Below, one piece after another: positions 1 to 64,000 of a DNA stretch of 64,000 nucleotides. The DNA is taken from positions 1 to 64,000 of the forward strand of contig JAMCWD010000061.1 in assembly GCA_023475345.1 (NCBI GenBank). Reading direction: 5' to 3'. The DNA is from Chloroflexota bacterium. Lineage in GTDB: Bacteria > Vulcanimicrobiota > JAMCWD01. The notes below the pieces were generated by a model. That model was not told the DNA's origin, did not search any database, and saw only the letters and a list, made by a program, of their open reading frames with translations. The stretch's first letter is position 1. Each line of letters starts with the position of its first letter. The position numbers were made by a program, and so were the translations under genes.

Positions 1-1116
1 GGCCTGTGAGAACTGGGCGCAGGCACTGACCCTGTCGAAGGCACCGCGCTGGGCATCGCGATCCTGGAATACCTTCACAAGAAAGGCGCGCGCACGCTGG
101 TCTCTACGCATTACGGCGAGATTAAAAGCTTCGCATCGCATTACCCCGGCGTCCAGAACGCCGCGATGGAGTTTGACGAGGACACGCTCCAGCCTTTGTT
201 CAAAGTGAAAATAGGCGTGCCCGGCCGTTCATGCGCTTTCGAAGTGGCGCGCAGGCTGGGGATGAGCGAGGACCTTGTTCTCAGGGCGCGGGATTTCATG
301 AAAGCCGAACATCTGGCGCTTGAAGACCTTGTCAGGAGCGTTGAGCGTGAGGAAGAAGCGCTGAGGCATGAGCGGATTAAGGTCGAGGAACTCCGGCAAA
401 AACAGAACGAAAGCCTCGAGACTATAAGGGCCGAGAGCGAGCAGGCCCGCAGTCGGGCCGCCTCCGAACTGAGGGATTTAATCGATGAGACAAAGCTGGA
501 ACTGAAGGAGATAACTTCGGGATATCGCGGCATCGCGCTGCCCGGCAAGAAAAAACTTACAAGGAAGCAGATGAAAGAAGCCGAAGATCAGTCCAGGACA
601 CGCATGGACGAAGTGATAGAAAGACTTGCGGAAAAGACCGGTCTTGAAATAGAAAAGCCGGAAACGGTTCATGATCTTTCCGTGGGCGATATCGTTGAGG
701 TTCCTTCCATGAAGCAGAGGGGCACTGTCATAGGCATAGATGACGGCGATCGTATTGAAGTGAGGATAGGGCAGTTCAGGATGTGGTTCGGAGGAAGCGA
801 CCTTGTAAAAGTTGAAGTCTCTTTGACCGGCAATGAGGAATTCGACGAATTGAGAAGGGAGAAGGTCCTGAATACAAGGCCGGAGTTGAACCTGCGCGGG
901 CAGCGTCTTGAGGAAGCGCTTGAATCCCTGGCAAAATATATAGACGACGCCATGCTTGCGGGCCTCAACTCGTTCCGCGTCATTCACGGCAAAGGTCAGG
1001 GGGTGCTGAAGAAGGCGGTTGGCGAATACCTGGAGAATAACCCCTGTGTGGCCGATTATCATCTGGCCGATACCTCCGAGGGAAGCTGGGGAGCAACAGT
1101 GGTGAATCTTAAATGA
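1..1116 (+). CDS. mutS2: Endonuclease MutS2, C-terminal part, cut by window start
   Basis: This is the 3' part of a MutS2 protein, an ATPase/nuclease that acts on branched DNA or collided ribosomes in various bacteria. Translation from the left edge shows the Walker B region (ELGAGTDPVEG), the STHYGE switch that follows it, a long Glu/Arg-rich coiled coil, a KOW-like linker (GDIVEVPSMKQRGTVIGID) and a C-terminal Smr domain with LNLRG and HGKGQG. The N-terminal ATPase half lies outside the window. Codon 7-9 is TGA, at the place where the Walker B aspartate of DELGAGTD should be, so the frame is open only from base 10. All downstream domains are intact, which favours a sequence error at the edge over a pseudogene. 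The stop codon overlaps the next start (ATGA). Confidence 0.93.
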
Positions 1117-1472
1117 ACAATAATAATAAAATAGTTTTGACGGTGATGGCCTGCGATACGACAGGCATCGAAGGCGGCTCGGAATATTCCATGAAGTTCG
1201 GCCGGGATATCTGCATCAAGGTCAAAGGCGCTTTCAGGATGTCGGTGGCCGCGGCTTTGAGCCAGTTCCTTGAAGAATACGGAGTCTCCGTAACATCTAT
1301 CGATCAGGCTGATGAAGGCGATTGTTTCGCCATGATAATTTTCGGCGATATGGGAGACAATATCGTCAGCCTGGACCATTTAAGGACAGTGCTTGCCGAG
1401 TGGGGAAAGCAGTATGGCGCAAGCATAAAGATCCAGAAGGATGATCTTTTCAGGTACATGCACAGGATATAA
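1113..1472 (+). CDS. UPF0237 family ACT-domain protein
   Basis: A 119-aa ACT-domain protein of the UPF0237 family. The N-terminus (KIVLTVMACDTTGI) and C-terminus (IKIQKDDLFRYMHRI) match the family pattern, in which a small ACT domain of about 90 aa is assumed to sense a metabolite, probably an amino acid. Residues about 19-43 look like an insertion relative to the usual length. The ATG overlaps the mutS2 stop by 4 nt, so the two are translationally coupled. The next gene is UPF0210; these two families commonly sit together, with the ACT protein presumed to regulate its partner. Ligand and target are unknown. Confidence 0.85.
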   Translation: MNNNNKIVLTVMACDTTGIEGGSEYSMKFGRDICIKVKGAFRMSVAAALSQFLEEYGVSVTSIDQADEGDCFAMIIFGDMGDNIVSLDHLRTVLAEWGKQYGASIKIQKDDLFRYMHRI

Positions 1473-1514
1473 AAATGCGGGCCGCAACAAGGCCCGGGTT
1501 CCGAGGTGGCAGAC

Positions 1515-2876
1515 GTGTGGTTTACAACCAGGGAGATCCTGGAAACTATAAGGATGATCGAGCTTGAGCACCTTGATATACGTGCCGTCAACATGGGCAT
1601 CAATATTTCAGATTGTTCCGATCCCGACATAAAAAAAACCGCAGAAAATGTTTTCAATAAAGTCGTCGATTGTGCGAAGGATCTTGTCCCGGTGGCAGAA
1701 CAGGTTTCCGCGGAATACGGGGTGCCGATAATGAACAAGCGGTTTGCCGTAACCCCGGTGTCATATATAGGCGCATCAAGCCATGCAAATTCTTATTTCC
1801 CTATAGCGGACGCCATGGACAGGGCCGCACACCGGGTCGGCGTGGATTACGCGGGGGGCTTCTCCGCTTTCGTTCATAAAGGGATCCAGCAAAACGACAG
1901 GGTGCTAATGGATTCCATCCCAGAAGCGTTGTCCAGGACTGAAAGAGTCTGCTCATCGGTTTCGGTGGCGTCCAGCAAGGCCGGGATCAACATGGACGCC
2001 GTCCTTTACATGGCGCGCATAATCAAGGAGACCGCCGAAGCAACCGCTGAATGGGGCGGTGTCGGTTGTGCAAAACTAGTAGTCTTTGCCAATGTTACCG
2101 AGGATAACCCGTTCATCGCGGGCGCGCTCCACGGCTTCGGCGAAGGTGATTGTACCGTCAACGTCGGGATAAGCGGCCCCGGTGTCATTAAGGGCGTGCT
2201 TTCGCGGCTGAAGGATGCCGACCTGGGAGAGGTGGCGGAAGCGATCAAGAAAACCGCGTTCAAGATAACGAGGATGGGGGAGCTTGTAGGGAGAGAAGTA
2301 TCAAGAAGGCTCGGTGTTTCGTTCGGGATAGTCGATCTTTCCCTTGCGCCCACGCCCGAGCAAGGGGACAGCGTTGCGGAGATCCTTGAAGAGATCGGGC
2401 TGCAGCGTTGTGGCGCCCCCGGCTCCACTGCCGCGCTGGCCCTGCTTACGGACGCCGTAAAAAAAGGCGGGGCAATGGCGTCGTCATCGGTAGGCGGCCT
2501 TTCCGGCGCTTTCATTCCTTTAAGCGAAGATATGGGCATGGTGCGTTCCGCTGAAGAAGGCGCCCTTACACTCGAAAAGCTTGAGGCTATGACCTCGGTG
2601 TGCTCGGTGGGACTTGATATGATAACGATCCCCGGGGACACGCCGGTGGAAACTATAGCCGCTATAATAGCGGACGAGATGGCGATAGGTGTCGTCAATA
2701 ACAAAACGACAGGAGTCCGGATAATACCGGTTCCTGGCAAGGTCGCCGGAGACCGTGTCCAATACGGCGGCCTGCTTGGGGAATCCGTTATAATGCCGGT
2801 CAGCCGTTTTTCCCCGGAGCGATTTATCAGAAGGGGAGGGAGGATCCCGCCTCCCGGAAAGTATCTTGGCAATTAG
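1515..2876 (+). CDS. UPF0210 / DUF711 (PFL-like) family protein
   Basis: A protein of about 453 aa matching the UPF0210 (DUF711) family, whose fold resembles pyruvate formate-lyase-type enzymes but whose reaction is unknown. Diagnostic stretches are [18 protein letters not shown] near the N-terminus, [21 protein letters not shown], and the Gly-rich C-terminal part with [12 protein letters not shown]. The longest frame begins with GTG at 1506, but the strong Shine-Dalgarno GAGGTGG at 1503-1509 is correctly placed only for the GTG at 1515, which I prefer. It follows its usual partner UPF0237 by about 40 nt. Confidence 0.87.
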
Positions 2877-2891
2877 CCAGGTGAGGCCCAG

Positions 2892-3761
2892 GTGAAGAAG
2901 ACATCGACTCATAAAGGGTATCCTGATAATTTCATTAAGTTCCTCGGAACTGCAGGCGCGCGCTTTGTAATGATCAGCCAGTTAAGGTCTTCTGCAGGGA
3001 CGTGGATAACGCTTGAAGGCGAAAACTTTATGATAGACCCCGGGCCGGGAACTCTCGTCAGGGCGGCAAAGAGCAGGCCGCCGCTTGATCTCCGCAAGCT
3101 TGACGCGGTGATACTGACGCACAGGCACCTCGACCATTCCGGCGATCTCAACGTTACGGTGGAAGCCATGACACAGGGGGGCTGGACAAGGAACGGCGCC
3201 GTGCTTGCCCCGCCCGATGCTCTGGACGGCAATGACCCGGTCCTCCATGAATACTTGAGAAGCTATCCCGAAGAGATCCTGACGATGAAAGAGCAGGGTT
3301 CATACGATATCGGCGATCTCAAGATCGAGACTCCCTTAAAGCTCCGCCATGGCGTCGAGACTTTCGGCCTGAACATATACAGGTCGAAAGAAGACGAGCG
3401 TCCCCTGATTTCTCTTGTTCCCGATACGCTCAATTTTCCGGGACTCCTCGGCCATTTCCCCGGGAAGCTGCTTATATTGAATGTCGTATTGTCGCACGAA
3501 GTCCCGGGCAAAAATATCGATCACCTGAATTTTGACGAGCTTGCCGGGATGCTTGAAGGCAGGGAATATGAACTCGTAGTGCTGACGCATTTCGGAATGA
3601 ACATGATAAAAGCAAAGCCGTGGATACTGGCGGAGCGGCTTTCGGAAGAAACAGGCATCAAAGTTGTTGCGGCTTCCGACGGCCTTACGCTTGACCTAGA
3701 TTCGATCGGGCATGACGCGGACGGCGGCGCTTTGCATAAAACCGAGAACGGAGAAAAATAA
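2892..3761 (+). CDS. Metallo-beta-lactamase fold hydrolase
   Basis: A 289-aa MBL-fold protein. The metal-binding motif THRHLDHSGD (HxHxDH type) is at about residues 77-86, preceded by MIDPGPGT, which supplies the fold's conserved aspartate, and followed by further candidate ligands in LRHGVETFG, LSHE and LTHFG. The GTG start lies 15 nt after the UPF0210 stop and is preceded by an AGGTGAG ribosome site. Members of this subgroup include phosphodiesterases and RNA-processing enzymes; nothing here fixes the substrate. No signal peptide, so cytoplasmic. It probably belongs to the same transcript as the genes before it. Confidence 0.85.
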   Translation: MKKTSTHKGYPDNFIKFLGTAGARFVMISQLRSSAGTWITLEGENFMIDPGPGTLVRAAKSRPPLDLRKLDAVILTHRHLDHSGDLNVTVEAMTQGGWTRNGAVLAPPDALDGNDPVLHEYLRSYPEEILTMKEQGSYDIGDLKIETPLKLRHGVETFGLNIYRSKEDERPLISLVPDTLNFPGLLGHFPGKLLILNVVLSHEVPGKNIDHLNFDELAGMLEGREYELVVLTHFGMNMIKAKPWILAERLSEETGIKVVAASDGLTLDLDSIGHDADGGALHKTENGEK

Positions 3762-3765
3762 AATT

Positions 3766-5496
3766 ATGAAATCCGGGAAATCAAGCCGCAGGAATCAAAA
3801 TGATTTCCACGATTTGTCCAAGCAGCTTCTCTTTTGCGCCAACAGGGGACTTTTAAGGATTGAATTTTTAAAAGAAGTTTTGAACATGATAATGGATTTT
3901 TCTCGTTGTGATGCGGTCTCGTTATGGCTTGAGAAAAGCGGCAGGCAATTTCGAGCCGAGTTGATTGAAGGCAAAGACAGAATATACGACTATAAGGCAA
4001 AGTACTTGAATAACGCCAATGGAAAAGATACTTCTTTATGTATGGACAGCGACCCGCTTGTAGAAAAATTATGTTGTGATATTATTTCGGGCGATTATGA
4101 TCCTGCTCTTCCTTATTTTACCGAGAGGGGGAGTTTTATCAGCGGCGATTTCGTCGGGGAGCCCGGCCTGGAATCTTATTTAGAAAAGGTTGAAGATCGG
4201 AATTTTAAAAAAAGGCACGGCTCAATTCTTATAATCCCTGTTGAGGTGGGCGATATCAGGGGGATACTACAATTAAGAAGTAAGATGAAAAATTTTTTCA
4301 CCAGGGAAGAAGCCGGGTTATTCGAAGGCGTGGTCGAGAACCTGGGGGTTGCCCTGACCCACCGCCGGGCCCAGTCCGAGCTTCGCGAAAGGGTGAAGGA
4401 GTTGACGTGTCTTTACGGCCTTGCAAGGGTTATGGGGAAGCCGGGGCTTTCCCAGGCCCGGATTTTGCAGGATACGGTCGAATTGCTTCCTCCTGCATGG
4501 CTCTACCCGGACAATGCCGCGGCAAAGATAATATTCGACAGCCTGCCTTACGAAACGCCGGGCTTCGAAGACGGCATTTGTAAGATGTCTGCAGATATAG
4601 TCGTCGATGGTGAAAAAAGGGGAACGGTCGAGGTGGCTTATAATGAGGAAAAGCCCCTGCTATATGAAGGTCCCTTTCTTAAAGAGGAGAGAAGCTTGCT
4701 GGACGTGGTGGCGAGGGAGATTTCGCTGTTCCTGGAACGCAAGCAGGCTGAAGAAGAGAGGGCCGTGATACAGGATCAGTTAAGGCATGCCGACAGGCTT
4801 GCAAAAATAGGCCAGCTTGCGGCTGGCGTCGCTCATGAACTGAACGAGCCCCTTGGCGGGATACTCGGCTTTGCACAGCTTGCCAAAAAAAATGAAAACA
4901 TTCCCGAACAGGTTGACCGGGACCTTGATAAAATAATAACCGCTTCGCTGCATGCCCGCGAAGTCATCAAGAAACTCATGCTTTTCGCAAGAGAGATGCC
5001 GCCCAGGAAAACACGGGTCAACCTGAACAAGGTCATCGATGAGGGTCTTTATTTCCTTGCATCACGCTGTGCAAAGACGGGGATAGACCTGGAAAAAAAT
5101 CTCGACCCGGACCTGCCCGATATCACGGCCGACGCTTCTCAGTTGCACCAGGTGCTTGTAAACCTTTTCGTTAACGCGGTACAGGCCATGCCTGACGGCG
5201 GCAGATTGACGATAAATACTTCTCATGACGAGGAGAACGTTTCGCTTATCGTTAAAGATACCGGCACGGGGATGACCCCGGAAGTAATGCGGCAGATTTT
5301 CGTTCCCTTCTATACTACAAAGGATGTCGATCTGGGGACGGGACTTGGATTGCCTGTAGTGCACGGTATCGTATCGTCACACGGCGGGTTCATCAGGGTT
5401 GAGAGCGAGCCGGGGAAAGGCTCCTCATTCGAGGTAAGGCTTCCCATCAAGGGACCGCAGGATGCCGATGAAGGAGGTATCGATGGGGAAAAGTGA
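3766..5496 (+). CDS. GAF-domain sensor histidine kinase
   Basis: A soluble sensor kinase of 576 aa. Residues about 15-200 form a GAF-type sensory domain; about 205-330 may be a second, weaker one. A coiled linker leads to HisKA (GVAHELNEPLGGILGFAQL, phospho-accepting His about 357) and a HATPase domain with N box LFVNAVQAMPDGG, DTGTGMT and GTGLGLPVVHGI. The frame is open from an ATG at 3712, but that would overlap the previous gene by 50 nt; the ATG at 3766 just after the previous stop is more likely. Its 3' end overlaps the NtrC-type gene by 14 nt, so kinase and regulator are almost certainly a cognate pair. Confidence 0.9.
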   Translation: MKSGKSSRRNQNDFHDLSKQLLFCANRGLLRIEFLKEVLNMIMDFSRCDAVSLWLEKSGRQFRAELIEGKDRIYDYKAKYLNNANGKDTSLCMDSDPLVEKLCCDIISGDYDPALPYFTERGSFISGDFVGEPGLESYLEKVEDRNFKKRHGSILIIPVEVGDIRGILQLRSKMKNFFTREEAGLFEGVVENLGVALTHRRAQSELRERVKELTCLYGLARVMGKPGLSQARILQDTVELLPPAWLYPDNAAAKIIFDSLPYETPGFEDGICKMSADIVVDGEKRGTVEVAYNEEKPLLYEGPFLKEERSLLDVVAREISLFLERKQAEEERAVIQDQLRHADRLAKIGQLAAGVAHELNEPLGGILGFAQLAKKNENIPEQVDRDLDKIITASLHAREVIKKLMLFAREMPPRKTRVNLNKVIDEGLYFLASRCAKTGIDLEKNLDPDLPDITADASQLHQVLVNLFVNAVQAMPDGGRLTINTSHDEENVSLIVKDTGTGMTPEVMRQIFVPFYTTKDVDLGTGLGLPVVHGIVSSHGGFIRVESEPGKGSSFEVRLPIKGPQDADEGGIDGEK

Positions 5497-6829
5497 TCGT
5501 AAAGAAAATATTTTAGTCGTGGATGACGCTCCGGATACACTGGAAGTAGTACAACGGAATCTTTCGGGCAAAGGCTATCGTGTTTTCACTGCTTCCGACG
5601 TCCCGTCCGCTTTGAAGCTCCTCGATACCATGCCGGTGGATCTTGTCATAACCGATCTTAAAATGCCCAGGATAAGCGGGCTTGATTTGATAAAGCATGT
5701 GCGGGAGAATATGAAGGATACCGAGGTGATAGTGATTACCGGTTACCCGTCGATTGAAGGCGCAGTAGAGGCGGTCAAGACGGGCGCCGAGGAATATCTT
5801 ACCAAGCCGTTTACCGATAGCGAGCTTTTTATAGCGGTACAGGATGCCCTGGATAAATTGCATTTAAAAAGGACTGCCGGGGGCAGGATGAAGCTCCCCG
5901 CTGCGCCTTACGATATAATCGGCGATTCGAAGCCGATGCGCAAGATATTCGACGCCATTGAAAAGGCGGCGTCAACTTCGGCGACTGTCCTGATAACTGG
6001 GGAGAGCGGCACGGGGAAAGAGCTTGTCGCCAGGGCCGTACATTATAACAGTTCCAGGGCGGCGGCGCCGTTTGTGCCTGTTAATTGTGGGGGTATTCCT
6101 GAGAATCTTCTTGAAAGCGAGCTGTTCGGCCATGTTAAAGGCGCTTTTACAGGCGCGGTCGATTCACGGGCGGGATTTTTCCAGACCGCCGACGGCGGCA
6201 CGATTTTCCTTGACGAAATAAGCAATACCGGCCTTTCCATGCAGGCCAAGCTCCTGAGGGTGCTTGAGGATAAGGAAGTCTGTATGGTGGGATCGAGCAG
6301 GCCCAGAAAAGTAAATGTCAGGATCCTTGCGGCGACAAATAAAGATCTGATGAACCTGGTCGGCAAAGGGCTGTTCAGAGAGGATCTTTTTTACCGCCTG
6401 AACGTGATCAGGATAGGGCTTCCGCCTTTGAGGGACAGGGGGGACGACATCCTCCTCCTGATGCGCTATTTTACGGAAAAGTTTGCCGGGGAACTCGGCA
6501 AGCCCGCGCCTAAATTTTCGGATGACGCTCTGCGTACTTTGAAAAACAGTTACTGGCCGGGCAATGTCAGGGAACTGGAAAATTTGATATACAATCTGCT
6601 TATCATGAATGACGAGCCGGTCTTAGACATGCCGGATCTCCCATCCGGAATGCGTTTCTCCGCATTGAGGGACACCGGCCTGTACCGGACCCTCGAAGAA
6701 GTTGAAACCGAGTATATAAGAAATGTTCTGGCAGGCGTCGATGGAAACAAGACAAAAGCAGCCGAGATCCTCGGGATCGATAGGAAGACATTGAGAGAAA
6801 AAATGAAAAAGATCCCGGATGCTTCCTGA
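5483..6829 (+). CDS. NtrC-family sigma-54-dependent response regulator
   Basis: A 448-aa three-domain activator. The receiver domain (ILVVDDAPDTLE; phospho-Asp about D58 in VITDLKMPRISG) is followed by a central AAA+ domain with Walker A GESGTGKE (about residue 173) and the sigma-54 contact loop GAFTGA (about 220-225), and by a Fis-type helix-turn-helix (NKTKAAEILGIDRKTLREKMKK). The start was placed at 5483 because a perfect AAGGAGGT lies 6 nt upstream. All residues needed for phosphorylation, ATP hydrolysis and sigma-54 remodelling are present. The adjacent kinase is the probable phosphodonor, and a -24/-12 promoter match lies about 130 nt downstream. Confidence 0.95.
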   Translation: MGKSDRKENILVVDDAPDTLEVVQRNLSGKGYRVFTASDVPSALKLLDTMPVDLVITDLKMPRISGLDLIKHVRENMKDTEVIVITGYPSIEGAVEAVKTGAEEYLTKPFTDSELFIAVQDALDKLHLKRTAGGRMKLPAAPYDIIGDSKPMRKIFDAIEKAASTSATVLITGESGTGKELVARAVHYNSSRAAAPFVPVNCGGIPENLLESELFGHVKGAFTGAVDSRAGFFQTADGGTIFLDEISNTGLSMQAKLLRVLEDKEVCMVGSSRPRKVNVRILAATNKDLMNLVGKGLFREDLFYRLNVIRIGLPPLRDRGDDILLLMRYFTEKFAGELGKPAPKFSDDALRTLKNSYWPGNVRELENLIYNLLIMNDEPVLDMPDLPSGMRFSALRDTGLYRTLEEVETEYIRNVLAGVDGNKTKAAEILGIDRKTLREKMKKIPDAS

Positions 6830-6859
6830 TTGGTAAATTAAGTCGGTTATATAAAAAAT

Positions 6860-6872
6860 GGGGAATATCCCC
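6860..6872. promoter_or_regulatory. Inverted repeat, possible activator site upstream of -24/-12 promoter
   Basis: GGGGA-ATA-TCCCC is a perfect 5-bp inverted repeat centred about 90 nt upstream of the -24 element at 6956. Enhancer-binding sites for NtrC-type activators usually lie at about this distance. That this is the binding site is inference; with no T-run after it, it does not look like a terminator. Confidence 0.3.
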
Positions 6873-6955
6873 CGTCCGGTTCAAAATTCCCCGGCTGATT
6901 TTAGCACACCTGGCTTAAAGCGCTTCCCCCCATTAAGATCCTTTATTTTTAATTC

Positions 6956-6971
6956 TGGCAACCGGATTGCT
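6956..6971 (+). promoter_or_regulatory. Sigma-54 (-24/-12) promoter for the cysteine-rich gene
   Basis: TGGCAACCGGATTGCT keeps the invariant GG and GC with exactly 10 nt between them and TTGC in the -12 box, departing from the consensus mainly in the base after TGGCA. Transcription would start near 6982, leaving a leader of about 35 nt with a GGAGGAGG ribosome site before the ATG at 7018. It is the first promoter-like element after a sigma-54 activator gene, which makes that regulator the likely controller. Confidence 0.65.
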
Positions 6972-7017
6972 AGATTTTAATCGATTAGCTGGCTTTTAGC
7001 CGGAGGAGGAATATTTC

Positions 7018-7362
7018 ATGGATACTGCTCAAACCAGGAAAAACTTTCAGGAAGTCTTTATTGCTCCTGAAAAAAAAGTTTACAGAGGCCTGTGTTCTGC
7101 ATGCATGAATAATTCCGGTTGTACTTTTCCGAGAAACTCGAAAAGGCCGGTGTTGAACTGTGACGAGTTTGCCGAAGCCTCACTGCCCAGAATGAAATTG
7201 ACAGGCGCCGGTGTTCTCGAAGCGGTTAATTCCATAGTCAGATCCATACAGATCGAGGAGAGCAATACATTTGCGGGCCTTTGCAGGACATGCAGGCTGA
7301 ACGGTACATGCGAATACCCGAAACCGGAAGGCGGCGTATGGCGTTGTGAAGACTTCGAATAA
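7018..7362 (+). CDS. Small protein with two C4 metal-binding-type repeats
   Basis: A 114-aa protein I cannot assign to a named family. It carries two copies of one pattern, GLCxxCx5Cx(F/Y)P followed by a fourth Cys and (C)(D/E)(D/E)F: C26, C29, C35, C48 and C89, C92, C98, C110. Spacing suggests two four-cysteine sites binding zinc or an Fe-S cluster. The linker (about residues 55-85) is helical and has no cysteine. No signal peptide. The start has a strong GGAGGAGG site. It lies directly under the sigma-54-type promoter and 80 nt before glutamate dehydrogenase, so a link to nitrogen or redox control is possible but unproven. Confidence 0.75.
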   Translation: MDTAQTRKNFQEVFIAPEKKVYRGLCSACMNNSGCTFPRNSKRPVLNCDEFAEASLPRMKLTGAGVLEAVNSIVRSIQIEESNTFAGLCRTCRLNGTCEYPKPEGGVWRCEDFE

Positions 7363-7442
7363 GAAGCCGCGGGAGTTTTTAAATTCAATTAAGGCACCAA
7401 TTTCAATAATTTATATTTAATTTCGAAAGGAGTGTTAACCAG

Positions 7443-8813
7443 GTGAAAACGGCAAATAAACCCAGGACATCCGGATCAGGTACGAAAAGAAACGGGGCGG
7501 CGGCAAACGGGAAAAAAATGCCTGATGTAAACGGGCCTGCCGGTGACGGCAAAAGGCCCAGCCTTTATGCAAACGTTATAAAGCAGTTTGATAAAGCCGC
7601 TGATATGATGAGGCTTGACGGCAATATCAGGAAGATCCTTGCTTCTACAATGAATGAAATCATTGTTAATTTCCCGGTAAAAATGGATGACGGCAGAATT
7701 GAAATCTTCAGAGGTTACCGGGTACAACATAACGATGTGCTGGGGCCTTTCAAGGGAGGTCTCCGTTATCATCCCGCTGTAAATATCGACGAGGTCAGGG
7801 CCCTTGCCACCTGGATGACATGGAAGTCAGCCATTGCAGAAATCCCTTACGGAGGCGCCAAAGGCGGCATCCAGATAGATCCGTCCAGACAAAAATATTC
7901 GATTAACGAGCTTGAAAGAATTACCAGGAGGTTCACTTTCGCTCTTGGCAATAACATCGGCCCCGAATATGATATCCCCGCTCCCGATGTTAATACCAAC
8001 CCGCAAATAATGGCATGGATTATGGATACTTATCTCCAGATGATGCCGCCCCATGAACGGCAGCGTTGTATTCACGTGGTTACAGGCAAGCCTATCAAAT
8101 CAGGCGGCAGCCTGGGGCGCGATAAGGCAACCGGGCAGGGAGTGGTTTATCTTATTGAGAGGTGGGCTGAAGAGCAGGGTTTTGATCTTGACGGTTCCAC
8201 TTACATCGTCCAGGGGTTCGGCAATGTAGGCTCGTGGGCCGCAAGGCTTATGAAGCCACACGGGGCAAAGATGGTAGCTGTTGAGGATGTTGCCGGAGCC
8301 TTGTACAACCCCGAAGGGATAGACCCGGACGACCTTATCGCGTATGCGAAAGAACACAGCGACATATTCGGTTATCCCGACGCAAAGCCCATAGATCACA
8401 TGGCTTTCATGGGCACGAAGGCTGATATTTTTATCCCCGCGGCACTGGAAAGTCAGATTACTGCCTTAACCGCGCCGATGCTCAAAGTCAGGCTCGTTGC
8501 AGAAGGCGCCAACGGTCCGACTGACCCGGATGGGGACAGGATTTTGCTTGAAAGAGGCATTCACCTGATTCCTGATATACTCTGCAATTCCGGAGGCGTA
8601 ATAGTCAGCTATTTCGAATGGCTCCAGAACAAGAGAAGCGAGTTCTGGGATCTCGATGAAGTCGATGCGAAGCTTAAAAAGAAAATTGTAAGCGCTTATG
8701 AAAGAGTTCAAGGCGTCGCCCATCATTATAAGACCGACTGGCGGAATGCGGCATATATAGTTGCCCTGACCCGCCTTGAAAACGTTTACAAGGAACGCGG
8801 CATATTCCCGTGA
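7443..8813 (+). CDS. gdhA: Glutamate dehydrogenase
   Basis: Interconverts glutamate and 2-oxoglutarate plus ammonia with NAD(P). The substrate-binding half has GPFKGGLRYHP with the catalytic lysine region MTWKSAIAEIPYGGAKGGI, and the Rossmann half has VQGFGNVGSWAA. Length is 456 aa because of an N-terminal extension of about 40 residues rich in Lys, Gly and Asn that is not part of the usual enzyme. The GTG start was chosen for the AAAGGAG site about 10 nt upstream; an in-frame ATG (codon 26) would leave a shorter extension. Two hairpins with T-runs follow, ending the transcript that may begin at the sigma-54-type promoter. Confidence 0.95.
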   Translation: MKTANKPRTSGSGTKRNGAAANGKKMPDVNGPAGDGKRPSLYANVIKQFDKAADMMRLDGNIRKILASTMNEIIVNFPVKMDDGRIEIFRGYRVQHNDVLGPFKGGLRYHPAVNIDEVRALATWMTWKSAIAEIPYGGAKGGIQIDPSRQKYSINELERITRRFTFALGNNIGPEYDIPAPDVNTNPQIMAWIMDTYLQMMPPHERQRCIHVVTGKPIKSGGSLGRDKATGQGVVYLIERWAEEQGFDLDGSTYIVQGFGNVGSWAARLMKPHGAKMVAVEDVAGALYNPEGIDPDDLIAYAKEHSDIFGYPDAKPIDHMAFMGTKADIFIPAALESQITALTAPMLKVRLVAEGANGPTDPDGDRILLERGIHLIPDILCNSGGVIVSYFEWLQNKRSEFWDLDEVDAKLKKKIVSAYERVQGVAHHYKTDWRNAAYIVALTRLENVYKERGIFP

Positions 8814-8832
8814 TCGCCGACTGGTACAAGGA

Positions 8833-8901
8833 GTCTATGTTCCTCCCTCCTGAGGCATAGACCCCCTTTTTCTGGGGCGGGGAAATCCCGCCCCTTTTTT
8901 T
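8833..8901 (+). terminator. Tandem intrinsic terminators after gdhA
   Basis: The first hairpin pairs GTCTATG (8833-8839) with CATAGAC (8856-8862) and is followed by C5T5. The second pairs GGGGCGGG (8874-8881) with CCCGCCCC (8887-8894), with a 5-nt loop and then seven T. The second is a textbook rho-independent terminator. Confidence 0.88.
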
Positions 8902-8977
8902 GTTATAAATGAGTGTCGAAAAGAACGGCTTATAGCGCAGGAATTAAGGGAAAGCCGGTTTATGCCGCTTAGAAATT

Positions 8978-10039
8978 TCAGAGCCACTTATTCTTTTTGA
9001 AATTATAAAACATAAAACCGCCGATGGAGAGCATGATAAGCCACAGCACCGGGTATGACCAGCGCCATTCCAGCTCCGGCATGTATTTGAAATTCATGCC
9101 GTAAACCCCGACGATAAAAGTAAGCGGGATAAAAATTGTTGCGATTATCGTCAGTACCTTCATGATCTCGTTCATCCGGTTGCTTATGCTGGACAGGTAG
9201 ATGTCAAGCATCTCGGAAAGCATATCCCTGAAACTCTCCACAGTCTCTATTATCTGTATGGTATGGTCGTAAATGTCCCGGAAATAAATTTCAATATTAC
9301 TTGAAATTAAATTCGATTCGAGCCGAAAAATCCCGTTGATCAGTTCTCTCATGGGCCAGATGGATTTTCGTAAAACTATCATGTCTCTTTTGAATGTGTG
9401 TATTTTGATCGATGTTTTTACCGAGGGGTTCATAACCAGTTCTTCCTCGACATCCTCAAGGCTTTCTCCTACATCCTCCAGGATTACGAAATGGTTATCC
9501 ACAATGGCATCCAGCAGGGAATAGGCAAGAAAATCCGCTCCCATTTTTCTTATGCGTCCTTTCGCGCTGCGCAGGCGCTCCCTGACAGGATCGAAAAGGT
9601 CGCCTTCTCTTTCCTGGAAAGAGATCACAATATCTTTTTTCAGGATTATGCTTATCTGCTCGGAGGTGATCCTGAATGTTTTCTTGTTGTAATACAACAT
9701 TCTTAAAACCATGTATATGTAATCGCCGAAATCTTCCATCTTCGGACGCTGGTCGGTGGTCAGGATGTCTTCGAGCACCAGCGTGTGAAGTCCGAAGCAG
9801 TCTCCCAGCTTTTTTACGTTATCGATATTGTCAAGCCCGTCGATGTCAATCCAGGTAACTCTGCCGTTATTCTTATAAGGAAGGCATTCTTCGATTGTTT
9901 GGACCTGTTTTTCTTCGAAGCCGTTTTCATCGTAATCTATTATCGAGATCTTCATAGATTCGGTTTTTTTATCCCCGGTGTACACGAGGCTGCCGGGCGG
10001 CAGGCCTGTTTTTTTAGATCTTCCGATCGTATGACCCAT
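8978..10039 (-). CDS. corA: CorA-family magnesium/cobalt transporter
   Basis: A 353-aa CorA-type divalent cation channel. The long N-terminal cytoplasmic domain and stalk helix lead to two C-terminal membrane segments separated by the family signature YGMNF (VGVYGMNFKYMPE), with a basic tail (FKKNKWL). The longest frame starts with TTG at 10042, one codon before an ATG at 10039; GAGGTGAT lies upstream and could serve either. The gene stands alone, divergent from the kinase cluster and convergent with gdhA. Confidence 0.93.
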   Translation of the reverse strand: MGHTIGRSKKTGLPPGSLVYTGDKKTESMKISIIDYDENGFEEKQVQTIEECLPYKNNGRVTWIDIDGLDNIDNVKKLGDCFGLHTLVLEDILTTDQRPKMEDFGDYIYMVLRMLYYNKKTFRITSEQISIILKKDIVISFQEREGDLFDPVRERLRSAKGRIRKMGADFLAYSLLDAIVDNHFVILEDVGESLEDVEEELVMNPSVKTSIKIHTFKRDMIVLRKSIWPMRELINGIFRLESNLISSNIEIYFRDIYDHTIQIIETVESFRDMLSEMLDIYLSSISNRMNEIMKVLTIIATIFIPLTFIVGVYGMNFKYMPELEWRWSYPVLWLIMLSIGGFMFYNFKKNKWL

Positions 10040-10347
10040 CAAAATATAATCACCTCAATCTTCTGCGGAGACGTTGTTTGACCGGGTATTGTTTTTTGCA
10101 TCAGGCTTTTTCCTTGATTTATTGATTTCTTCTTACGGCGTAAATATCCTCCGAAGGCGTAATGCCGGGAAAAGGATTATGGATTTTTAGCATGAATTGT
10201 TTTATAATTAGTGAAATGTGAGGGTGGATTTTTTTAATTAATCGGGTCTGAAAAAAATTAACCGCCGAAGGAAGAGGCTAAAAACAAAATTAATTTATAG
10301 CAGATCGCAAAAATTATTAAATTATCTTTCGAGGGAATCTGCAAAAC
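10040..10347. other. Divergent intergenic region between corA and the kinase cluster
   Basis: About 308 AT-rich bases with no gene. TATAAT at 10203-10208 is a good -10 element facing the kinase gene, but no convincing -35 lies 16-18 nt before it. The corA ribosome site is at the left end and the kinase leader at the right. I see no riboswitch or stable hairpin. Confidence 0.4.
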
Positions 10348-13300
10348 ATGGAAAAGAAAGAAAAATCAAATTTTATAACATCCAATAAAATTATAGTCTC
10401 GGGAATAATCCTGGCATTATTTTTTTGGTTTTTTGAATCCGCCGCAGATGCCTTTATTTTTCACAAGGGCGATTTTGTAAGCAGGCTGTTTACTTTATCC
10501 ACTCATGAAATATGGCTGAGGGCGCTTGTTATTGTTTTGCTTATAGGTTTAAGTGTTTATGCCCAGGGCATTTTCAAGGAGCGCAAAGCACGGGTAAAAG
10601 CACTTGAGGACGTTTATCTGGAACTTGACCAGATATTCGATACGGTTGCGGACGGGATGCGCGTTATTGACAGGGATTTCAAAGTGATGAAAGCCAACAG
10701 GGAGATTGCTCAACTGGCGGGCGTAAGAGTGGAGGAGATAACCCAAAAAAAGTGCTATGAAGTTTTTGCCGGGGACCGCTGCCATACTCCCGAATGTCCC
10801 ATGGAACAGATAAAAGGCGGCAAGGAGAGGGTCGAGTACGAGATTGAAAGGACGGATGTCAGGGGGAACAGGATACCGTGTATCGTTGTCGCAACGCCGT
10901 TCAGGGATTCTGACGGAAACCTTATAGGGATAGTTGAGGATTTTAAAAATATCGCCTCCAGGAAACTGGCGGAAGATGCTCTCAGGAAAAGCGAAGAATG
11001 GCTTTCCACAACTCTCAACAGCATAGGCGACGCGGTTATTTCCGTTGATTTGAAGGGCAACGTTACGTTTATGAACCCTGTCGCCGAATCGTTGACCGGG
11101 TGGAAAAAGGAAGAGGCCGCGGGCAGACACGTCGATGAGATTTTCAATATAATCGTCGAAGAAACGGGCGAGCCTGCAGAGAACCCGATAAATGTAGCTT
11201 TAAGAGAAAAGAAGGCGACTTCTTTTGCAAATCATACGATCCTGCTTTCCAGGGAAGGAGAAGATATTTATATAGACGACAGCGCGGCGCCCATTATTCA
11301 CGAAAATGGCGATATGATCGGCGTGGTTATGGTATTCCGCGATATCACCGAAAAGAAGATAGCCGAACGGGAGATAAGACGCTCGAAAGATTACGCCGAA
11401 CTGATTTTTCATTTGAACCCCTATGCATCGTTTACGGTGGATAAAGAAAGAAGGATCACGGCATGGAATAAAAAAGCCGCCGGGGTTACCGGGTATAGCG
11501 TAGAGGAAATGATGGGCCATAAATGCACATTATTTGCCGAAGATTCCTGTAAGGATTTTTGCGGTCTTTTTTCGCCTGAAGTCGATAAACCCATAGTGGG
11601 CTCAGAGTGTGTTATCCGAACCAGGGACGGGAGTCTGAAGATAATATCGAAGAATGCAGATTTTTTGAGAGATGAAAACGGTGAAATTATAGGCGGTATT
11701 GAGAGCTTTGAAGATATAACCGAGAAGAAGCGTACCGAGCAGTCGCTTGTAGATTATCAAAAAGAGCTTACTTACAGGAACAGGATAGCCGACATTTTTC
11801 TTACAACATCCGATGAGAATCTTTATAATGAGGTACTTAAAGTCGTTCTCGAATCGATGGACAGCAGGTTCGGCCTTTTCGGCTTTATCGATGAAAAGGG
11901 GGATTTTGTCTGCCCCTCGCTTACAAGCGAGATATGGGGCATCTGCAACATGCCCGAAAAAGATATCGTGTTTCACAGGGAGAAATGGGGAGGGATCTGG
12001 GGGAAAGCTCTCATTGAAAAGAAAACATATTGCAGGAATGAAGCTTTGAATGTGCCCGAGGGGCATGTTTCTTTAAGCAGGGCGCTGATAGTTCCGATTA
12101 TATATCATGATAATCTTATCGGCCTGATAGCGGTTGCCGACAAGCCTTCGGATTATGATGAAAAAGACAGGATATTGCTGGAATCGCTCGTGCATAAGAT
12201 CGCGCCGGTTCTTCACGCGAGGCTTGAAGGCGAGAAGCAGGATAAAGAGCGAAGGCGGGTGGAGCAAGCTCTTTTAGAAAGCGAAGAAAAATACAGGCTG
12301 TTATTTGCCAGTATGAATGAAGGGGTCGTTCTTCATGAAATTTTATACAATGCCGACAGGAAGCCGATAGATTATATCATTACGGACGTGAACCCCGCTT
12401 CCAAATCAATCCTCGGAATAAAGCCTTCCGAAGCCATCGGAAAGAAAGCCACGGAGCTTTACAGCGTTGAACCGGCTCCCTACATCGAGATCTATTCAAA
12501 GGTAGCAGAAACCGGGGAGCCTGCTGCTTTCGAGACCTATTTTCAGCCGATGGAAAAGTATTTCAATATCTCGGTCTTTTCTCCGGGCAAAGGGCGGTTC
12601 GCTACGATCTTCTCCGATATCACCGAGCGTAGAAAGGCGGAGGAAGCTCTAAGACAGAGCGAGGAAAAGTTCAGGATACTTTTTGACGGCTCCGGAGACG
12701 CGATCTTTATCCATGATCTTGCGGGCAGGGTCCTTGAAATTAACGATACTGCGATTAAGCGCCTCGGCTACAACAGGGAAGAATTTCTGAAAATGACCGT
12801 GGCGGATATCGATACAAAGGAGTTTGCCGGAAAAGTCATGGGCCGGTTGGAGGTGCTGAAGAGATCCGGTTCGGCGGTTTTCGAAGCGGCACATGTTACA
12901 AAGGATGGCAGGGTTTTCCCGGTCGAGATCAACAGCCGCATGATCGAATATGACGGTAAGCCCGCTATTTTAAGCGGCGCACGCGATATCACCGAGAGAA
13001 AAGAAGCGGAACATGAACTGATCATGATAACTGAAGAGCTTGCCCGCTCTAACCGGGAGCTTGAGAATTTCGCTTATGTAGCTTCTCATGATCTCCAGGA
13101 GCCTTTGAGGATGGTCTCAAGTTTCGTCCAGCTCCTGGCCCGCCGCTATCAAGGCAAGCTTGATAAGGAAGCCGACGAATTCATCTCTTATGTCGTGGAC
13201 GGCGCAGGCAGGATGCAGGAGATGATTAACGACCTCCTTGCATATTCCCGTATAGGCACGCGCGGCAGGCCCTTCGAGCCTGTCGATCTTAATGATGTTC

Positions 13301-13740
13301 TCGAAGCGGTGCTCAGGAATTTAAAGGTAGCGATAGAAGAAAGGCATGCCGTCATAAAGAGCGATCCTCTCCCAGTGGTTACCGCCGATGTCTCCCAGAT
13401 GAGACAGTTATTCCAGAACCTTGTAGGCAACGCGATAAAATTCAACAAAAAAGAACCGCCTGAAGTCGGCGTCAGCGTTGGAGATCTCGGCGACAGGTGG
13501 CAGTTCGCCGTTAAAGATAACGGCATCGGCATAGAGCCGGAGTACCGGGAAAGGATATTCTCGCTGTTCCAGCGCTTGCACGGCAGGGAAGAGTATCCCG
13601 GCACGGGGCTCGGTCTTGCAATCAGCAAGAAAATCGTCGAAAGACACGGGGGAAATATATGGGTCGAATCGGCGCAGGGAAAAGGTTCGACATTTTACTT
13701 TACAATTCCAAAGAATGAGAGGAAAGCAGATGACCAGTGA
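10348..13740 (+). CDS. Membrane-anchored multi-PAS/GAF sensor histidine kinase
   Basis: A 1130-aa sensor. Two predicted membrane helices (about 17-37 and 55-72) enclose a short external loop. Then come three PAS domains (about 90-215, 215-345, 350-470), a GAF domain (about 475-630), two more PAS domains (about 640-770 and 775-890), a HisKA of the type found in bacteriophytochromes (ELENFAYVASHDLQEPLRMV) and a HATPase (NAIKFNKKEP, DNGIGI, GTGLGLAISKKI). PAS-1 and PAS-3 hold cysteine clusters (CYEVFAGDRCHTPECP; CTLFAEDSCKDFC), so redox or metal sensing is possible. Its stop overlaps the start of a stand-alone receiver, its likely partner. Confidence 0.93.
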   Translation: MEKKEKSNFITSNKIIVSGIILALFFWFFESAADAFIFHKGDFVSRLFTLSTHEIWLRALVIVLLIGLSVYAQGIFKERKARVKALEDVYLELDQIFDTVADGMRVIDRDFKVMKANREIAQLAGVRVEEITQKKCYEVFAGDRCHTPECPMEQIKGGKERVEYEIERTDVRGNRIPCIVVATPFRDSDGNLIGIVEDFKNIASRKLAEDALRKSEEWLSTTLNSIGDAVISVDLKGNVTFMNPVAESLTGWKKEEAAGRHVDEIFNIIVEETGEPAENPINVALREKKATSFANHTILLSREGEDIYIDDSAAPIIHENGDMIGVVMVFRDITEKKIAEREIRRSKDYAELIFHLNPYASFTVDKERRITAWNKKAAGVTGYSVEEMMGHKCTLFAEDSCKDFCGLFSPEVDKPIVGSECVIRTRDGSLKIISKNADFLRDENGEIIGGIESFEDITEKKRTEQSLVDYQKELTYRNRIADIFLTTSDENLYNEVLKVVLESMDSRFGLFGFIDEKGDFVCPSLTSEIWGICNMPEKDIVFHREKWGGIWGKALIEKKTYCRNEALNVPEGHVSLSRALIVPIIYHDNLIGLIAVADKPSDYDEKDRILLESLVHKIAPVLHARLEGEKQDKERRRVEQALLESEEKYRLLFASMNEGVVLHEILYNADRKPIDYIITDVNPASKSILGIKPSEAIGKKATELYSVEPAPYIEIYSKVAETGEPAAFETYFQPMEKYFNISVFSPGKGRFATIFSDITERRKAEEALRQSEEKFRILFDGSGDAIFIHDLAGRVLEINDTAIKRLGYNREEFLKMTVADIDTKEFAGKVMGRLEVLKRSGSAVFEAAHVTKDGRVFPVEINSRMIEYDGKPAILSGARDITERKEAEHELIMITEELARSNRELENFAYVASHDLQEPLRMVSSFVQLLARRYQGKLDKEADEFISYVVDGAGRMQEMINDLLAYSRIGTRGRPFEPVDLNDVLEAVLRNLKVAIEERHAVIKSDPLPVVTADVSQMRQLFQNLVGNAIKFNKKEPPEVGVSVGDLGDRWQFAVKDNGIGIEPEYRERIFSLFQRLHGREEYPGTGLGLAISKKIVERHGGNIWVESAQGKGSTFYFTIPKNERKADDQ

Positions 13741-14176
13741 TTTTGACGCTAGGCCGGTTGAAATCTTGCTCGTGGAAGATAACCGGGGCGATATCAGGCT
13801 TACCATGGAAGCCCTGAAGGACGCCAAAGTAAGGAATAATCTCAGTGTGGTCGAGGACGGTGTAGAAGCCATGAACTTTCTGAGAAAGGAAGGCAGATAT
13901 GCCGGTGTTCCAACACCGGATATCATCCTCCTGGATTTGAACATGCCCAGAAAGGACGGGCGCCAGGTGTTGAAAGAAATCAAGGATGATTCCGATTTAA
14001 AAAAGATCCCGGTCGTGATATTGACGACTTCAAAGGCTGACGAAGACGTCCTGAGAGCATATCATCTTCATGCGAACTGCTATATAACCAAACCTGTGGA
14101 TGCCGGCCAGTTTATAAAGGTAATCGGTGAGATTGAAGAATTCTGGCTGACTGTTGTAGAATTGCCGGGGGAATAA
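13730..14176 (+). CDS. Stand-alone response regulator, Rcp1 type
   Basis: A single receiver domain of 148 aa. It has the acidic pair and VEDNRGDIRLT of Rcp1-like regulators, phospho-Asp in IILLDLNMPRKDG, the TTS switch motif and KP near the end. This class typically partners phytochrome-type kinases like the one before it. The longer frame from 13616 is only read-through of the kinase's 3' end; ATG 13730 overlaps the kinase stop by 11 nt. With no output domain it probably passes phosphate on, or binds a target directly. Confidence 0.92.
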   Translation: MTSDFDARPVEILLVEDNRGDIRLTMEALKDAKVRNNLSVVEDGVEAMNFLRKEGRYAGVPTPDIILLDLNMPRKDGRQVLKEIKDDSDLKKIPVVILTTSKADEDVLRAYHLHANCYITKPVDAGQFIKVIGEIEEFWLTVVELPGE

Positions 14177-14178
14177 TT

Positions 14179-15312
14179 ATGTATAACGACAGTATCGAAA
14201 TCCTGCTTATCGAGGATAATCCGGGGGATTCGAGATTGATAAAAGAGATGCTCGCGGAAGACCCCGGCGTTGCTTATAAAATGGAACATGTAACGACTCT
14301 TTCGGCGGGAATGGAGCTTATGGAGCGGCATGTTTTTGACGCGGTTCTTCTTGACCTGGGGCTTCCCGACAGTGAGGGACTGGAAACACTGAAGAAATTG
14401 AGAGCCGCATCCCCCGATATGCCGGTCGTGGTGCTTACCGGCATTGATGACGAATCGGTAGGGACAAAGGCCATCCAGGAAGGGGCTCAGGATTATCTTA
14501 TCAAGGGAGAAGTTGATAATAATTTGCTGGTGCGATCCATAAGATATGCCATAGAACGCAACAGGATCATGATCGAACTGGAAAATACCCGGCAGGAACA
14601 GATCGGGATGAAAAACAAGTTTTTCTCTTATGTATCCCATGAATTGAGGTCTCCTCTTTCCGGGATACACGGCTTTGCATCGATCCTTGTTGACGGCCTG
14701 CTGGGCGAGCTTACCCCGGAGCAAAAGTCGTGCCTGGAAAGCATGCTTAAAGGATTAAATCATATGCAGGATATACTGGGCGAGTTATTACAACTATCCC
14801 GCGTTGAAATCGGCGGGCTTAAAGTTGAGCAGAAACGGACCGGGTTGTACGATCTGGTCAAGGAAACCATCGATGCGCTTAAACCCGTTTTCGATGCCAG
14901 AGGCGTAAATGTAACGCATGGCAGGTTTGACGAGATCCCGGATGTTTATGCAGACCCGGTAAGGCTGCGTGAAATCCTGTACAACCTTATCGATAACGCG
15001 ATAAAATTTACGCCGAAGGACGGGGAAGTTAAAGTATCCGCATATCGTGATGAAAGCGAACCTTCATTTGTCCGCGTCGAGGTAAAAGATAACGGCAGGG
15101 GCATCTCTCCTGAAGATCATGAAAATATTTTTGAGTATCTTTACCAGGAAAAGAGAGGCGGGGGTGGCAACGTCGGTCTGGGAATAGGGCTGTTTATCTG
15201 TAAAGAACTTGTTACGCTGCATGGCGGGCGTATATGGGTGGAAAGCGAGCCTGGAAAGGGTTCTATTTTCACATTTACGCTGCCGGTATTTTCAGAAGAG
15301 GCGGATTTCTGA
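14179..15312 (+). CDS. Receiver-histidine kinase hybrid
   Basis: A 377-aa protein with an N-terminal receiver (ILLIEDNPGDSRL; Asp in AVLLDLGLPDSEG; KG near position 110) followed directly by HisKA (FFSYVSHELRSPLSGIHGFAS) and HATPase (NLIDNAIKFTPKDG, DNGRGISPED, GLGIGLFICKEL). The receiver-before-kinase order suits a relay intermediate whose kinase output depends on receiver phosphorylation. It begins 2 nt after the preceding regulator and is followed 2 nt later by another receiver, so the four genes form one operon. Confidence 0.92.
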   Translation: MYNDSIEILLIEDNPGDSRLIKEMLAEDPGVAYKMEHVTTLSAGMELMERHVFDAVLLDLGLPDSEGLETLKKLRAASPDMPVVVLTGIDDESVGTKAIQEGAQDYLIKGEVDNNLLVRSIRYAIERNRIMIELENTRQEQIGMKNKFFSYVSHELRSPLSGIHGFASILVDGLLGELTPEQKSCLESMLKGLNHMQDILGELLQLSRVEIGGLKVEQKRTGLYDLVKETIDALKPVFDARGVNVTHGRFDEIPDVYADPVRLREILYNLIDNAIKFTPKDGEVKVSAYRDESEPSFVRVEVKDNGRGISPEDHENIFEYLYQEKRGGGGNVGLGIGLFICKELVTLHGGRIWVESEPGKGSIFTFTLPVFSEEADF

Positions 15313-15314
15313 CA

Positions 15315-15713
15315 ATGACAAAAATCATGCTCGTTGAGGACGAAGCGGATTTTGCCGGGAGTCTCGGCTTGATGCTGAAAGCCAGGGGCTTTGAAGTCAG
15401 CCATGCCCTGGATGCCGTCGCTGCATTAAGGCTGGCCGAAAAGGAAAAACCGGATCTTGCAATTGTCGATATAGGTCTTCCGGGATTTGACGGGATCCAG
15501 CTTGTTGACAGGCTGTTTTCGGTTACCGCCCCCAGGCGAATTCCCATTATTATAGTCAGCGGAAAGGACCCGGAAGAATACAGGGAAAAAGCCCTGAAGG
15601 CGGGCGCCGTTGCTTTTTTTGAAAAACCTGTAAAATACGAAAAGCTTCTTGAAGCCGTTACAACAGCGATTAAAGGCATGAGAAGATACAGGCTTAAAGA
15701 GGAAAATCTTTAA
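15315..15713 (+). CDS. Stand-alone response regulator
   Basis: A 132-aa receiver domain (IMLVEDEADFAGSLG; Asp in LAIVDIGLPGFDG; VSG; KP in FFEKPVKYEKL) with a short basic tail and no DNA-binding domain. ATG 15315 lies just after the stop of the hybrid kinase; the longer frame upstream is overlap. It ends the 10.3-15.7 kb signalling operon and could be the final target of the relay. Confidence 0.9.
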   Translation: MTKIMLVEDEADFAGSLGLMLKARGFEVSHALDAVAALRLAEKEKPDLAIVDIGLPGFDGIQLVDRLFSVTAPRRIPIIIVSGKDPEEYREKALKAGAVAFFEKPVKYEKLLEAVTTAIKGMRRYRLKEENL

Positions 15714-15748
15714 AATCCGAACATGTTGCCGCGGCCCGGGGACTTTCT

Positions 15749-17386
15749 TTACCTTCTCTTCCTTTTCCGGGAGGGCGGTTCGATTCTTTTCACCTTTGGC
15801 ATTTTTTCATTATTTTGCCGGGCCTTATCTTCTTTGCTTCCAAGCATGGCCTTGACATCTTTAACAACATTGTTTTCGACAGGTTCTTCATGCCCGGTGT
15901 TTTTTTCCTCGCTCCCGGTTTCTTTATTTCCCTTACTGCCGGGAGGAAGGCCTGGAACTTCCGGCTGATGCTTTCCCCTGCCCCTCGTTATATACATGAT
16001 CCAGAGGGCAAGCAATATCAGCAGGAGCACAAGGATGGCAATCCCACCTATGTATGAAATCCTCGTATCGGATTCTTCTTTTGCGGGGCCGATGCTTGCA
16101 GGCATAACTACCGTTATTTCTTTCGAATCCCCGGTTTTCAATTCGATGAGCCTTATCTGCCTTAAATAACCTTCTTTAGTTATAATTACCGTATGCTTTC
16201 CGGGAAGCAGGGTCAGCGTTATGGGCGTGTTTCCCGCAGCTTTCCCGTCGGCTTCAACCAGGGCTTCTCCCGGCACCGAACTGATCTTAAGAGTCCCGGT
16301 ATCCTGGATCTTTGTTAATCTGACCTTAATAGTACGATCCTGGCCCGGCAGAATCGTTATCTGCTCGTTATAGTCGCCGTATCCTTCTCTGGTTACCCTT
16401 AACTGGTGGTCTCCCGGGCTTATCTGTATTTCGCCGCCGGCATTCCCCTTGAAGTGTGCGTCAACATATACCTGTGCATCTTCCGGGTCGGAATATGTAA
16501 ATAATTTGACGTATTCGGTAGGCATGCTGAAAGAGATTTTCTGCGTTTTCCCGGCTTCGATTTCGATGGATTTGTCTATTTTGGCGTAACCATCCCTGGT
16601 GAGGGTTATTTTATGCTTACCGGATTCTATCTCCAGTGTATCGGGGGTCTTGGCGATCGGCTGGCCGTCTATTGCTATAGTCGCGCCCGGTGGCTCAGTA
16701 CGGATGATAAGCGAGCCGAATTCGGGAGTCTTTGGCGAGGGAACAGGCGGAGCAAAAACTTCACGCGGGGGGGCAGGCTTTGTGGCAGGGGTTCCTGCTG
16801 GAGATGGAGCAGTTCCGGGAGAAGTCGAAGGCTTTATCGGGGCCGTAACCGGGGGATATCTCTTCCTGATTTTAACTCCCAGGTCGCTCAGCTTTTCCTC
16901 GATTGCGCTTTTGAGCCTGGTATCGCCTTCGGCAAGAGGCTGTAATTTTTCGATTTTCCCCAGTTCATCCAGGGAGGCTTCATATTCCGATTTTGCTTCT
17001 TTAAGATTATCTTCCTGGATGCGCAGTTCGGCTGCGGCATAATGTCTCTCGGCCTGCTGGCGGTAAACGCCGATAAGGCGGCTGTTGGTGGTGTTGATCT
17101 TTTCATTGGCCATTTCTTCAAGGAACTTGTCTCCGGAAGTTTTTGCATTATATGTTTCAAGCTCTTTAATATGCTTCAGAACGGATTCGTAAGAAAGCTT
17201 TGCGGCTTCATAATCAGCCTCGTTAAACTGGCGGTTTCCAAGGTTAAAAGCGCTCTGGGCATTCTGCCGGGCTATATCGGAATGGATTTCATTCCAACTC
17301 CGCGTCTCCTCCTTGCCTGCTGCAGAAGAATAAAAGAAAGTGAAAAGCATTAATAATATCAATGCCGGATAAACCGCTCTTTTCAT
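15749..17386 (-). CDS. PEGA-repeat protein with signal peptide and membrane anchor
   Basis: A 545-aa envelope protein. A signal peptide (to about residue 24) is followed by a TPR-like helical region (about 30-170), a Pro/Thr linker, three PEGA beta domains (about 222-290, 293-360 and 364-430; seen in GSLIIRTEPPGATIAIDG and GTLKISSVPGEALVEADG), a membrane helix (about 445-467) and a basic/acidic low-complexity tail of about 75 residues. With the signal sequence cleaved, the TPR/PEGA part would face outside and the tail inside. PEGA domains are often linked to surface layers or protein scaffolds; the ligand is unknown. It converges on the signalling operon with about 35 nt between stops. Confidence 0.88.
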   Translation of the reverse strand: MKRAVYPALILLMLFTFFYSSAAGKEETRSWNEIHSDIARQNAQSAFNLGNRQFNEADYEAAKLSYESVLKHIKELETYNAKTSGDKFLEEMANEKINTTNSRLIGVYRQQAERHYAAAELRIQEDNLKEAKSEYEASLDELGKIEKLQPLAEGDTRLKSAIEEKLSDLGVKIRKRYPPVTAPIKPSTSPGTAPSPAGTPATKPAPPREVFAPPVPSPKTPEFGSLIIRTEPPGATIAIDGQPIAKTPDTLEIESGKHKITLTRDGYAKIDKSIEIEAGKTQKISFSMPTEYVKLFTYSDPEDAQVYVDAHFKGNAGGEIQISPGDHQLRVTREGYGDYNEQITILPGQDRTIKVRLTKIQDTGTLKISSVPGEALVEADGKAAGNTPITLTLLPGKHTVIITKEGYLRQIRLIELKTGDSKEITVVMPASIGPAKEESDTRISYIGGIAILVLLLILLALWIMYITRGRGKHQPEVPGLPPGSKGNKETGSEEKNTGHEEPVENNVVKDVKAMLGSKEDKARQNNEKMPKVKRIEPPSRKRKRR

Positions 17387-17424
17387 AACCCACCGCCTTT
17401 CAAAGGCTGAAATTAATATACCAA

Positions 17425-17454
17425 ATTATAACATAAGGCCGGGAAAATCAGCAA
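17425..17454 (-). promoter_or_regulatory. Candidate promoter of the PEGA gene
   Basis: On the minus strand, TTGCTG (17454-17449) and TATAAT (17430-17425) are 18 nt apart, about 40 nt before the PEGA gene's ATG. The match to a housekeeping promoter is reasonable; there is no other evidence. Confidence 0.45.
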
Positions 17455-17642
17455 ATACATAAATAAATAAATTCAGAATACCACGTTGACGAAAATTCAA
17501 GTTCATGCCGGGGATAACAGGAGATTTATGTGATGTTTTCGTTCTTTAGAATTATGGCGGCTTTAATGTTAAACTGGTAAAATTTAATCAGAGGTCGTAT
17601 TTTTGAGTTGTCCGCAGGTGGCGGCAAAAGAGGATTGACGGT

Positions 17643-18536
17643 ATGAGAAACCTGAAGATTGTGGTATTGGCTTTGCTGATAATCAATATAGGATTATTTG
17701 CGCTTTTAATCTTTGAGAATAATAAGGCGGCCGGGAAATTCAACCTTCATTTACAAATGAGAAGCCACGTTAAATGTGCCCCGGAAAGCGATAGATGGAA
17801 GGAAGTAACGAATGTCAGGGAATTTCCAGCCGGGGAAACGGCAATAATAATTATTGACATGTGGAACTGCCACTGGAGCAAGGGAGCGACGAGAAGGATG
17901 AACAGGCTGGCCCCGGCTATAAATGATACGATTGAGGAAGCCAGGAAAAACGGTGTCCGGATAATACACGCTCCTTCCGATATAGTTATACATTATGAAA
18001 AAGATCCTCACAGAATAGCGATAAAAAACATCCCCATGTTGGATCTGCCGTACATTGTAGATAATGAAGATTTCGTTGCAGATCCGGAGCCTATAGACGC
18101 TACGGACGGGGGCAGCGACACCCCCGGGCACAATATTGAGCGGCCCGAACGCGAACACCCGGCGATCATGATAAAAGGCCGGGATGTTATTTCCGCCGAT
18201 GTCTGCGAAATCTTCAGCTTTTTAAAGCAAAATAATATTAAAAATGTCATATATATGGGAGTTCACGCCAATGCGTGTGTTATGAACAGGCCTTTCGGCA
18301 TCAGGAAGATGAAAAAGCTGGGCTTCAATGTTGTTCTTGTCAGAAACCTGACCGATTGCATGTACAACCCTCAAATGCCGCCGTATGTAACCCATGAGAA
18401 AGGGACCGAGCTTTTTATCGAATACATAGAAAAATACAGGTGCCCGACAATATTGAGCGGTGATTTGATGAAAGTTTATCCGCCGGGCCTTATCGGCAAA
18501 CTGTTTTTACCGAAAAACGACGGTAATAAAAAATAA
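17643..18536 (+). CDS. Membrane-anchored isochorismatase-family cysteine hydrolase
   Basis: A 297-aa protein with an N-terminal membrane helix (about 4-24, uncleaved-anchor type) and an isochorismatase-fold domain. The catalytic triad can be placed: Asp72 (IIIIDMWNCHW), Lys178 (MIKGRD) and Cys212 (HANACVMNR). Such enzymes hydrolyse amides or vinyl ethers (nicotinamide, ureidoacrylate, isochorismate and others); the substrate here is unknown. An extracytoplasmic, membrane-tethered location is unusual for a family that is mostly cytoplasmic. The gene is alone, with GAGGATTGACGGT just before its ATG. Confidence 0.85.
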   Translation: MRNLKIVVLALLIINIGLFALLIFENNKAAGKFNLHLQMRSHVKCAPESDRWKEVTNVREFPAGETAIIIIDMWNCHWSKGATRRMNRLAPAINDTIEEARKNGVRIIHAPSDIVIHYEKDPHRIAIKNIPMLDLPYIVDNEDFVADPEPIDATDGGSDTPGHNIERPEREHPAIMIKGRDVISADVCEIFSFLKQNNIKNVIYMGVHANACVMNRPFGIRKMKKLGFNVVLVRNLTDCMYNPQMPPYVTHEKGTELFIEYIEKYRCPTILSGDLMKVYPPGLIGKLFLPKNDGNKK

Positions 18537-18669
18537 ATTACGGGATATAAAGTTCTGCGGTTGATTTCAATTTGCCCGGATCAAGATCAAGCCGGAGGCC
18601 GCAAAACCGGCCCCCGGCACAAAACACTGGATTGTGATATCGGCTTCTGAACCGGCCCGGGCCGGGGGA

Positions 18670-19098
18670 TCAGGCAATCTCTACAAGCTCTATGTCGAAA
18701 TTCAGGTCTTTCCCTGCAAGCGGATGGTTGGCGTCGAGCTTTATCATATCATCCGTAATTTCAGCTACTTCAACTATGAAGGTCTGGCCGTTTTCCTGTG
18801 AAATCTGTAATTGCTGTCCTACTTCAGGCTCAACGTTGGAAGGAAACTGGCTTTTGGGCACTTCGACGACAGCCTCTTCGCGGCGTGGGCCGTATGCTTT
18901 TTCAGGAGGGATTTTCCCCGTTTTTTTCTCTCCTACCGACATCCCGATAACCACTTCTTCGAAGCCTGGTATGATCTGGCCTTCGCCGATTATAAATTCC
19001 AGCGGCTCCCTGTTTTCGGAGGTGTCGAATACGGTACCGTCATCCAGTTTTCCAGTATAGTGAACTTTAACTGTGTCTCCTTGTTTTGCCTGTGCCAT
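18670..19098 (-). CDS. FKBP-type peptidyl-prolyl isomerase, SlyD-like
   Basis: A 142-aa FKBP-fold protein (VKVHYTGKLDDGTVFDTS; PLEFIIGEGQIIPGFEEVVIGM; DANHPLAGKDLNFDIELVEI). The NHPLAGK ending and the insert after the first strands are typical of the SlyD/two-domain FKBP group, which combines proline isomerisation with chaperone activity. It lacks the His/Cys-rich nickel-binding tail of E. coli SlyD. The ATG has GAGGAGA 7 nt upstream. Cytoplasmic; single-gene unit divergent from gcvH. Confidence 0.92.
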   Translation of the reverse strand: MAQAKQGDTVKVHYTGKLDDGTVFDTSENREPLEFIIGEGQIIPGFEEVVIGMSVGEKKTGKIPPEKAYGPRREEAVVEVPKSQFPSNVEPEVGQQLQISQENGQTFIVEVAEITDDMIKLDANHPLAGKDLNFDIELVEIA

Positions 19099-19415
19099 AA
19101 TTTTTCTCCTCTCGTTTTTTCGGCCGCCGTATTTTTTATAGATTTGTCAGGGCCTTGCATGGCTAATTTTATATAAAGTTGTATTATCCTTTATTTTTAA
19201 TTTGATAATTACCAGCAGCCTGATACAGTGGTGGCTTATGACATATCACATCTTTTTTTTCGTCATTTTCACCCTCGTCCGGGAGAAAAAAAGCCGTATT
19301 ATTCGCCCGCTGCCGGTCCTGGAGGATCTGTTTTTCATAATTGATTGGTTTCGGAAGGAACCGCTATTCTGGTCAAGAAATCTCCATCATGCAGTATTAG
19401 AAAGAGGTGAATTTA
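19099..19415. other. Divergent region between the FKBP gene and gcvH
   Basis: About 317 bases with no credible gene. TTGATT (19341-19346) and TATTCT (19365-19370), 18 nt apart, form a weak promoter candidate for gcvH. I looked for the paired cores of a glycine riboswitch, common before gcv operons, and did not find them. Confidence 0.4.
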
Positions 19416-19829
19416 ATGGTACCGAACGATCTCAAATACACGAAGGAACATGAATGGGTCCGCATCGAAGGCGGCATAGCCGTTACAGGAATAACAGATC
19501 ATGCCCAGGAAATGCTGGGCGATATAGTTTTCGTGGAACTGCCCGCCGCCGGAGAGAAAGTCGAGCAGATGGGCAAGATAGGGACGATAGAATCCGTCAA
19601 GACGGTATCTGATCTTTTCAGTCCCATATCCGGGGTCGTTAAAGAGATTAACAAAATATACATGGATCGCATGGAAGGCGCTGAAAACCCCGATTTCCAT
19701 CCCGAATATGCCAACCATGACCCTTACGGGAAGGGATGGATGGTAAAAATTGAAATCTCAAATACTGAAGAAACGGCGAACCTGCTGACGCCCGAACAAT
19801 ATGAAAAACTCCTGGAGGAAGAGGCATGA
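19416..19829 (+). CDS. gcvH: Glycine cleavage system H protein
   Basis: The 137-aa lipoyl carrier of the glycine cleavage system, shuttling the aminomethyl arm between P, T and L proteins. The lipoylation site is Lys62 in IESVKTVSDLFSP. ATG 19416 is placed correctly behind AAAGAGGTGA; the GTG at 19407 lies inside that ribosome site and is rejected. The stop overlaps the gcvPA start (ATGA). It is first in an operon that also carries the probable enzymes for its own lipoylation. Confidence 0.97.
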   Translation: MVPNDLKYTKEHEWVRIEGGIAVTGITDHAQEMLGDIVFVELPAAGEKVEQMGKIGTIESVKTVSDLFSPISGVVKEINKIYMDRMEGAENPDFHPEYANHDPYGKGWMVKIEISNTEETANLLTPEQYEKLLEEEA

Positions 19830-21169
19830 ATTATCTTCCCCATACCGGCGCAGAAATCAAGGAGATGCTTGAAGTCGTCGGCGCAGAATCGGTGGAAGAG
19901 CTTTTCTGCGACATACCGCACGGCGTCCGGTTATACGATGATTTAAGCCTCCCCGGCCCGCTCTCCGAATTCGAAATTCAGGAGCTTATGCAGTCGCTTT
20001 CCCGCCAGAACAGGCCCGACGGGGAAAACGGCTTTTTCCTCGGGGCGGGAGCATACAGGCATTTTATCCCGGCGGCTGTGGACTCCATTATATCACGCGG
20101 TGAATTCTTCACAGCCTATACCCCTTACCAGGCCGAAGCCAGCCAGGGGACTCTCCAGGCTATTTTCGAATTTCAGACCGCCGTCTCCGGGTTGACAGGT
20201 CTGGATGTGGCAAATGCCTCTTTATACGACGGAGCTTCTTCGCTTGCAGAGGCGGCCCAGATGGCGGTGATGGCTAAAGGTAAAAAATTGATCATGGTAT
20301 CCGAAGGCGTTCACCCGGAATATTTACAGACATTGAAGACATATCTCGCGGGGAAGGATTATCTCGTCGAGATGATCCCTTTGAACGAAGGATTGACGGA
20401 TCTTGATCAGGTAAAGGACAGGTTCCCGGAAGCCGCCGCAGTAGCGGTCCAGAACCCCAATTTCTTCGGCTGCCTGGAAGACCTTTCAGCCATTTTTAAT
20501 GTTACTAAGGAAAAAGGAGCGCTGGGTATAGCGGTGATATCCGACCCTGTAACCCTGGGGTTTTTGAGGTCTCCGGGGGAATCCGGTTGTGATGTCGCCG
20601 TCGGCGAGGGACAGCCCCTGGGGCTGCCCATGAGTTTCGGCGGCCCCGGGTTCGGCTTCGTAGCAGCAAGAGCCGAACATACCAGGCGCCTTCCCGGACG
20701 GATTGTCGGCAGGACTGCCGATAAAGACGGCCGTGTTGCATACTGCCTGACGCTTCAGACAAGGGAACAGCATATCCGCCGGGAGAAAGCGGCTTCGAAC
20801 ATCTGTACCAACCAGGCCCTGGCGGCTCTTGCCGCCACCGTATATTTATCCCTGATGGGGCCTTACGGTCTCCGTAAAGCGGCAGAGCTTTCGGCAAGAC
20901 TTGCACACCTTGCGGCTCACAGGATCTGCGATATACCGGGATTCAGCCTGTTATTCGACAGGCCGTTCTTCCATGAATTCGCCGTCAGGTGCCCGAAAGA
21001 TCCCGCTGTTTTAAACGGGAAACTCAGAGATTACGGCATAGCGGGCGGACTGCCTTTGAAGAGATTTTATCCCGCTATGGAAGACGCCATGCTTTTTACT
21101 TTGACCGAGTGTAACCGTCCCGAAGAAATTGACCGGCTGGCTTCTGCATTAAGAGAGATTACCGCTTAA
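19826..21169 (+). CDS. gcvPA: Glycine dehydrogenase (decarboxylating) subunit 1
   Basis: A 447-aa alpha half of the split P protein, which with GcvPB decarboxylates glycine and transfers the aminomethyl group to lipoyl-GcvH. Family stretches include FLGAGAYRHFIPAAVDSI, FFTAYTPYQAEASQGTLQ and GRIVGRTADKDG. It has the PLP-enzyme fold but not the PLP lysine, which is in GcvPB. The start overlaps the gcvH stop, and gcvPB follows about 17 nt later. The split form is common in anaerobes and Gram-positives. Confidence 0.97.
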   Translation: MNYLPHTGAEIKEMLEVVGAESVEELFCDIPHGVRLYDDLSLPGPLSEFEIQELMQSLSRQNRPDGENGFFLGAGAYRHFIPAAVDSIISRGEFFTAYTPYQAEASQGTLQAIFEFQTAVSGLTGLDVANASLYDGASSLAEAAQMAVMAKGKKLIMVSEGVHPEYLQTLKTYLAGKDYLVEMIPLNEGLTDLDQVKDRFPEAAAVAVQNPNFFGCLEDLSAIFNVTKEKGALGIAVISDPVTLGFLRSPGESGCDVAVGEGQPLGLPMSFGGPGFGFVAARAEHTRRLPGRIVGRTADKDGRVAYCLTLQTREQHIRREKAASNICTNQALAALAATVYLSLMGPYGLRKAAELSARLAHLAAHRICDIPGFSLLFDRPFFHEFAVRCPKDPAVLNGKLRDYGIAGGLPLKRFYPAMEDAMLFTLTECNRPEEIDRLASALREITA

Positions 21170-21186
21170 AGAAAGGTTTGAAATAC

Positions 21187-22626
21187 ATGGACGAAAAGAC
21201 GATATTCGAGCTTTCCCGCCCCGGCACGCCGGAGATCCAGATGCCGGAGCACGATGTACCGGAGATGATCCTGGATGAAGTGATCCCTGAAAAATTTATA
21301 GCTCCTCTGCCTCCACCCATGCCGGAAGTCTCCGAGCTTGACGTGATAAGGCACTTCACAAGGCTTTCAAACAAGAACTTTAATGTTGACGCAAATTTTT
21401 ACCCGCTGGGCAGTTGTACCATGAAATATAACCCCCGCGTCGGGGAATGGGCATCCCGCCTTCACGGGTTTGCCGGTCTCCATCCCTATGCCGGCTATGA
21501 GAATTCGCAGGGCGCATTGAAACTGATGGAAGAGCTTTCAGAGGATCTGTGCGAGATAACAGGCATGGACGGCTTCACGCTCCAGCCCGCTGCGGGCGCA
21601 CATGGCGAATTGACCGCGCTCCTTATAACAAGAGCCTGGTTTAAAGATAAAGGCGAAGATAGGGACATCATCCTTGTCCCCGATACCTCACACGGAACCA
21701 ACCCTGCCAGCGCGGCCATGGCAGGCTTCAATATCCGGCAGGTTAAATCCGACGGTTACGGCAATATCGATATCGGGGACCTGAAAAGCAAGCTTGACGA
21801 TAAGGTAGCCTGCCTGATGCTGACCAACCCCAGCACGCTGGGCCTTTTTGAAACAGGGATTGAAAAAGTGGAATCTCTCGTTCATAAGGCAGGAGGCCTG
21901 TTATATTATGACGGTGCAAACCTGAACGCCCTTATGGGTAAATCGCGGCCCGGCGATATGGGGTTTGATCTGGTTCACCTCAACCTTCATAAAACATTCG
22001 CAACCCCTCACGGCGGCGGAGGTCCCGGCTCCGGCCCAGTCGGCGCGCTCGGGCCGCTGGTCGATTACCTGCCCGGAGACGAGCTTGTTGACGAAGACGG
22101 CCTGACCGTAATGAAACCCAGAACCCGTTCCATAGGGAGGGTACGCAGCTTCTACGGCAATTTCGGCGTCCTTGTCAAAGCTTATGTCTATATAAGGGGT
22201 CTTGGCGCCGAAGGCCTTGTCAGGGCTTCGGAATGTGCCGTGCTTTCTGCAAATTACCTTGCTACAAGGCTCAAGGAGGCTTTTGACCTTCCGTTTAAAA
22301 GACGCTGCATGCACGAGTTCGTATTATCGGCTTCAAGGCAGAAGAAGCTCGGCGTGAGCGCTATGGATATCGCCAAGAGGATACTGGATTTCGGTTTCCA
22401 TGCCCCGACTGTATATTTCCCACTTATAGTGCCGGAAGCCCTTATGATCGAGCCGACCGAAACCGAAAACAAACAGACCATGGACGCTTTTTGCGAAGCT
22501 TTACTTGCCATAGCAAGGGAAGTCGAGGAAAATCCTGAAATAGTGAAATCCGCCCCGCATAATACTCCCGTTTCCCGCGTTGATGAAGCGGGGGCTGCAA
22601 GGAAACTGATGCTCTGTGGAATCTGA
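21187..22626 (+). CDS. gcvPB: Glycine dehydrogenase (decarboxylating) subunit 2
   Basis: A 479-aa beta half of the P protein. It carries the PLP lysine (about K269 in LNLHKTFATPHGGGGPGSG), the cofactor-contacting DTSHGTNPASAAMAG and the N-terminal FYPLGSCTMKYNPR. A TTG at 21178 gives a slightly longer frame, but ATG 21187 fits the GAAAGG site better. The stop lies inside the next gene (11-nt overlap), so the first radical SAM gene is translationally coupled to it. Confidence 0.97.
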   Translation: MDEKTIFELSRPGTPEIQMPEHDVPEMILDEVIPEKFIAPLPPPMPEVSELDVIRHFTRLSNKNFNVDANFYPLGSCTMKYNPRVGEWASRLHGFAGLHPYAGYENSQGALKLMEELSEDLCEITGMDGFTLQPAAGAHGELTALLITRAWFKDKGEDRDIILVPDTSHGTNPASAAMAGFNIRQVKSDGYGNIDIGDLKSKLDDKVACLMLTNPSTLGLFETGIEKVESLVHKAGGLLYYDGANLNALMGKSRPGDMGFDLVHLNLHKTFATPHGGGGPGSGPVGALGPLVDYLPGDELVDEDGLTVMKPRTRSIGRVRSFYGNFGVLVKAYVYIRGLGAEGLVRASECAVLSANYLATRLKEAFDLPFKRRCMHEFVLSASRQKKLGVSAMDIAKRILDFGFHAPTVYFPLIVPEALMIEPTETENKQTMDAFCEALLAIAREVEENPEIVKSAPHNTPVSRVDEAGAARKLMLCGI

Positions 22627-23392
22627 AAAAATCATAATCTTTACAAGGCCGCGCCTCACCGCCTCGATAAGCCTGACAGGGGCGAAGTGCGACAGGCTTT
22701 GCCCGTATTGCCGGGGACAGTATATCAGGAACATGTTTACTGTGGACGACCTTGATAAAATATTGTCCGGCGATTATAAAAGCGTTCTGATAAGCGGCGG
22801 ATACGACAGCGAGGGCAGGATCCCGGTGTTCGAACATCTGGATGTTTTGAAAAGAATCAAAAGCGCAGGACTGAGGATCAACCTTCATCCCGGCAAGCTG
22901 GATATTTCAATGGCAGGGAAGCTTAAGGGACTCGTTGATGTAATTTCACAGGATCTGGGCGGCCTGCCCCCCGCTGAGGATGCCGAATTTTACACGGCGC
23001 TCAATGAAATTGTTCCCACCGTTCCTCATCTATTGCTGGGCCGTTGGGGAGCAGACCTTTTCGAGGAGATGGATTACCTGGAAGTCATGGGCGACCTGCC
23101 CCGGCGTCCTGACCGGCTGGTATTCCTGGTGCTGATCCCGAAAAACAGCGCCCCGCCTCCTTCGCTGGGCCGTCTTAAAGAAGTGTTCGGAAAAGCAAGA
23201 AAATTTTTGCCGGAAACCGAATTTTATCTCGGTTGTATGCGGCCGGGGGGAACTTACAGGGAAAAGCTTGACAGGATGTGTATCGAGCTCGGGTTCAGCC
23301 GCATAGTTAACCCGGCCCGCTCGATAAAAGAAGATTACCTGAAAAAAGGCCTGCCTTTCAGGGAAACAGGGGAGTGCTGCGTTTTTGATTAG
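22616..23392 (+). CDS. Radical SAM protein, probable subunit of a two-protein lipoyl synthase
   Basis: A 258-aa radical SAM enzyme with CDRLCPYC (C25, C29, C32) for the [4Fe-4S] cluster and a biotin-synthase-like core (LISGGYDSEG; INLHPGK). Extra cysteines at the C-terminus (ECCVFD) could serve an auxiliary cluster. Start is a GTG 11 nt inside gcvPB; the stop overlaps the next radical SAM gene. Two biotin-synthase-like radical SAM proteins encoded together replace LipA in some archaea and bacteria (LipS1/LipS2), inserting sulfur into octanoyl-lipoyl domains. Position directly after gcvH-gcvPA-gcvPB supports that role here. Which of the two subunits this is cannot be told from the sequence. 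Radical SAM membership is certain; the lipoyl role is inference. Confidence 0.85.
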   Translation: MESEKIIIFTRPRLTASISLTGAKCDRLCPYCRGQYIRNMFTVDDLDKILSGDYKSVLISGGYDSEGRIPVFEHLDVLKRIKSAGLRINLHPGKLDISMAGKLKGLVDVISQDLGGLPPAEDAEFYTALNEIVPTVPHLLLGRWGADLFEEMDYLEVMGDLPRRPDRLVFLVLIPKNSAPPPSLGRLKEVFGKARKFLPETEFYLGCMRPGGTYREKLDRMCIELGFSRIVNPARSIKEDYLKKGLPFRETGECCVFD

Positions 23393-24338
23393 GGTCTCGT
23401 CAGGCACGGCGTCCGTTCTGGGACTGAAAAAAATCAGGCAGCCTGCACCCCCTACGACGGCTTATTTTCTCGTCGGCGAACGCTGCAGGCGGTCATGTTC
23501 ATATTGCGCTCATTCGAAAGATGCGACTACCGGCCCGGCTTTTCTTTCCCGCATAACCTGGCCGGAATTCGAGATAGGCGCCGTGCGCGAAGCGTTGAAG
23601 GAGGCCGAAGCCTCCGGCAGGATAGCAAGACTTTGTGTCCAGGTCTCGGATTCATACGGCGCACAGGAAGAATCTCTGGATGTTGTAAAGTATTTCCGGG
23701 CTGCAATAAGCCTCCCGATATCGCTTTCCATCTGCCCCGGCCCCGGTATAGCAGGGAAAGCGAAAGAAGCAGGCGTAACCACCCTATGTCATGCTCTCGA
23801 TGCTGCTACGCCTGCGATATTCTCCAGGCACAGGAACGGGGAATGGAAAAATGTTATATCACATTTACAACAGGCTCTCGAATATTTCCCCGGAAACGTT
23901 TCGACACATCTTATGGCCGGGCTGGGAGAAACACTTGAAGAGATGGTGGATACAATGGTCGAATTGAAGTCCGCAGGCATCAGGACGGGGTTATTCGCCT
24001 TCACGCCTTTGCCCGGCACGCGGTCATCATGCGGTCCCCCGCCCGATATCGGCTATTACCGCAGGGTCCAACTGGCTCATTTTCTTATAAATAAAGGGGT
24101 TTCCAGGGATGACGCGCTTGCCCCCCCGGAAGGAATTATCAAGAGATGGGAGAAATCTTTAAGCACAGGGGAAGCCTTTATGACAAGCGGCTGCGCCGGT
24201 TGTAATCGCCCGTATTACAACGAGCGGCCGGGGGATATCCCCTATAATTATCCCGTAAAATTGGAAAAGGAAGAAGCATGGAAAGAACTGGAACTGGCAA
24301 TGGCAATGAAGAAAACTTCCTGTTCATGGAAAATGTAA
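23385..24338 (+). CDS. Radical SAM protein, probable second subunit of a two-protein lipoyl synthase
   Basis: A 317-aa radical SAM protein with CRRSCSYC (C34, C38, C41), a core ending in a GLGET motif that resembles biotin synthase-related enzymes, and a C-terminal CxxC (C270, C273) in SGCAGCNRPYYNERPG, a candidate auxiliary-cluster or contact site. It starts with TTG inside the end of the previous gene (8-nt overlap), so the pair should be made in equal amounts. Pairing of two such proteins next to gcvH and a LipM-like transferase is the arrangement expected for LipS1/LipS2. An alternative is a biotin-synthase-like enzyme of unrelated function. Confidence 0.85.
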   Translation: MIRVSSGTASVLGLKKIRQPAPPTTAYFLVGERCRRSCSYCAHSKDATTGPAFLSRITWPEFEIGAVREALKEAEASGRIARLCVQVSDSYGAQEESLDVVKYFRAAISLPISLSICPGPGIAGKAKEAGVTTLCHALDAATPAIFSRHRNGEWKNVISHLQQALEYFPGNVSTHLMAGLGETLEEMVDTMVELKSAGIRTGLFAFTPLPGTRSSCGPPPDIGYYRRVQLAHFLINKGVSRDDALAPPEGIIKRWEKSLSTGEAFMTSGCAGCNRPYYNERPGDIPYNYPVKLEKEEAWKELELAMAMKKTSCSWKM

Positions 24339-25243
24339 TAGATTTTCTCGAGGCCAACAAAGAGGAGCTTGCCCGTAAAGCCACGGACAGGATATACAGG
24401 GATCTGGAATCTTATAAAAAAGGCGGCATGCCTGCCGAAGAGTCTTATGAATCGCTGCTCAAGCTGATGGAATTTATCATTACCAGCCTGAAAAGCGGGG
24501 ACGTGCGTATAGAATCGCCTTTCATGCAGAACGTAATCCAGTTTGAAGAAGGCCTTGCATGCCGCAGGGTAACTTACAGGATTGAGCTGGCCGATTTGCT
24601 CCACGGCATGAGGATTTTCAGGAACGAGATATGGAAGGCGCTGGAAAGCGAATTCTGGCAGAAGGCCGATTGCCGCTGTCTTTTCAAGCTCGAAGGCAGG
24701 CTCAATAAATTTTTCATCAATCACATGATAAGCGTTTCAGTTTATTACTTACACTCGCAGGAGGAGGTTATAAGGTACCAGGAACGCGCATTGAAGAAAT
24801 GGGAAGATATTATAAGCACGGCATCGCGCATAGATCTTGCAATCCCATGTAAGAACGAATTTGCGCTCGTAGCCCGCTCCCAGGCGGAAACGCTCGCCCG
24901 GCGGGCAAATTTCAATGAAGAAGAAATCCAGGAAATTAAAACCGCAGTCGGGGAGGCCGTGGACAACGCCATAGAGCACGGCAATTCCGAAAAGGGGATA
25001 AACCTTCATTACCTCATAGGAGAACGCGATTTTCAGGTGATCATCGTCGATTTCGGGAAGGGCTTCGACTCCCATGGCAAAGGCCTGGAAATGCCCGACC
25101 TTCTTGCCGAAAGAGGCCGGGGCATCTTTCTCATGAGAAAAACCGTTGACGAAGTTGAAATCGACAGCGTCGAAGGCCGGGGCACTACTTTGATATTGAC
25201 CAAGTTCCGTAACCCGAAGGCGGCGGAAAAAAGCCCTGTTTAA
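24278..25243 (+). CDS. Anti-sigma-factor-type ATPase (RsbW/SpoIIAB fold) with helical sensor domain
   Basis: A 321-aa protein. Residues about 17-180 are a helical domain resembling the N-terminal sensor of RsbR/RsbU-type stress regulators. Residues about 190-310 are a GHKL ATPase of the anti-sigma kinase family (AVGEAVDNAIEHGNS; VDFGKGFD; RGRGIFLMRKTVDEVEI). No HisKA histidine, so it would phosphorylate an anti-anti-sigma partner on Ser/Thr or sequester a sigma factor. ATG 24278 has AAGGAAG 6 nt before it, but overlaps the previous gene by 61 nt; ATG 24326 is an alternative. No partner is encoded nearby. Confidence 0.83.
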   Translation: MERTGTGNGNEENFLFMENVIDFLEANKEELARKATDRIYRDLESYKKGGMPAEESYESLLKLMEFIITSLKSGDVRIESPFMQNVIQFEEGLACRRVTYRIELADLLHGMRIFRNEIWKALESEFWQKADCRCLFKLEGRLNKFFINHMISVSVYYLHSQEEVIRYQERALKKWEDIISTASRIDLAIPCKNEFALVARSQAETLARRANFNEEEIQEIKTAVGEAVDNAIEHGNSEKGINLHYLIGERDFQVIIVDFGKGFDSHGKGLEMPDLLAERGRGIFLMRKTVDEVEIDSVEGRGTTLILTKFRNPKAAEKSPV

Positions 25244-25328
25244 TTTTGATAATTCCCGGAAACTCACTTTCCGGTTTCCTGTCATTCCTGCGAAAACATG
25301 CTGAACAAAGATACCGGCAAAACCAAGT

Positions 25329-25345
25329 CCCCTTTCGTCAAGGGG
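25329..25345. repeat. Short palindromic intergenic repeat
   Basis: CCCCTT pairs with AAGGGG around CGTCA in the otherwise gene-free 187 bases before lipM. Similar ATTCCCC/GGGG palindromes recur at 26974 and in the 46.7-46.9 kb element, so this is a small dispersed repeat, not a terminator (no T-run). Confidence 0.5.
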
Positions 25346-25430
25346 GAATCAAAGGGGGTTGTCGCCCTGTCGCACAACTTGATAATTTTCGATGCCTGCA
25401 GGCTTGCTGTATGGTATTTAATCTGAACCC

Positions 25431-26243
25431 ATGAAACTCAGAATCATCTATTCACCGGGTCATACCGCCTCTGAAAACATGGCTTATGATGAAGCCCTCA
25501 TGACAGGGGTCAGGAGAGGCATCCCTCCAACTTTAAGGCTTTATTCCTGGGAGCCGCCCGGCGTTTCCCTGGGCTATTTCCAGCCTTACTCCGACGCCGA
25601 CGCCGCATCCTGCAAAAAAATGGGCGTGGATATAGTCCGCAGACCTACAGGCGGGCGCGCCATCCTCCATGATCAGGAACTCACATATTCCGTCATCATG
25701 AAAATCCCCGACGGTGAAGACGGCATCCTGCTGAACACCTTCAAATATATTAATAAAGGCCTGCTTTCAGGTCTTTCCCGCCTGGGCGTAGATGCGGAGC
25801 TTGTCCCCAGGTCGTCCGGGGTTTCGCCCCGCAAAGCTGCAGGCGTCGCCGCGTGTTTTTCGTCACCGTCGGCTTACGAAGTCCAGGCAGGAGGCCGGAA
25901 ACTACTCGGCTCGGCCCAGTTCAGGAAAGACGGCGTTCTCATGCAGCACGGCTCCCTCCCCATCAAGCTTGAAAGGGAAAAGCTCTTCTCATGCCTTGTC
26001 CATGAATCCGAAGATCAAAAACAGGAAAATATCCTGGAAGCTTACGAGCACATGACCTGTATCGAGGAAATTTTAAGCCGCCCAGTAAGCTGGGAAGAAG
26101 TCGGGGAATCCCTTGCCCTGGGCTGCTCCGGGGAATGGGGGCTTGAGATCGAATACGGCGAGCCTGAAGAAGATGAGATTGTATCGATGAAATCCCTCCT
26201 GGCCGAAAAATATTCTCATCCCTCGTGGAACTTGAGAAGGTGA
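25431..26243 (+). CDS. lipM: Octanoyltransferase, LipM-like (lipoate ligase fold)
   Basis: A 270-aa protein of the biotin/lipoate ligase fold. RRPTGGRAILHD (70-81) and GGRKLLGSAQ with Lys157 are the acyl-binding elements. Cys142 in AACFSSPSAYE is where LipM-type octanoyltransferases have their catalytic cysteine; ATP-dependent LplA ligases lack it. This suggests transfer of octanoyl from acyl carrier protein to GcvH, the step before sulfur insertion by the two radical SAM proteins encoded upstream. The gap to the previous gene is 187 nt, so it may have its own promoter. Lipoate ligase activity cannot be excluded. Confidence 0.88.
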   Translation: MKLRIIYSPGHTASENMAYDEALMTGVRRGIPPTLRLYSWEPPGVSLGYFQPYSDADAASCKKMGVDIVRRPTGGRAILHDQELTYSVIMKIPDGEDGILLNTFKYINKGLLSGLSRLGVDAELVPRSSGVSPRKAAGVAACFSSPSAYEVQAGGRKLLGSAQFRKDGVLMQHGSLPIKLEREKLFSCLVHESEDQKQENILEAYEHMTCIEEILSRPVSWEEVGESLALGCSGEWGLEIEYGEPEEDEIVSMKSLLAEKYSHPSWNLRR

Positions 26244-26307
26244 TCTGAAACCGGGGTTAAATTTAAGCATCATTAAGGATTGGAATAATTTTAAGGGAGA
26301 AACCGTT

Positions 26308-26550
26308 ATGCCTTTGTACGAATACAACTGTAATTCATGCGGGAAGGATTTTGAGAAGCTGGTATCTTTCGATGCCGCGGAGTCCGGCGTTGCCTGCCCG
26401 GAGTGCGGCTCATCCGATGTTAAGAAAAAGCTTTCGATGTTCTCGTCCAAGATCGGGGCAAGTGCATCTGCCAGGAATTCTTTCAAGACCATGTCCCAGA
26501 TCCAGTCCGGAGGCCATTCCTGCGGTCCCGGCTGCTCGTGCGGGTCGTGA
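26308..26550 (+). CDS. FmdB-family zinc ribbon protein (copy 1)
   Basis: An 80-aa FmdB/CxxC_CXXC_SSSS family protein: MPLYEYNCNSCGKDFEKL, then CPECGS, a basic stretch, and a Cys/Gly-rich end (CGPGCSCGS). The two CxxC knuckles should bind one zinc; the tail adds four more Cys. GGGAGAA precedes the ATG. These small proteins have been proposed as regulators but are uncharacterised. A paralogue follows about 120 nt downstream. Confidence 0.9.
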   Translation: MPLYEYNCNSCGKDFEKLVSFDAAESGVACPECGSSDVKKKLSMFSSKIGASASARNSFKTMSQIQSGGHSCGPGCSCGS

Positions 26551-26670
26551 TTTGGCCCATTGTTGCCGGGCATGCAAATATGTCCGTTTCCTTATGGTCA
26601 AGCCCGGGCGGCGGCAGAATGGAATTTATTAGCGAGTAATGTTCGATAGAAATTTGGCGGGTGATGATTG

Positions 26671-26919
26671 ATGCCAATTTATGAATACAATTGTAAAAGC
26701 TGCGGGAAGGATTTTGAGAAGATCGTCCCGTGCGATACTAAGGATGCCGATATATCCTGCTCGGAATGCGGCAGGAAGGATGCCCGGCGGAAGGTATCGC
26801 TTTTTGCGTCAAAGATAACCGGGAAGCACGGTGTAACGGAATCCTTCTCATCCAGCATGGCGGGAGGCTCGGGCTGCTCGTCCTGTACATCGGGCAACTG
26901 CTCCACCTGCGGGTTGTAA
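26671..26919 (+). CDS. FmdB-family zinc ribbon protein (copy 2)
   Basis: An 82-aa paralogue of the preceding gene, starting MPIYEYNCKSCGKDFEKI with a second knuckle CSECGR and the tail CSSCTSGNCSTCGL. The frame is open from a TTG immediately before ATG 26671; the ATG is chosen for its GGTGATG site. Near-identity of the first 18 residues and divergence afterwards point to a tandem duplication. Confidence 0.9.
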   Translation: MPIYEYNCKSCGKDFEKIVPCDTKDADISCSECGRKDARRKVSLFASKITGKHGVTESFSSSMAGGSGCSSCTSGNCSTCGL

Positions 26920-26973
26920 TAGCCTGATTTATACGGCGCGTGATATTGCATCCTGTCGTGGCCCAAATCAATT

Positions 26974-26989
26974 CCCCCTTCGAAGGGGG
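26974..26989. repeat. Perfect 16-bp palindrome, dispersed repeat
   Basis: CCCCCTTCGAAGGGGG is fully self-complementary and preceded by ATT, as in related copies at 46.7-46.8 kb. It lies between convergent genes. With no T-run it is better read as a small dispersed repeat. Confidence 0.6.
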
Positions 26990-27097
26990 CTGGGGGATGT
27001 CGATTAAGGAATTCTCCCGCAGAACAACAGTCGCATTTTTCACTACAAAGGAAAAATTGACGCCGTCAAAGCATTGTTCTTCCCCTAAAAATGTACA

Positions 27098-27144
27098 CAC
27101 AACAAACCCCGGCCCCTTGCTGAAAGGAACCGGGGTTTGTTGTG
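27098..27144. terminator. Long hairpin between convergent genes
   Basis: A 15-bp perfect stem pairs 27098-27112 with 27130-27144 (core AAACCCCGG/CCGGGGTTT), and the 17-nt loop can form a small inner stem CCTT/AAGG. It lies between the FmdB genes (plus) and the exported protein gene (minus). On the minus strand five T follow about 8 nt later, so termination of that gene is the most likely use. Confidence 0.65.
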
Positions 27145-27181
27145 AAAATAAGTCTTAGAACCCTGAGTTGACGCCGTTTTT

Positions 27182-27643
27182 TTATTTCAGCGTGCTCATC
27201 AAATCCGTCAGGTTCATGATATACCATTTGCCCTGCTCGTTGAGCAGAACAATTTCGTGCTTCCCGTCATTCGTTATCGTCGTGCCTTCGCTATTGATAA
27301 TCGATTTGAACGATACCCTGACAACCACCTTGTTATCTTCGACTTCGGGAAATTCAAAATTGATCCCCGACATGAAAACTTCGCTCTTGCCGTCTTTTAC
27401 CGACTGGGCGATGCCGAAAATCTGATCGAGGTTCCCCAGGACGTTTGTAGTTGCCGATGTCTTTATTTTCTTCGCGGTTTCCACGGTGAGCATTTTTGTC
27501 ATGTCGTCCACATTGCCGGTTTTTACATCGTTGTAAAAGTTTGTAAGCTGTTTCGTTACATCATCCTGCGTGTCGCACCATGCGGCCGAAACCGCGGCGA
27601 ACAGCATAACCACCGCCAGCGACAAGATAAGAATTTTCTTCAT
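27182..27643 (-). CDS. Exported protein of unknown function, NTF2-like size and pattern
   Basis: A 153-aa protein with a clear signal peptide (KKILILSLAVVMLFAAVSAAWC, cleavage near residue 20-24). The mature part alternates helices (VTKQLTNFYNDVKTGNVDDMTKML) with strands (NKVVVRVSFKSIINSEGT; KHEIVLLNEQGKWYIMNL), the pattern of NTF2-like/lumazine-binding domains in which a helix-rich start precedes a curved sheet. No catalytic motif. Single gene with AAGGAGGA before its ATG. I cannot name a function. Confidence 0.8.
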   Translation of the reverse strand: MKKILILSLAVVMLFAAVSAAWCDTQDDVTKQLTNFYNDVKTGNVDDMTKMLTVETAKKIKTSATTNVLGNLDQIFGIAQSVKDGKSEVFMSGINFEFPEVEDNKVVVRVSFKSIINSEGTTITNDGKHEIVLLNEQGKWYIMNLTDLMSTLK

Positions 27644-27803
27644 TGATACATCCTCCTTTTTAATATCTTATTTCTGTTGTATTGATATTCTTGATAAACA
27701 GCACGGATACCTTTGTTAAGATTATTTTCTTTGAGATTTTTTCGAACAGGCAGGCAAAATATTTTCGAAATCAAGCACTGTCCCTGATGCGAAAAAGGGA
27801 AGG

Positions 27804-27831
27804 AAACTAGAAACTAGAAACTAGAGACTGG
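27804..27831. repeat. Tandem 7-bp repeat before the helicase gene
   Basis: Three exact copies of AAACTAG (27804-27824) plus one degenerate unit, 33 nt upstream of the helicase start. The unit length would allow slippage; no effect is evident. Confidence 0.75.
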
Positions 27832-27863
27832 ATTCAGCCAATCTGATTTTAAAGGAACCGGCA

Positions 27864-30788
27864 ATGGCGGAATTGCTTTTAACTTCAAAACAGCGCATCC
27901 TGGAAGGTCTGACGTTTGAGCAGGCGGCGGCGGTTACTCACGGCGAAGGCCCGCTTCTTATAGTTGCAGGCGCCGGGACAGGCAAGACAAGGGTACTGAC
28001 ACACCGCATCGCTTACCTTATAACCGAGAAACTTGCAAGGCCGTCGGAGATACTGGCCCTTACTTTTACCGAGAAGGCCGCCCAGGAAGTCGAAGAGCGC
28101 GTTGACCTCCTGGTGCCTTACGGCTACGTGGAAATGTGGATAAGCACTTTCCATGCTTTCGGCGACAGGATTTTAAGGGATTATGCTCTGGAGATAGGCC
28201 TTGCGCCGGATTTCAGGGTCCTCCCGGCTTCCGAGCAGGCGGTTTTCCTGCGACAGCACCTTTTCGATCTCCCGCTCGAACATTACAGGCCGCTTTATGA
28301 CCCGACACAGCATTTAAGATCGCTTGTCGCCCTTTTTTCCCGTGCAAAGGACGAGGCCGTATCCCCCGATAAATACCTAGAATACGCCCGGCGGAAAATG
28401 CGGGAAGCCCAGAGCGACGCCGAAAAAGAAGAAGCCCAATCCCAGCTTGAGCTTGCCGGGGCTTATGATGCTTACCGCCAGTTGATGTGGAAACACGGCT
28501 TCATCGACTACGGCGACCAGGTGTTCCTCGTCCTCGACCTGTTCAGGTCTCATCCCGCCGTGCTTGAAAAATTCAGGCAGAAGTTTAAATACATACTCGT
28601 TGACGAGTTCCAGGATACCAACAGCGCCCAGTTCGAACTGCTGAAGGTCATGTGCGGCGAAAACCCCAACCTGACAGTCGTCGGCGACGACGACCAGAGC
28701 ATCTACAGGTTCCGGGGCGCGGCGATAAGCAACATCCTTAATTTCATAAAAACCTATCCAGGCGCAAAGCAGGTGGTCCTTACCAGGAACTTCCGCTCAT
28801 ACCAGTGTATCCTGGATCATTCCCGGAGCCTTATCCTGCACAACAACCCGGAGAGGCTCGAGGTAAGAAACGATATCGATAAAAATCTGACGGCGGACAA
28901 GGTCTTTGTGGCTTATGTTGTAAAGCACATCACTTTCGAGACGGCATCGGACGAAGCGGATATCCTGAGCGAAACGATAAGAGAGAAAGTTGAAAACGAG
29001 GGACGGAAGTATTCGGATTTTGCAATTTTATTAAGAAGGAACAGGGACGCCGATACTTTTATCCGGGCCATGAACCTGGCCGGTATCCCGTACCGCTTCA
29101 CAGGGAGCCAGGGCCTTTACGAGCGGCAGGAGGTCAAGCAGCTCCTTTCTTTTTTGAGATCTCTCACTGACCCGGGGGACAGTACGAGCCTTTACTTCCT
29201 GGCGTCCTGCGAACCGTACAACATAAGCCACAAAGACCTTGTCCGGATGAATGCGCGGGCCTCCAGGGAAAATATTTCGCTCATGAGCGTTATGGAACAG
29301 GAAAAAGAAAAGCCTGAAAATTTCAGGGACGACAGAACCGCAGGCATGGTCGGGCGGCTTCTGAAAGACATGGATACCTTCGCCCAGGTTATCCCTACGA
29401 TGCCCCCGGGGAGACTGTTGTACCGGTTTATAACCGAGACAGGGTACCTTAAAAAACTCAGCATGGCTGATACGACGGAAGCCGAGGCCAGGATCCGCAA
29501 TATATCGAGGTTTTTTCAGATCGTCGAGCAGTATGAGGCCATAGCCCCGCCGCTTGAGTTGACGGCGTCCCATCTTGTCCGTCACATCGACCTTCTGCTG
29601 GAAGCAGGCGACGATCCCGCCGCGGTGGAGGCGGAGGATGCCGGAGATGCGGTGAACATACTGACGGTACACAAGGCCAAGGGACTTGAGTTCCCGGTGG
29701 TTTTCCTGTGCGGGCTGGAAGCCCAGAGGTTCCCGACGGTTCACCGGGCCGACCCGCTGGAGCTTCCCGGCGAGCTTGCCGGTGAGTTTTTGCCTTCCGG
29801 AGATTTTCATCTTGCCGAGGAAAGAAGGCTCTGCTATGTAGGCATGACAAGGGCTAAGGACGAGTTGTTCATGACATGGACGAAGGACAGGGGAGGGAAG
29901 CGGACCAACAAGCCCAGCCTTTTCATACTCGAAGCTTTCAACCTGTCGTCGCTGCCTGCATCGTCGGTGAGGAAATCCCCGGTGGAGAGCCTGGAAAGGT
30001 TCGCCCCTCTCCCGGAAGGAGGCCCTTCCGAGATGCTCCCCGTCCCCGATGACCGGGTGCTGGAAATAAGCCACATGCAGGTTGACGATTACCTGACCTG
30101 TCCCTTGAAATATAAATATGTCCACATGCTGAGAGTCCCGATACTGCGCCATCACCAGATAGTTTACGGGAACGCGCTCCACGAGGCCGTAAGCGATTAT
30201 CACCGCCGGAAGGCGGAGGGTCTGCCGGTTACGCTTAACGACCTGATAGCAAGGTATGAGGCGTCATGGAGCGCCGAAGGGTTCATAAGCCGTGCTCACG
30301 AGGAACAGAGGATGGAAGAGGGAAGGCAGGCGTTGAAGAGGTTTTTCGAGGAGCAGGAAAAGTCAGGCGTCATACCCGACATGGTTGAAAAGGAATTTTC
30401 TTTCCGCCTTGAAAACAATGTCGTCCGGGGCAGGTGGGACAGGGTCGATAAAAGGGATGACGGCGCGGTCATTATAGACTACAAGTCTTCGGATATAAAA
30501 AGTCAGGAATCGGCTGACAGGAGGGCGAAAGAAAGTCTCCAGCTCGGGATTTACGTTCTCGGTTATCATAAAATTTTCGGGCGGATGCCGGCTGGCGCAG
30601 AGCTTCGTTTCCTGGGCTCGGATATAACGGGATTGCATGTTTTCAAGGAAAAGGATCTGGTGAAAATTGAAGAAAAGATCCTGGGCGCCGCATCGGGGAT
30701 ACGGCGGAGAGAATTCCCCCCGAAACCGGCATTCAGGGCATGTTCATACTGCGCTTACAGGGATATTTGCCTTGCCGGAGAAGCTTGA
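27864..30788 (+). CDS. UvrD/Rep-type helicase fused to Fe-S PD-(D/E)XK nuclease
   Basis: A 974-aa SF1A helicase-nuclease. Motifs: Walker A AGAGTGKT (35-42), Walker B DEFQDT (about 246), motif III VGDDDQSIYRFRGA (about 272), VHKAKGLEFPVVFL (about 600) and YVGMTRAKDEL (about 658). The last 230 residues are a RecB-like nuclease: GRWDRVD, IIDYKSS (about 870), QLGIY, plus four cysteines (about C745, and C961, C964, C970 in RACSYCAYRDIC) in the pattern of the AddB/Dna2/Cas4 iron-sulfur nucleases. Likely role is end resection or repair. No addA/addB or recC partner is next to it, so it may act alone or as an AdnAB-like subunit. AAAGGAA precedes the ATG. Confidence 0.93.
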   Translation: MAELLLTSKQRILEGLTFEQAAAVTHGEGPLLIVAGAGTGKTRVLTHRIAYLITEKLARPSEILALTFTEKAAQEVEERVDLLVPYGYVEMWISTFHAFGDRILRDYALEIGLAPDFRVLPASEQAVFLRQHLFDLPLEHYRPLYDPTQHLRSLVALFSRAKDEAVSPDKYLEYARRKMREAQSDAEKEEAQSQLELAGAYDAYRQLMWKHGFIDYGDQVFLVLDLFRSHPAVLEKFRQKFKYILVDEFQDTNSAQFELLKVMCGENPNLTVVGDDDQSIYRFRGAAISNILNFIKTYPGAKQVVLTRNFRSYQCILDHSRSLILHNNPERLEVRNDIDKNLTADKVFVAYVVKHITFETASDEADILSETIREKVENEGRKYSDFAILLRRNRDADTFIRAMNLAGIPYRFTGSQGLYERQEVKQLLSFLRSLTDPGDSTSLYFLASCEPYNISHKDLVRMNARASRENISLMSVMEQEKEKPENFRDDRTAGMVGRLLKDMDTFAQVIPTMPPGRLLYRFITETGYLKKLSMADTTEAEARIRNISRFFQIVEQYEAIAPPLELTASHLVRHIDLLLEAGDDPAAVEAEDAGDAVNILTVHKAKGLEFPVVFLCGLEAQRFPTVHRADPLELPGELAGEFLPSGDFHLAEERRLCYVGMTRAKDELFMTWTKDRGGKRTNKPSLFILEAFNLSSLPASSVRKSPVESLERFAPLPEGGPSEMLPVPDDRVLEISHMQVDDYLTCPLKYKYVHMLRVPILRHHQIVYGNALHEAVSDYHRRKAEGLPVTLNDLIARYEASWSAEGFISRAHEEQRMEEGRQALKRFFEEQEKSGVIPDMVEKEFSFRLENNVVRGRWDRVDKRDDGAVIIDYKSSDIKSQESADRRAKESLQLGIYVLGYHKIFGRMPAGAELRFLGSDITGLHVFKEKDLVKIEEKILGAASGIRRREFPPKPAFRACSYCAYRDICLAGEA

Positions 30789-30840
30789 TACCGGGGCAGG
30801 TTAAAACGGATAAACTAATTTAAACAAGGGGATATTATAG

Positions 30841-31929
30841 ATGGAAAAAAAGCCTTTATTGCTGGCGTTTTCAGTAAATGAGGAACTGGAGATATTTCTC
30901 GGCGAGCAGTTAAGCGATGAAAACGATTTGAAGTTTGTTTCCGGCCTCCGGGAAATTGAGATGATGTTCCACGAGGACATACCGGATGTTTTGTTCATCT
31001 GTCCCGGCACCGAAGATGAGAAAATACTCCTGGAGATAGCCGGGGAGCTTGATCTGCCGCCGGAGGTGGTTTATCTTTTCAACCTGGATAAAAAAGAGGA
31101 AGCCATCGATCTTTTAAAGATATACCCCGGCGAGATGGTTACCGATCCCATGAAGCACCCGGATTGGCTTAAGACTGCGGTCAGAAGGGCGGTAGGCTTC
31201 CGCGCATTGCTGAGAAGGTACAAGGTACTCTCAAGGGAACACAACAAAAGCGAGCTTTTAAGGTTCCACCTGTCAACCTTTTTGAATTACGGCCTGAGGG
31301 AGCAGATAACATCGATCCAGGGGTTCGCGGAGCTTATCCAGGCGTCTCCGGGCAAAGAGAACGTGATCGATAACGCCCTTCGGGACATTCAGGAAAGCTC
31401 GAAGGCTGCAGGCACCATGCTGGATAAGCTGTTAAAATATCTCCAGCTTGAAAGCGGCAATCTGGGCCTGAAGGCCGCACCGGTAAACCTGGAAAGCCTG
31501 CTTGAAACCTGTCTCCTGAACGTACAACGTAAAACAGAGAGCCACTGGTTCGATATCAACGTGGAGCCTTTCTCTGTGCTTGCGGATTCACAGATGCTGA
31601 GCGAGGCCTTGAGCAGCATTCTTGATAACGCGGTCAAATTTTCCCCCGGGGGCGGTGTAATTAAAATATTTGACGAGAAAGTCGGGGACGAGGTCAGGGT
31701 AGTTATTGAAGACAACGGCATCGGGATACCGGAGGACGCCATGCCCCATCTTTTCGAGCCGTTTTTCAGGCTCAAGCGGGATGTGGAAGCGAGAAGGTCG
31801 GGGAGCGGCCTCAGCCTCCTGCTGGCAAGGGCCGTAATCCTCATTCACGGCGGCCGTTTCGAAATAAGCAGCAAAGAAGGCGAAGGCACGAAGATTGAAT
31901 TTACCCTCCCGCTGGTTAAAGAATTCTAA
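30841..31929 (+). CDS. Degenerate histidine kinase with degenerate receiver domain
   Basis: A 362-aa protein with a receiver-like domain (1-115) and a HisKA-HATPase module (135-362). The alignment GLREQITSIQGFAEL against the usual HELRTPL..IQGF places Tyr150 where the phospho-accepting His belongs, and Glu and Pro of the motif are also changed. In the receiver, Cys54 (DVLFICPG) replaces the phospho-Asp. The ATPase motifs are intact (LDNAVKFSPGGG, EDNGIGIPED, GSGLSLLLARAVILIHGG). So ATP binding is expected but neither standard phosphotransfer. It may be a scaffold or allosteric partner of another kinase. Downstream is a small exported protein. Confidence 0.88.
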   Translation: MEKKPLLLAFSVNEELEIFLGEQLSDENDLKFVSGLREIEMMFHEDIPDVLFICPGTEDEKILLEIAGELDLPPEVVYLFNLDKKEEAIDLLKIYPGEMVTDPMKHPDWLKTAVRRAVGFRALLRRYKVLSREHNKSELLRFHLSTFLNYGLREQITSIQGFAELIQASPGKENVIDNALRDIQESSKAAGTMLDKLLKYLQLESGNLGLKAAPVNLESLLETCLLNVQRKTESHWFDINVEPFSVLADSQMLSEALSSILDNAVKFSPGGGVIKIFDEKVGDEVRVVIEDNGIGIPEDAMPHLFEPFFRLKRDVEARRSGSGLSLLLARAVILIHGGRFEISSKEGEGTKIEFTLPLVKEF

Positions 31930-31948
31930 GCCAAAGGAGAACTGTACA

Positions 31949-32371
31949 ATGAGAAAATTTTCGGCACCGAGAAGAGTCATTTTAATTTTACTGGCCGCTG
32001 CCGTTTTATTTTCCTGCATGGCTGCGGTTTCTGCAGCGGACGGCGATGAACAGTGGGGCTGGTTCACAGCCCTGGCGGGCGAAAACCAGTGGGATCTCCG
32101 GCACGGGAAAGCGGTAGTATCTATGGATAACGGGAAACTCGATGCTTTGCTTTACAGTTCGGCAGATCAGGATGCTGTCCTCGTGGCGGAAATAAAAGGC
32201 GAAATTGCCGGGGACAGGATCAAGGCTACCATGACGCGGATGGATGCCGGTGATCATATCAGGAAGTTTGTGGGGACTTACAGTAAGAACGAATTGAGAG
32301 AGGCGATCCAGTTGTCGGAGTTGGATAATCCGATGGGGATGGTTGTCGGCATAGTCAGGGAATGCCAGTAA
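31949..32371 (+). CDS. Small exported protein of unknown function
   Basis: A 140-aa protein with a long hydrophobic signal (RRVILILLAAAVLFSCMAAVSA). Cleavage after AVSA is most likely; the FSC triplet is a poor lipobox. The mature 115 residues (DEQWGWFTALAGENQWDLRHGKAVVSM) are mixed alpha/beta with no motif I recognise. ATG 31949 is preceded by AAAGGAGA; the longer frame from 31895 runs through the kinase's end and is rejected. Only about 20 nt separate it from the degenerate kinase, so they are probably cotranscribed. Confidence 0.75.
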   Translation: MRKFSAPRRVILILLAAAVLFSCMAAVSAADGDEQWGWFTALAGENQWDLRHGKAVVSMDNGKLDALLYSSADQDAVLVAEIKGEIAGDRIKATMTRMDAGDHIRKFVGTYSKNELREAIQLSELDNPMGMVVGIVRECQ

Positions 32372-32515
32372 AAGTCTCGTTAATTCAGGAATTCAGGACA
32401 TCTGCCGTCAAACTCGCGCCCGATATTTATTAACATAATTTTAACAACAAAACAATGTAATTTTTGTATAATCAACTTAGCGAAAGCTGTTTTTATTTGT
32501 AATTCGGAGGCGGAA

Positions 32516-33871
32516 TTGATCGATAAAATCGGAATTAATGCCGGGAATGCGGCCCCCGTGTCAAAACCTGCCGGGAGCCTGAAAAGCACGACAACTGAAA
32601 ACAACCCAGAGATAAGGGACCGCGTTACATTAAGCGGTGATAAGTGTGGTTGTAAAAAGCCCTGGACGATACTTTATTATCTTGCAGGGAACAACAATAT
32701 CTCCCAGGACATGATCCTGAAAGCCGCGAGGCTGGAGCAGGCAGGCTCGAATAAGGACGTCAATATCGCCGTTCAGATGGCCCAGCCCGAAAATTCCCCT
32801 TACCCCGGCGTAACCAGGTTCAAGATAGAAAAAAATCCCAATAAAGTCAGGATCCCTAAGGTTACGGAAACCCGCGTTTACAGGGCGGGCTCCAATTTTA
32901 AAAAGTCCGAGCTGCCGACTCTGGTATCGCCCCCGCTTGAAAAAATCGATAACGCCGCCATGAATGACCCCAAAGTCCTCACGGACTTTATCGCATGGGG
33001 GATGAAGAGTTACCCTGCGGATCATTATCTTGTAGTCATCATGGACCACGGCTACGGCTTCGTAGGCACCGTCGAGGACAACAAGCAGGATAAAGTTCTT
33101 TCACTGCCGGAGATCAAGCAGGCTCTAAAGGGAGCGCAGGAAGAGACCGGCAAAAAAATCGATATCCTCGGCCTTGATTCGTGCCTCATGCAGCAGGCTG
33201 AGACCGCTTACCAGTTCAGGGATCATGCCGGTTACCTCCTTGCATCAGAGGAAGTGGAATATCCCCTGGGGATGCCCGAAGGCAACATGGCGAAAAGGCT
33301 CCAAGAAGAGCTTGAGAAAGGCGAAGTAACGCCCGCCGATGCCGCTAAGATCCTTGTCGATGAAGCAGGCAAAGCTAAAGACGCGATGAAAACCATATCG
33401 GCTATAGATCTCAAGCAGATGAACGATATCAAGGACAAAACAAATACACTGGCAAAAGAGCTTCAAAAAAGCAGCCTTTCCAAAACAGAGATCGAAAAGA
33501 TAATCAAAAACACATATAACTATTGCCAGGTGCTCCCCAACGAGAAGCTCTGTACCGATTACCGTGATCTGAGCCATTTTGCAAAGCAGCTAATCGCTGC
33601 GGAAGGCGCAGGGGACGGTCTGAAATCTGCAGCTAAAGAGCTTGTCGAAAGCATCGGTTCGGCTGTGGTTGCAGAAGCGCATGTTGACGGCGAAGTCGGA
33701 GCGGCCGGGGGCCTTTCGATTTATCTCCCCGGGAACGGGATGCTTGAAAAATACGATCGCCAGGATACGGGCCAGTCGTTTATAAACCCGCGGAATATAT
33801 ATATGGAAACCGACTGGGCGAAAGACACTCAATGGGACGAGTGGGTTCAGGGTCTTAAAGAAACGAAGTAA
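32516..33871 (+). CDS. Clostripain-family (C11) cysteine peptidase
   Basis: A 451-aa peptidase of clan CD. The catalytic pair is His178 (VIMDHGYGF) and Cys223 (LGLDSCLMQQAE), each after a hydrophobic strand as in clostripain and caspases. A cysteine pair, CGC (44-46), and the segment DRVTLSGD (35-42) precede the catalytic domain. There is no signal peptide, unlike secreted clostripain, so export by another route or a cytoplasmic role must be assumed. The TTG start is supported by GGAGG 5 nt upstream. Specificity is unknown; the family usually cleaves after Arg or Lys. Confidence 0.88.
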   Translation: MIDKIGINAGNAAPVSKPAGSLKSTTTENNPEIRDRVTLSGDKCGCKKPWTILYYLAGNNNISQDMILKAARLEQAGSNKDVNIAVQMAQPENSPYPGVTRFKIEKNPNKVRIPKVTETRVYRAGSNFKKSELPTLVSPPLEKIDNAAMNDPKVLTDFIAWGMKSYPADHYLVVIMDHGYGFVGTVEDNKQDKVLSLPEIKQALKGAQEETGKKIDILGLDSCLMQQAETAYQFRDHAGYLLASEEVEYPLGMPEGNMAKRLQEELEKGEVTPADAAKILVDEAGKAKDAMKTISAIDLKQMNDIKDKTNTLAKELQKSSLSKTEIEKIIKNTYNYCQVLPNEKLCTDYRDLSHFAKQLIAAEGAGDGLKSAAKELVESIGSAVVAEAHVDGEVGAAGGLSIYLPGNGMLEKYDRQDTGQSFINPRNIYMETDWAKDTQWDEWVQGLKETK

Positions 33872-33885
33872 CCGTCTGGACAGGC

Positions 33886-36219
33886 TCAATCTATAAATGC
33901 GTGCCTGTAGATCATGTCTTTTAATTTTTCCAGGTCGAGAGGCTTGCCAAGGTAGTCGTCCATCCCGGCGGAAAGAAATTTTTTTCTGTCCCCCTCCATG
34001 ACATAAGCTGTAAGCGCGATAATGGGAATGTGGCCGCCCTCGTTTTCCTCAAGTTTCCTGATTGTCTTCGTGGCCTCGATGCCGTCCATAAACGGCATCC
34101 TCACGTCCATGAGTATGATGTCGAAATGCTCTTTTTTGAAAAGATCAACCGCTTCTTTCCCGTTTTCCGCATGCTTGAATTTACAACGGGTAAGCTCCAG
34201 CGCGCCTTCAATCAGCAGGTAATTTAATTTGTCGTCTTCAACTATAAGCACGCTCAGCCCGTCGAGGTTTTTATCGACGGGTCTTTTTCTCTTTTTGACC
34301 CTGAATCCTGCGAAGTCCTCAGCCGGTTTTTCGTACGGTATTGTAAAGAAGAAAGCTGATCCTTTCCCTTCTTTCGATTTCACCCGGATTTTGCCGCCCA
34401 GCAGTTCCACAAGCCCTCTCGATATGGCGAGCCCCAGCCCTGTCCCTCTTGTAGTCCTGGTGGGGCTGTCGTCGATCTGTGTAAATCTTTCGAAGAGCAG
34501 TTCGAGTTTGTCTTCGGGGATCCCTATCCCGGCATCCTTGACGAAAAATTCAAGCGTGTCGTTATTTTTAAGGTTGTATCCGAATTCTATTTTGCCCCCT
34601 GACGGCGTAAATTTAAAGGCGTTTAAAAGGAGGTTAGTCAGGATCTGCCTGAGCCTTGCGGGGTCGCTGTAAATGAAATCGGCTTTCAAAGGATCTTCAA
34701 ATTTTACTTTAAGATTGAAATATTTATTTTCGATGTTGTATTGTTTATAGATTTCATATAATTCGGTCAGGAGAGTTTTCAGGGAGAAGTTTATCTTATT
34801 AACCGTAAGCTGGTTGGATTCTATCCTTGAGATATCGATGATGTCGTTCAGGAGGTTCATCAACTGGGCGCTGGAGTTATCAATCAAGTCCAGGTATTCA
34901 TTTGATTCGGAGGCTTTGACACCTGGGTTTCTGAGCAGTTTTGCAAAGCCCATGATGGCGTTCAAAGGCGTCCTTATCTCGTGCGACATGTTTGCAAGGA
35001 AGAGAGATTTGAGCCTGTCGGCCTCTTCCGCCTTTTGTTTTGCAAGGATTAAGTCCTCCTCTGCTTTCTTGCGCCGGGTGATGTCGCGGGCTATGCCGGT
35101 CGTGCCTGTAACTTCACCGTTTTCGTCGAAAATAGGAGTTTTAATAGTTTCAATCCACTTGATTGTTCCATCTTTATCGGCAAGGGTCTCTTCCACACGC
35201 TTCCGCTTGCGGGATTCCATGACCTCCCGGTCGTCTTTCCTGTAACTTTCGGCAAGCTCCCGGGGCCAGATATCGAGGTCTGTCTTCCCGACGATATCCT
35301 CGGGCTTCCAGCCGCATGATTTTACGAAAGGCTCGTTTACGGCTATAAACCGCGATTCGCGGTCCTTGAGCCATGCGATATCGGGGATATTGTCAAGTAT
35401 GGCTTTTTTTTGCCTCTGTTTTTCTTCGAGCAGCAGGCGGGCGTTCCTGAATTCTGTTATGTCGCGCGAAGTGGCCAGTACTGCGGAAACTTTGCCCGCT
35501 TCGTCTTTCAAAGGGACAAGATAAGTGTTCAGCCAGATTTCTTTCTTGCAGGCGGCGATCTTATTTACGACGGTGAGAGGCTCGCCTGTTTCGATTACTT
35601 TATCTATGGAGTCATTATTGAACAACGAAGATTCACAGGAGCCGAATTCGATTATCCGTTTCCCGGCGATTTTTTCAGGAGTTGTTCCGAAATGTTTTGC
35701 CGTAAGGCTGTTGACGTATTCTATACGCTTATCTGCGCCGATTATATATATGAAGTCCCGGGATGCTTCAGACAGCATCCTGTAACGTTCTTCGCTTTTC
35801 CTCAGCGTCTCGAGGGTCTTTGTTCGTTCGGTTATGTTTCTGACTATTGCACAGTTATATTCCTTACCGTTGTATTCGAGGTGGTTGTATGTAATTTCGA
35901 CGGCTATCAGGCTACCGTCTTTTTTTAAGCCGACGGATTCGAAAGTTGCCGATTTGTTTTCCTTGATCCCATTCCAGAGTTCGGGCCATATTTCCCCATT
36001 ACATTCAGGGTCTATATCCCATATTTTTTTTTCAAGCAGTTCTTCACGGTTGTATCCGAGGACGCGGCAAGCCGAATCGTTTACATAAAGAAACCCCCCG
36101 CTCATGTCGGTCCATAAGATCATGTCGCTTGCGTAATCTACGGCAAACCGGGCTATGCCATGCAGTTCGTCCGGGATGCTCTTCTTTACGGTCATGGTAC
36201 TTTTCAATTTTCTCGGCAT
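33886..36219 (-). CDS. Hybrid PAS histidine kinase with C-terminal receiver
   Basis: A 777-aa cytoplasmic hybrid kinase. Three PAS domains (about 18-140, 143-265, 275-395) lead to HisKA (FLANMSHEIRTPLNAIMGFAKLL), HATPase (NLLLNAFKFTPSGG, DAGIGIPEDK, GTGLGLAISRGL) and a C-terminal receiver (VLIVEDDKLNYLL; phospho-Asp in IILMDVRMPFMDG; ALTAY; KPL). All catalytic residues are present. It would need an Hpt protein and a final regulator, neither seen nearby. No strong ribosome site precedes the ATG at 36219; ATG 36195 is an alternative. It converges with the peptidase gene, 14 nt apart. Confidence 0.92.
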   Translation of the reverse strand: MPRKLKSTMTVKKSIPDELHGIARFAVDYASDMILWTDMSGGFLYVNDSACRVLGYNREELLEKKIWDIDPECNGEIWPELWNGIKENKSATFESVGLKKDGSLIAVEITYNHLEYNGKEYNCAIVRNITERTKTLETLRKSEERYRMLSEASRDFIYIIGADKRIEYVNSLTAKHFGTTPEKIAGKRIIEFGSCESSLFNNDSIDKVIETGEPLTVVNKIAACKKEIWLNTYLVPLKDEAGKVSAVLATSRDITEFRNARLLLEEKQRQKKAILDNIPDIAWLKDRESRFIAVNEPFVKSCGWKPEDIVGKTDLDIWPRELAESYRKDDREVMESRKRKRVEETLADKDGTIKWIETIKTPIFDENGEVTGTTGIARDITRRKKAEEDLILAKQKAEEADRLKSLFLANMSHEIRTPLNAIMGFAKLLRNPGVKASESNEYLDLIDNSSAQLMNLLNDIIDISRIESNQLTVNKINFSLKTLLTELYEIYKQYNIENKYFNLKVKFEDPLKADFIYSDPARLRQILTNLLLNAFKFTPSGGKIEFGYNLKNNDTLEFFVKDAGIGIPEDKLELLFERFTQIDDSPTRTTRGTGLGLAISRGLVELLGGKIRVKSKEGKGSAFFFTIPYEKPAEDFAGFRVKKRKRPVDKNLDGLSVLIVEDDKLNYLLIEGALELTRCKFKHAENGKEAVDLFKKEHFDIILMDVRMPFMDGIEATKTIRKLEENEGGHIPIIALTAYVMEGDRKKFLSAGMDDYLGKPLDLEKLKDMIYRHAFID

Positions 36220-36367
36220 TTTATCACTTTATCATTTATTATAACATATTCAGTTAAAGTAAAGCAGGAACCAGGGTTTCAGGGCAAATTAAAAAAGTTA
36301 ATAAGAAGGATGTATCCGGTTAAAATATAATTATTGCTCGAAAATACATAACGTTAAGGAATTGAAA

Positions 36368-37225
36368 ATGAGAACGGTGTATCCCGACAATTTTTGCGGC
36401 CTCCCTGCGGAGTTCTCGAATTATGAGAATTCCAGGATAGTGATATTGCCGGTCCCTTTTGACGAGACCACATCATGGGTTAAAGGCTCGGACAAGGCTC
36501 CCCGGGCCATAATAGACGCTTCGAAACAGCTCGAAATGTACGACATGGAAACAGGCACCGAGGTTTACAGGCGGGGGATTTTCACTTCGAAACCGGTCGC
36601 CGCCTCCGATTCATTGAAGATGATCGACGGCGTTTACGGCGAAGTCAAAAAATATCTTAAAGACGGAAAGTTTGTAGTAACAACAGGCGGCGAACATTCC
36701 ATCTGTATCGGCGCGATCAAAGCGCATTATGAAAAATTTCCCGGCATGTGCGTATTACAACTGGATGCTCATACCGATATGCGCGATTCTTACGAGGATT
36801 CCAGGTACAGCCACGCCTCGGCCATGTCCAGAGTCGCCGAGATAGTCCCCGATATAGTAAGGGTGGGCATCAGGAGCATGGATGTAACCGAGCTTGAAAA
36901 GCTGGACGAGGACAATATATTTTACGCGCTCGATATAATGAAGTTTGACGGGTGGATGGACCAGGTCGTTGAAAAGCTGCAGAAAGACGTATATATAACG
37001 ATAGATGTAGATGTGTTCGACCCCGGCATTATGCCTTCGACCGGAACTCCCGAGCCAGGAGGGCTGGGATGGTACCAGGTTACTGATCTCCTGACGATAA
37101 TATCTAAGAAAAGAAATATTGTAGGGTTCGATGTGGTCGAGTTGTGCCCGGGCGAAAACAAGGCTCCCGATTTTCTTGCGGCAAAGCTTATTTATCAGTT
37201 ATTGAGCTATAAGTTCGCGGAATAA
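36368..37225 (+). CDS. speB: Agmatinase / ureohydrolase family
   Basis: A 285-aa ureohydrolase that converts agmatine to putrescine and urea if it is a true agmatinase. Binuclear manganese ligands are visible in GGEHSIC, LDAHTDMRD and TIDVDVFDPGIMP. TTG 36362 opens the frame earlier, but ATG 36368 fits the AAGGA site. The gene stands alone, divergent from the hybrid kinase. No speA, arcA or speE lies in the window, so agmatine versus arginine or guanidinobutyrate cannot be decided from context; overall pattern (YEDSRYSHASAMSR) is closest to bacterial SpeB. Confidence 0.88.
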   Translation: MRTVYPDNFCGLPAEFSNYENSRIVILPVPFDETTSWVKGSDKAPRAIIDASKQLEMYDMETGTEVYRRGIFTSKPVAASDSLKMIDGVYGEVKKYLKDGKFVVTTGGEHSICIGAIKAHYEKFPGMCVLQLDAHTDMRDSYEDSRYSHASAMSRVAEIVPDIVRVGIRSMDVTELEKLDEDNIFYALDIMKFDGWMDQVVEKLQKDVYITIDVDVFDPGIMPSTGTPEPGGLGWYQVTDLLTIISKKRNIVGFDVVELCPGENKAPDFLAAKLIYQLLSYKFAE

Positions 37226-37237
37226 ATTCCCGCTTTT

Positions 37238-37253
37238 ACGGCTGTCTAAAAAG
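37238..37253 (+). repeat. Solo copy of the inverted-repeat element end
   Basis: GGCTGTCTAAAAAGTC after speB matches the terminal inverted repeats of the small element at 46688-46867. No second end is found nearby. Confidence 0.6.
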
Positions 37254-37321
37254 TCAAATTTTCCTGTTGGGGTCGGGTTTCCCGGCCCGCGGTGTTATCT
37301 GAAAAATCCTGCTCCAGCGAT

Positions 37322-37879
37322 TTATGGTGTGGGCATAGGCTCAGCCATAGGTGTCCTGCCGTCGCCGGGCGCGGTACCATTCAGGGGGATTTCTTCAAGG
37401 AGATCTTCTTTCGGCGTGGCGGCCGGGTTCCCGGTTTCCGGCACTAAGGTTTGAGGCGCATTAATATCCTGGGGCGTTAAAAACTGATCTGCGGGCGGCT
37501 GGATTTCCTGCTGCATAGGAACAGGCACAGGCTTGATATCTATATTGAACTTTATTTTCAAATCCCTGGAATAAGTGATCGGGTCTTCAAGAAATTTCTG
37601 GTAGCATTCCTCCCGGTCGAAATAAAGCATCCTGCCGTAAAACTTTTCCTGGCGGGCGGCATTTGCGGGGTTGACTATCTCGCTGCAGACGGGGCAGGTG
37701 ATTTTATTCAATTCTACGGGCTGATCCTCGCCTGTATTCGGAGTTGCAGCCCCCGGTTTTGATTTTTGGACCGGATTGTTTCCGGGCTTGATATCGTTCA
37801 GTCCGAACTGGAAATATAAAAACACGCTCAGCACCAGTATGAAAATACCTATCATGAAAGTCCTTGCGCTTGAAGACAA
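37322..37879 (-). CDS. Membrane-anchored protein with YHS-like CPVC domain
   Basis: A 185-aa protein. An N-terminal membrane helix (about 8-26) is followed by a spacer, a YHS/TRASH-like metal-binding domain (ITCPVCSEIVNPANAARQ and LYFDREECYQKFLEDPITY) and a Pro-rich tail. The CPVC plus a later Cys in xxCYQKF suits binding of a single metal ion. The TTG start at 37879 has a strong GGAGGAGG upstream. It follows cvpA in the pheS-pheT-cvpA direction, so it is probably the last gene of that operon. Function unknown; metal trafficking or sensing is possible. Confidence 0.78.
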   Translation of the reverse strand: MSSSARTFMIGIFILVLSVFLYFQFGLNDIKPGNNPVQKSKPGAATPNTGEDQPVELNKITCPVCSEIVNPANAARQEKFYGRMLYFDREECYQKFLEDPITYSRDLKIKFNIDIKPVPVPMQQEIQPPADQFLTPQDINAPQTLVPETGNPAATPKEDLLEEIPLNGTAPGDGRTPMAEPMPTP

Positions 37880-37973
37880 ATGGAGTCCCTCCTCCGTTAA
37901 TTATATCGATGACAATATTATATCATTTTTTCTTTTTTTCGGGTTTTTCGTGTTTCATCTCCACGAGGTAAAT

Positions 37974-38609
37974 TTATATTGCTTTTCGGCCTCGATTTTT
38001 TACCTTTCTATTATCTTCGAAATTCGATTCCTTGAGGTATCTTTGATATTGTTTTTCGGCCTGTTCCTTGGTTTTAGGGAACCTGCTTTTTTCTATATCA
38101 GCAGCCAGTTTTTTGCCTGTATCTCCCGGAGTAAAAACCTTTATAGCCGACTCCATCGCAGGGGAGAAAGAATCCACTATCTTTACAAAAAACCCGTTTC
38201 CCTGGCTGAGCCTTGTTTCCGGCATGACTCCCGGTATGGAAGCTATCAGCATCATTATCATCCAGATTATGATAAACGACTTGATAATTCCGAAAAATCC
38301 CCCGCCGTATGTTACCAGGCCGGGCGGCATTTTGATCTTGAAAGTATCATTTACATAAGAGCCGATGAGGAAGATTATTACGAGAACAGGCACGGCTACC
38401 AGCAAAAAACCTGCCCATTCGGCCATGGCGGAAGACCATTCGAACTGTTTCACGAATAGCCCGGCGATAGGTCCTTTTGCAAAGCTGCCGATACAAAAGG
38501 CTCCGATTATGCAGAGAATGTCGAAAAATTCCACTATGATCCCCCGCCGGAAAGAGAAAAAAACCAGCACTCCGAAAATTACGATAAGCAGAAGATCCAG
38601 CCAGTTCAT
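37974..38609 (-). CDS. cvpA: CvpA family membrane protein
   Basis: A 211-aa inner-membrane protein with four hydrophobic segments (about 3-20, 28-48, 64-84, 101-121), starting MNWLDLLLIVIFGVLVFFSFRRG as in CvpA proteins, followed by a soluble, charged tail of about 80 residues. CvpA is linked to envelope homeostasis and colicin V export in E. coli; its activity is unknown. GGGAGGGTT precedes the ATG. It starts 2 nt after the pheT stop. Confidence 0.85.
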   Translation of the reverse strand: MNWLDLLLIVIFGVLVFFSFRRGIIVEFFDILCIIGAFCIGSFAKGPIAGLFVKQFEWSSAMAEWAGFLLVAVPVLVIIFLIGSYVNDTFKIKMPPGLVTYGGGFFGIIKSFIIIWMIMMLIASIPGVMPETRLSQGNGFFVKIVDSFSPAMESAIKVFTPGDTGKKLAADIEKSRFPKTKEQAEKQYQRYLKESNFEDNRKVKNRGRKAI

Positions 38610-38610
38610 G

Positions 38611-41004
38611 TTAACCCTCCCTTAATCTTGCATCGAATTTGCCGGAGAGATTTTTAACTATATTGTTTATCGAGCGGCCTACTTCTTCATCGGTAAGAGT
38701 GCGGTCCGGCGCCGAAAATACCAGCCTGAACGCCAAGCTTTTCTTTTCGTCGGGGATCTGTTTTCCCCTGTATTGATCGAAACATTTGACAGACCTGAGA
38801 AGCTCTCCTCCCGAACTTTCGATCTCTTTCGTGATATTTGAACAGAGCACGCCTTCATCTATGATAAATGCAAGGTCGCGCTCGATGACCGGGAACCGTG
38901 GAACCGGCTCGTAATATTTCTTCCTGGCAAGCCGTCTTGCGTGTCCCAGGTCAACCGCTCCGAAAAATACCGGGACATTTATATCAACCTTCTGGCAGAC
39001 TTCCGGGTGAACTCTCCCCAGGCAGCCCAGGCTTTTTCTGCCCAGGAGCACCTCTGCCGAAATGCCGGGATGGAAAAAGGGCAGTTGGACAGGCTCGAAA
39101 TCGACCTCCATTCCAAGTTCCTGGAAAACCAGTTCAAATCGCCCTTTCAGGGTGAAGAAATCTACATCATTCCCGGAAGAGGCCATGATTATTCCCATGA
39201 TGTCCTTTTCCCATGGAAAAGAATCCGGCTCGGCTTCGAGGTAAATTTTCGATATTTCGAAAAATTTGATGCATCCCCATGACGGCGTCATATTCGACTT
39301 CAGGGCCTTCATCATCCCCGGCAAAAGCGAGTTCCTGGTGTATGACTGCTCTTCGACGAGCGGGTTCAGCACCTTCATGCTCCCTTCACGCGGGATGTCG
39401 AATGTCTCGAAAACCTGCTCCGGGTGGAGCGAAGGAGTTATAACCTCTACAACGCCTGCGGCGCTCATAAGGTCGGCTATATGTTCCCGGAACTCCTCCT
39501 CTTCCCCCTGTGTCCCGATCAGCGTAACCCCGCCCGGCAGGGTTGTCGGTATCTTATCATAGCCGATACAACGGGCCACCTCTTCCACAAGGTCTTCTTC
39601 CCTGATGATATCAGGCCGGAAGCTTGGTATATCTACACTGAGGATTTCCTGTCCGGCTTTTGAAGTTTTCTCTTTGACTTTCATCCCCAGGCTGGAAAGG
39701 ATATTGATACACTGGTTTTTGCCTGTTGTTATCCCGAGGATAGCCGATGCTCTTTCCGGGCGGAAATCTATGGTCAATGTTTTCGGGGGTTCGGCTGCGG
39801 AGTCAACCGCGCCTTTTGCTATCCTGCCTCCCATCGATGCGAAAAGGGAGCAGGCCCGGTCTGCGGCGGCGGGCAGGCCGTAATAATCCAGCCCTTTTTC
39901 GAACCGCCTGGATGATTCGGACCTCATCCCCAGGTTTACGGATGTCCGCCTGATGGATGCAGGCTGGAAACAGGCTATCTCCAGGAGGATTTTTGTCGTA
40001 TCGTTATTAACCTCGGAATTCAAGCCGCCCATTACGCCTGCGAGCGCTACAGGGCCTTCCTCGTCAGCGATGACGAGCATTTCGGGGGCGAGCGGGATTT
40101 TGCTCTCGTCGATGGTTATCATCTCTTCCCCTTTTTTCGCCGGGCGGATATTTATCGCCTCTCCTTTCAGGAGAGCGTAATCGAATGCGTGGAACGGCTG
40201 GCCGTATTCCAGCATTACATAGTTGGTAACATCGACGATATTGTTGATGCTCCTTACTCCCGCAAGCCGGAGCCTGCTCGACATCCATTCGGGAGACGGG
40301 CCGATTTTCAGGCCGGATATTATCCTGGCCATGTACCGGGAGCAGAGATCGAAGTCCTTTATTCTGACTTTGATATAATCCGATGCGGGCCTTTCGTCTT
40401 CCGGGAACGTCGTGCCGGGGAGTTTCAGGGGCTTGCCCAGCATCGACGCGGTTTCCCTTGCAACGCCGATTATCGAGAGCATGTCGGGCCTGTTGGCGAA
40501 TGTTTCAAGGAGCAGCATATCGTCATTGAGGAGATATTTTTCAACGAGGTCGGCTCCCAGGGGCAGGTCGGTCTCCGGCGTCAGGACACCTTCCCTCTGA
40601 TCCAGCGGGAGGTCTTTACCGTCAAGTCCCAGTTCGGCGGCGGAGCACAGCATACCTGACGATTCGACTCCCCTGATTTTGGACTTCTTAATTACAAGGC
40701 CGCCGGCAAGGCGGGCGCCTTCCAGGGCAACGGGGACTTTATCGCCTGTTTTTACATTGGGCGCGCCGGTTATAAGATCCAGTATCTCGCCGTCTTTGAC
40801 CTCGACTTTACAGAGCCGGAGCCGGTCGGCATTGGGGTGCTTTTCCATACTGCGTATCAGCCCCAGTACAACGCCTGAGATCTTATCTTTGGGACGCTTT
40901 ATTTCTTCCACCATGACCCCGCGGGCGGTAAGCCGCTCTGCAAGCTCATCCGTCGGGAGATCGAATTCTACGTAATCTTTCAGCCATGAAACGGGTACGA
41001 GCAC
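38611..41004 (-). CDS. pheT: Phenylalanyl-tRNA synthetase beta subunit
   Basis: The 797-aa beta subunit. It has the N-terminal tRNA-binding (OB) domain (VVLGLIRSMEKHPNADRLRLCKV), the B3/B4 editing region, the B5 domain, a catalytic-like core and the C-terminal anticodon-binding domain (VFSAPDRTLTDEEV). Length is as in other bacteria. The GTG start has AGGAGG 5 nt upstream. It follows pheS after about 10 nt and forms the alpha2-beta2 enzyme with it. Confidence 0.97.
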   Translation of the reverse strand: MLVPVSWLKDYVEFDLPTDELAERLTARGVMVEEIKRPKDKISGVVLGLIRSMEKHPNADRLRLCKVEVKDGEILDLITGAPNVKTGDKVPVALEGARLAGGLVIKKSKIRGVESSGMLCSAAELGLDGKDLPLDQREGVLTPETDLPLGADLVEKYLLNDDMLLLETFANRPDMLSIIGVARETASMLGKPLKLPGTTFPEDERPASDYIKVRIKDFDLCSRYMARIISGLKIGPSPEWMSSRLRLAGVRSINNIVDVTNYVMLEYGQPFHAFDYALLKGEAINIRPAKKGEEMITIDESKIPLAPEMLVIADEEGPVALAGVMGGLNSEVNNDTTKILLEIACFQPASIRRTSVNLGMRSESSRRFEKGLDYYGLPAAADRACSLFASMGGRIAKGAVDSAAEPPKTLTIDFRPERASAILGITTGKNQCINILSSLGMKVKEKTSKAGQEILSVDIPSFRPDIIREEDLVEEVARCIGYDKIPTTLPGGVTLIGTQGEEEEFREHIADLMSAAGVVEVITPSLHPEQVFETFDIPREGSMKVLNPLVEEQSYTRNSLLPGMMKALKSNMTPSWGCIKFFEISKIYLEAEPDSFPWEKDIMGIIMASSGNDVDFFTLKGRFELVFQELGMEVDFEPVQLPFFHPGISAEVLLGRKSLGCLGRVHPEVCQKVDINVPVFFGAVDLGHARRLARKKYYEPVPRFPVIERDLAFIIDEGVLCSNITKEIESSGGELLRSVKCFDQYRGKQIPDEKKSLAFRLVFSAPDRTLTDEEVGRSINNIVKNLSGKFDARLREG

Positions 41005-41014
41005 TTTATCCTCC

Positions 41015-42055
41015 TCAGAACTGTTTCAAAAATCTCGAATCGTTTTCGTAAAAAAGCCTTATGTCGTCTATGCCGTTGGCAAGCATGGCGATTCTTTCGA
41101 CGCCTATGCCGAAAGCAAAGCCCGTGTATTTTTCCGGGTCGTACACCGGCTTTTCCCGCAGGCCGTCGGCCCACTTATAAACCGCCGGGTTGATCATGCC
41201 CGCACCCAGGATCTCCAGCCAGCCGCTCCCGCCACAACTGCGGCAGCCCTTCCCTTTACAGACGAAGCAGTCGACGCATATCTCCGCCGACGGTTCCGTA
41301 AACGGGAAATAGCTGGGGATGAATTTTATCCTCCGCTCTTTCCCGAACATCTCGCGGGCGAAATTCAGGAGCACGCCTTTCAGGTCGCCGAAAGTAACGC
41401 CTTCATCGACCATGAAGCCTTCCACCTGGTTGAAGATCCAGAAGTGGGAAGCGTCCACCGCATCCCGGCGGAAACATTTGCCGATGGATATTACTCTCAA
41501 AGGAGGCTCTTCTTTTTCCATGACCCGGACCTGGACGGGGGAGGTGTGGCTGCGCAAAAGCAGATCCCTGCCGAGGTAAAACGAGTCCCACATGTCCCTG
41601 GAAGCGTGTTGGGCCGGGATGTTTAAGGCTTCGAAGTTGTAGTATTCCGTCTCTACTTCCGGGCCTTCCTTTACCGAGAAGCCCATGCCTTCGAATATTT
41701 CCTTCATGCGGCGCAAAGTCCGGCGCAAAGGATGGATGCGGCCCGTTTCCGGGATCTGGCCGGGCATCGTAACATCGACTCTTTCCTCCATAAGCCGGCT
41801 GGAAAGTGTTTCCTGCTTCAGCCGGGCTTCCTTTTCATCTATGAGGGAAATCAGATGCTGCTTGATGTCGTTTGACATCTTGCCCAGGCGGGGGCGGTCT
41901 TCATCGGGGACGCTGCTGAGACCGCGCAGGATAAGGGTAAGCTCGCCCTTCCTGCCGACGACAGCAACTTTCAGTTCCTGTAATAAATCGAGATCGTCAA
42001 TCTCCCGAATTTTTTGTTCGGTATCCTCTTTTAACTTATTCAGTTGGTCTTCCAT
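41015..42055 (-). CDS. pheS: Phenylalanyl-tRNA synthetase alpha subunit
   Basis: The 346-aa catalytic alpha subunit of a class II synthetase. Motif 2-like FRRDAVDASHFWIFNQVEGFMVD and motif 3 GFAFGIGVERIAML are clear. The cysteine-bearing insert CVDCFVCKGKGCRSCGGSGWLEILGAG is typical of many bacterial PheS. The longer frame (to 42130) is rejected because ATG 42055 has AAAGGAT just upstream and begins with the usual coiled-coil arm (MEDQLNKLKEDTEQKIREI). A terminator separates pheS from the mini-genes upstream. No T-box element was found in its leader. Confidence 0.97.
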   Translation of the reverse strand: MEDQLNKLKEDTEQKIREIDDLDLLQELKVAVVGRKGELTLILRGLSSVPDEDRPRLGKMSNDIKQHLISLIDEKEARLKQETLSSRLMEERVDVTMPGQIPETGRIHPLRRTLRRMKEIFEGMGFSVKEGPEVETEYYNFEALNIPAQHASRDMWDSFYLGRDLLLRSHTSPVQVRVMEKEEPPLRVISIGKCFRRDAVDASHFWIFNQVEGFMVDEGVTFGDLKGVLLNFAREMFGKERRIKFIPSYFPFTEPSAEICVDCFVCKGKGCRSCGGSGWLEILGAGMINPAVYKWADGLREKPVYDPEKYTGFAFGIGVERIAMLANGIDDIRLFYENDSRFLKQF

Positions 42056-42128
42056 AAAAAAATCCTTTCGGGGATATACTATAAGTAAAATACAATTTAA
42101 CACGCAGGGCCTAAATCCTCTTGCCGGC

Positions 42129-42157
42129 AAAAGAAAAGCCGGGGCTTAAACCCCGGC
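42129..42157 (-). terminator. Intrinsic terminator between YqzL-like genes and pheS
   Basis: On the minus strand CCGGGG-type stem GCCGGGG (42157-42151) pairs with CCCCGGC (42144-42138) around a 6-nt loop, followed by TTTTCTTTT. It lies 33 nt after the second YqzL-like stop and 74 nt before pheS. It could also act as an attenuator for pheS read-through. Confidence 0.82.
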
Positions 42158-42189
42158 CTTAGATCGAGTAAATTGTCAGGTGGTTCGGC

Positions 42190-42276
42190 TTATTCCTCGT
42201 TCTCTTTGTAAAGGAGATAAGCGTTCAGAGATCCTGTGGTCTCGAAGACCTCCCAGTAGAATTCAGGTCCCATCAT
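42190..42276 (-). CDS. YqzL-like mini-protein (second copy, 28 aa)
   Basis: A 28-codon frame on the minus strand: MMGPEFYWEVFETTGSLNAY then LLYKENEE. It matches its upstream neighbour through (F)(Y/F)W(x)(V/I)F(x)(T)TG(S)(x)(x)AYLLY, the core of the YqzL family of very small proteins in Gram-positive bacteria. GAGGTGAG is 11 nt upstream. Two frames with the same 20-residue pattern in the same orientation are not expected by chance. The function of YqzL is unknown. Confidence 0.78.
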   Translation of the reverse strand: MMGPEFYWEVFETTGSLNAYLLYKENEE

Positions 42277-42292
42277 TTTTCTTCTACTCACC

Positions 42293-42397
42293 TCACTCGT
42301 TTGAAGTTTCTTTCAACTTCAAGTTTCTGTACAGGAGGTATGCCGAGATTGAGCCGGTTTCCTTGAAGATTTGCCAGAATAACTCCGTTGCTATCAT
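42293..42397 (-). CDS. YqzL-like mini-protein (first copy, 34 aa)
   Basis: A 34-codon frame on the minus strand, reading MIATELFWQIFKETGSISAY then LLYRNLKLKETSNE. It shares the FW-x-x-F-x-x-TG-S-x-x-AYLLY core with the next gene and with the YqzL family (usually about 40-50 aa). GGTGAG is 7 nt before ATG 42397, and a near-consensus promoter lies just upstream. The stop lies within the ribosome site of the second copy. Aromatic and amphipathic, it may bind a protein partner or RNA; nothing firm can be said. Confidence 0.8.
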   Translation of the reverse strand: MIATELFWQIFKETGSISAYLLYRNLKLKETSNE

Positions 42398-42427
42398 TCG
42401 GCTGCTCACCCCCCTTGTAACGCCATC

Positions 42428-42456
42428 AGTATAGCACATAGTTACTATGCTGACAA
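42428..42456 (-). promoter_or_regulatory. Strong housekeeping promoter of the YqzL-like genes with palindromic spacer
   Basis: On the minus strand TTGTCA (42456-42451) and TATACT (42433-42428) are separated by exactly 17 nt, with TGC just before the -10 (extended -10). The start point would be near 42421, giving a leader of about 24 nt. The spacer holds CATAGT-T-ACTATG on the plus strand, a perfect 6-bp inverted repeat placed where a repressor would block polymerase. Confidence 0.75.
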
Positions 42457-42559
42457 GCCGTTTATTACTAGTTCTCAGGCGGGAGGAGGCTTATTTTATG
42501 TGGGGGCAATATCTTCGGGATTTTATATCTTCCACCTGTACAACCCCACAGTTAATTAT

Positions 42560-44317
42560 CTAATTTCTAGAACCCAGCCTATCAAGGTCAAAACCATTCA
42601 GCGGATCATCTTTCCAACCAGAAGTAAAATATCTTGTAAAATGCGAATGAGTCCTTTTGAAATTTTCAATAAATTCTTTTTTATTTCTAAAGCCCACTGC
42701 TTTGACTATATTTTCTAAAAATCTTTGGCTCTCAGCCTTCACTATGTAACTGGGCGCCCCCTTCAAATAAACACAACTTCGTGGGCACCATACGTTCCAC
42801 AAATTTTCTAGGTTCATCTCATGACATATTGATCGCATAAATAGAAAATAATCGGCCTCTAAAAAATCTTTATGCTTGATTAGCCGAGATAACTCACCAT
42901 TAGTGAATCGGTCCTCGATAAAATCAGCCATAACACTTAATCGCCTTAGATTCAACCTCTTATTTCTGATCTCGTCTAAAGAACGAATATATTCACTGAT
43001 AGATACATGTGAGACATAATTACTTCCGCGTTCTCGTTCGACAAAAAGATCCTCGTTAAGGAGTTCTCCAATAATATCCCATCTATTATTTTTGATTAAC
43101 GATGCGATAAATGATACAAACATTTCATATACCAAGAATTTATAACCATCAAAATCAATAGTTTGGTATTTTCCAGAAAAACCATCAGGCAAACTATATA
43201 GTTTATAAGCTTTTCCAAAGAACTCATAAATAGGGACAATAGCCTCTAAATTGCCATATTCGCTTGCTAATAGGGCAGCTTCTATAAAACGACATGAGAT
43301 AGTTATTCCCCTATTGATTTGTTCTACTATAGAATCGTCACGTTCATCATATTTCGAAAAATCTGGTCTTATTTGCTCAAGTTCAACATTTATATTATCA
43401 AGATATTGCGAATATAACTGTGCAACTGGTTCTCTTGAGGACGATAAAGCATATTTCAATTCCGGCACAGCTGGTCCAGAGCCAGTTGGAGGGGCTAAGC
43501 TTTTCAGCCTTTCTAATAATTGCAAATAATCATTTATGAATTGGCTGGCTCCGGTGCATGGGATATAAGTATAATCCTTGGCTTTTAATAATTCTTCAAT
43601 ATCACCTTCCGGGGGGCTTGGGTTTACCCAAAATAAAGGATAATAATTATAACTGCGATTTTCAAATAACTTTTGTATCCCCACATCGCGTCCTGAATAA
43701 CCTAAGACTATGACACCATGATCACTCAAAACTTTTATCAATTCTTCTTCCATTAACGGAGATAAATTCTCTAAATCCTTGGGAGTGTTTCTTAATGCTC
43801 CGTGTCCCAAATTTCCGTGAGGCTTGTAAATTCTGGCGGATTTACAATGTATCAATGGCACTGAGTTTTTTAAATCTTCATCTGTTGAAATCACCTGAGG
43901 CTCCAGTCCTATTTCTTCTAATGCTTTTTCAATATAATGATCAAAATTAGTGGTTATAATCGACCTGATTATCCCCCTCCTGACTAATTCAGCGATTCCT
44001 TTATGAGCTTGCCCCAATTTATAATTGTCTATATATTTCTTAAGAAAATCTTGTTGGTCTGGATACTTTGGATAAATTTTTTCTACCAGTTCGGAATATT
44101 GCATTTGTGAATAATCGCTTTTTATGAACCAATCTTCTAAATTTATACTTGGATCTACTGCATCATTATCAGCAACATATAGCAGGCTTGCTGTTTTCAT
44201 CATTAAATCCCAGGCGGTAGGAATACCAGCATCTTTTGAAACACCCGCTCCTGCGAAAAGGACATACTTCTTTTCTCCTGGCAAAGCACTTGCAACTAAT
44301 TTGACAAGTGGGTTCAA
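42560..44317 (-). CDS. SIR2-domain protein, probable anti-phage NADase effector
   Basis: A 585-aa protein. Residues about 15-270 are a SIR2 domain: GAGVSKDAGIP (23-33), TTNFDHYIE (N124, D126), catalytic-type His167 in KPHGN, and GYSGRD (206-211). No zinc-binding CxxC of protein deacetylases, as in SIR2 NAD-consuming defence proteins. The C-terminal 300 residues are helical and unrecognised; they would be the sensor. The TTG start has GGAGGAAT upstream. Base composition is clearly richer in A+T than every neighbour, consistent with recent transfer. It stands alone between housekeeping genes. Defence role is inferred from family and context. Confidence 0.85.
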   Translation of the reverse strand: MNPLVKLVASALPGEKKYVLFAGAGVSKDAGIPTAWDLMMKTASLLYVADNDAVDPSINLEDWFIKSDYSQMQYSELVEKIYPKYPDQQDFLKKYIDNYKLGQAHKGIAELVRRGIIRSIITTNFDHYIEKALEEIGLEPQVISTDEDLKNSVPLIHCKSARIYKPHGNLGHGALRNTPKDLENLSPLMEEELIKVLSDHGVIVLGYSGRDVGIQKLFENRSYNYYPLFWVNPSPPEGDIEELLKAKDYTYIPCTGASQFINDYLQLLERLKSLAPPTGSGPAVPELKYALSSSREPVAQLYSQYLDNINVELEQIRPDFSKYDERDDSIVEQINRGITISCRFIEAALLASEYGNLEAIVPIYEFFGKAYKLYSLPDGFSGKYQTIDFDGYKFLVYEMFVSFIASLIKNNRWDIIGELLNEDLFVERERGSNYVSHVSISEYIRSLDEIRNKRLNLRRLSVMADFIEDRFTNGELSRLIKHKDFLEADYFLFMRSICHEMNLENLWNVWCPRSCVYLKGAPSYIVKAESQRFLENIVKAVGFRNKKEFIENFKRTHSHFTRYFTSGWKDDPLNGFDLDRLGSRN

Positions 44318-44473
44318 TTTAATTCCTCCTTCCTTATCACTTTTTCTCTTAAATTCGCTTTCTTTATGACACTAACCTTTTATTGCCGTATTTCAATAAT
44401 GGGTTCCTGTCCCACATGAACCGCATAGAAACAGATATCCACCTCAGATCTCATTTTCGAATCCGGCTCTCTA

Positions 44474-45925
44474 TCACTTCCTCCTGATAATCTCGTGATA
44501 CTCGGCGTCCATGTTGACTGCGTCCAGGTCATGCTTTTCGCCCAGGAGGTTCCGGGCCGCAAGGAGGCCGGTCTCGATGGAATGATCCATATTATTGTAC
44601 CTAAACAGGCCGGAGCGTCCCAGCACCTGGAGGTTGGAGATCTCCTTCAGGGCTGGCCTCACTATGCCCAGGTTCTTCCTGTAATCGAGGTCGTAAAACG
44701 GGTAAGCGTTCGGATGCCGCGCTACAAAGCCCCCCTCCACCTGGTTGAGGTTGATAAACTGCATCCTCGTAGCCAGGTCCCTGGAGGTGATGTCAACGAG
44801 CATTTGATCGCTCAGCCGCCATATCTCATCGCCCCTGGAGCAGAAATATTCGGCCACGACAGAAGTCCTGTACGGGTCGGGGACCATCTCCGGGCTCCAG
44901 TTCTTCGGCTCGTGGAGCCGTCCCAGGAGAATATCTTTATCATGGATGTAAATCCATGTGTCGTCCGTCATTTTGGGCCGGGAAAGCACCAGGTTCACCG
45001 TAATAAGGTCGCGGAAGCGGAGTAGCCCCGCCGAGTTCAAAACGCCGCCGGGGAGCGGCGGGTCGAACATCATACAGAATTCGTTAAGTGGTATCGTTGA
45101 CAGGAGGTAATCGACGGGGATCTCGTATTCCTCGTTCTCTCTTCGCGCGGTTACCGATTTTACTCGGCCTTCTTCCGTATTGATCCCTGCCGCCTCCCAG
45201 CCCTGGCATGTTATCCCCCCCATCGATTCGATCTCTTCCGCCAGGCGCTCGGATATGCGCCCTATGCCCTTCCGGGGATACACGAATTCGTCGATGAGGC
45301 TTGCGACAGTCCGCGATTTTATCAATGCGTCAAGGACCGCGGTAACGATGGACATCCCCTTGACCCTCTGGTCAACCCAGTCTGCCGAGGCCTCGCTACA
45401 ATCGATCCCCCAGACCTTTTCGGAATACTGCTTGAAGAACATCCGGTAAAGAGTATTGCCGAACTGTTTCCTGTACGCGTCTTCCATCGATATGACGGGC
45501 CTGGGGCTTACCCTTTCCATTACATGTGTCAGGAGGTAATCCAGCCCGGCTTTAGCCGCGGTTACAGGCCCCATAGTCATAAGGGCAGGGCCAAGCTTCA
45601 GGGGATAATCGTAAAATTTGCCTTCGAGGTAGATGCGGGAGACCCGCCGGGTGTTTCTCAGTTCGTCGCCCAGGAGGCTTTTTAGGAATTTGTTGAGGGA
45701 TTCGTTTTTGGTAAACCAGCGGTGGCCGCCGATATCGAACCTGTATCCCCTGTGTGTTAAAGTGCGGGCAAGCCCTCCCCATGCCTTTTGCTTTTCGATG
45801 ACCATGACCGAGTATCTGCCCGACCGGGCAAGCTCGTATCCGGCGGTCAGACCCGCGGGGCCGCCTCCCAGTATCAATACCGACGGCCTCTTGTCTATGG
45901 CGGGGAATACGGGGTAATCAGTCAT
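44474..45925 (-). CDS. FAD-dependent oxidoreductase, UDP-galactopyranose mutase/amine oxidase fold
   Basis: A 483-aa flavoprotein. The dinucleotide-binding motif VLILGGGPAGLTAGYELA is near the N-terminus, followed by GGLARTLTHRGYRFDIGGHRW, typical of the protoporphyrinogen oxidase/UDP-galactopyranose mutase group. KVWGID and the C-terminal FAD contact (GRSGLFRYNNMDHSIETG) fit the latter. The frame opens at 45952, but CGGAGG lies 6 nt before the third of three consecutive ATGs (45925). It overlaps the upstream glycosyltransferase by 8 nt, so a role in making or modifying a surface glycan is likely. The substrate cannot be named. Confidence 0.82.
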   Translation of the reverse strand: MTDYPVFPAIDKRPSVLILGGGPAGLTAGYELARSGRYSVMVIEKQKAWGGLARTLTHRGYRFDIGGHRWFTKNESLNKFLKSLLGDELRNTRRVSRIYLEGKFYDYPLKLGPALMTMGPVTAAKAGLDYLLTHVMERVSPRPVISMEDAYRKQFGNTLYRMFFKQYSEKVWGIDCSEASADWVDQRVKGMSIVTAVLDALIKSRTVASLIDEFVYPRKGIGRISERLAEEIESMGGITCQGWEAAGINTEEGRVKSVTARRENEEYEIPVDYLLSTIPLNEFCMMFDPPLPGGVLNSAGLLRFRDLITVNLVLSRPKMTDDTWIYIHDKDILLGRLHEPKNWSPEMVPDPYRTSVVAEYFCSRGDEIWRLSDQMLVDITSRDLATRMQFINLNQVEGGFVARHPNAYPFYDLDYRKNLGIVRPALKEISNLQVLGRSGLFRYNNMDHSIETGLLAARNLLGEKHDLDAVNMDAEYHEIIRRK

Positions 45926-46637
45926 CATCATCCTCCGGGGACGGTTTTTCAAATGCCAGGGAAAACATCTCTTTCAATGCAATCATTATAACAGGAAACG
46001 TCGCTCCTTTTTCTTTCCCCGTTCTGCGGGCGAAATGGCTCACGCCTGTCTGCATTACAGGTATCCCTTTTTGGGAAGCCCTGTATAAAAGCTCCGCGCT
46101 TATGAACCCGCCTTCAGATTTCAGCTTCATTTTATCAAGGACATCTTTCCTGATAAGCTTGAAGCCGCAGTCGATATCCTTTGCTTTAAGCCCCAGCAGG
46201 AGCCTCAGCATTATGTGATAAACCCACGGGACGAAAAGCCGTTGTATTCCATCTTTCCGCTTGATCCTCTTTCCCAGTATAACCGGGAAATCGCCGCTGT
46301 ATTTGAGGAGGAGGGAGATTTCGCCGGGGTCGAACTGGCCGTCCCCGTCGGTCATGAATACCCACTCGTTCCGGGATGCTTCGAAGCCTGTCCTGAGGGC
46401 GGCGCCGTAGCCGCGGGGCTTCGGGTGTGAAATAAGCCGGACCCTGGGGTCACGCCTTTCTATTTCGCTTACTACAGCCCGCGTATTGTCGGAGGAGCCG
46501 TCGTCAACCACGATTATCTCAAGTTTTTTTGTATAGGCGGGAAGAACCTCCAATGCGCGGTTTATCAGGCCCGGAAGGTTTCCGGCTTCGTCCCGGGCGG
46601 GAACGAAATAACTCAACGATTCCAGGACGGCGCTCAT
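45918..46637 (-). CDS. Family 2 glycosyltransferase, dolichol-phosphate mannosyltransferase-like
   Basis: A 239-aa GT-A enzyme: SYFVPARDEAGNLPGLI, nucleotide-binding VVDDGSSDNT, the metal-binding DxD region TDGDGQFDPGEI and CGFKLIRKDVL, as in polyprenyl-phosphate sugar transferases. No C-terminal membrane helices, so cytoplasmic face of the membrane. The start was set at ATG 46637 (GAGGAGA 6 nt before); the longer frame runs into the inverted-repeat element. It is coupled to the flavoprotein gene by an 8-nt overlap. Confidence 0.88.
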   Translation of the reverse strand: MSAVLESLSYFVPARDEAGNLPGLINRALEVLPAYTKKLEIIVVDDGSSDNTRAVVSEIERRDPRVRLISHPKPRGYGAALRTGFEASRNEWVFMTDGDGQFDPGEISLLLKYSGDFPVILGKRIKRKDGIQRLFVPWVYHIMLRLLLGLKAKDIDCGFKLIRKDVLDKMKLKSEGGFISAELLYRASQKGIPVMQTGVSHFARRTGKEKGATFPVIMIALKEMFSLAFEKPSPEDDDD

Positions 46638-46687
46638 ACAACTCTCCTCAGCTTTAAATTTTCTTTCAATGCGGGAAAAGCCCTTCA

Positions 46688-46867
46688 ATTGAGGCCGTCT
46701 AAAAAGTCTCTGCAAAAATCCGTTGTAAGACAATTCCCCTCTTGGGAGGGGATTAAGGGGTGGGTTTCGTAACGCAAAACTATGTATATAATATACCTAC
46801 CCCGCCCTGCGGGCACCCCTCCAAGGAGGGGAATGGCTTCATACCCGACTTTTTAGACAGCTTCAAT
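46688..46867. mobile_element. MITE-like inverted-repeat element, about 180 bp
   Basis: The ends carry inverted repeats (46688-46708 and 46847-46867), matching in 19 of 21 positions, with core GTCTAAAAAGTC. Inside are two further palindromes in opposite orientation: CCCCTC/GAGGGG (46736-46751) and CCCCTCC/GGAGGGG (46816-46831), each next to AATT or AAT. It encodes nothing. A solo end is at 37238. This and its inner repeats explain most of the 318-base gap 46638-46955. The mobilising transposase is not in the window, and no clear target duplication is seen. Confidence 0.65.
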
Positions 46868-46955
46868 CGCAGTTTATATAAAATTTATCGGGCTTGCTTA
46901 TATGCGGCAGGCGGCAAAAGGAATATTCGCCGCTACATTGAATTAATCCGGTACT

Positions 46956-47282
46956 ATGGAAACAGCTTTGATTATTGCTATAATTGTTATTGTAATACTT
47001 GTCCTTGCCGGGCTAAAAATTTACCTGAAGCTGAGAAGGCGGGACGATGAGCTTGCGGAGTTGAGGCGGCTGATACTCAAGCCGGAGGAGAATGTTACCC
47101 TGCTGGAAGGCCCCAGCGATAAATTGCCGAAGGAAGAAGAGGAGCCGGAGGTGCGGGAAGAAAGCGAGATCCCGGCTCATATAACCGGGGGCAGGAAAGA
47201 AGTCAGGGAAGAAGCGGACACCGGGGGGAATCCCCCGCCTGAAGATCCAACTCCTGAAAAAAAGGAAGATAAAGAAAATTGA
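46956..47282 (+). CDS. Small membrane-anchored acidic protein upstream of pilT
   Basis: A 108-aa protein with one N-terminal membrane helix (about 3-22: TALIIAIIVIVILVLAGL) and a highly charged cytoplasmic tail (KLRRRDDELAELRRLI; long runs of Glu and Pro). No known domain. The stop overlaps the pilT-like TTG start by 4 nt, which suggests that the protein works with the ATPase, perhaps as a membrane tether. The ribosome site is weak and the start less certain than usual. Confidence 0.62.
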   Translation: METALIIAIIVIVILVLAGLKIYLKLRRRDDELAELRRLILKPEENVTLLEGPSDKLPKEEEEPEVREESEIPAHITGGRKEVREEADTGGNPPPEDPTPEKKEDKEN

Positions 47283-48355
47283 AAAAAGTTGACGAATACC
47301 TCCAGGAAGTAATTGACCGTGGAGCCTCGGATCTGCATCTGTCATCGGGCTCGCCGCCCATAGTCAGGATCCACGGCGAGCTTATGCGCCTTTCTTCCAC
47401 CTCGCTGAGTCCCAACGAGATGCTTGCCCTGGTGGACGATATCCTTGAGGACTGGCAAAAAGAAGAACTGATGAGAAAACGGAACATCGATCTGGCTTAC
47501 GAGATAGAGTACGGCAACCAGGCGTTCCGTTTCCGCTGCAATGCGTATTTTCAGAGGAACGGGATTGACGCGGTATTCCGCGCGATACCGAACAGGATAC
47601 CTACACTGGAAGAGTTGAACCTGCCCCAGTCATTGGAAAGGTTTATATATTTTCACCAGGGACTGATCCTTTTCACGGGACCTGCGGGCTGCGGCAAGAC
47701 CGGCTCAATGGCGTCCATATTAAACCTTATAAATGAGAAGCGGGCCTGTCATATTGTAACTATAGAAGACCCCATCGAATATGTTTACAAGGATTCGAAA
47801 TCCGTCATCCACCAGCGCCAGGTGGGGATACATACTTATTCTCTCGAGTCGGCGATGAGGGCGGCCATGCGGGAAGATCCCGACGTATTGATGATAGGCG
47901 AGTTGAGCAGCGTCGAATCGATTAAGATGGCGATAACGGCGGCGGAGACGGGGCATCTCGTCCTTTCGACCATGCATACGTCGTCGGCTGCAAAAACCAT
48001 AGACCGTCTTATCGACAGCTTCCCTCACGAGCAGCAGGCTCAGATCCGCAGCATGCTGGCCGAATCTTTAAGAGGGATCATTACCCAGTACCTGATGACC
48101 CGGCAGGAAGGCTGGGGGAGGATACCCGCAGTCGAAGTGCTCATCGGCTGCCCCCAGCTCAGCCATATAATCAGGGAAGCCAGGACTTACCAGATCCATA
48201 ACGTGATGTTGACGAATAAAGGTCTGGGCATGATAACGCTTGACGAATCGCTGAAGGATCTGCTTGAGCGCGGCAAAATAGGCGAGATAGAAGCGCTGGA
48301 ACTGGCGAACGATCTGAAGGAAATGCGGAAGTCTCTCACCGGAGGAACCGAATAG
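47279..48355 (+). CDS. PilT-like ATPase, divergent copy
   Basis: A 358-aa secretion-type ATPase of the PilT family (pilus retraction). The N-terminal domain (YLQEVIDRGASDLHLSSG) and Asp box (VTIEDPIEYVY) are typical. Motifs depart from the consensus: Walker A GPAGCGKTGSM instead of GPTGSGKSTT, and Walker B GELSSVES instead of GEMRDLET, although the P-loop lysine and Walker B Glu remain. STMHT and FPHEQQ (for the His box) are present. It begins with TTG overlapping the previous gene, and the next pilT follows immediately, so the pair probably forms a hetero- or regulatory complex. Confidence 0.88.
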   Translation: MKKVDEYLQEVIDRGASDLHLSSGSPPIVRIHGELMRLSSTSLSPNEMLALVDDILEDWQKEELMRKRNIDLAYEIEYGNQAFRFRCNAYFQRNGIDAVFRAIPNRIPTLEELNLPQSLERFIYFHQGLILFTGPAGCGKTGSMASILNLINEKRACHIVTIEDPIEYVYKDSKSVIHQRQVGIHTYSLESAMRAAMREDPDVLMIGELSSVESIKMAITAAETGHLVLSTMHTSSAAKTIDRLIDSFPHEQQAQIRSMLAESLRGIITQYLMTRQEGWGRIPAVEVLIGCPQLSHIIREARTYQIHNVMLTNKGLGMITLDESLKDLLERGKIGEIEALELANDLKEMRKSLTGGTE

Positions 48356-50965
48356 ATGAACGGCAAGGATAAAAAAGACAGCCGGGCCAGGGCGACAAGG
48401 GTCAGAAAGAAAAAACAGCACGATTCTTTCGTTGACAGGCTTGCACCGTCGGAACCGGCTTTTTTTCGCTACGATTACGACGCGACCGAAGAGATAGAGC
48501 TTTTAAGAACAAAAAAAGCCGAAGAGATTAAATCACGGGAAAAAGAACAGCAGCCGGTTGTAATTCCCACGCCCAGAAAGATTGAAAAACCGCCTGAGAA
48601 ACAGGCCGAGCCGGAAGAAAAGAAACCGGCGGCCAGGCTTCCTGCAGCCGCTTATAAGAAGGATAAAAAGAAGCCGGAAGAAGAAAAGCCTGAAGTAATA
48701 CCCAGCGCCGATGACCTTCTCGAAAAGCTCCCTGTCCCCCGGAAGAAGGCCCCGCCTGCCGGGGAGCCGGAGGTGAAAGAACGGGAAGCCGCTGAAGAAA
48801 AAGTAGCGGCACCTGCGGAGCCTGTAAAAGAAGAGCCTGTAGAGGAAGAACCCGCCGCCGAAGTTGAGGAAGCCGGGCCTGAAGAGACCGAAGATAAGGA
48901 GCCTTCCCGGAAAAGGCTTGTCCCTAAATCCACTTCGAGGAAAGCGCTTGCTGCGAAGCCTTCCCCCAGGACATCGGAAAGGAAGTCCCGCCCTGCGATA
49001 AAGGATATGATCCCGTCCGGGCCTTCCAGGAAGCCGGAGCTTCCCGTGAAGAAGGAGAAAGGCCGTGCCGAGCGGGATACTATCGAAACAGTGCCGGGGC
49101 GCAGGCCGGAAGAAGAGTTTGAGGATCTCAGGGAGACCATAGCCGCCGATGATATGCACGAAACCATCGTTTCCGAGTCGATGGAAGAGGAAGACTTGAC
49201 TGAAACCGTTGAAGAGGTTGTCGTTGCCATTGAAAGTGTCGATGAGGAAGAAGCCGGGCGCCACGGCCTCCGGTTCGAAGATACGGGCGAAACTATAGAA
49301 GCGGCTTATTATTCCGAAGGGCGCATGGTCCCGGCGGAGGAAGATTATGCCGTTATAAATAATATCGAAGTCCTGGAAGACATGCGTGAAACCATTGAAG
49401 TCGCCGCCGGAAGGCATTTAAACGCGGGCGAATTCGAATTTTACAGGGCCGACGGTTCCATCGATCCGGAAGAGGAAGTCGAAGAGGAGTTGATGTCGCC
49501 TTCCCCGCTTCAATCGCGTCCTTTCGAGCCTACCCCGGTATATGCCACAAAGAAGGTTGATCCCTCAGCTCCGGTCATTCAGCTTCCGCCCGAATATACT
49601 AAGTCTCCGGGTTACGGGGCGGGCGAAATGCCCGAAGCGGCTTCCGCCCCGCCTGAAGAGCCGATGCACGAAGGCAGCCGCCTTATTAAGGGGTTGTCGC
49701 CTACAAGAAGCATCAGCGGCGCCACGGATATTTACCGCTCCAGGCCCCTTATCAGGAGAAAGGAAGCGGCCATGGTGGCGGTCGAGGCTGTGGAGAGGCT
49801 CAAGGGCTCAGCCCCAGAAGAGGCCGGGACGCGCCACAGCAAACTACAATACCCGGTGGAACTTGCTTCGCAGATGATAATGTCGGGATCCCGCGAATAC
49901 GACCTCAGCTTCCTTTTGAGGAAGGCGGCCGACCAGGGAGCATCCGATTTACACCTGGATTCCGTTACACCTCCGAGTTTCAGGATCAACGGCGACCTTG
50001 TAAAAAGCAACTTCCCCCCGTTTTCCGACGAGCGTCTTATCGGCGAGATATCGCCTTTCATAAGCCAGAACCAGAGGAAACACCTTGTTGAGACCGGCGA
50101 GCTTGATTTCACGCTGGATGTTGACAGGCTGGGCAGGTTCAGGGTGAACCTTTACAGGCACAAAAACGGCCTGGCTGCAGCTTTCAGGTACATACAATCC
50201 AGGATCCCGACGCTGAGGGAACTAAACCTGCCCAAGCAGTTGAAAAAGCTGATCCATTTCCGGAAAGGCCTCGTAATCGTTACGGGACCGACAGGGTCAG
50301 GCAAATCCACGACACTTGCCGCGATAATCAACGAGATAAACCGTTCCAGGTCGGCCCACATAATAACAATCGAAGACCCGCTGGAATTCATTCATAAGAA
50401 CCAGATGAGCCTGGTAACCCACCGGGAAATCGGGGTTCATTCACTGAGGTATTCGGATGCACTACACTCGGCGATAAAGGAAGATCCCGACATCATTATG
50501 CTTGGCGAGATGAGGGATCTTGAAACAATAAGCCTTGCGATAGAAGCTGCAAGCATGGGGCTCCTGGTATTTTCCACGCTGCATACCAACAGCGCGGCAA
50601 AGGTGCCCGAACGCATAATAGATGTTTTCCCCCACGAGAGACAGGCCCGGATCCGGACTGCGCTAGCCGACAGCCTCAAGGCCGCAGTGGCGCAGCAGTT
50701 GATTAAACGCCTGGACAATAAAGGGCGCGTTCCCTCGGTGGAGGTACTCTTTGCGACCGCAGGCCTGAGCAACATGATCCGTGAAAACAAGACCCACCAG
50801 ATTTATAGCCTTATCCAGACCGGCAAAGATATGGGGATGCAGAGCATGGACCAGGCGATACTGGAACTTGCGCAAAATCACGTGATAACGCCCGAGGCGG
50901 CGCTTGAAAGGATCACAGACCCGGGGATACTCCAGAGGGCGGGCTTGATAAAAACCGTTTATTGA
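48356..50965 (+). CDS. pilT: PilT-type pilus retraction ATPase with long disordered N-terminus
   Basis: An 869-aa protein. About 500 N-terminal residues are low-complexity, rich in Glu, Lys and Pro, and include six copies of a (D)x(x)ET(I/V) motif (for example DLRETIAAD, MHETIVSE, DTGETIEA, DMRETIEVA) between residues about 238 and 345. Residues about 510-869 are a canonical PilT: ADQGASDLHLDS, Walker A GPTGSGKSTTLA, TIEDPLEFIH, Walker B MLGEMRDLETI, STLHTN and FPHERQARIR. Full-length PilT is normally about 350 aa, so the N-terminal half is an addition, probably for recruitment of partners through the repeated motif. The ATG directly follows the previous stop. Confidence 0.9.
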   Translation: MNGKDKKDSRARATRVRKKKQHDSFVDRLAPSEPAFFRYDYDATEEIELLRTKKAEEIKSREKEQQPVVIPTPRKIEKPPEKQAEPEEKKPAARLPAAAYKKDKKKPEEEKPEVIPSADDLLEKLPVPRKKAPPAGEPEVKEREAAEEKVAAPAEPVKEEPVEEEPAAEVEEAGPEETEDKEPSRKRLVPKSTSRKALAAKPSPRTSERKSRPAIKDMIPSGPSRKPELPVKKEKGRAERDTIETVPGRRPEEEFEDLRETIAADDMHETIVSESMEEEDLTETVEEVVVAIESVDEEEAGRHGLRFEDTGETIEAAYYSEGRMVPAEEDYAVINNIEVLEDMRETIEVAAGRHLNAGEFEFYRADGSIDPEEEVEEELMSPSPLQSRPFEPTPVYATKKVDPSAPVIQLPPEYTKSPGYGAGEMPEAASAPPEEPMHEGSRLIKGLSPTRSISGATDIYRSRPLIRRKEAAMVAVEAVERLKGSAPEEAGTRHSKLQYPVELASQMIMSGSREYDLSFLLRKAADQGASDLHLDSVTPPSFRINGDLVKSNFPPFSDERLIGEISPFISQNQRKHLVETGELDFTLDVDRLGRFRVNLYRHKNGLAAAFRYIQSRIPTLRELNLPKQLKKLIHFRKGLVIVTGPTGSGKSTTLAAIINEINRSRSAHIITIEDPLEFIHKNQMSLVTHREIGVHSLRYSDALHSAIKEDPDIIMLGEMRDLETISLAIEAASMGLLVFSTLHTNSAAKVPERIIDVFPHERQARIRTALADSLKAAVAQQLIKRLDNKGRVPSVEVLFATAGLSNMIRENKTHQIYSLIQTGKDMGMQSMDQAILELAQNHVITPEAALERITDPGILQRAGLIKTVY

Positions 50966-51046
50966 TTCGATGCCATGCCATGATTTCATACTTGGTTATT
51001 GAGGGGTGAAATTCTATTTCTATTACACTTTCAGGGGGCGTTTCGG

Positions 51047-51709
51047 ATGGCTAAAAAGAAAATTCCGATAAAAGAAAAAGTTCGTAAAGGCAACGAGGAG
51101 TACGCAAAAGAGAACTGCCGCATACTGGCAGGCAAAGATATCCTTTGCATAAACCTGATGTCATCCCCGGGCGCCGGTAAAACGACGCTCATCGAGGTCA
51201 CCCGGGAATTTTTCGGCGATGATTACCGCATTGCCGTCATAGAAGGAGATCTTGCCGGGAACATAGATGAGAAAAGGCTGATGAAATCAGGAATCCCCGT
51301 CGTCCAGATAAACACCGTCAGTATGTGCCACCTCAACGCGTACATGGTGAACGAGGTGCTGGAAGATCTCCCCCTTGACGATGCGGATTTTATTTTTATA
51401 GAAAATATAGGCAACCTCGTCTGCCCGGCGGGAGTCCCGCTCGGCGAGGATGTGCGCGTCGTAATCCTCGCAATTACCGAAGGAGACGACAAGCCTGCCA
51501 AGTATCCCGTCATATTCCATGACGCCGATGCGGTGGTAATCAACAAGATCGATTTTCTCCGGTTCATGGATGTAGATGTGGCTTCCATCGAGGAGCAGAT
51601 AAAGGCGATAAACCCCGATGCGTCGATTTTTAAAGTTTCTGCAATAAACGGTGACGGCATCGGCGAATGGGCGGACTGGCTGGCAATGAAGAAAAAAGAA
51701 AAGGCATGA
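51047..51709 (+). CDS. hypB: Hydrogenase nickel incorporation GTPase HypB
   Basis: A 220-aa HypB. P-loop SSPGAGKTTL, INKIDF for guanine recognition, and the G-domain metal ligands CH (VSMCHLNAYMV) and Cys in NLVCPAG are present. There is no His-rich nickel-storage tail at the N-terminus. ATG 51047 is used because the longer frame (50999) lacks a ribosome site. hypA follows 7 nt later. No hydrogenase or other hyp genes lie within the window, so a [NiFe] hydrogenase should be elsewhere in the genome. Confidence 0.95.
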   Translation: MAKKKIPIKEKVRKGNEEYAKENCRILAGKDILCINLMSSPGAGKTTLIEVTREFFGDDYRIAVIEGDLAGNIDEKRLMKSGIPVVQINTVSMCHLNAYMVNEVLEDLPLDDADFIFIENIGNLVCPAGVPLGEDVRVVILAITEGDDKPAKYPVIFHDADAVVINKIDFLRFMDVDVASIEEQIKAINPDASIFKVSAINGDGIGEWADWLAMKKKEKA

Positions 51710-51716
51710 TGATTAC

Positions 51717-52067
51717 ATGCACGAAGTAACCGTAACGCAGGACATCCTGGAAAAAGCCCTGGATGCAGCGAAGGTAAACAACGCAAAAGCAATAACAAAA
51801 ATCAGGATAAAAGTCGGCGATTTCACAGGGTTTGACCCCGGTTGTATCAGTTTTTATTTCGAGTTGATGGCAAAGGATACCATCGCCGAAGGGGCGGTGC
51901 TGGAATTTGAAAAAATCCCCCTTTCGCTTAACTGCTCCGCCTGTGATCTTACATTTACGCCGGAGGACTTCCCGCTTTCTTTTGCATGTCCTGCCTGCGG
52001 CAACACCAGAAACAGGCTTGTTTCAGGCAAGGAATTAAGCGTTGAAGATATGGAAATTGACGTGTAG
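51717..52067 (+). CDS. hypA: Hydrogenase nickel insertion protein HypA
   Basis: A 116-aa HypA. The N-terminal nickel site begins MHEV (His2), and the zinc site is made of two CxxC pairs (CSAC and CPAC, about 17 residues apart). The basic scaffold for nickel delivery with HypB is complete, and both genes are in one short operon. Start ATG 51717 is fixed by His2, which must be the second residue. Confidence 0.95.
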   Translation: MHEVTVTQDILEKALDAAKVNNAKAITKIRIKVGDFTGFDPGCISFYFELMAKDTIAEGAVLEFEKIPLSLNCSACDLTFTPEDFPLSFACPACGNTRNRLVSGKELSVEDMEIDV

Positions 52068-52186
52068 TTGATCCGGGGATTTTGGAGACTGGAAATTAAT
52101 TTAAAAAATGTTGTACAATTATACAGGGGTGTGGGGAAGACAAGCTATGAGTCGTAAATGTTTTAATATTAAGCATGGAGAACGAT

Positions 52187-53623
52187 ATGAATTTTTTTGG
52201 GAAGATCTTTCCCTTCACGGCCATAATGTTTGTTATTTACCTGGTTGGGGGATGTTCGGCGGATTTGAGCTTGATCGGAAAAATCCCGGCCGATACTTCT
52301 CCCGAAGTGAAAAAGCAGATAAAGAGATTATCCTCAAAGGACATGAATGTTAGGGCGGATGCCGCCCGTGCGCTCGGTGACATGGGGGAAGAATCGGTGC
52401 CTGCGATCCCGTTTTTGATAGATGTTTTCGTGGAGGAACCGAAAAGCGGCGAAGACCTGTCCTCGTCCATCGAGCAGTCGGGGCTTGCGCTGATGCGGAT
52501 AGGCAAGTCGGCGGTCGAGCCTTTGACAGCCGCACTGAAAAATAAGAACAAAAATATAAGGCTGGAATCCGCGCGCACCCTCGGAGGAATAAAAGACCCC
52601 GGGGCGCTGGAGTCTTTAATCGGAGCTTTGAAAGATGATGATTCCGGCGTCCGGGTTGAGGCTGTCCTTGCACTGAAGGAACTTGGCGATGACCGCGCCG
52701 CGCCCCCGGTAACGGAAGCTCTGAAAGATTCATCACCCGGTGTCCGGGCCGCCGCGGCATCCGTCCTCGGAGATATGGGAGGTTCCGGCACGGTTGGGCC
52801 TCTTGTAACGGCCCTGTCGGATGAAGATCCGGCGGTCCGCTCGAATGCGGCCGACAGTCTGGGCGTAATAGGCGATAAGAAGGCCGTGCTCCCGCTTTCC
52901 GGGGCTTTTAAAGATAAAGATGTGAAAGTTCGAAGAAGCGTCGCATCTGCGCTTGGGAAAATTAAAGACCCGTCCGCAATGAACGTATTGCTCGATGGTT
53001 TGAAGGACGCCGATCCGGGAGTCAGACAACTTTCGGCTTACAACCTGGGCGCTATCGGGAATAAAAGCGCCGTGGGTTATGTCATCGATGCTTTACGCGA
53101 TGACGACCCTGCCGTCAGGAGTAATGCCGCATGGGCGCTGGGACAGTTAGCCGACAGGCGTGCCGTAGGGCAGCTCATTTATGCCTTAAAGGATAAGGAC
53201 AGTGAAGTGCGCGGCAATGCGGCGGCATCTCTTGGAAATATTAAAGACAAAAGCGCCGTGAAGCCGCTTACGGATGCGCTTGCCGACAGTGATCCCGGCG
53301 TCAGGCTTTCGGCGATTTACGCGCTTGGAGCGTTGAATGACGGCCGGGCTATAGAAGCCCTGGCAGTAGTTCTCGACGACGATGATTGGGGCGTCAGGAG
53401 CAGCGCCGTCGAGGCTCTCGGCAAGATTGACGATGAGCGGAAGGTACCTGTTTTAATAAGCGCTTTGAATGATAAAAAGCCTTCGGTCAGGAGCCTTGTC
53501 GTGCTTACGCTTGCCGGTACAGGGGACAGCCGCGCAATAGCGCCTCTGGAAAAACAACTACAATCGTCTGATGCATGTGTCCGCGCCGCGGCTGAGGAGG
53601 CGCTTAAAAAGCTCAGGAGATGA
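52187..53623 (+). CDS. HEAT-repeat lipoprotein
   Basis: A 478-aa lipoprotein with signal peptide and lipobox (VIYLVGGC, then acylated Cys). The remainder is about 14 HEAT/PBS-lyase-type helical repeats of 31 residues (for example DDDSGVRVEAVLALKELGDDRA), each with the D(P)xVRxxAAxALG core, forming a curved solenoid for protein binding. The repeats are similar enough to suggest recent internal duplication. ATG 52187 is preferred to ATG 52175 because GGAGAA is 5 nt upstream of it. It is not close to partner genes; the ligand is unknown. Confidence 0.88.
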   Translation: MNFFGKIFPFTAIMFVIYLVGGCSADLSLIGKIPADTSPEVKKQIKRLSSKDMNVRADAARALGDMGEESVPAIPFLIDVFVEEPKSGEDLSSSIEQSGLALMRIGKSAVEPLTAALKNKNKNIRLESARTLGGIKDPGALESLIGALKDDDSGVRVEAVLALKELGDDRAAPPVTEALKDSSPGVRAAAASVLGDMGGSGTVGPLVTALSDEDPAVRSNAADSLGVIGDKKAVLPLSGAFKDKDVKVRRSVASALGKIKDPSAMNVLLDGLKDADPGVRQLSAYNLGAIGNKSAVGYVIDALRDDDPAVRSNAAWALGQLADRRAVGQLIYALKDKDSEVRGNAAASLGNIKDKSAVKPLTDALADSDPGVRLSAIYALGALNDGRAIEALAVVLDDDDWGVRSSAVEALGKIDDERKVPVLISALNDKKPSVRSLVVLTLAGTGDSRAIAPLEKQLQSSDACVRAAAEEALKKLRR

Positions 53624-53713
53624 AATTTTAGGCAATAAAATTCTCCCGTATTATAAATAAAAACAAGAAGGAATAAGCCTGATCAATCTCGTATGCTATC
53701 CTGAATTAACCTG

Positions 53714-53733
53714 CTTAAGTTACATTACTTAAG
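53714..53733. promoter_or_regulatory. Inverted repeat upstream of the PLP-enzyme gene
   Basis: CTTAAGT (53714-53720) and ACTTAAG (53727-53733) form a perfect 7-bp inverted repeat with 6-nt spacer, 27 nt before the ATG at 53760. Its length and position suit a regulator-binding site; this is inference. Confidence 0.4.
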
Positions 53734-53759
53734 TCATACAAAAGAGAGGTGTGTAGTTA

Positions 53760-55235
53760 ATGAAAGATCCGAAACAGGTGCTGGAGAACACTGTAAAGCG
53801 TTGCCAGGAAAGGGACATAATCATCCCGACTTATGAAGAGATGGTTCATCCCGAAAAGCTCCCCCAGGGGATAAAGGACGAGTTGAAAAACATCGGCCTG
53901 TGGGATCTCCATCCCAGGAACCTATTCAGGATAACGTGGAAAAACGAGCCTGTGAAATTCGGTGGCGGTTTCGACGGCGTGAATTATATAGAGATGCCGC
54001 ATGAAATCACCGGCGTTAAGGCAAGGGTTTTTATTCTCCTGGGCAAATTCTTCCCCACCGGCGCGCATAAAGTAGGTGCTACGTTCGGCCCGCTCGTCGA
54101 AAAGCTTGTTCGCGGTGAATTCGACCCGACGACCCAGAAAGCGCTGTGGCCCTCGACCGGCAACTACTGCCGCGGCGGTGCTTACGACGCGTATCTTCTT
54201 GCGTGCCCGTCGATTGCCGTGCTCCCCCAGGGGATGTCGGAGGAGAGGTTCGAATGGCTGAATAAAGTCGGCGCGGAGATTTTTGCAACTCCCGGCAGCG
54301 AAAGCAATGTTAAGGAGATATACGACAAGGTAAAAGAACTCAAGGCCGAGCGCGGTGACGGGATCGTGGTTCTGAACCAGTTCGAGGAGTTCGGAAACCC
54401 GCTCTGGCATTATGTTGTTACCGGCCAGGCAATCGAAGAAATTTACAACAACGAGAAAAAGGGCGAACAGAGGCTTACCGCGCTTTTCCTGACGCAGGGC
54501 TCTGCCGGTACACTGGGAAGCGGCGAATACCTGAAGGAGAAGTTCCCCCGCATAAAAGTCGGCGCAGGCGAAGCGAGCCAGTGCCCGACTCTTCTTTATA
54601 ACGGCTACGGCGCACACCGCATCGAAGGCATCGGCGACAAGCACGTTACATGGGTACACAACCTCAAAAACACCGACATGATCGTTGACCTTGACGATGA
54701 GGATTGTATCCGCATATTGCGCCTCTTCAACGAGCCAGCAGGACACGAATATCTCAGGAAGGCAGGCGTGCCGGATAACATCATCGGGAAGCTAGATCTG
54801 ATGGGGATATCGTCGATTGCGAACATGCTGGGCGCTATCAAGATGGCAAAATATTACGAGATGAACGAAAACGATATGGTCTTCACCATCGCTACGGATT
54901 CGATGGAGCTTTATTCTTCCAGGATCCGGGAACTGCGGGAAGACAGGGGCGAATTCTCCCACGATGATGCGGTAAGAAGTTATTACTCTTCGCTCATCGA
55001 CCAGAGGACGGACTGGATGCAGGAGCTGACTTACTGGGATAAAAAGCGGATGCACAACCTGAAATACTTCACATGGGTGGAGCAGCAGGGCAAGACGGTC
55101 GAAGAACTGGACGCCCAGTGGTATGACGACAATTACTGGCACGACAAGTTCAACAAGTACAAGGAATGGGACAAGCTTATTAACGAGTTTAACGCTAAGA
55201 CGGGACTCCTGGAAAAATACAAGACCAAGGCGTAA
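53760..55235 (+). CDS. PLP-dependent enzyme of fold type II, substrate unknown
   Basis: A 491-aa protein of the cysteine synthase/tryptophan synthase beta superfamily. The PLP lysine is Lys104 in KFFPTGAHKVGATFG, and the phosphate-binding loop is probably GSAGTLGSG. About 140 residues longer than CysK, with a C-terminal extension (HNLKYFTWVEQQ and DDNYWHDKFNKYKEWD) not found in CysK. The reaction is probably a beta-replacement or elimination on a serine/cysteine-like amino acid. It is monocistronic, with a GAGAGGTG site and a strong terminator after it. Confidence 0.82.
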   Translation: MKDPKQVLENTVKRCQERDIIIPTYEEMVHPEKLPQGIKDELKNIGLWDLHPRNLFRITWKNEPVKFGGGFDGVNYIEMPHEITGVKARVFILLGKFFPTGAHKVGATFGPLVEKLVRGEFDPTTQKALWPSTGNYCRGGAYDAYLLACPSIAVLPQGMSEERFEWLNKVGAEIFATPGSESNVKEIYDKVKELKAERGDGIVVLNQFEEFGNPLWHYVVTGQAIEEIYNNEKKGEQRLTALFLTQGSAGTLGSGEYLKEKFPRIKVGAGEASQCPTLLYNGYGAHRIEGIGDKHVTWVHNLKNTDMIVDLDDEDCIRILRLFNEPAGHEYLRKAGVPDNIIGKLDLMGISSIANMLGAIKMAKYYEMNENDMVFTIATDSMELYSSRIRELREDRGEFSHDDAVRSYYSSLIDQRTDWMQELTYWDKKRMHNLKYFTWVEQQGKTVEELDAQWYDDNYWHDKFNKYKEWDKLINEFNAKTGLLEKYKTKA

Positions 55236-55260
55236 TAGCGTGTCATAATTCAGTAACTAA

Positions 55261-55290
55261 AAAGGCCGGGCGATAAGCCCGGCCTTTGTT
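55261..55290. terminator. Bidirectional intrinsic terminator after the PLP-enzyme gene
   Basis: An 11-bp perfect stem AAAGGCCGGGC (55261-55271) / GCCCGGCCTTT (55277-55287) with a 5-nt loop, with T-rich bases after it in the plus direction. Strong. Confidence 0.88.
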
Positions 55291-55564
55291 GCCTTCATGA
55301 TTCCCCTTCCTCCCTGTCCTGAACTTGTTTCAGGATCTATCGCTGCAGTGTCCCCATCATACAGGTTCATAATCCGCTTTCTCTGCTTTTTGAGATTCCG
55401 AAACGAGTTCGGAATGACACCTGGTACCGCCCGGGTTTGAGGCTAAAGCTCACCGGCGTCTTTGCCGAATGGATACCAGCCTTCGCTGGTATGACGGTTC
55501 TGCCGATTGCAGATTCAACTTGATAATTCCCTGTAGATTGTTGCAGGGTAATTTATTTTAAATT
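55288..55564. repeat. Cluster of small palindromic intergenic repeats
   Basis: No gene. Three separate short inverted repeats: TCCTGAA/TTCAGGA (55317-55335), ATTCCGAA/TTCGGAAT (55395-55415) and ATACCAGC/GCTGGTAT (55473-55492). The last two are followed by the same trinucleotide GAC and resemble the GATTCC...GGAATGAC type of dispersed intergenic repeats seen in many bacteria. They lie between a terminator and a convergent gene. Confidence 0.65.
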
Positions 55565-57055
55565 TTATCCTGGAGCTTGCCCCGGATCTGCCGGCTCCTT
55601 TTTCAGCTTATAATAAATTCTCAACACGAGTATATAGACGGCGGCGGGGATCAGCGCTTCCCTGAACAGGAACCACAACATGCCGGTTATCAGTTGAAGG
55701 CTTACCATGTGCTCGCGGTGAAGCCGGAACCATCCCAGGAAAGCCAGGATAACAAGCCCGATTAAAACAACAACCTGTATCCAGGAAGATTTTGCTTTAT
55801 TCTTTTGTTCCGCTGCCTGTCCCGATAATGTCGAGAACAGGTCTGAGAAGATCCGGCCCAGCCACATTAACAGCTTGCCGGGATATTTGAATTCGATGAT
55901 TAAGACTGCCAGCGCCCCGGCTATGATGAACGGCGTGAACGACGAGACCGTCCGCTGGATAATGTAAACCGGGTAAACGATTATTGAAAAAATAATATTG
56001 GCCGGGACCGCCCAAAACTGTAACGGGGCGACGGTGTTAAGGCTGAAGATAAATTCGGTCGTGCGGATGATGAAAAGCAGGAGCAGGATTTGTCCTGTAA
56101 ATTTTAAAAAGCCTTTTCTGAAAATGCCGTACCTCTGCCTGTAATTGACAAGGCTCAGCGCTATAAGCGTGACAACGGCCGTTCCCAGGTAGTCGCCGCA
56201 TAAATACCCGGCTCCCATGGCGAGAAGGGCAAGAATAGCCAGCTTGATTGTTTTCGATTGGAAGGTTTTTAATGCAAGGTAAGCCAGGGCGAATAAAAGC
56301 CACCAGAAAGTGATTTCGAATTTTAAAAAGTGATCTGAATGAGTCTTTGTGTTGATGCCCAGCCAATTTAAAAACTCGGCCGCCAGGAAAGTGTCCATAA
56401 GCTCCAGCCCGTGGTCCGAAAGCGGAGACAATACGAGCTTTGTTTGATGAAGCGAATTCTTAGAATTTTTTAATTTCTCATACGAATCCAGCATCTGGCC
56501 GGGCGGGTGGAGTTGGTCGAAGATTCCCGCTCCCAGAAATACCGGGACAGGGTAGTCGGGTTCGGCTTCCGGGGCCATCCCCAGGCATATTACCCCTTTT
56601 ACATCAGGGCATTCCGCCGCGGCAAGAAGGGAGCTTGAAGCCCCCAGGGAATGGCCGAGCAGGTATATCCAGGGATCTATGTATCCCCGGCTTTTGATAA
56701 GCTTAATTATTTCCAGTATCTCTTTTTTCTGCCCATCGGGACTCACAGCATCGCCATCAAAGGTTATTGCTTCATAGTTTGCATCTTGTAGGAGGTTCGC
56801 ATAAAACATCATCGACCGGTGGCTGCATGCCACCCCATGAGACAGGATTATTGGACAGCGGTTATATGAGCCGCCCGTGGTATAAACCTTAATCTGTTGT
56901 AGCTCCGGATAACCGGAAGTATCGATCTGATGTTCTTGTTGTAATCCTTTATATATCAGTCCGTAAATAACGATAAGCAGTATTAAGAAAGCAATTGTTG
57001 CCCAATTTACCGGTTTTTTCAGAATTTTCAGGATCTTACGGCCGATACCTTCCAT
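55565..57055 (-). CDS. Alpha/beta hydrolase domain fused to a polytopic membrane domain
   Basis: A 496-aa membrane protein. One N-terminal helix (about 17-36), then an alpha/beta hydrolase domain (about 50-235) with oxyanion-strand SHGVACSHRSM, nucleophile Ser in LLGHSLGASS (GxSxG), and a His in SDHGLEL. The C-terminal half holds about seven hydrophobic helices (about 250-480). With the first helix as anchor the hydrolase would face outside. Dienelactone hydrolase/lipase-like substrates or acyl-lipid processing are possible. GGCGGAGA precedes the ATG. No operon partner. Confidence 0.8.
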   Translation of the reverse strand: MEGIGRKILKILKKPVNWATIAFLILLIVIYGLIYKGLQQEHQIDTSGYPELQQIKVYTTGGSYNRCPIILSHGVACSHRSMMFYANLLQDANYEAITFDGDAVSPDGQKKEILEIIKLIKSRGYIDPWIYLLGHSLGASSSLLAAAECPDVKGVICLGMAPEAEPDYPVPVFLGAGIFDQLHPPGQMLDSYEKLKNSKNSLHQTKLVLSPLSDHGLELMDTFLAAEFLNWLGINTKTHSDHFLKFEITFWWLLFALAYLALKTFQSKTIKLAILALLAMGAGYLCGDYLGTAVVTLIALSLVNYRQRYGIFRKGFLKFTGQILLLLFIIRTTEFIFSLNTVAPLQFWAVPANIIFSIIVYPVYIIQRTVSSFTPFIIAGALAVLIIEFKYPGKLLMWLGRIFSDLFSTLSGQAAEQKNKAKSSWIQVVVLIGLVILAFLGWFRLHREHMVSLQLITGMLWFLFREALIPAAVYILVLRIYYKLKKEPADPGQAPG

Positions 57056-57257
57056 ACAAATATTTTCTCCGCCTAAGAAATAGTTCCTATTTCGTTATCG
57101 GCTTTTAATTGCCGCCCCATCGCAAAAATTTGAAAAATTTAAAATATAAATCATGAAAATGGGCGCGTCCAGGAGGATTTCCGGCCCCGGCTTCTTGAAT
57201 TCCTTAGAACGTTTTAATTTTCAAAAATGATAATTTAAATAAACGGAGGAATAAAAC

Positions 57258-58004
57258 ATGTACAAGCTCGTATTGCTGCGTCACGGGGAAAGCACATGGA
57301 ACAAGGAAAACAGGTTCACCGGTTGGACGGACGTCGATCTGTCCGACAGGGGCATAGCGGAAGCCGTTCACGCCGGGCAGACACTAAAAAATGAAGGCTA
57401 CAACTTTGACATAGCGTTCACCTCGGTCTTAAAGAGGGCTATAAGGACGTTATGGCTGGTCCAGGACAGGATGGACTTGATGTGGATACCCGTCGAGATA
57501 TCGTGGAAACTCAACGAAAGACATTACGGGGCGCTCCAGGGGTTGAACAAGTCGGAGATGGCCGCCAAATACGGCGAGGAACAGGTGTTCATCTGGCGGA
57601 GGAGTTATGATATACGGCCGCCCGCCCTTGAGAAAACGGACGAACGTTACCCCGGCCATGAGCTTAAATATGAGGGCATGGATGAAAAAGACGTCCCGCT
57701 TACCGAGTGCCTGAAGGATACCGTGGAGAGGCTGGTCCCTTACTGGCATGAAACAATTGTGCCGGTTATCAAATCGGGCAGGAAAGTTTTGATTTCAGCC
57801 CACGGAAACAGCCTGAGGGCGCTGGTCAAAGTCCTGGATAATGTCCCTGACCAGGAGATCACTACTCTTAACATTCCCACGGGGATGCCTCTTGTTTACG
57901 AGCTTGATGACGATATGAAGCCCATCAGGCATTATTATCTTGGAGACCCCGAAGAGGTGGAAAAGGCTATGGCGGAAGTCGCCGCCCAGGGAAAGGCGAA
58001 GTAG
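57258..58004 (+). CDS. gpmA: 2,3-bisphosphoglycerate-dependent phosphoglycerate mutase
   Basis: A 248-aa glycolytic mutase interconverting 3- and 2-phosphoglycerate. [22 protein letters not shown] has the phospho-accepting His (residue 9), and the second catalytic His is in [12 protein letters not shown]. The family stretch [25 protein letters not shown] is intact. GGAGG precedes the ATG. Cytoplasmic; single gene ending in a terminator. Confidence 0.97.
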
Positions 58005-58026
58005 GCGGATATCGAAATGTAGAAAA

Positions 58027-58056
58027 AAGCCCCGCGATATGCGGGGCTTAATTTTT
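58027..58056. terminator. Bidirectional intrinsic terminator shared by gpmA and tRNA-Tyr
   Basis: A 9-bp stem AAGCCCCGC (58027-58035) / GCGGGGCTT (58041-58049) with a 5-nt loop. In the plus direction AATTTTT follows (gpmA); in the minus direction six T follow (tRNA). Confidence 0.9.
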
Positions 58057-58059
58057 GTC

Positions 58060-58146
58060 TGGTGGGCAGGGAAGGATTCGAACCTCCGTAGCGCGTAGCG
58101 CGTCAGATTTACAGTCTGATGCCATTAACCACTCGGCCACCTACCC
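58060..58146 (-). tRNA. tRNA-Tyr (anticodon GUA)
   Basis: On the minus strand the acceptor stem GGGTAGG pairs with CCTGCCC (one G-U), the anticodon loop is CTGTAAA with GTA at 58112-58110, the T arm holds GGTTCGAATCC and a long variable arm (GCGC...GCGC) makes it class II, as expected for bacterial tRNA-Tyr. The CCA end is encoded (58062-58060). Confidence 0.97.
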
Positions 58147-58290
58147 ATGACGCGAAAAGGATTATACCATATCATACAGGCCGTGTAAAGTCCGGGGAGG
58201 TACTGACCGGGCATTTGGAGGGCTTGCCCTTGCGATCAATAAAAGATATAATGAATCGAATTTCAGGACGAACCGGTTTCGGAGGTAAAC

Positions 58291-58962
58291 ATGCATGTTA
58301 TTATAATGGGTTGTGGGCGGCAGGGCGCGCGTCTTGCGGAGCTGCTCGAGGCCGAGGATATTAAAGTTACTATTATAGATAACAAGCCTTCCGCATTTTC
58401 ACGCCTGAACCCCAAATTCAAAGGCGATAAGATTATAGGTACGGGCATCGATGTCGATGTTCTCGAAAGGGCGGGCATAAAAGACGCAGATGTTTTCGTG
58501 GCGGTTACCAACGGGGATAACAGGAACCTGATGAGCGCCCAGATCGCCAAAGATATATTCAAAGTCCCCAAGGTGCTGTGCCGCGTTTATGACCCCAAAA
58601 GGGCCCAGCTTTACCATGACCTGGGTCTTCAGACGGTATGCAGCACCACCGTCGGGGCCAGGATGTTCAGGAACCGGATAATCGGCCCGAAAGTGCTCCG
58701 TTCTTACCAGCTCGGTGCAGGCACCGCCCTTGCAATTGAAGTAAAGGTCGGCGATGAAGTTTCCGGCAAGAAAATCAAGGACCTGGAAATTCCCAGGGAA
58801 TTCAGGGTTTGCTGTGTCGTAAGGGATGAAAAGCCGATTATCCCGGAACCCGATTTCGTCATAAAGGCGGGCGACCAGCTTTTCGGCGCGGTTAGTTCCG
58901 GCGCGATGGAAAAAGTTAAGGAAGAATTGAAAGTTAGCGAACACGTAACGAATATTTTATAA
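58291..58962 (+). CDS. TrkA/KtrA-type potassium channel regulatory protein (copy 1)
   Basis: A 223-aa RCK protein: TrkA-N Rossmann domain (VIIMGCGRQGARLAELLE, with the acidic residue in IIDNKP that contacts the nucleotide) to about residue 130, and TrkA-C ligand-binding domain (about 140-215). It would sit in the cytoplasm and gate a Trk/Ktr potassium channel in response to NAD(H)/ATP. GGAGGTAAAC precedes the ATG. A second RCK gene follows after 31 nt. No TrkH/KtrB membrane subunit is in the window. Confidence 0.93.
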   Translation: MHVIIMGCGRQGARLAELLEAEDIKVTIIDNKPSAFSRLNPKFKGDKIIGTGIDVDVLERAGIKDADVFVAVTNGDNRNLMSAQIAKDIFKVPKVLCRVYDPKRAQLYHDLGLQTVCSTTVGARMFRNRIIGPKVLRSYQLGAGTALAIEVKVGDEVSGKKIKDLEIPREFRVCCVVRDEKPIIPEPDFVIKAGDQLFGAVSSGAMEKVKEELKVSEHVTNIL

Positions 58963-58993
58963 CCGGGCTTTCCGCTCTCTAGGAGGTTTAAAT

Positions 58994-59698
58994 ATGTTTA
59001 TCTTAATCGCAGGCGGGGGAAAAGTGGGCTACTTCCTGGCAAAAGACCTTATCGCAAAGGGCCATGAAGTTTCGTTGATAGAGGCGAATGAAGAAAAAGC
59101 CAAGCGCATCAATGATGAGCTTGGCAACATAACCATCTGCGGTGATGCTTGCGATTCCGCCGTCCTGAAGATTGCCGGGGCGGGCAGGGCCGTGATATGC
59201 GTGGGCGTAACCGGCGAGGATGAAGACAACCTCGTGATATGCCAGGTGGCGAAAACAAGGTTCAAAGTTCCCTTTACCCTTTGCCGGGTTAATAACCCCA
59301 GGAACAAGGATGTTTTCAAAAAGCTGGGAGTTGACGCCACCGTCAGCAAAACAGAAGTCATATTATCCATGATCGAAGGAGAGATGACCACTAAAGGCGT
59401 TATGGCGACATTCCCCACGCGCCATAGCGATGTAGAGATGGTCGAGGCGGTCATTACAGACGAATCCCCGGCAGCCAACATGACATTGAAAGAGCTTCCC
59501 ACCCCTCCCGATTGTACTATCTCGATGATTATCAGAGATAACGAGATAATAATACCGGACGGCAATACCAGGCTCCAGCCGCTTGATCTTGTAATGGCGC
59601 TGGCGAAGCATAAAAGCTTCGCAAGCCTCAGGGAGCTTTTGCTGGGGAAAAACGATTCCCAGTTGTCATTCGAGCTCACTCATCCAGAGAAGGGCTGA
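58994..59698 (+). CDS. TrkA/KtrA-type potassium channel regulatory protein (copy 2)
   Basis: A 234-aa RCK protein with TrkA-N (FILIAGGGKVGYFLAKDLI) and TrkA-C (about 140-215) plus about 20 residues of extra tail. It diverges from copy 1, so the two probably form a hetero-oligomer, as an alternative to single TrkA proteins with two tandem RCK modules. AGGAGGTTT precedes the ATG. The 3' end overlaps the convergent radical SAM gene by 23 nt. Confidence 0.93.
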   Translation: MFILIAGGGKVGYFLAKDLIAKGHEVSLIEANEEKAKRINDELGNITICGDACDSAVLKIAGAGRAVICVGVTGEDEDNLVICQVAKTRFKVPFTLCRVNNPRNKDVFKKLGVDATVSKTEVILSMIEGEMTTKGVMATFPTRHSDVEMVEAVITDESPAANMTLKELPTPPDCTISMIIRDNEIIIPDGNTRLQPLDLVMALAKHKSFASLRELLLGKNDSQLSFELTHPEKG

Positions 59699-60938
59699 AA
59701 TTGCCGACTTTGACCCCGGGCAGTTCCTTTTTCATTATGTTTAAAAACGCCGTCACGCCGACGGCGTTGCCCCAAACTTTTTCCCTGCCTGAGTAAATCT
59801 TTTCGGGGTCCTGGTTCAGGTTCCGGATCTGGATCTTATCGACCCCCGGGTCGGCACAAAAATCTATCAGCGAAGCTATCTCTTCCTCCCGGTCGTTTAT
59901 GCCCGGCGCAAACAAAAGGTTCAGCGAGACATAAAGGCCCGAGCTTCTAGCCGCTTTCACCGTCTCCGTAACGTCTTTGAAACCGTAATTTTTGGGCTTG
60001 AAATAATCTTCATAGATTTCAGGCGTGCATGAGTTCAGGCTGACCCGTATCGAATCGAGACCTGCCGCCCCGAGCCTTTTTATAACATCCGTCATGCCGC
60101 CGTTCGTATTTATGTTTATAGTGCCCCTGTCCGTTTCACGCCGGGCTTTTTTGATCACTTTTTCGAGAAGGTCGTCCTGTAAAGTAGGCTCTCCCTCACA
60201 ACCCTGCCCGAAACTGACAATGGCTTTTTCGGTGCCCAGGTGTACGAGCATTATTTCGAGGATTTCTTTTTCCGTCGGGATAAAGGTTATGCGGGCCTGG
60301 GGTGACGTTTCGTCGCCGGAATCGCCGCCGGAAAGACATCCGGGGCATGCCGCGTTACAGGCGGGGGATACCGGGATGCCGCCTTCCCACCTTTCGTAAA
60401 AAATGTTCTGCGCGGTAAAGCAGCCATATTCCAGGGCGCAATGGGACAGGTGTACCAGGAGCCGGTTGCGGGGAGACCCGGCAAGTTTTTTTTCTATGCG
60501 GGCATTGAGGTCGGGGGTGTTGTAGTTTTTGGGATCCCATTCCGGGATAAGCTCCGTAGGGACTGCGGCCATGTAAAGCCTGCCGTTTTGTTCTCCGACG
60601 GCGGAGTATGCCCATAGGGGCAGGGGAGGCGCTCCCGGGGTCATCCTGTATGCCGGGAAGTAAGTCCTGGTGTATCCGGGCGGCGGCGCGGCGGAAAGCG
60701 CCGTACTCCCGTCTTCCAGGGTTTCGGGCTTTTTAGTCTTGCCGTTTATGCCGACAGGCATCCGCCCCGGCAGAAAAAAAGTCATCGCGGATTGGGGGAG
60801 GGGGCTTAAGTCCCCGGCATTTAAAATTTTGACGTCCTGGCCGTTCCAGCCGCATGCGGCATAATCCGGGTCAACGCTGATCCCGCCTTTTTCCCCGACA
60901 GGGAGGCGGAAGTATTTTGTGCCCTTGCTTTTGCTCAT
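59676..60938 (-). CDS. Radical SAM protein of unknown function
   Basis: A 420-aa radical SAM enzyme. The cluster motif is CNAACPGC (C194, C198, C201), followed by a typical (beta-alpha) core (INTNGGMTDVIKRLGAAGLDSIRVSLNS). The first 190 residues are unusual, starting with a Pro/Gly-rich domain (DPDYAACGWNGQDV; ILNAGDLSPLPQSAMTFFLPGRMP) that I do not recognise, with extra Cys (C29, C167, C173). Substrate unknown. Single gene, AGGAAGG before the ATG. Confidence 0.87.
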   Translation of the reverse strand: MSKSKGTKYFRLPVGEKGGISVDPDYAACGWNGQDVKILNAGDLSPLPQSAMTFFLPGRMPVGINGKTKKPETLEDGSTALSAAPPPGYTRTYFPAYRMTPGAPPLPLWAYSAVGEQNGRLYMAAVPTELIPEWDPKNYNTPDLNARIEKKLAGSPRNRLLVHLSHCALEYGCFTAQNIFYERWEGGIPVSPACNAACPGCLSGGDSGDETSPQARITFIPTEKEILEIMLVHLGTEKAIVSFGQGCEGEPTLQDDLLEKVIKKARRETDRGTININTNGGMTDVIKRLGAAGLDSIRVSLNSCTPEIYEDYFKPKNYGFKDVTETVKAARSSGLYVSLNLLFAPGINDREEEIASLIDFCADPGVDKIQIRNLNQDPEKIYSGREKVWGNAVGVTAFLNIMKKELPGVKVGNFSPSLDE

Positions 60939-60961
60939 TTTTTCCTTCCTGAAAAAAACAA

Positions 60962-60988
60962 CCCCGGCTTAGATTGGACAGGCCGGGG
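60962..60988 (-). terminator. Intrinsic terminator of rho
   Basis: On the minus strand CCCCGGC (60988-60982) pairs with GCCGGGG (60968-60962), 13-nt loop, followed by TTG and seven T. Confidence 0.88.
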
Positions 60989-61007
60989 CGTCTTGTTATT
61001 TATAAGG

Positions 61008-62438
61008 TTAAATCTTGCCGTTGAACGACATGGCCTCTTTGGTTATGGTATTGAGGAATTCCTCGTTGCTCTTTGTTTTCTGGAGCCTTTCGAGCATAAC
61101 TTCGGTCATTTCCTCATCGCCGAACATATCGAGTGCTCTCCTGAGGAGCCAGATCCTCTTCAGTTCGATTTCTTCTATGAGCAGTTCCTCGTGCCGTGTC
61201 CCGGATTTCTTTACATCCATTGCGGGGTATATGCGGCGTTCTGCAAGGCGGCGTGAAAGGTCGAGTTCCATGTTGCCGGTGCCTTTGAATTCCTCGAAGA
61301 TGACGTCATCCATCTTGCTGCCGGTTTCTATGAGTGCAGTGGCGATGATTGTCAGGCTGCCGCCGAATTCTATATTGCGGGCGGCTCCGAAGAACCTCTT
61401 GGGCATCCGGAAGGCCGCGGTATCGAGACCGCCTGAAAGAGTCCTTCCGGTCGAAGGGGTAACCAGGTTCGATGCGCGGGCAAGCCGCGTGATGCTGTCG
61501 AGCAGGATCACCACGTCGTGGCCCATTTCCACCATCCTCTTGGCCCGCTCTATTACAAGCTCCGCGACCCTGACATGTTTTTCCGGAGGCTCGTCGAACG
61601 TGGAGCTTATGACTTCGCCCTTGATGCTCCTCTCCATATCGGTAACTTCTTCCGGCCTTTCATCTATCAGGAGGGCGATGAGGTGGACGTCCGGATCGTT
61701 CTCACTTATCCCGTTGGCTATTTGCTTGAGGAGTATGGTTTTACCGGCCTTGGGGGGAGCTACGAGGAGTCCTCTCTGACCTCTGCCGATGGGGCAGAAT
61801 ATATCGATCATCCTGGTGGAGATGCGCTCCGGGGTTGTTTCCAGCACGAAGCGCTTGTCGGGGAAAATGGGGGTGAGGTCGTCAAAGCGTCTCCTGCTCC
61901 TGATGTTTTCAGGCGTTTCCCGGTTGATCGCCTGGACTTTCAGCAGGCCGTAATATTTTTCGCCGTTTTTCGGAGGCCGGACCTGGCCCGAAACAAGGTC
62001 TCCCATCCTGAGGTCCATGCGCTTGATCTGGGACATAGAAACATAGATATCGCCGCTGCCCGGAAGGTATGACCTGCCGCGAAGGAAACCGTAGCCTTCG
62101 GGGAGGATCTCCAGGATGCCGCTTGCCAGGAGCACGTCCTGGCGCTGCCCGCATACATCCGCCTGACTTTCAGGCCGGGCTTGCTCTTTTTCAACTGTTT
62201 TTTTCTGCGAATATTGCTCCGTCTTATCCTCAGCCTGTTCCCGGACTTCCTCGCGGTACTCTTCGGTCTCACGGCGCTGGAGCTTTTCCAGACCTTCTTT
62301 CAATTCTTCGCGGTTATCCAGTATCAGGCTTGCCAGCTTCTCTTTCTTAAGGTTATGATAGCCTTTCAGCTTCATGTTCTTTGCGACGTCGAGAAGCTCG
62401 GCGCGGCTTAGCTTGGTTAGTTCTGCGACAGGGTTCAT
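61008..62438 (-). CDS. rho: Transcription termination factor Rho
   Basis: A 476-aa hexameric RNA helicase that ends transcription. N-terminal Rho-N helix-bundle ([33 protein letters not shown]), a charged Gln/Glu/Lys-rich linker of about 55 residues not found in E. coli Rho, the cold-shock-like RNA-binding domain ([13 protein letters not shown]) and the ATPase with Walker [14 protein letters not shown], Walker [15 protein letters not shown], and Q/R loops. GAGGTG precedes the ATG. The linker is in the same place as inserts of Actinobacteria and others. Confidence 0.98.
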
Positions 62439-62487
62439 TTTTACACCTCGTTAAGTTTATTGAATTGCATGTCGATTGATAAATTTA

Positions 62488-63135
62488 TTACTTCTTCTTG
62501 ACCTTGTCCCAATCTTTGTTGAATCTTTCGACCCCGATATCGGTGAGCGGGTGATCAAACAGCTTTTCCAGCACTTCGAAAGGCACCGTGGCGATATGCG
62601 CCCCGGCCTTTGCAGCTTCCGCCACGTGGAGCGGATGACGTATGCTGGCCGCTATCACCTGGGTGGGGAACTGGTAATAATCCAGGACGGCCACGATGTC
62701 CCTTACGACGTCCATCCCTTCCCATGAGATATCGTCGATGCGGCCGACGAACGGGCTTACGTAAGTCGCCCCGGCATTTGCGGCAAGGAGAGCCTGGCTC
62801 ACCGAGAATACCAGCGTTACATTGGTGCTTATGCCTTCGGCTGCAAGCTGGGTTACGGCCTTGATGCCTTCTTTGCCCATGGGGATCTTTATGACGATAT
62901 TGGGAGCTTGTTTTGCAAGGTTGCGCGCTTCTTTTACCAGATCTTTGGCGTTCTTGGCAACCACTTCCAGGCTTATGGGCCCTTCGACTATCGCGCATAT
63001 CTGCTTCACGATGTTCTTGAAGTCCCCACCCGCCTTTGCGACAAGCGACGGGTTGGTCGTTACCCCGGCCAGGATTCCCATTTCTGCAGCTTCCTTGACT
63101 TCGTCAATTTTCGCCGTGTCCAGAAAAAACAGCAT
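62488..63135 (-). CDS. tal: Transaldolase, small TalC/Fsa type
   Basis: A 215-aa class I aldolase of the small transaldolase/fructose-6-phosphate aldolase group ([32 protein letters not shown]). The Schiff-base lysine is in IVIKIPM (about residue 83). TNVTLVFS and SPFVGRIDD are present. Transaldolase versus Fsa activity cannot be separated by eye. AAGGAGGAG precedes the ATG, and it is 49 nt upstream of rho, so the two may be cotranscribed. Confidence 0.93.
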
Positions 63136-63168
63136 TTTTACTCCTCCTTTTACCGATTACAATTTTTT

Positions 63169-64000
63169 TTATGTCGCCAGCTCAATCCTTTGCAGACTGA
63201 ACCTTGTCATAGCAAGTAAGAATATCATACAGGCTCCCAGGACCGCAAGATCAACCGCCATCTTACCGATGCCGCCCCCGAGGAAAATTGCTTCTTTCAG
63301 GCCGTCGTAAAGGTAAAAGCTCGGAAGAAACCTGGCTATTTTGTTCATGAAGATACTCGAATCGGCCATTAATACCGGCAGGAAAAAAAACAGGTATATG
63401 ATGGAATTTGCAGCCTGCCCGGCGGTCTGGCTGTTGAAGAGCGATCCGCACAGCATCCCCATGCCTGCGAATATGAAGCTTCCCAGCAGTATAAGCCCCA
63501 GGACGGCGGCCGTATTCATCCCGACCCCGCCGAAAAACAGTAAAATCATACCCCCGGCGGTAAATGCCAGCAGCGTGCCCAGAAGCGTTTTCCCGATAAC
63601 GACTTCCAGGGGCGTTGCAGGCGAAAGCATCAATGCCGACAGCGTATGCCGTTCCCTTTCTTCGAGAAGTGATGCGGCGGCTATGGAAAACGCTCCCAGC
63701 GTGGTAAATAACAGCCATACGGGCAGCAGCCGTTGTGCCAGGCCGTCTCCCTCCCTGACAAGGGGGATTATCGTCAATTTTGCAGGGGTAACCTGTCCTG
63801 CATAATTCCTTAGAAGCTCCGTCAGGCCCATCTGGATGATTGCCCCCTGGGGTATATCGACATCATTTACGTATATTTGAAGAGTGGGTATCAGTCCCTC
63901 GTTGAGCTTGTGATCGAAATTTTCGGGGATGATAAGCATGGCGCTTGCCTTGCCTTCCCGGATCATATTTTTAGCCTTGTCCATATCGATGTTTTTCTGA
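63169..64000 (-). CDS. ABC-2 type transporter permease, N-terminus beyond window end
   Basis: The C-terminal 277 residues or more of an ABC-2 permease. The frame remains open to base 64000, so its start lies outside the window; ATG 63984 is internal. An extracytoplasmic domain (about 1-90 of the visible part) precedes five or six membrane helices, with SLLEERERHTLSALMLSPATPLEVVIGKTLLG, the loop typical of ABC-2 exporters in the YhgE/NatB class. It is the membrane half of an exporter; its ATPase is presumably encoded beyond the window end. Confidence 0.88.
   Translation of the reverse strand, partial: QKNIDMDKAKNMIREGKASAMLIIPENFDHKLNEGLIPTLQIYVNDVDIPQGAIIQMGLTELLRNYAGQVTPAKLTIIPLVREGDGLAQRLLPVWLLFTTLGAFSIAAASLLEERERHTLSALMLSPATPLEVVIGKTLLGTLLAFTAGGMILLFFGGVGMNTAAVLGLILLGSFIFAGMGMLCGSLFNSQTAGQAANSIIYLFFFLPVLMADSSIFMNKIARFLPSFYLYDGLKEAIFLGGGIGKMAVDLAVLGACMIFLLAMTRFSLQRIELAT

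Follow-up and report, generated by a model that had tools for sequence, protein, structure and literature searches.

Directly ahead of pheST in the window, the whole 64,000-nt stretch of DNA analysed, lie two tandem copies of yqzL (A and B) with a promoter and a terminator of their own. YqzL is a widespread, uncharacterised family of proteins of about 30-50 residues. Judged from the sequence, copies A and B are genuine YqzL-family protein genes, given their Pfam scores, the fact that they are the only two matches to the family in the genome, and a low dN/dS ratio. The features of the locus, in the order of transcription, are:

42428..42456, minus strand: sigma-70 promoter TTGTCA-17-TATACT with an extended TG; the spacer contains CATAGTAACTATG
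42397 (ATG) to 42293 (stop), minus strand: yqzL copy A, 34 aa, MIATELFWQIFKETGSISAYLLYRNLKLKETSNE
42276 (ATG) to 42190 (stop), minus strand: yqzL copy B, 28 aa, MMGPEFYWEVFETTGSLNAYLLYKENEE
42135..42160, minus strand: intrinsic terminator between the pair and pheS; 11-bp stem and 4-nt loop, then TCTTTT
41015..42055, minus strand: pheS, phenylalanyl-tRNA synthetase alpha subunit of the bacterial type (Pfam tRNA-synt_2d, E 2e-92)
38611..41004, minus strand: pheT, phenylalanyl-tRNA synthetase beta subunit, the open frame next after pheS (tblastn matches follow pheS in relatives)
37974..38609, minus strand: cvpA-like gene after pheT (Pfam Colicin_V)

Against the Pfam YqzL profile (PF14006, cut-off 27 bits), copy A scores 31.7 bits and copy B 34.1 bits, the latter in a 33-aa form that uses a possible alternative GTG start at 42291. 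Purifying selection on the YqzL core of the phylum is evident from a dN/dS of 0.054 (dS 0.51, dN 0.028) over 215 close pairs, which are not independent of one another (Nei-Gojobori, 19-codon core, pairs with 3-15% base differences); the YqzL set from the phylum holds 126 copies out of 123 sequences. Copies A and B lack close relatives of their own, and their mismatches fall mostly at codon position 3. The two tandem YqzL-like mini-genes proposed by the earlier note thus stand on both peptide conservation and substitution rates. Each copy has its own type of sequence, xELFWxxF..TGS..AYxxYxxLK for A and xFYWE[VI]F..TGx..AYxLYKE for B. An SD-like GGGGGGTG precedes copy A, and GAGGTGAG precedes copy B at a rather long spacing from its start. 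In an AlphaFold model (pLDDT 90.6), copy A folds as a hairpin of two helices; no sequence relative of YqzL was found among solved structures.

The same pair, in the order A-B and directly before pheST, recurs within the phylum in two further lineages at family level (G001, locus L032; G013, locus L036), where the earlier note had proposed to look for it in relatives; in G004 a contig end falls inside a yqzL copy. A sample of 120 Bacillota genomes showed no tandem pair. Copies in like positions are more alike than copies in unlike ones, with BLOSUM means of ~71 (A-A) and ~79 (B-B) vs ~65 (A-B), a paralogy comparison based on ~19 aligned residues. The PheS tree places the tandem lineages (f1, f2 and f6) in one group with f5 and f3, at a support of 84/87 that is not strong, and this grouping suggests a single old duplication followed by later losses as the simplest history of the pair. 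In the sister genus of G013, copy B would have been lost.

Across the phylum, YqzL is present in 117 of 149 genomes, most commonly as a single yqzL ahead of pheS, and its neighbours are a SpoU/MRM3-like methylase, rplT, infC and pheST. At locus L040, pheST is missing and a cvpA-like gene (Pfam Colicin_V) directly follows yqzL. G017 has the arrangement spoU-yqzL-cvpA, as though pheST had been excised from the order seen in the window. Bacterial pheS was not found in nine genomes of the phylum (G003, G006, G010, G014, G016, G017, G020, G026 and G028); the sole PheS-like protein found in them is longer and diverged, with ~38-41% identity in the core (complete frames of 515-612 aa). In these nine, the bacterial pheST seems to have been replaced, perhaps by an archaeal-type enzyme. 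Seven of them still contain a YqzL match, and this persistence after the apparent replacement of pheST shows that yqzL is more than a leader peptide.

In Bacillota, the sample of 120 genomes contains two types of yqzL locus, era-yqzL-recO(-glyQ) and spoU-yqzL-pheST, and their profiles assign 38 of 39 members to the right type in a jackknife. Like copies A and B, the Bacillus-type YqzL (era-yqzL-recO-glyQ) belongs to PF14006, has the core W..F..TG...AYLLY, is small and is encoded near class II synthetase genes. However, a long acidic tail is typical of the recO-linked proteins, while A and B carry no such tail and are placed before pheST. The pheST-linked proteins (spoU-yqzL-T-box-pheST, e.g. 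L069 and L054) share with A and B both the place before pheST and the short form. Both copies in the window, whose neighbours are pheS and pheT, score best with the pheST-type profile and lower with the recO-type profile, the margins being small (+3.0 bits for A and +3.8 bits for B); copy B of L032 is ambiguous between the subtypes. The idea that copy B is a recO-type YqzL moved beside A was rejected, as the profiles speak against it. Bacillota genomes such as G151 (L054, L244) have two YqzL loci with separable profiles, the first at era-recO-glyQ and the second ahead of pheST. The window and the Bacillota pheST-linked loci also have in common a terminator, plain or conditional, between yqzL and pheS. 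At five Bacillota loci, yqzL stands directly before an Rfam T-box (RF00230) that is followed by pheST, whereas the window has a plain hairpin and a duplicated yqzL; neither the window nor any of 19 phylum loci gave a T-box match.

The promoter of the pair has 10 of 12 consensus matches plus the extended TG, although 1.3 promoter-like sites are expected by chance in this stretch, so that the single site alone is at chance level. Its conservation is more telling: an extended -10 (pattern TGNTA[TC]ANT, scanned up to 120 nt upstream of yqzL) is found at 96 of 118 loci in the phylum vs 4 of 1963 random windows. The -35 and -10 elements in the window are separated by a spacer with the palindrome CATAGT-A-ACTATG. 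The view that this palindrome is an operator through which some regulator holds the pair repressed draws on that position, but the other tandem or sister loci (L032, L036 and L156) lack the palindrome in their promoters, perfect 6+1+6 palindromes number 34 in the 64-kb window, and the fold is weak (z -0.6). An operator here is most improbable and, as the palindrome is not conserved, the 'apparent repression' of the earlier note is unsupported. The note was right about the paired genes and about their own promoter and terminator; it missed the arrangement across the phylum and the T-box parallel in Bacillota.

Two further features were seen around yqzL promoters. In family f8 (e.g. L004, L006 and L133), these promoters carry a conserved element, AAAAGTCAAGACTACC-N6-AAAAGTCGCATGnTATACT, with a core matched by 52 leaders; it consists of a direct repeat at 22 bp plus an AGTC-AA-GACT dyad and is possibly an activator site. 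Just upstream of the yqzL promoter in the window lies a SIR2_2 gene (42560-44317, minus strand) with a GC content of 36% vs 53-55% in its neighbours; it matches the PADLOC candidate defence family PDC-S65 (E 3e-65) and is probably an acquired defence gene.

The hairpin that closes the pair is strong (MFE -24.4 kcal/mol for a 70-nt stretch, z -2.9), and 88 of 101 phylum leaders have a terminator-like counterpart between yqzL and pheS, vs 0.7% of dinucleotide shuffles. Among 12 stretches upstream of pheS loci with no yqzL match in front, read by eye, no comparable layout was noted. The hairpin also follows yqzL at 10 of 14 loci unlinked to pheS, and may therefore be part of the yqzL unit itself. 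From the end of its stem to the pheS start, the median distance is 31 nt, with 20 nt or less in 27 of 82 cases, some start calls and distances being uncertain because many relatives have no clear Shine-Dalgarno sequence at pheS. Many f8 loci (e.g. L004, L006 and L133) have a pheS start close behind the hairpin and no clear Shine-Dalgarno sequence for it; the starts may have been miscalled, or pheS may be initiated in an unusual way.

Genes, selection, linkage and the conservation of promoter and terminator are computed results, and on balance they favour, with somewhat better than even confidence, a promoter-yqzL-A-yqzL-B-terminator unit before pheST in which most transcripts terminate, part of them read through, and the proteins serve translation. 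The locus would then be a bicistronic small-protein transcription unit. Copies A and B would be old paralogs within the pheST-linked YqzL branch that arose by a single duplication in the ancestor of one clade of the phylum and have stayed in the order A-B, with each peptide forming a hairpin of an aromatic helix, a TGS turn and a second helix, as predicted for copy A. The terminator would probably stop most transcripts, leaving a short mRNA from which small proteins would be made in abundance, and a fraction would read on into pheST. Such read-through is favoured because many relatives have neither room for a promoter nor a matching one between hairpin and pheS. The most likely role of the proteins is in the translation apparatus, either in ribosome maturation or in aminoacylation; it is the gene neighbourhood (infC, rplT, the SpoU-type methylase and pheST; era, recO and glyQ) that hints at a small protein linked to translation.

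A possible, though less than probable, alternative is that the yqzL unit and pheST are independent, the hairpin being simply the end of yqzL, pheST having its own promoter, and the linkage being inherited synteny. Hairpins at the unlinked loci and the survival of yqzL without pheST fit this alternative, as does the AT-rich stretch of 79 nt between hairpin and pheS in the window, in which a weak pheS promoter could fit and escape the scan. However, an extended -10 of the yqzL kind (TGnTATACT type) lies before yqzL in 81 of 94 pheS-linked leaders and in 0 of 94 within the 120 nt before pheS, about a third of the measured hairpins end 20 nt or less from the pheS start, and the linkage is kept across the phylum and seen again in Bacillota.

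The arrangement also recalls the classical attenuator of gamma-proteobacterial pheST, with its short frame and terminator (PMC1262725). The frames could accordingly be read as leader peptides of a pheM-type attenuator, in which stalling at Phe codons would lead to an antiterminator and to transcription of pheST. A short frame and a terminator do stand directly before pheST here, as in pheM-pheST, and each frame holds two or three Phe codons. However, only the terminator has a counterpart: its 5' arm shows no excess pairing with the spacer (z +0.35), nor with the coding sequence of yqzL (z -0.18, se 0.12), where synonymously recoded sequences compete for the arm equally well. Copies linked to pheS hold as much Phe as unlinked ones (2.4 vs 2.2), with a longest Phe run of 1 or 2. 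Unlike in the pheM system, the YqzL peptide is itself conserved, is under purifying selection over its entire length and also occurs away from pheST. With no antiterminator pairing and no enrichment in Phe codons, classical attenuation of this kind is very unlikely. Slightly less remote, but still improbable, is an accessory role for pheST-linked YqzL, in which the small protein would either bind phenylalanyl-tRNA synthetase or act on the operon by controlling how much transcription passes the hairpin. Duplication in this lineage would have made A and B specialised partners, and the recO-glyQ subtype would play the corresponding part for glycyl-tRNA synthetase, which is the other class II enzyme with an alpha2-beta2 structure.

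YqzL is a known family, but neither the pairing of its genes nor a pheST-linked subtype with a terminator seems to have been described in the literature searched, and the novelty claimed earlier for the pair holds within that scope. No study of YqzL was found there, the name turning up in a single paper on an unrelated subject, and text matches to PF14006 looked like Plasmodium gene identifiers. Frames as short as yqzL are easily overlooked in annotation. The linkage to pheST in two phyla, the two subtypes each near a class II synthetase, the terminator before pheS and the persistence of yqzL after loss of pheST together provide a testable lead on the function of YqzL, and the tandem copies A and B are natural paralogs for a test of division of labour.
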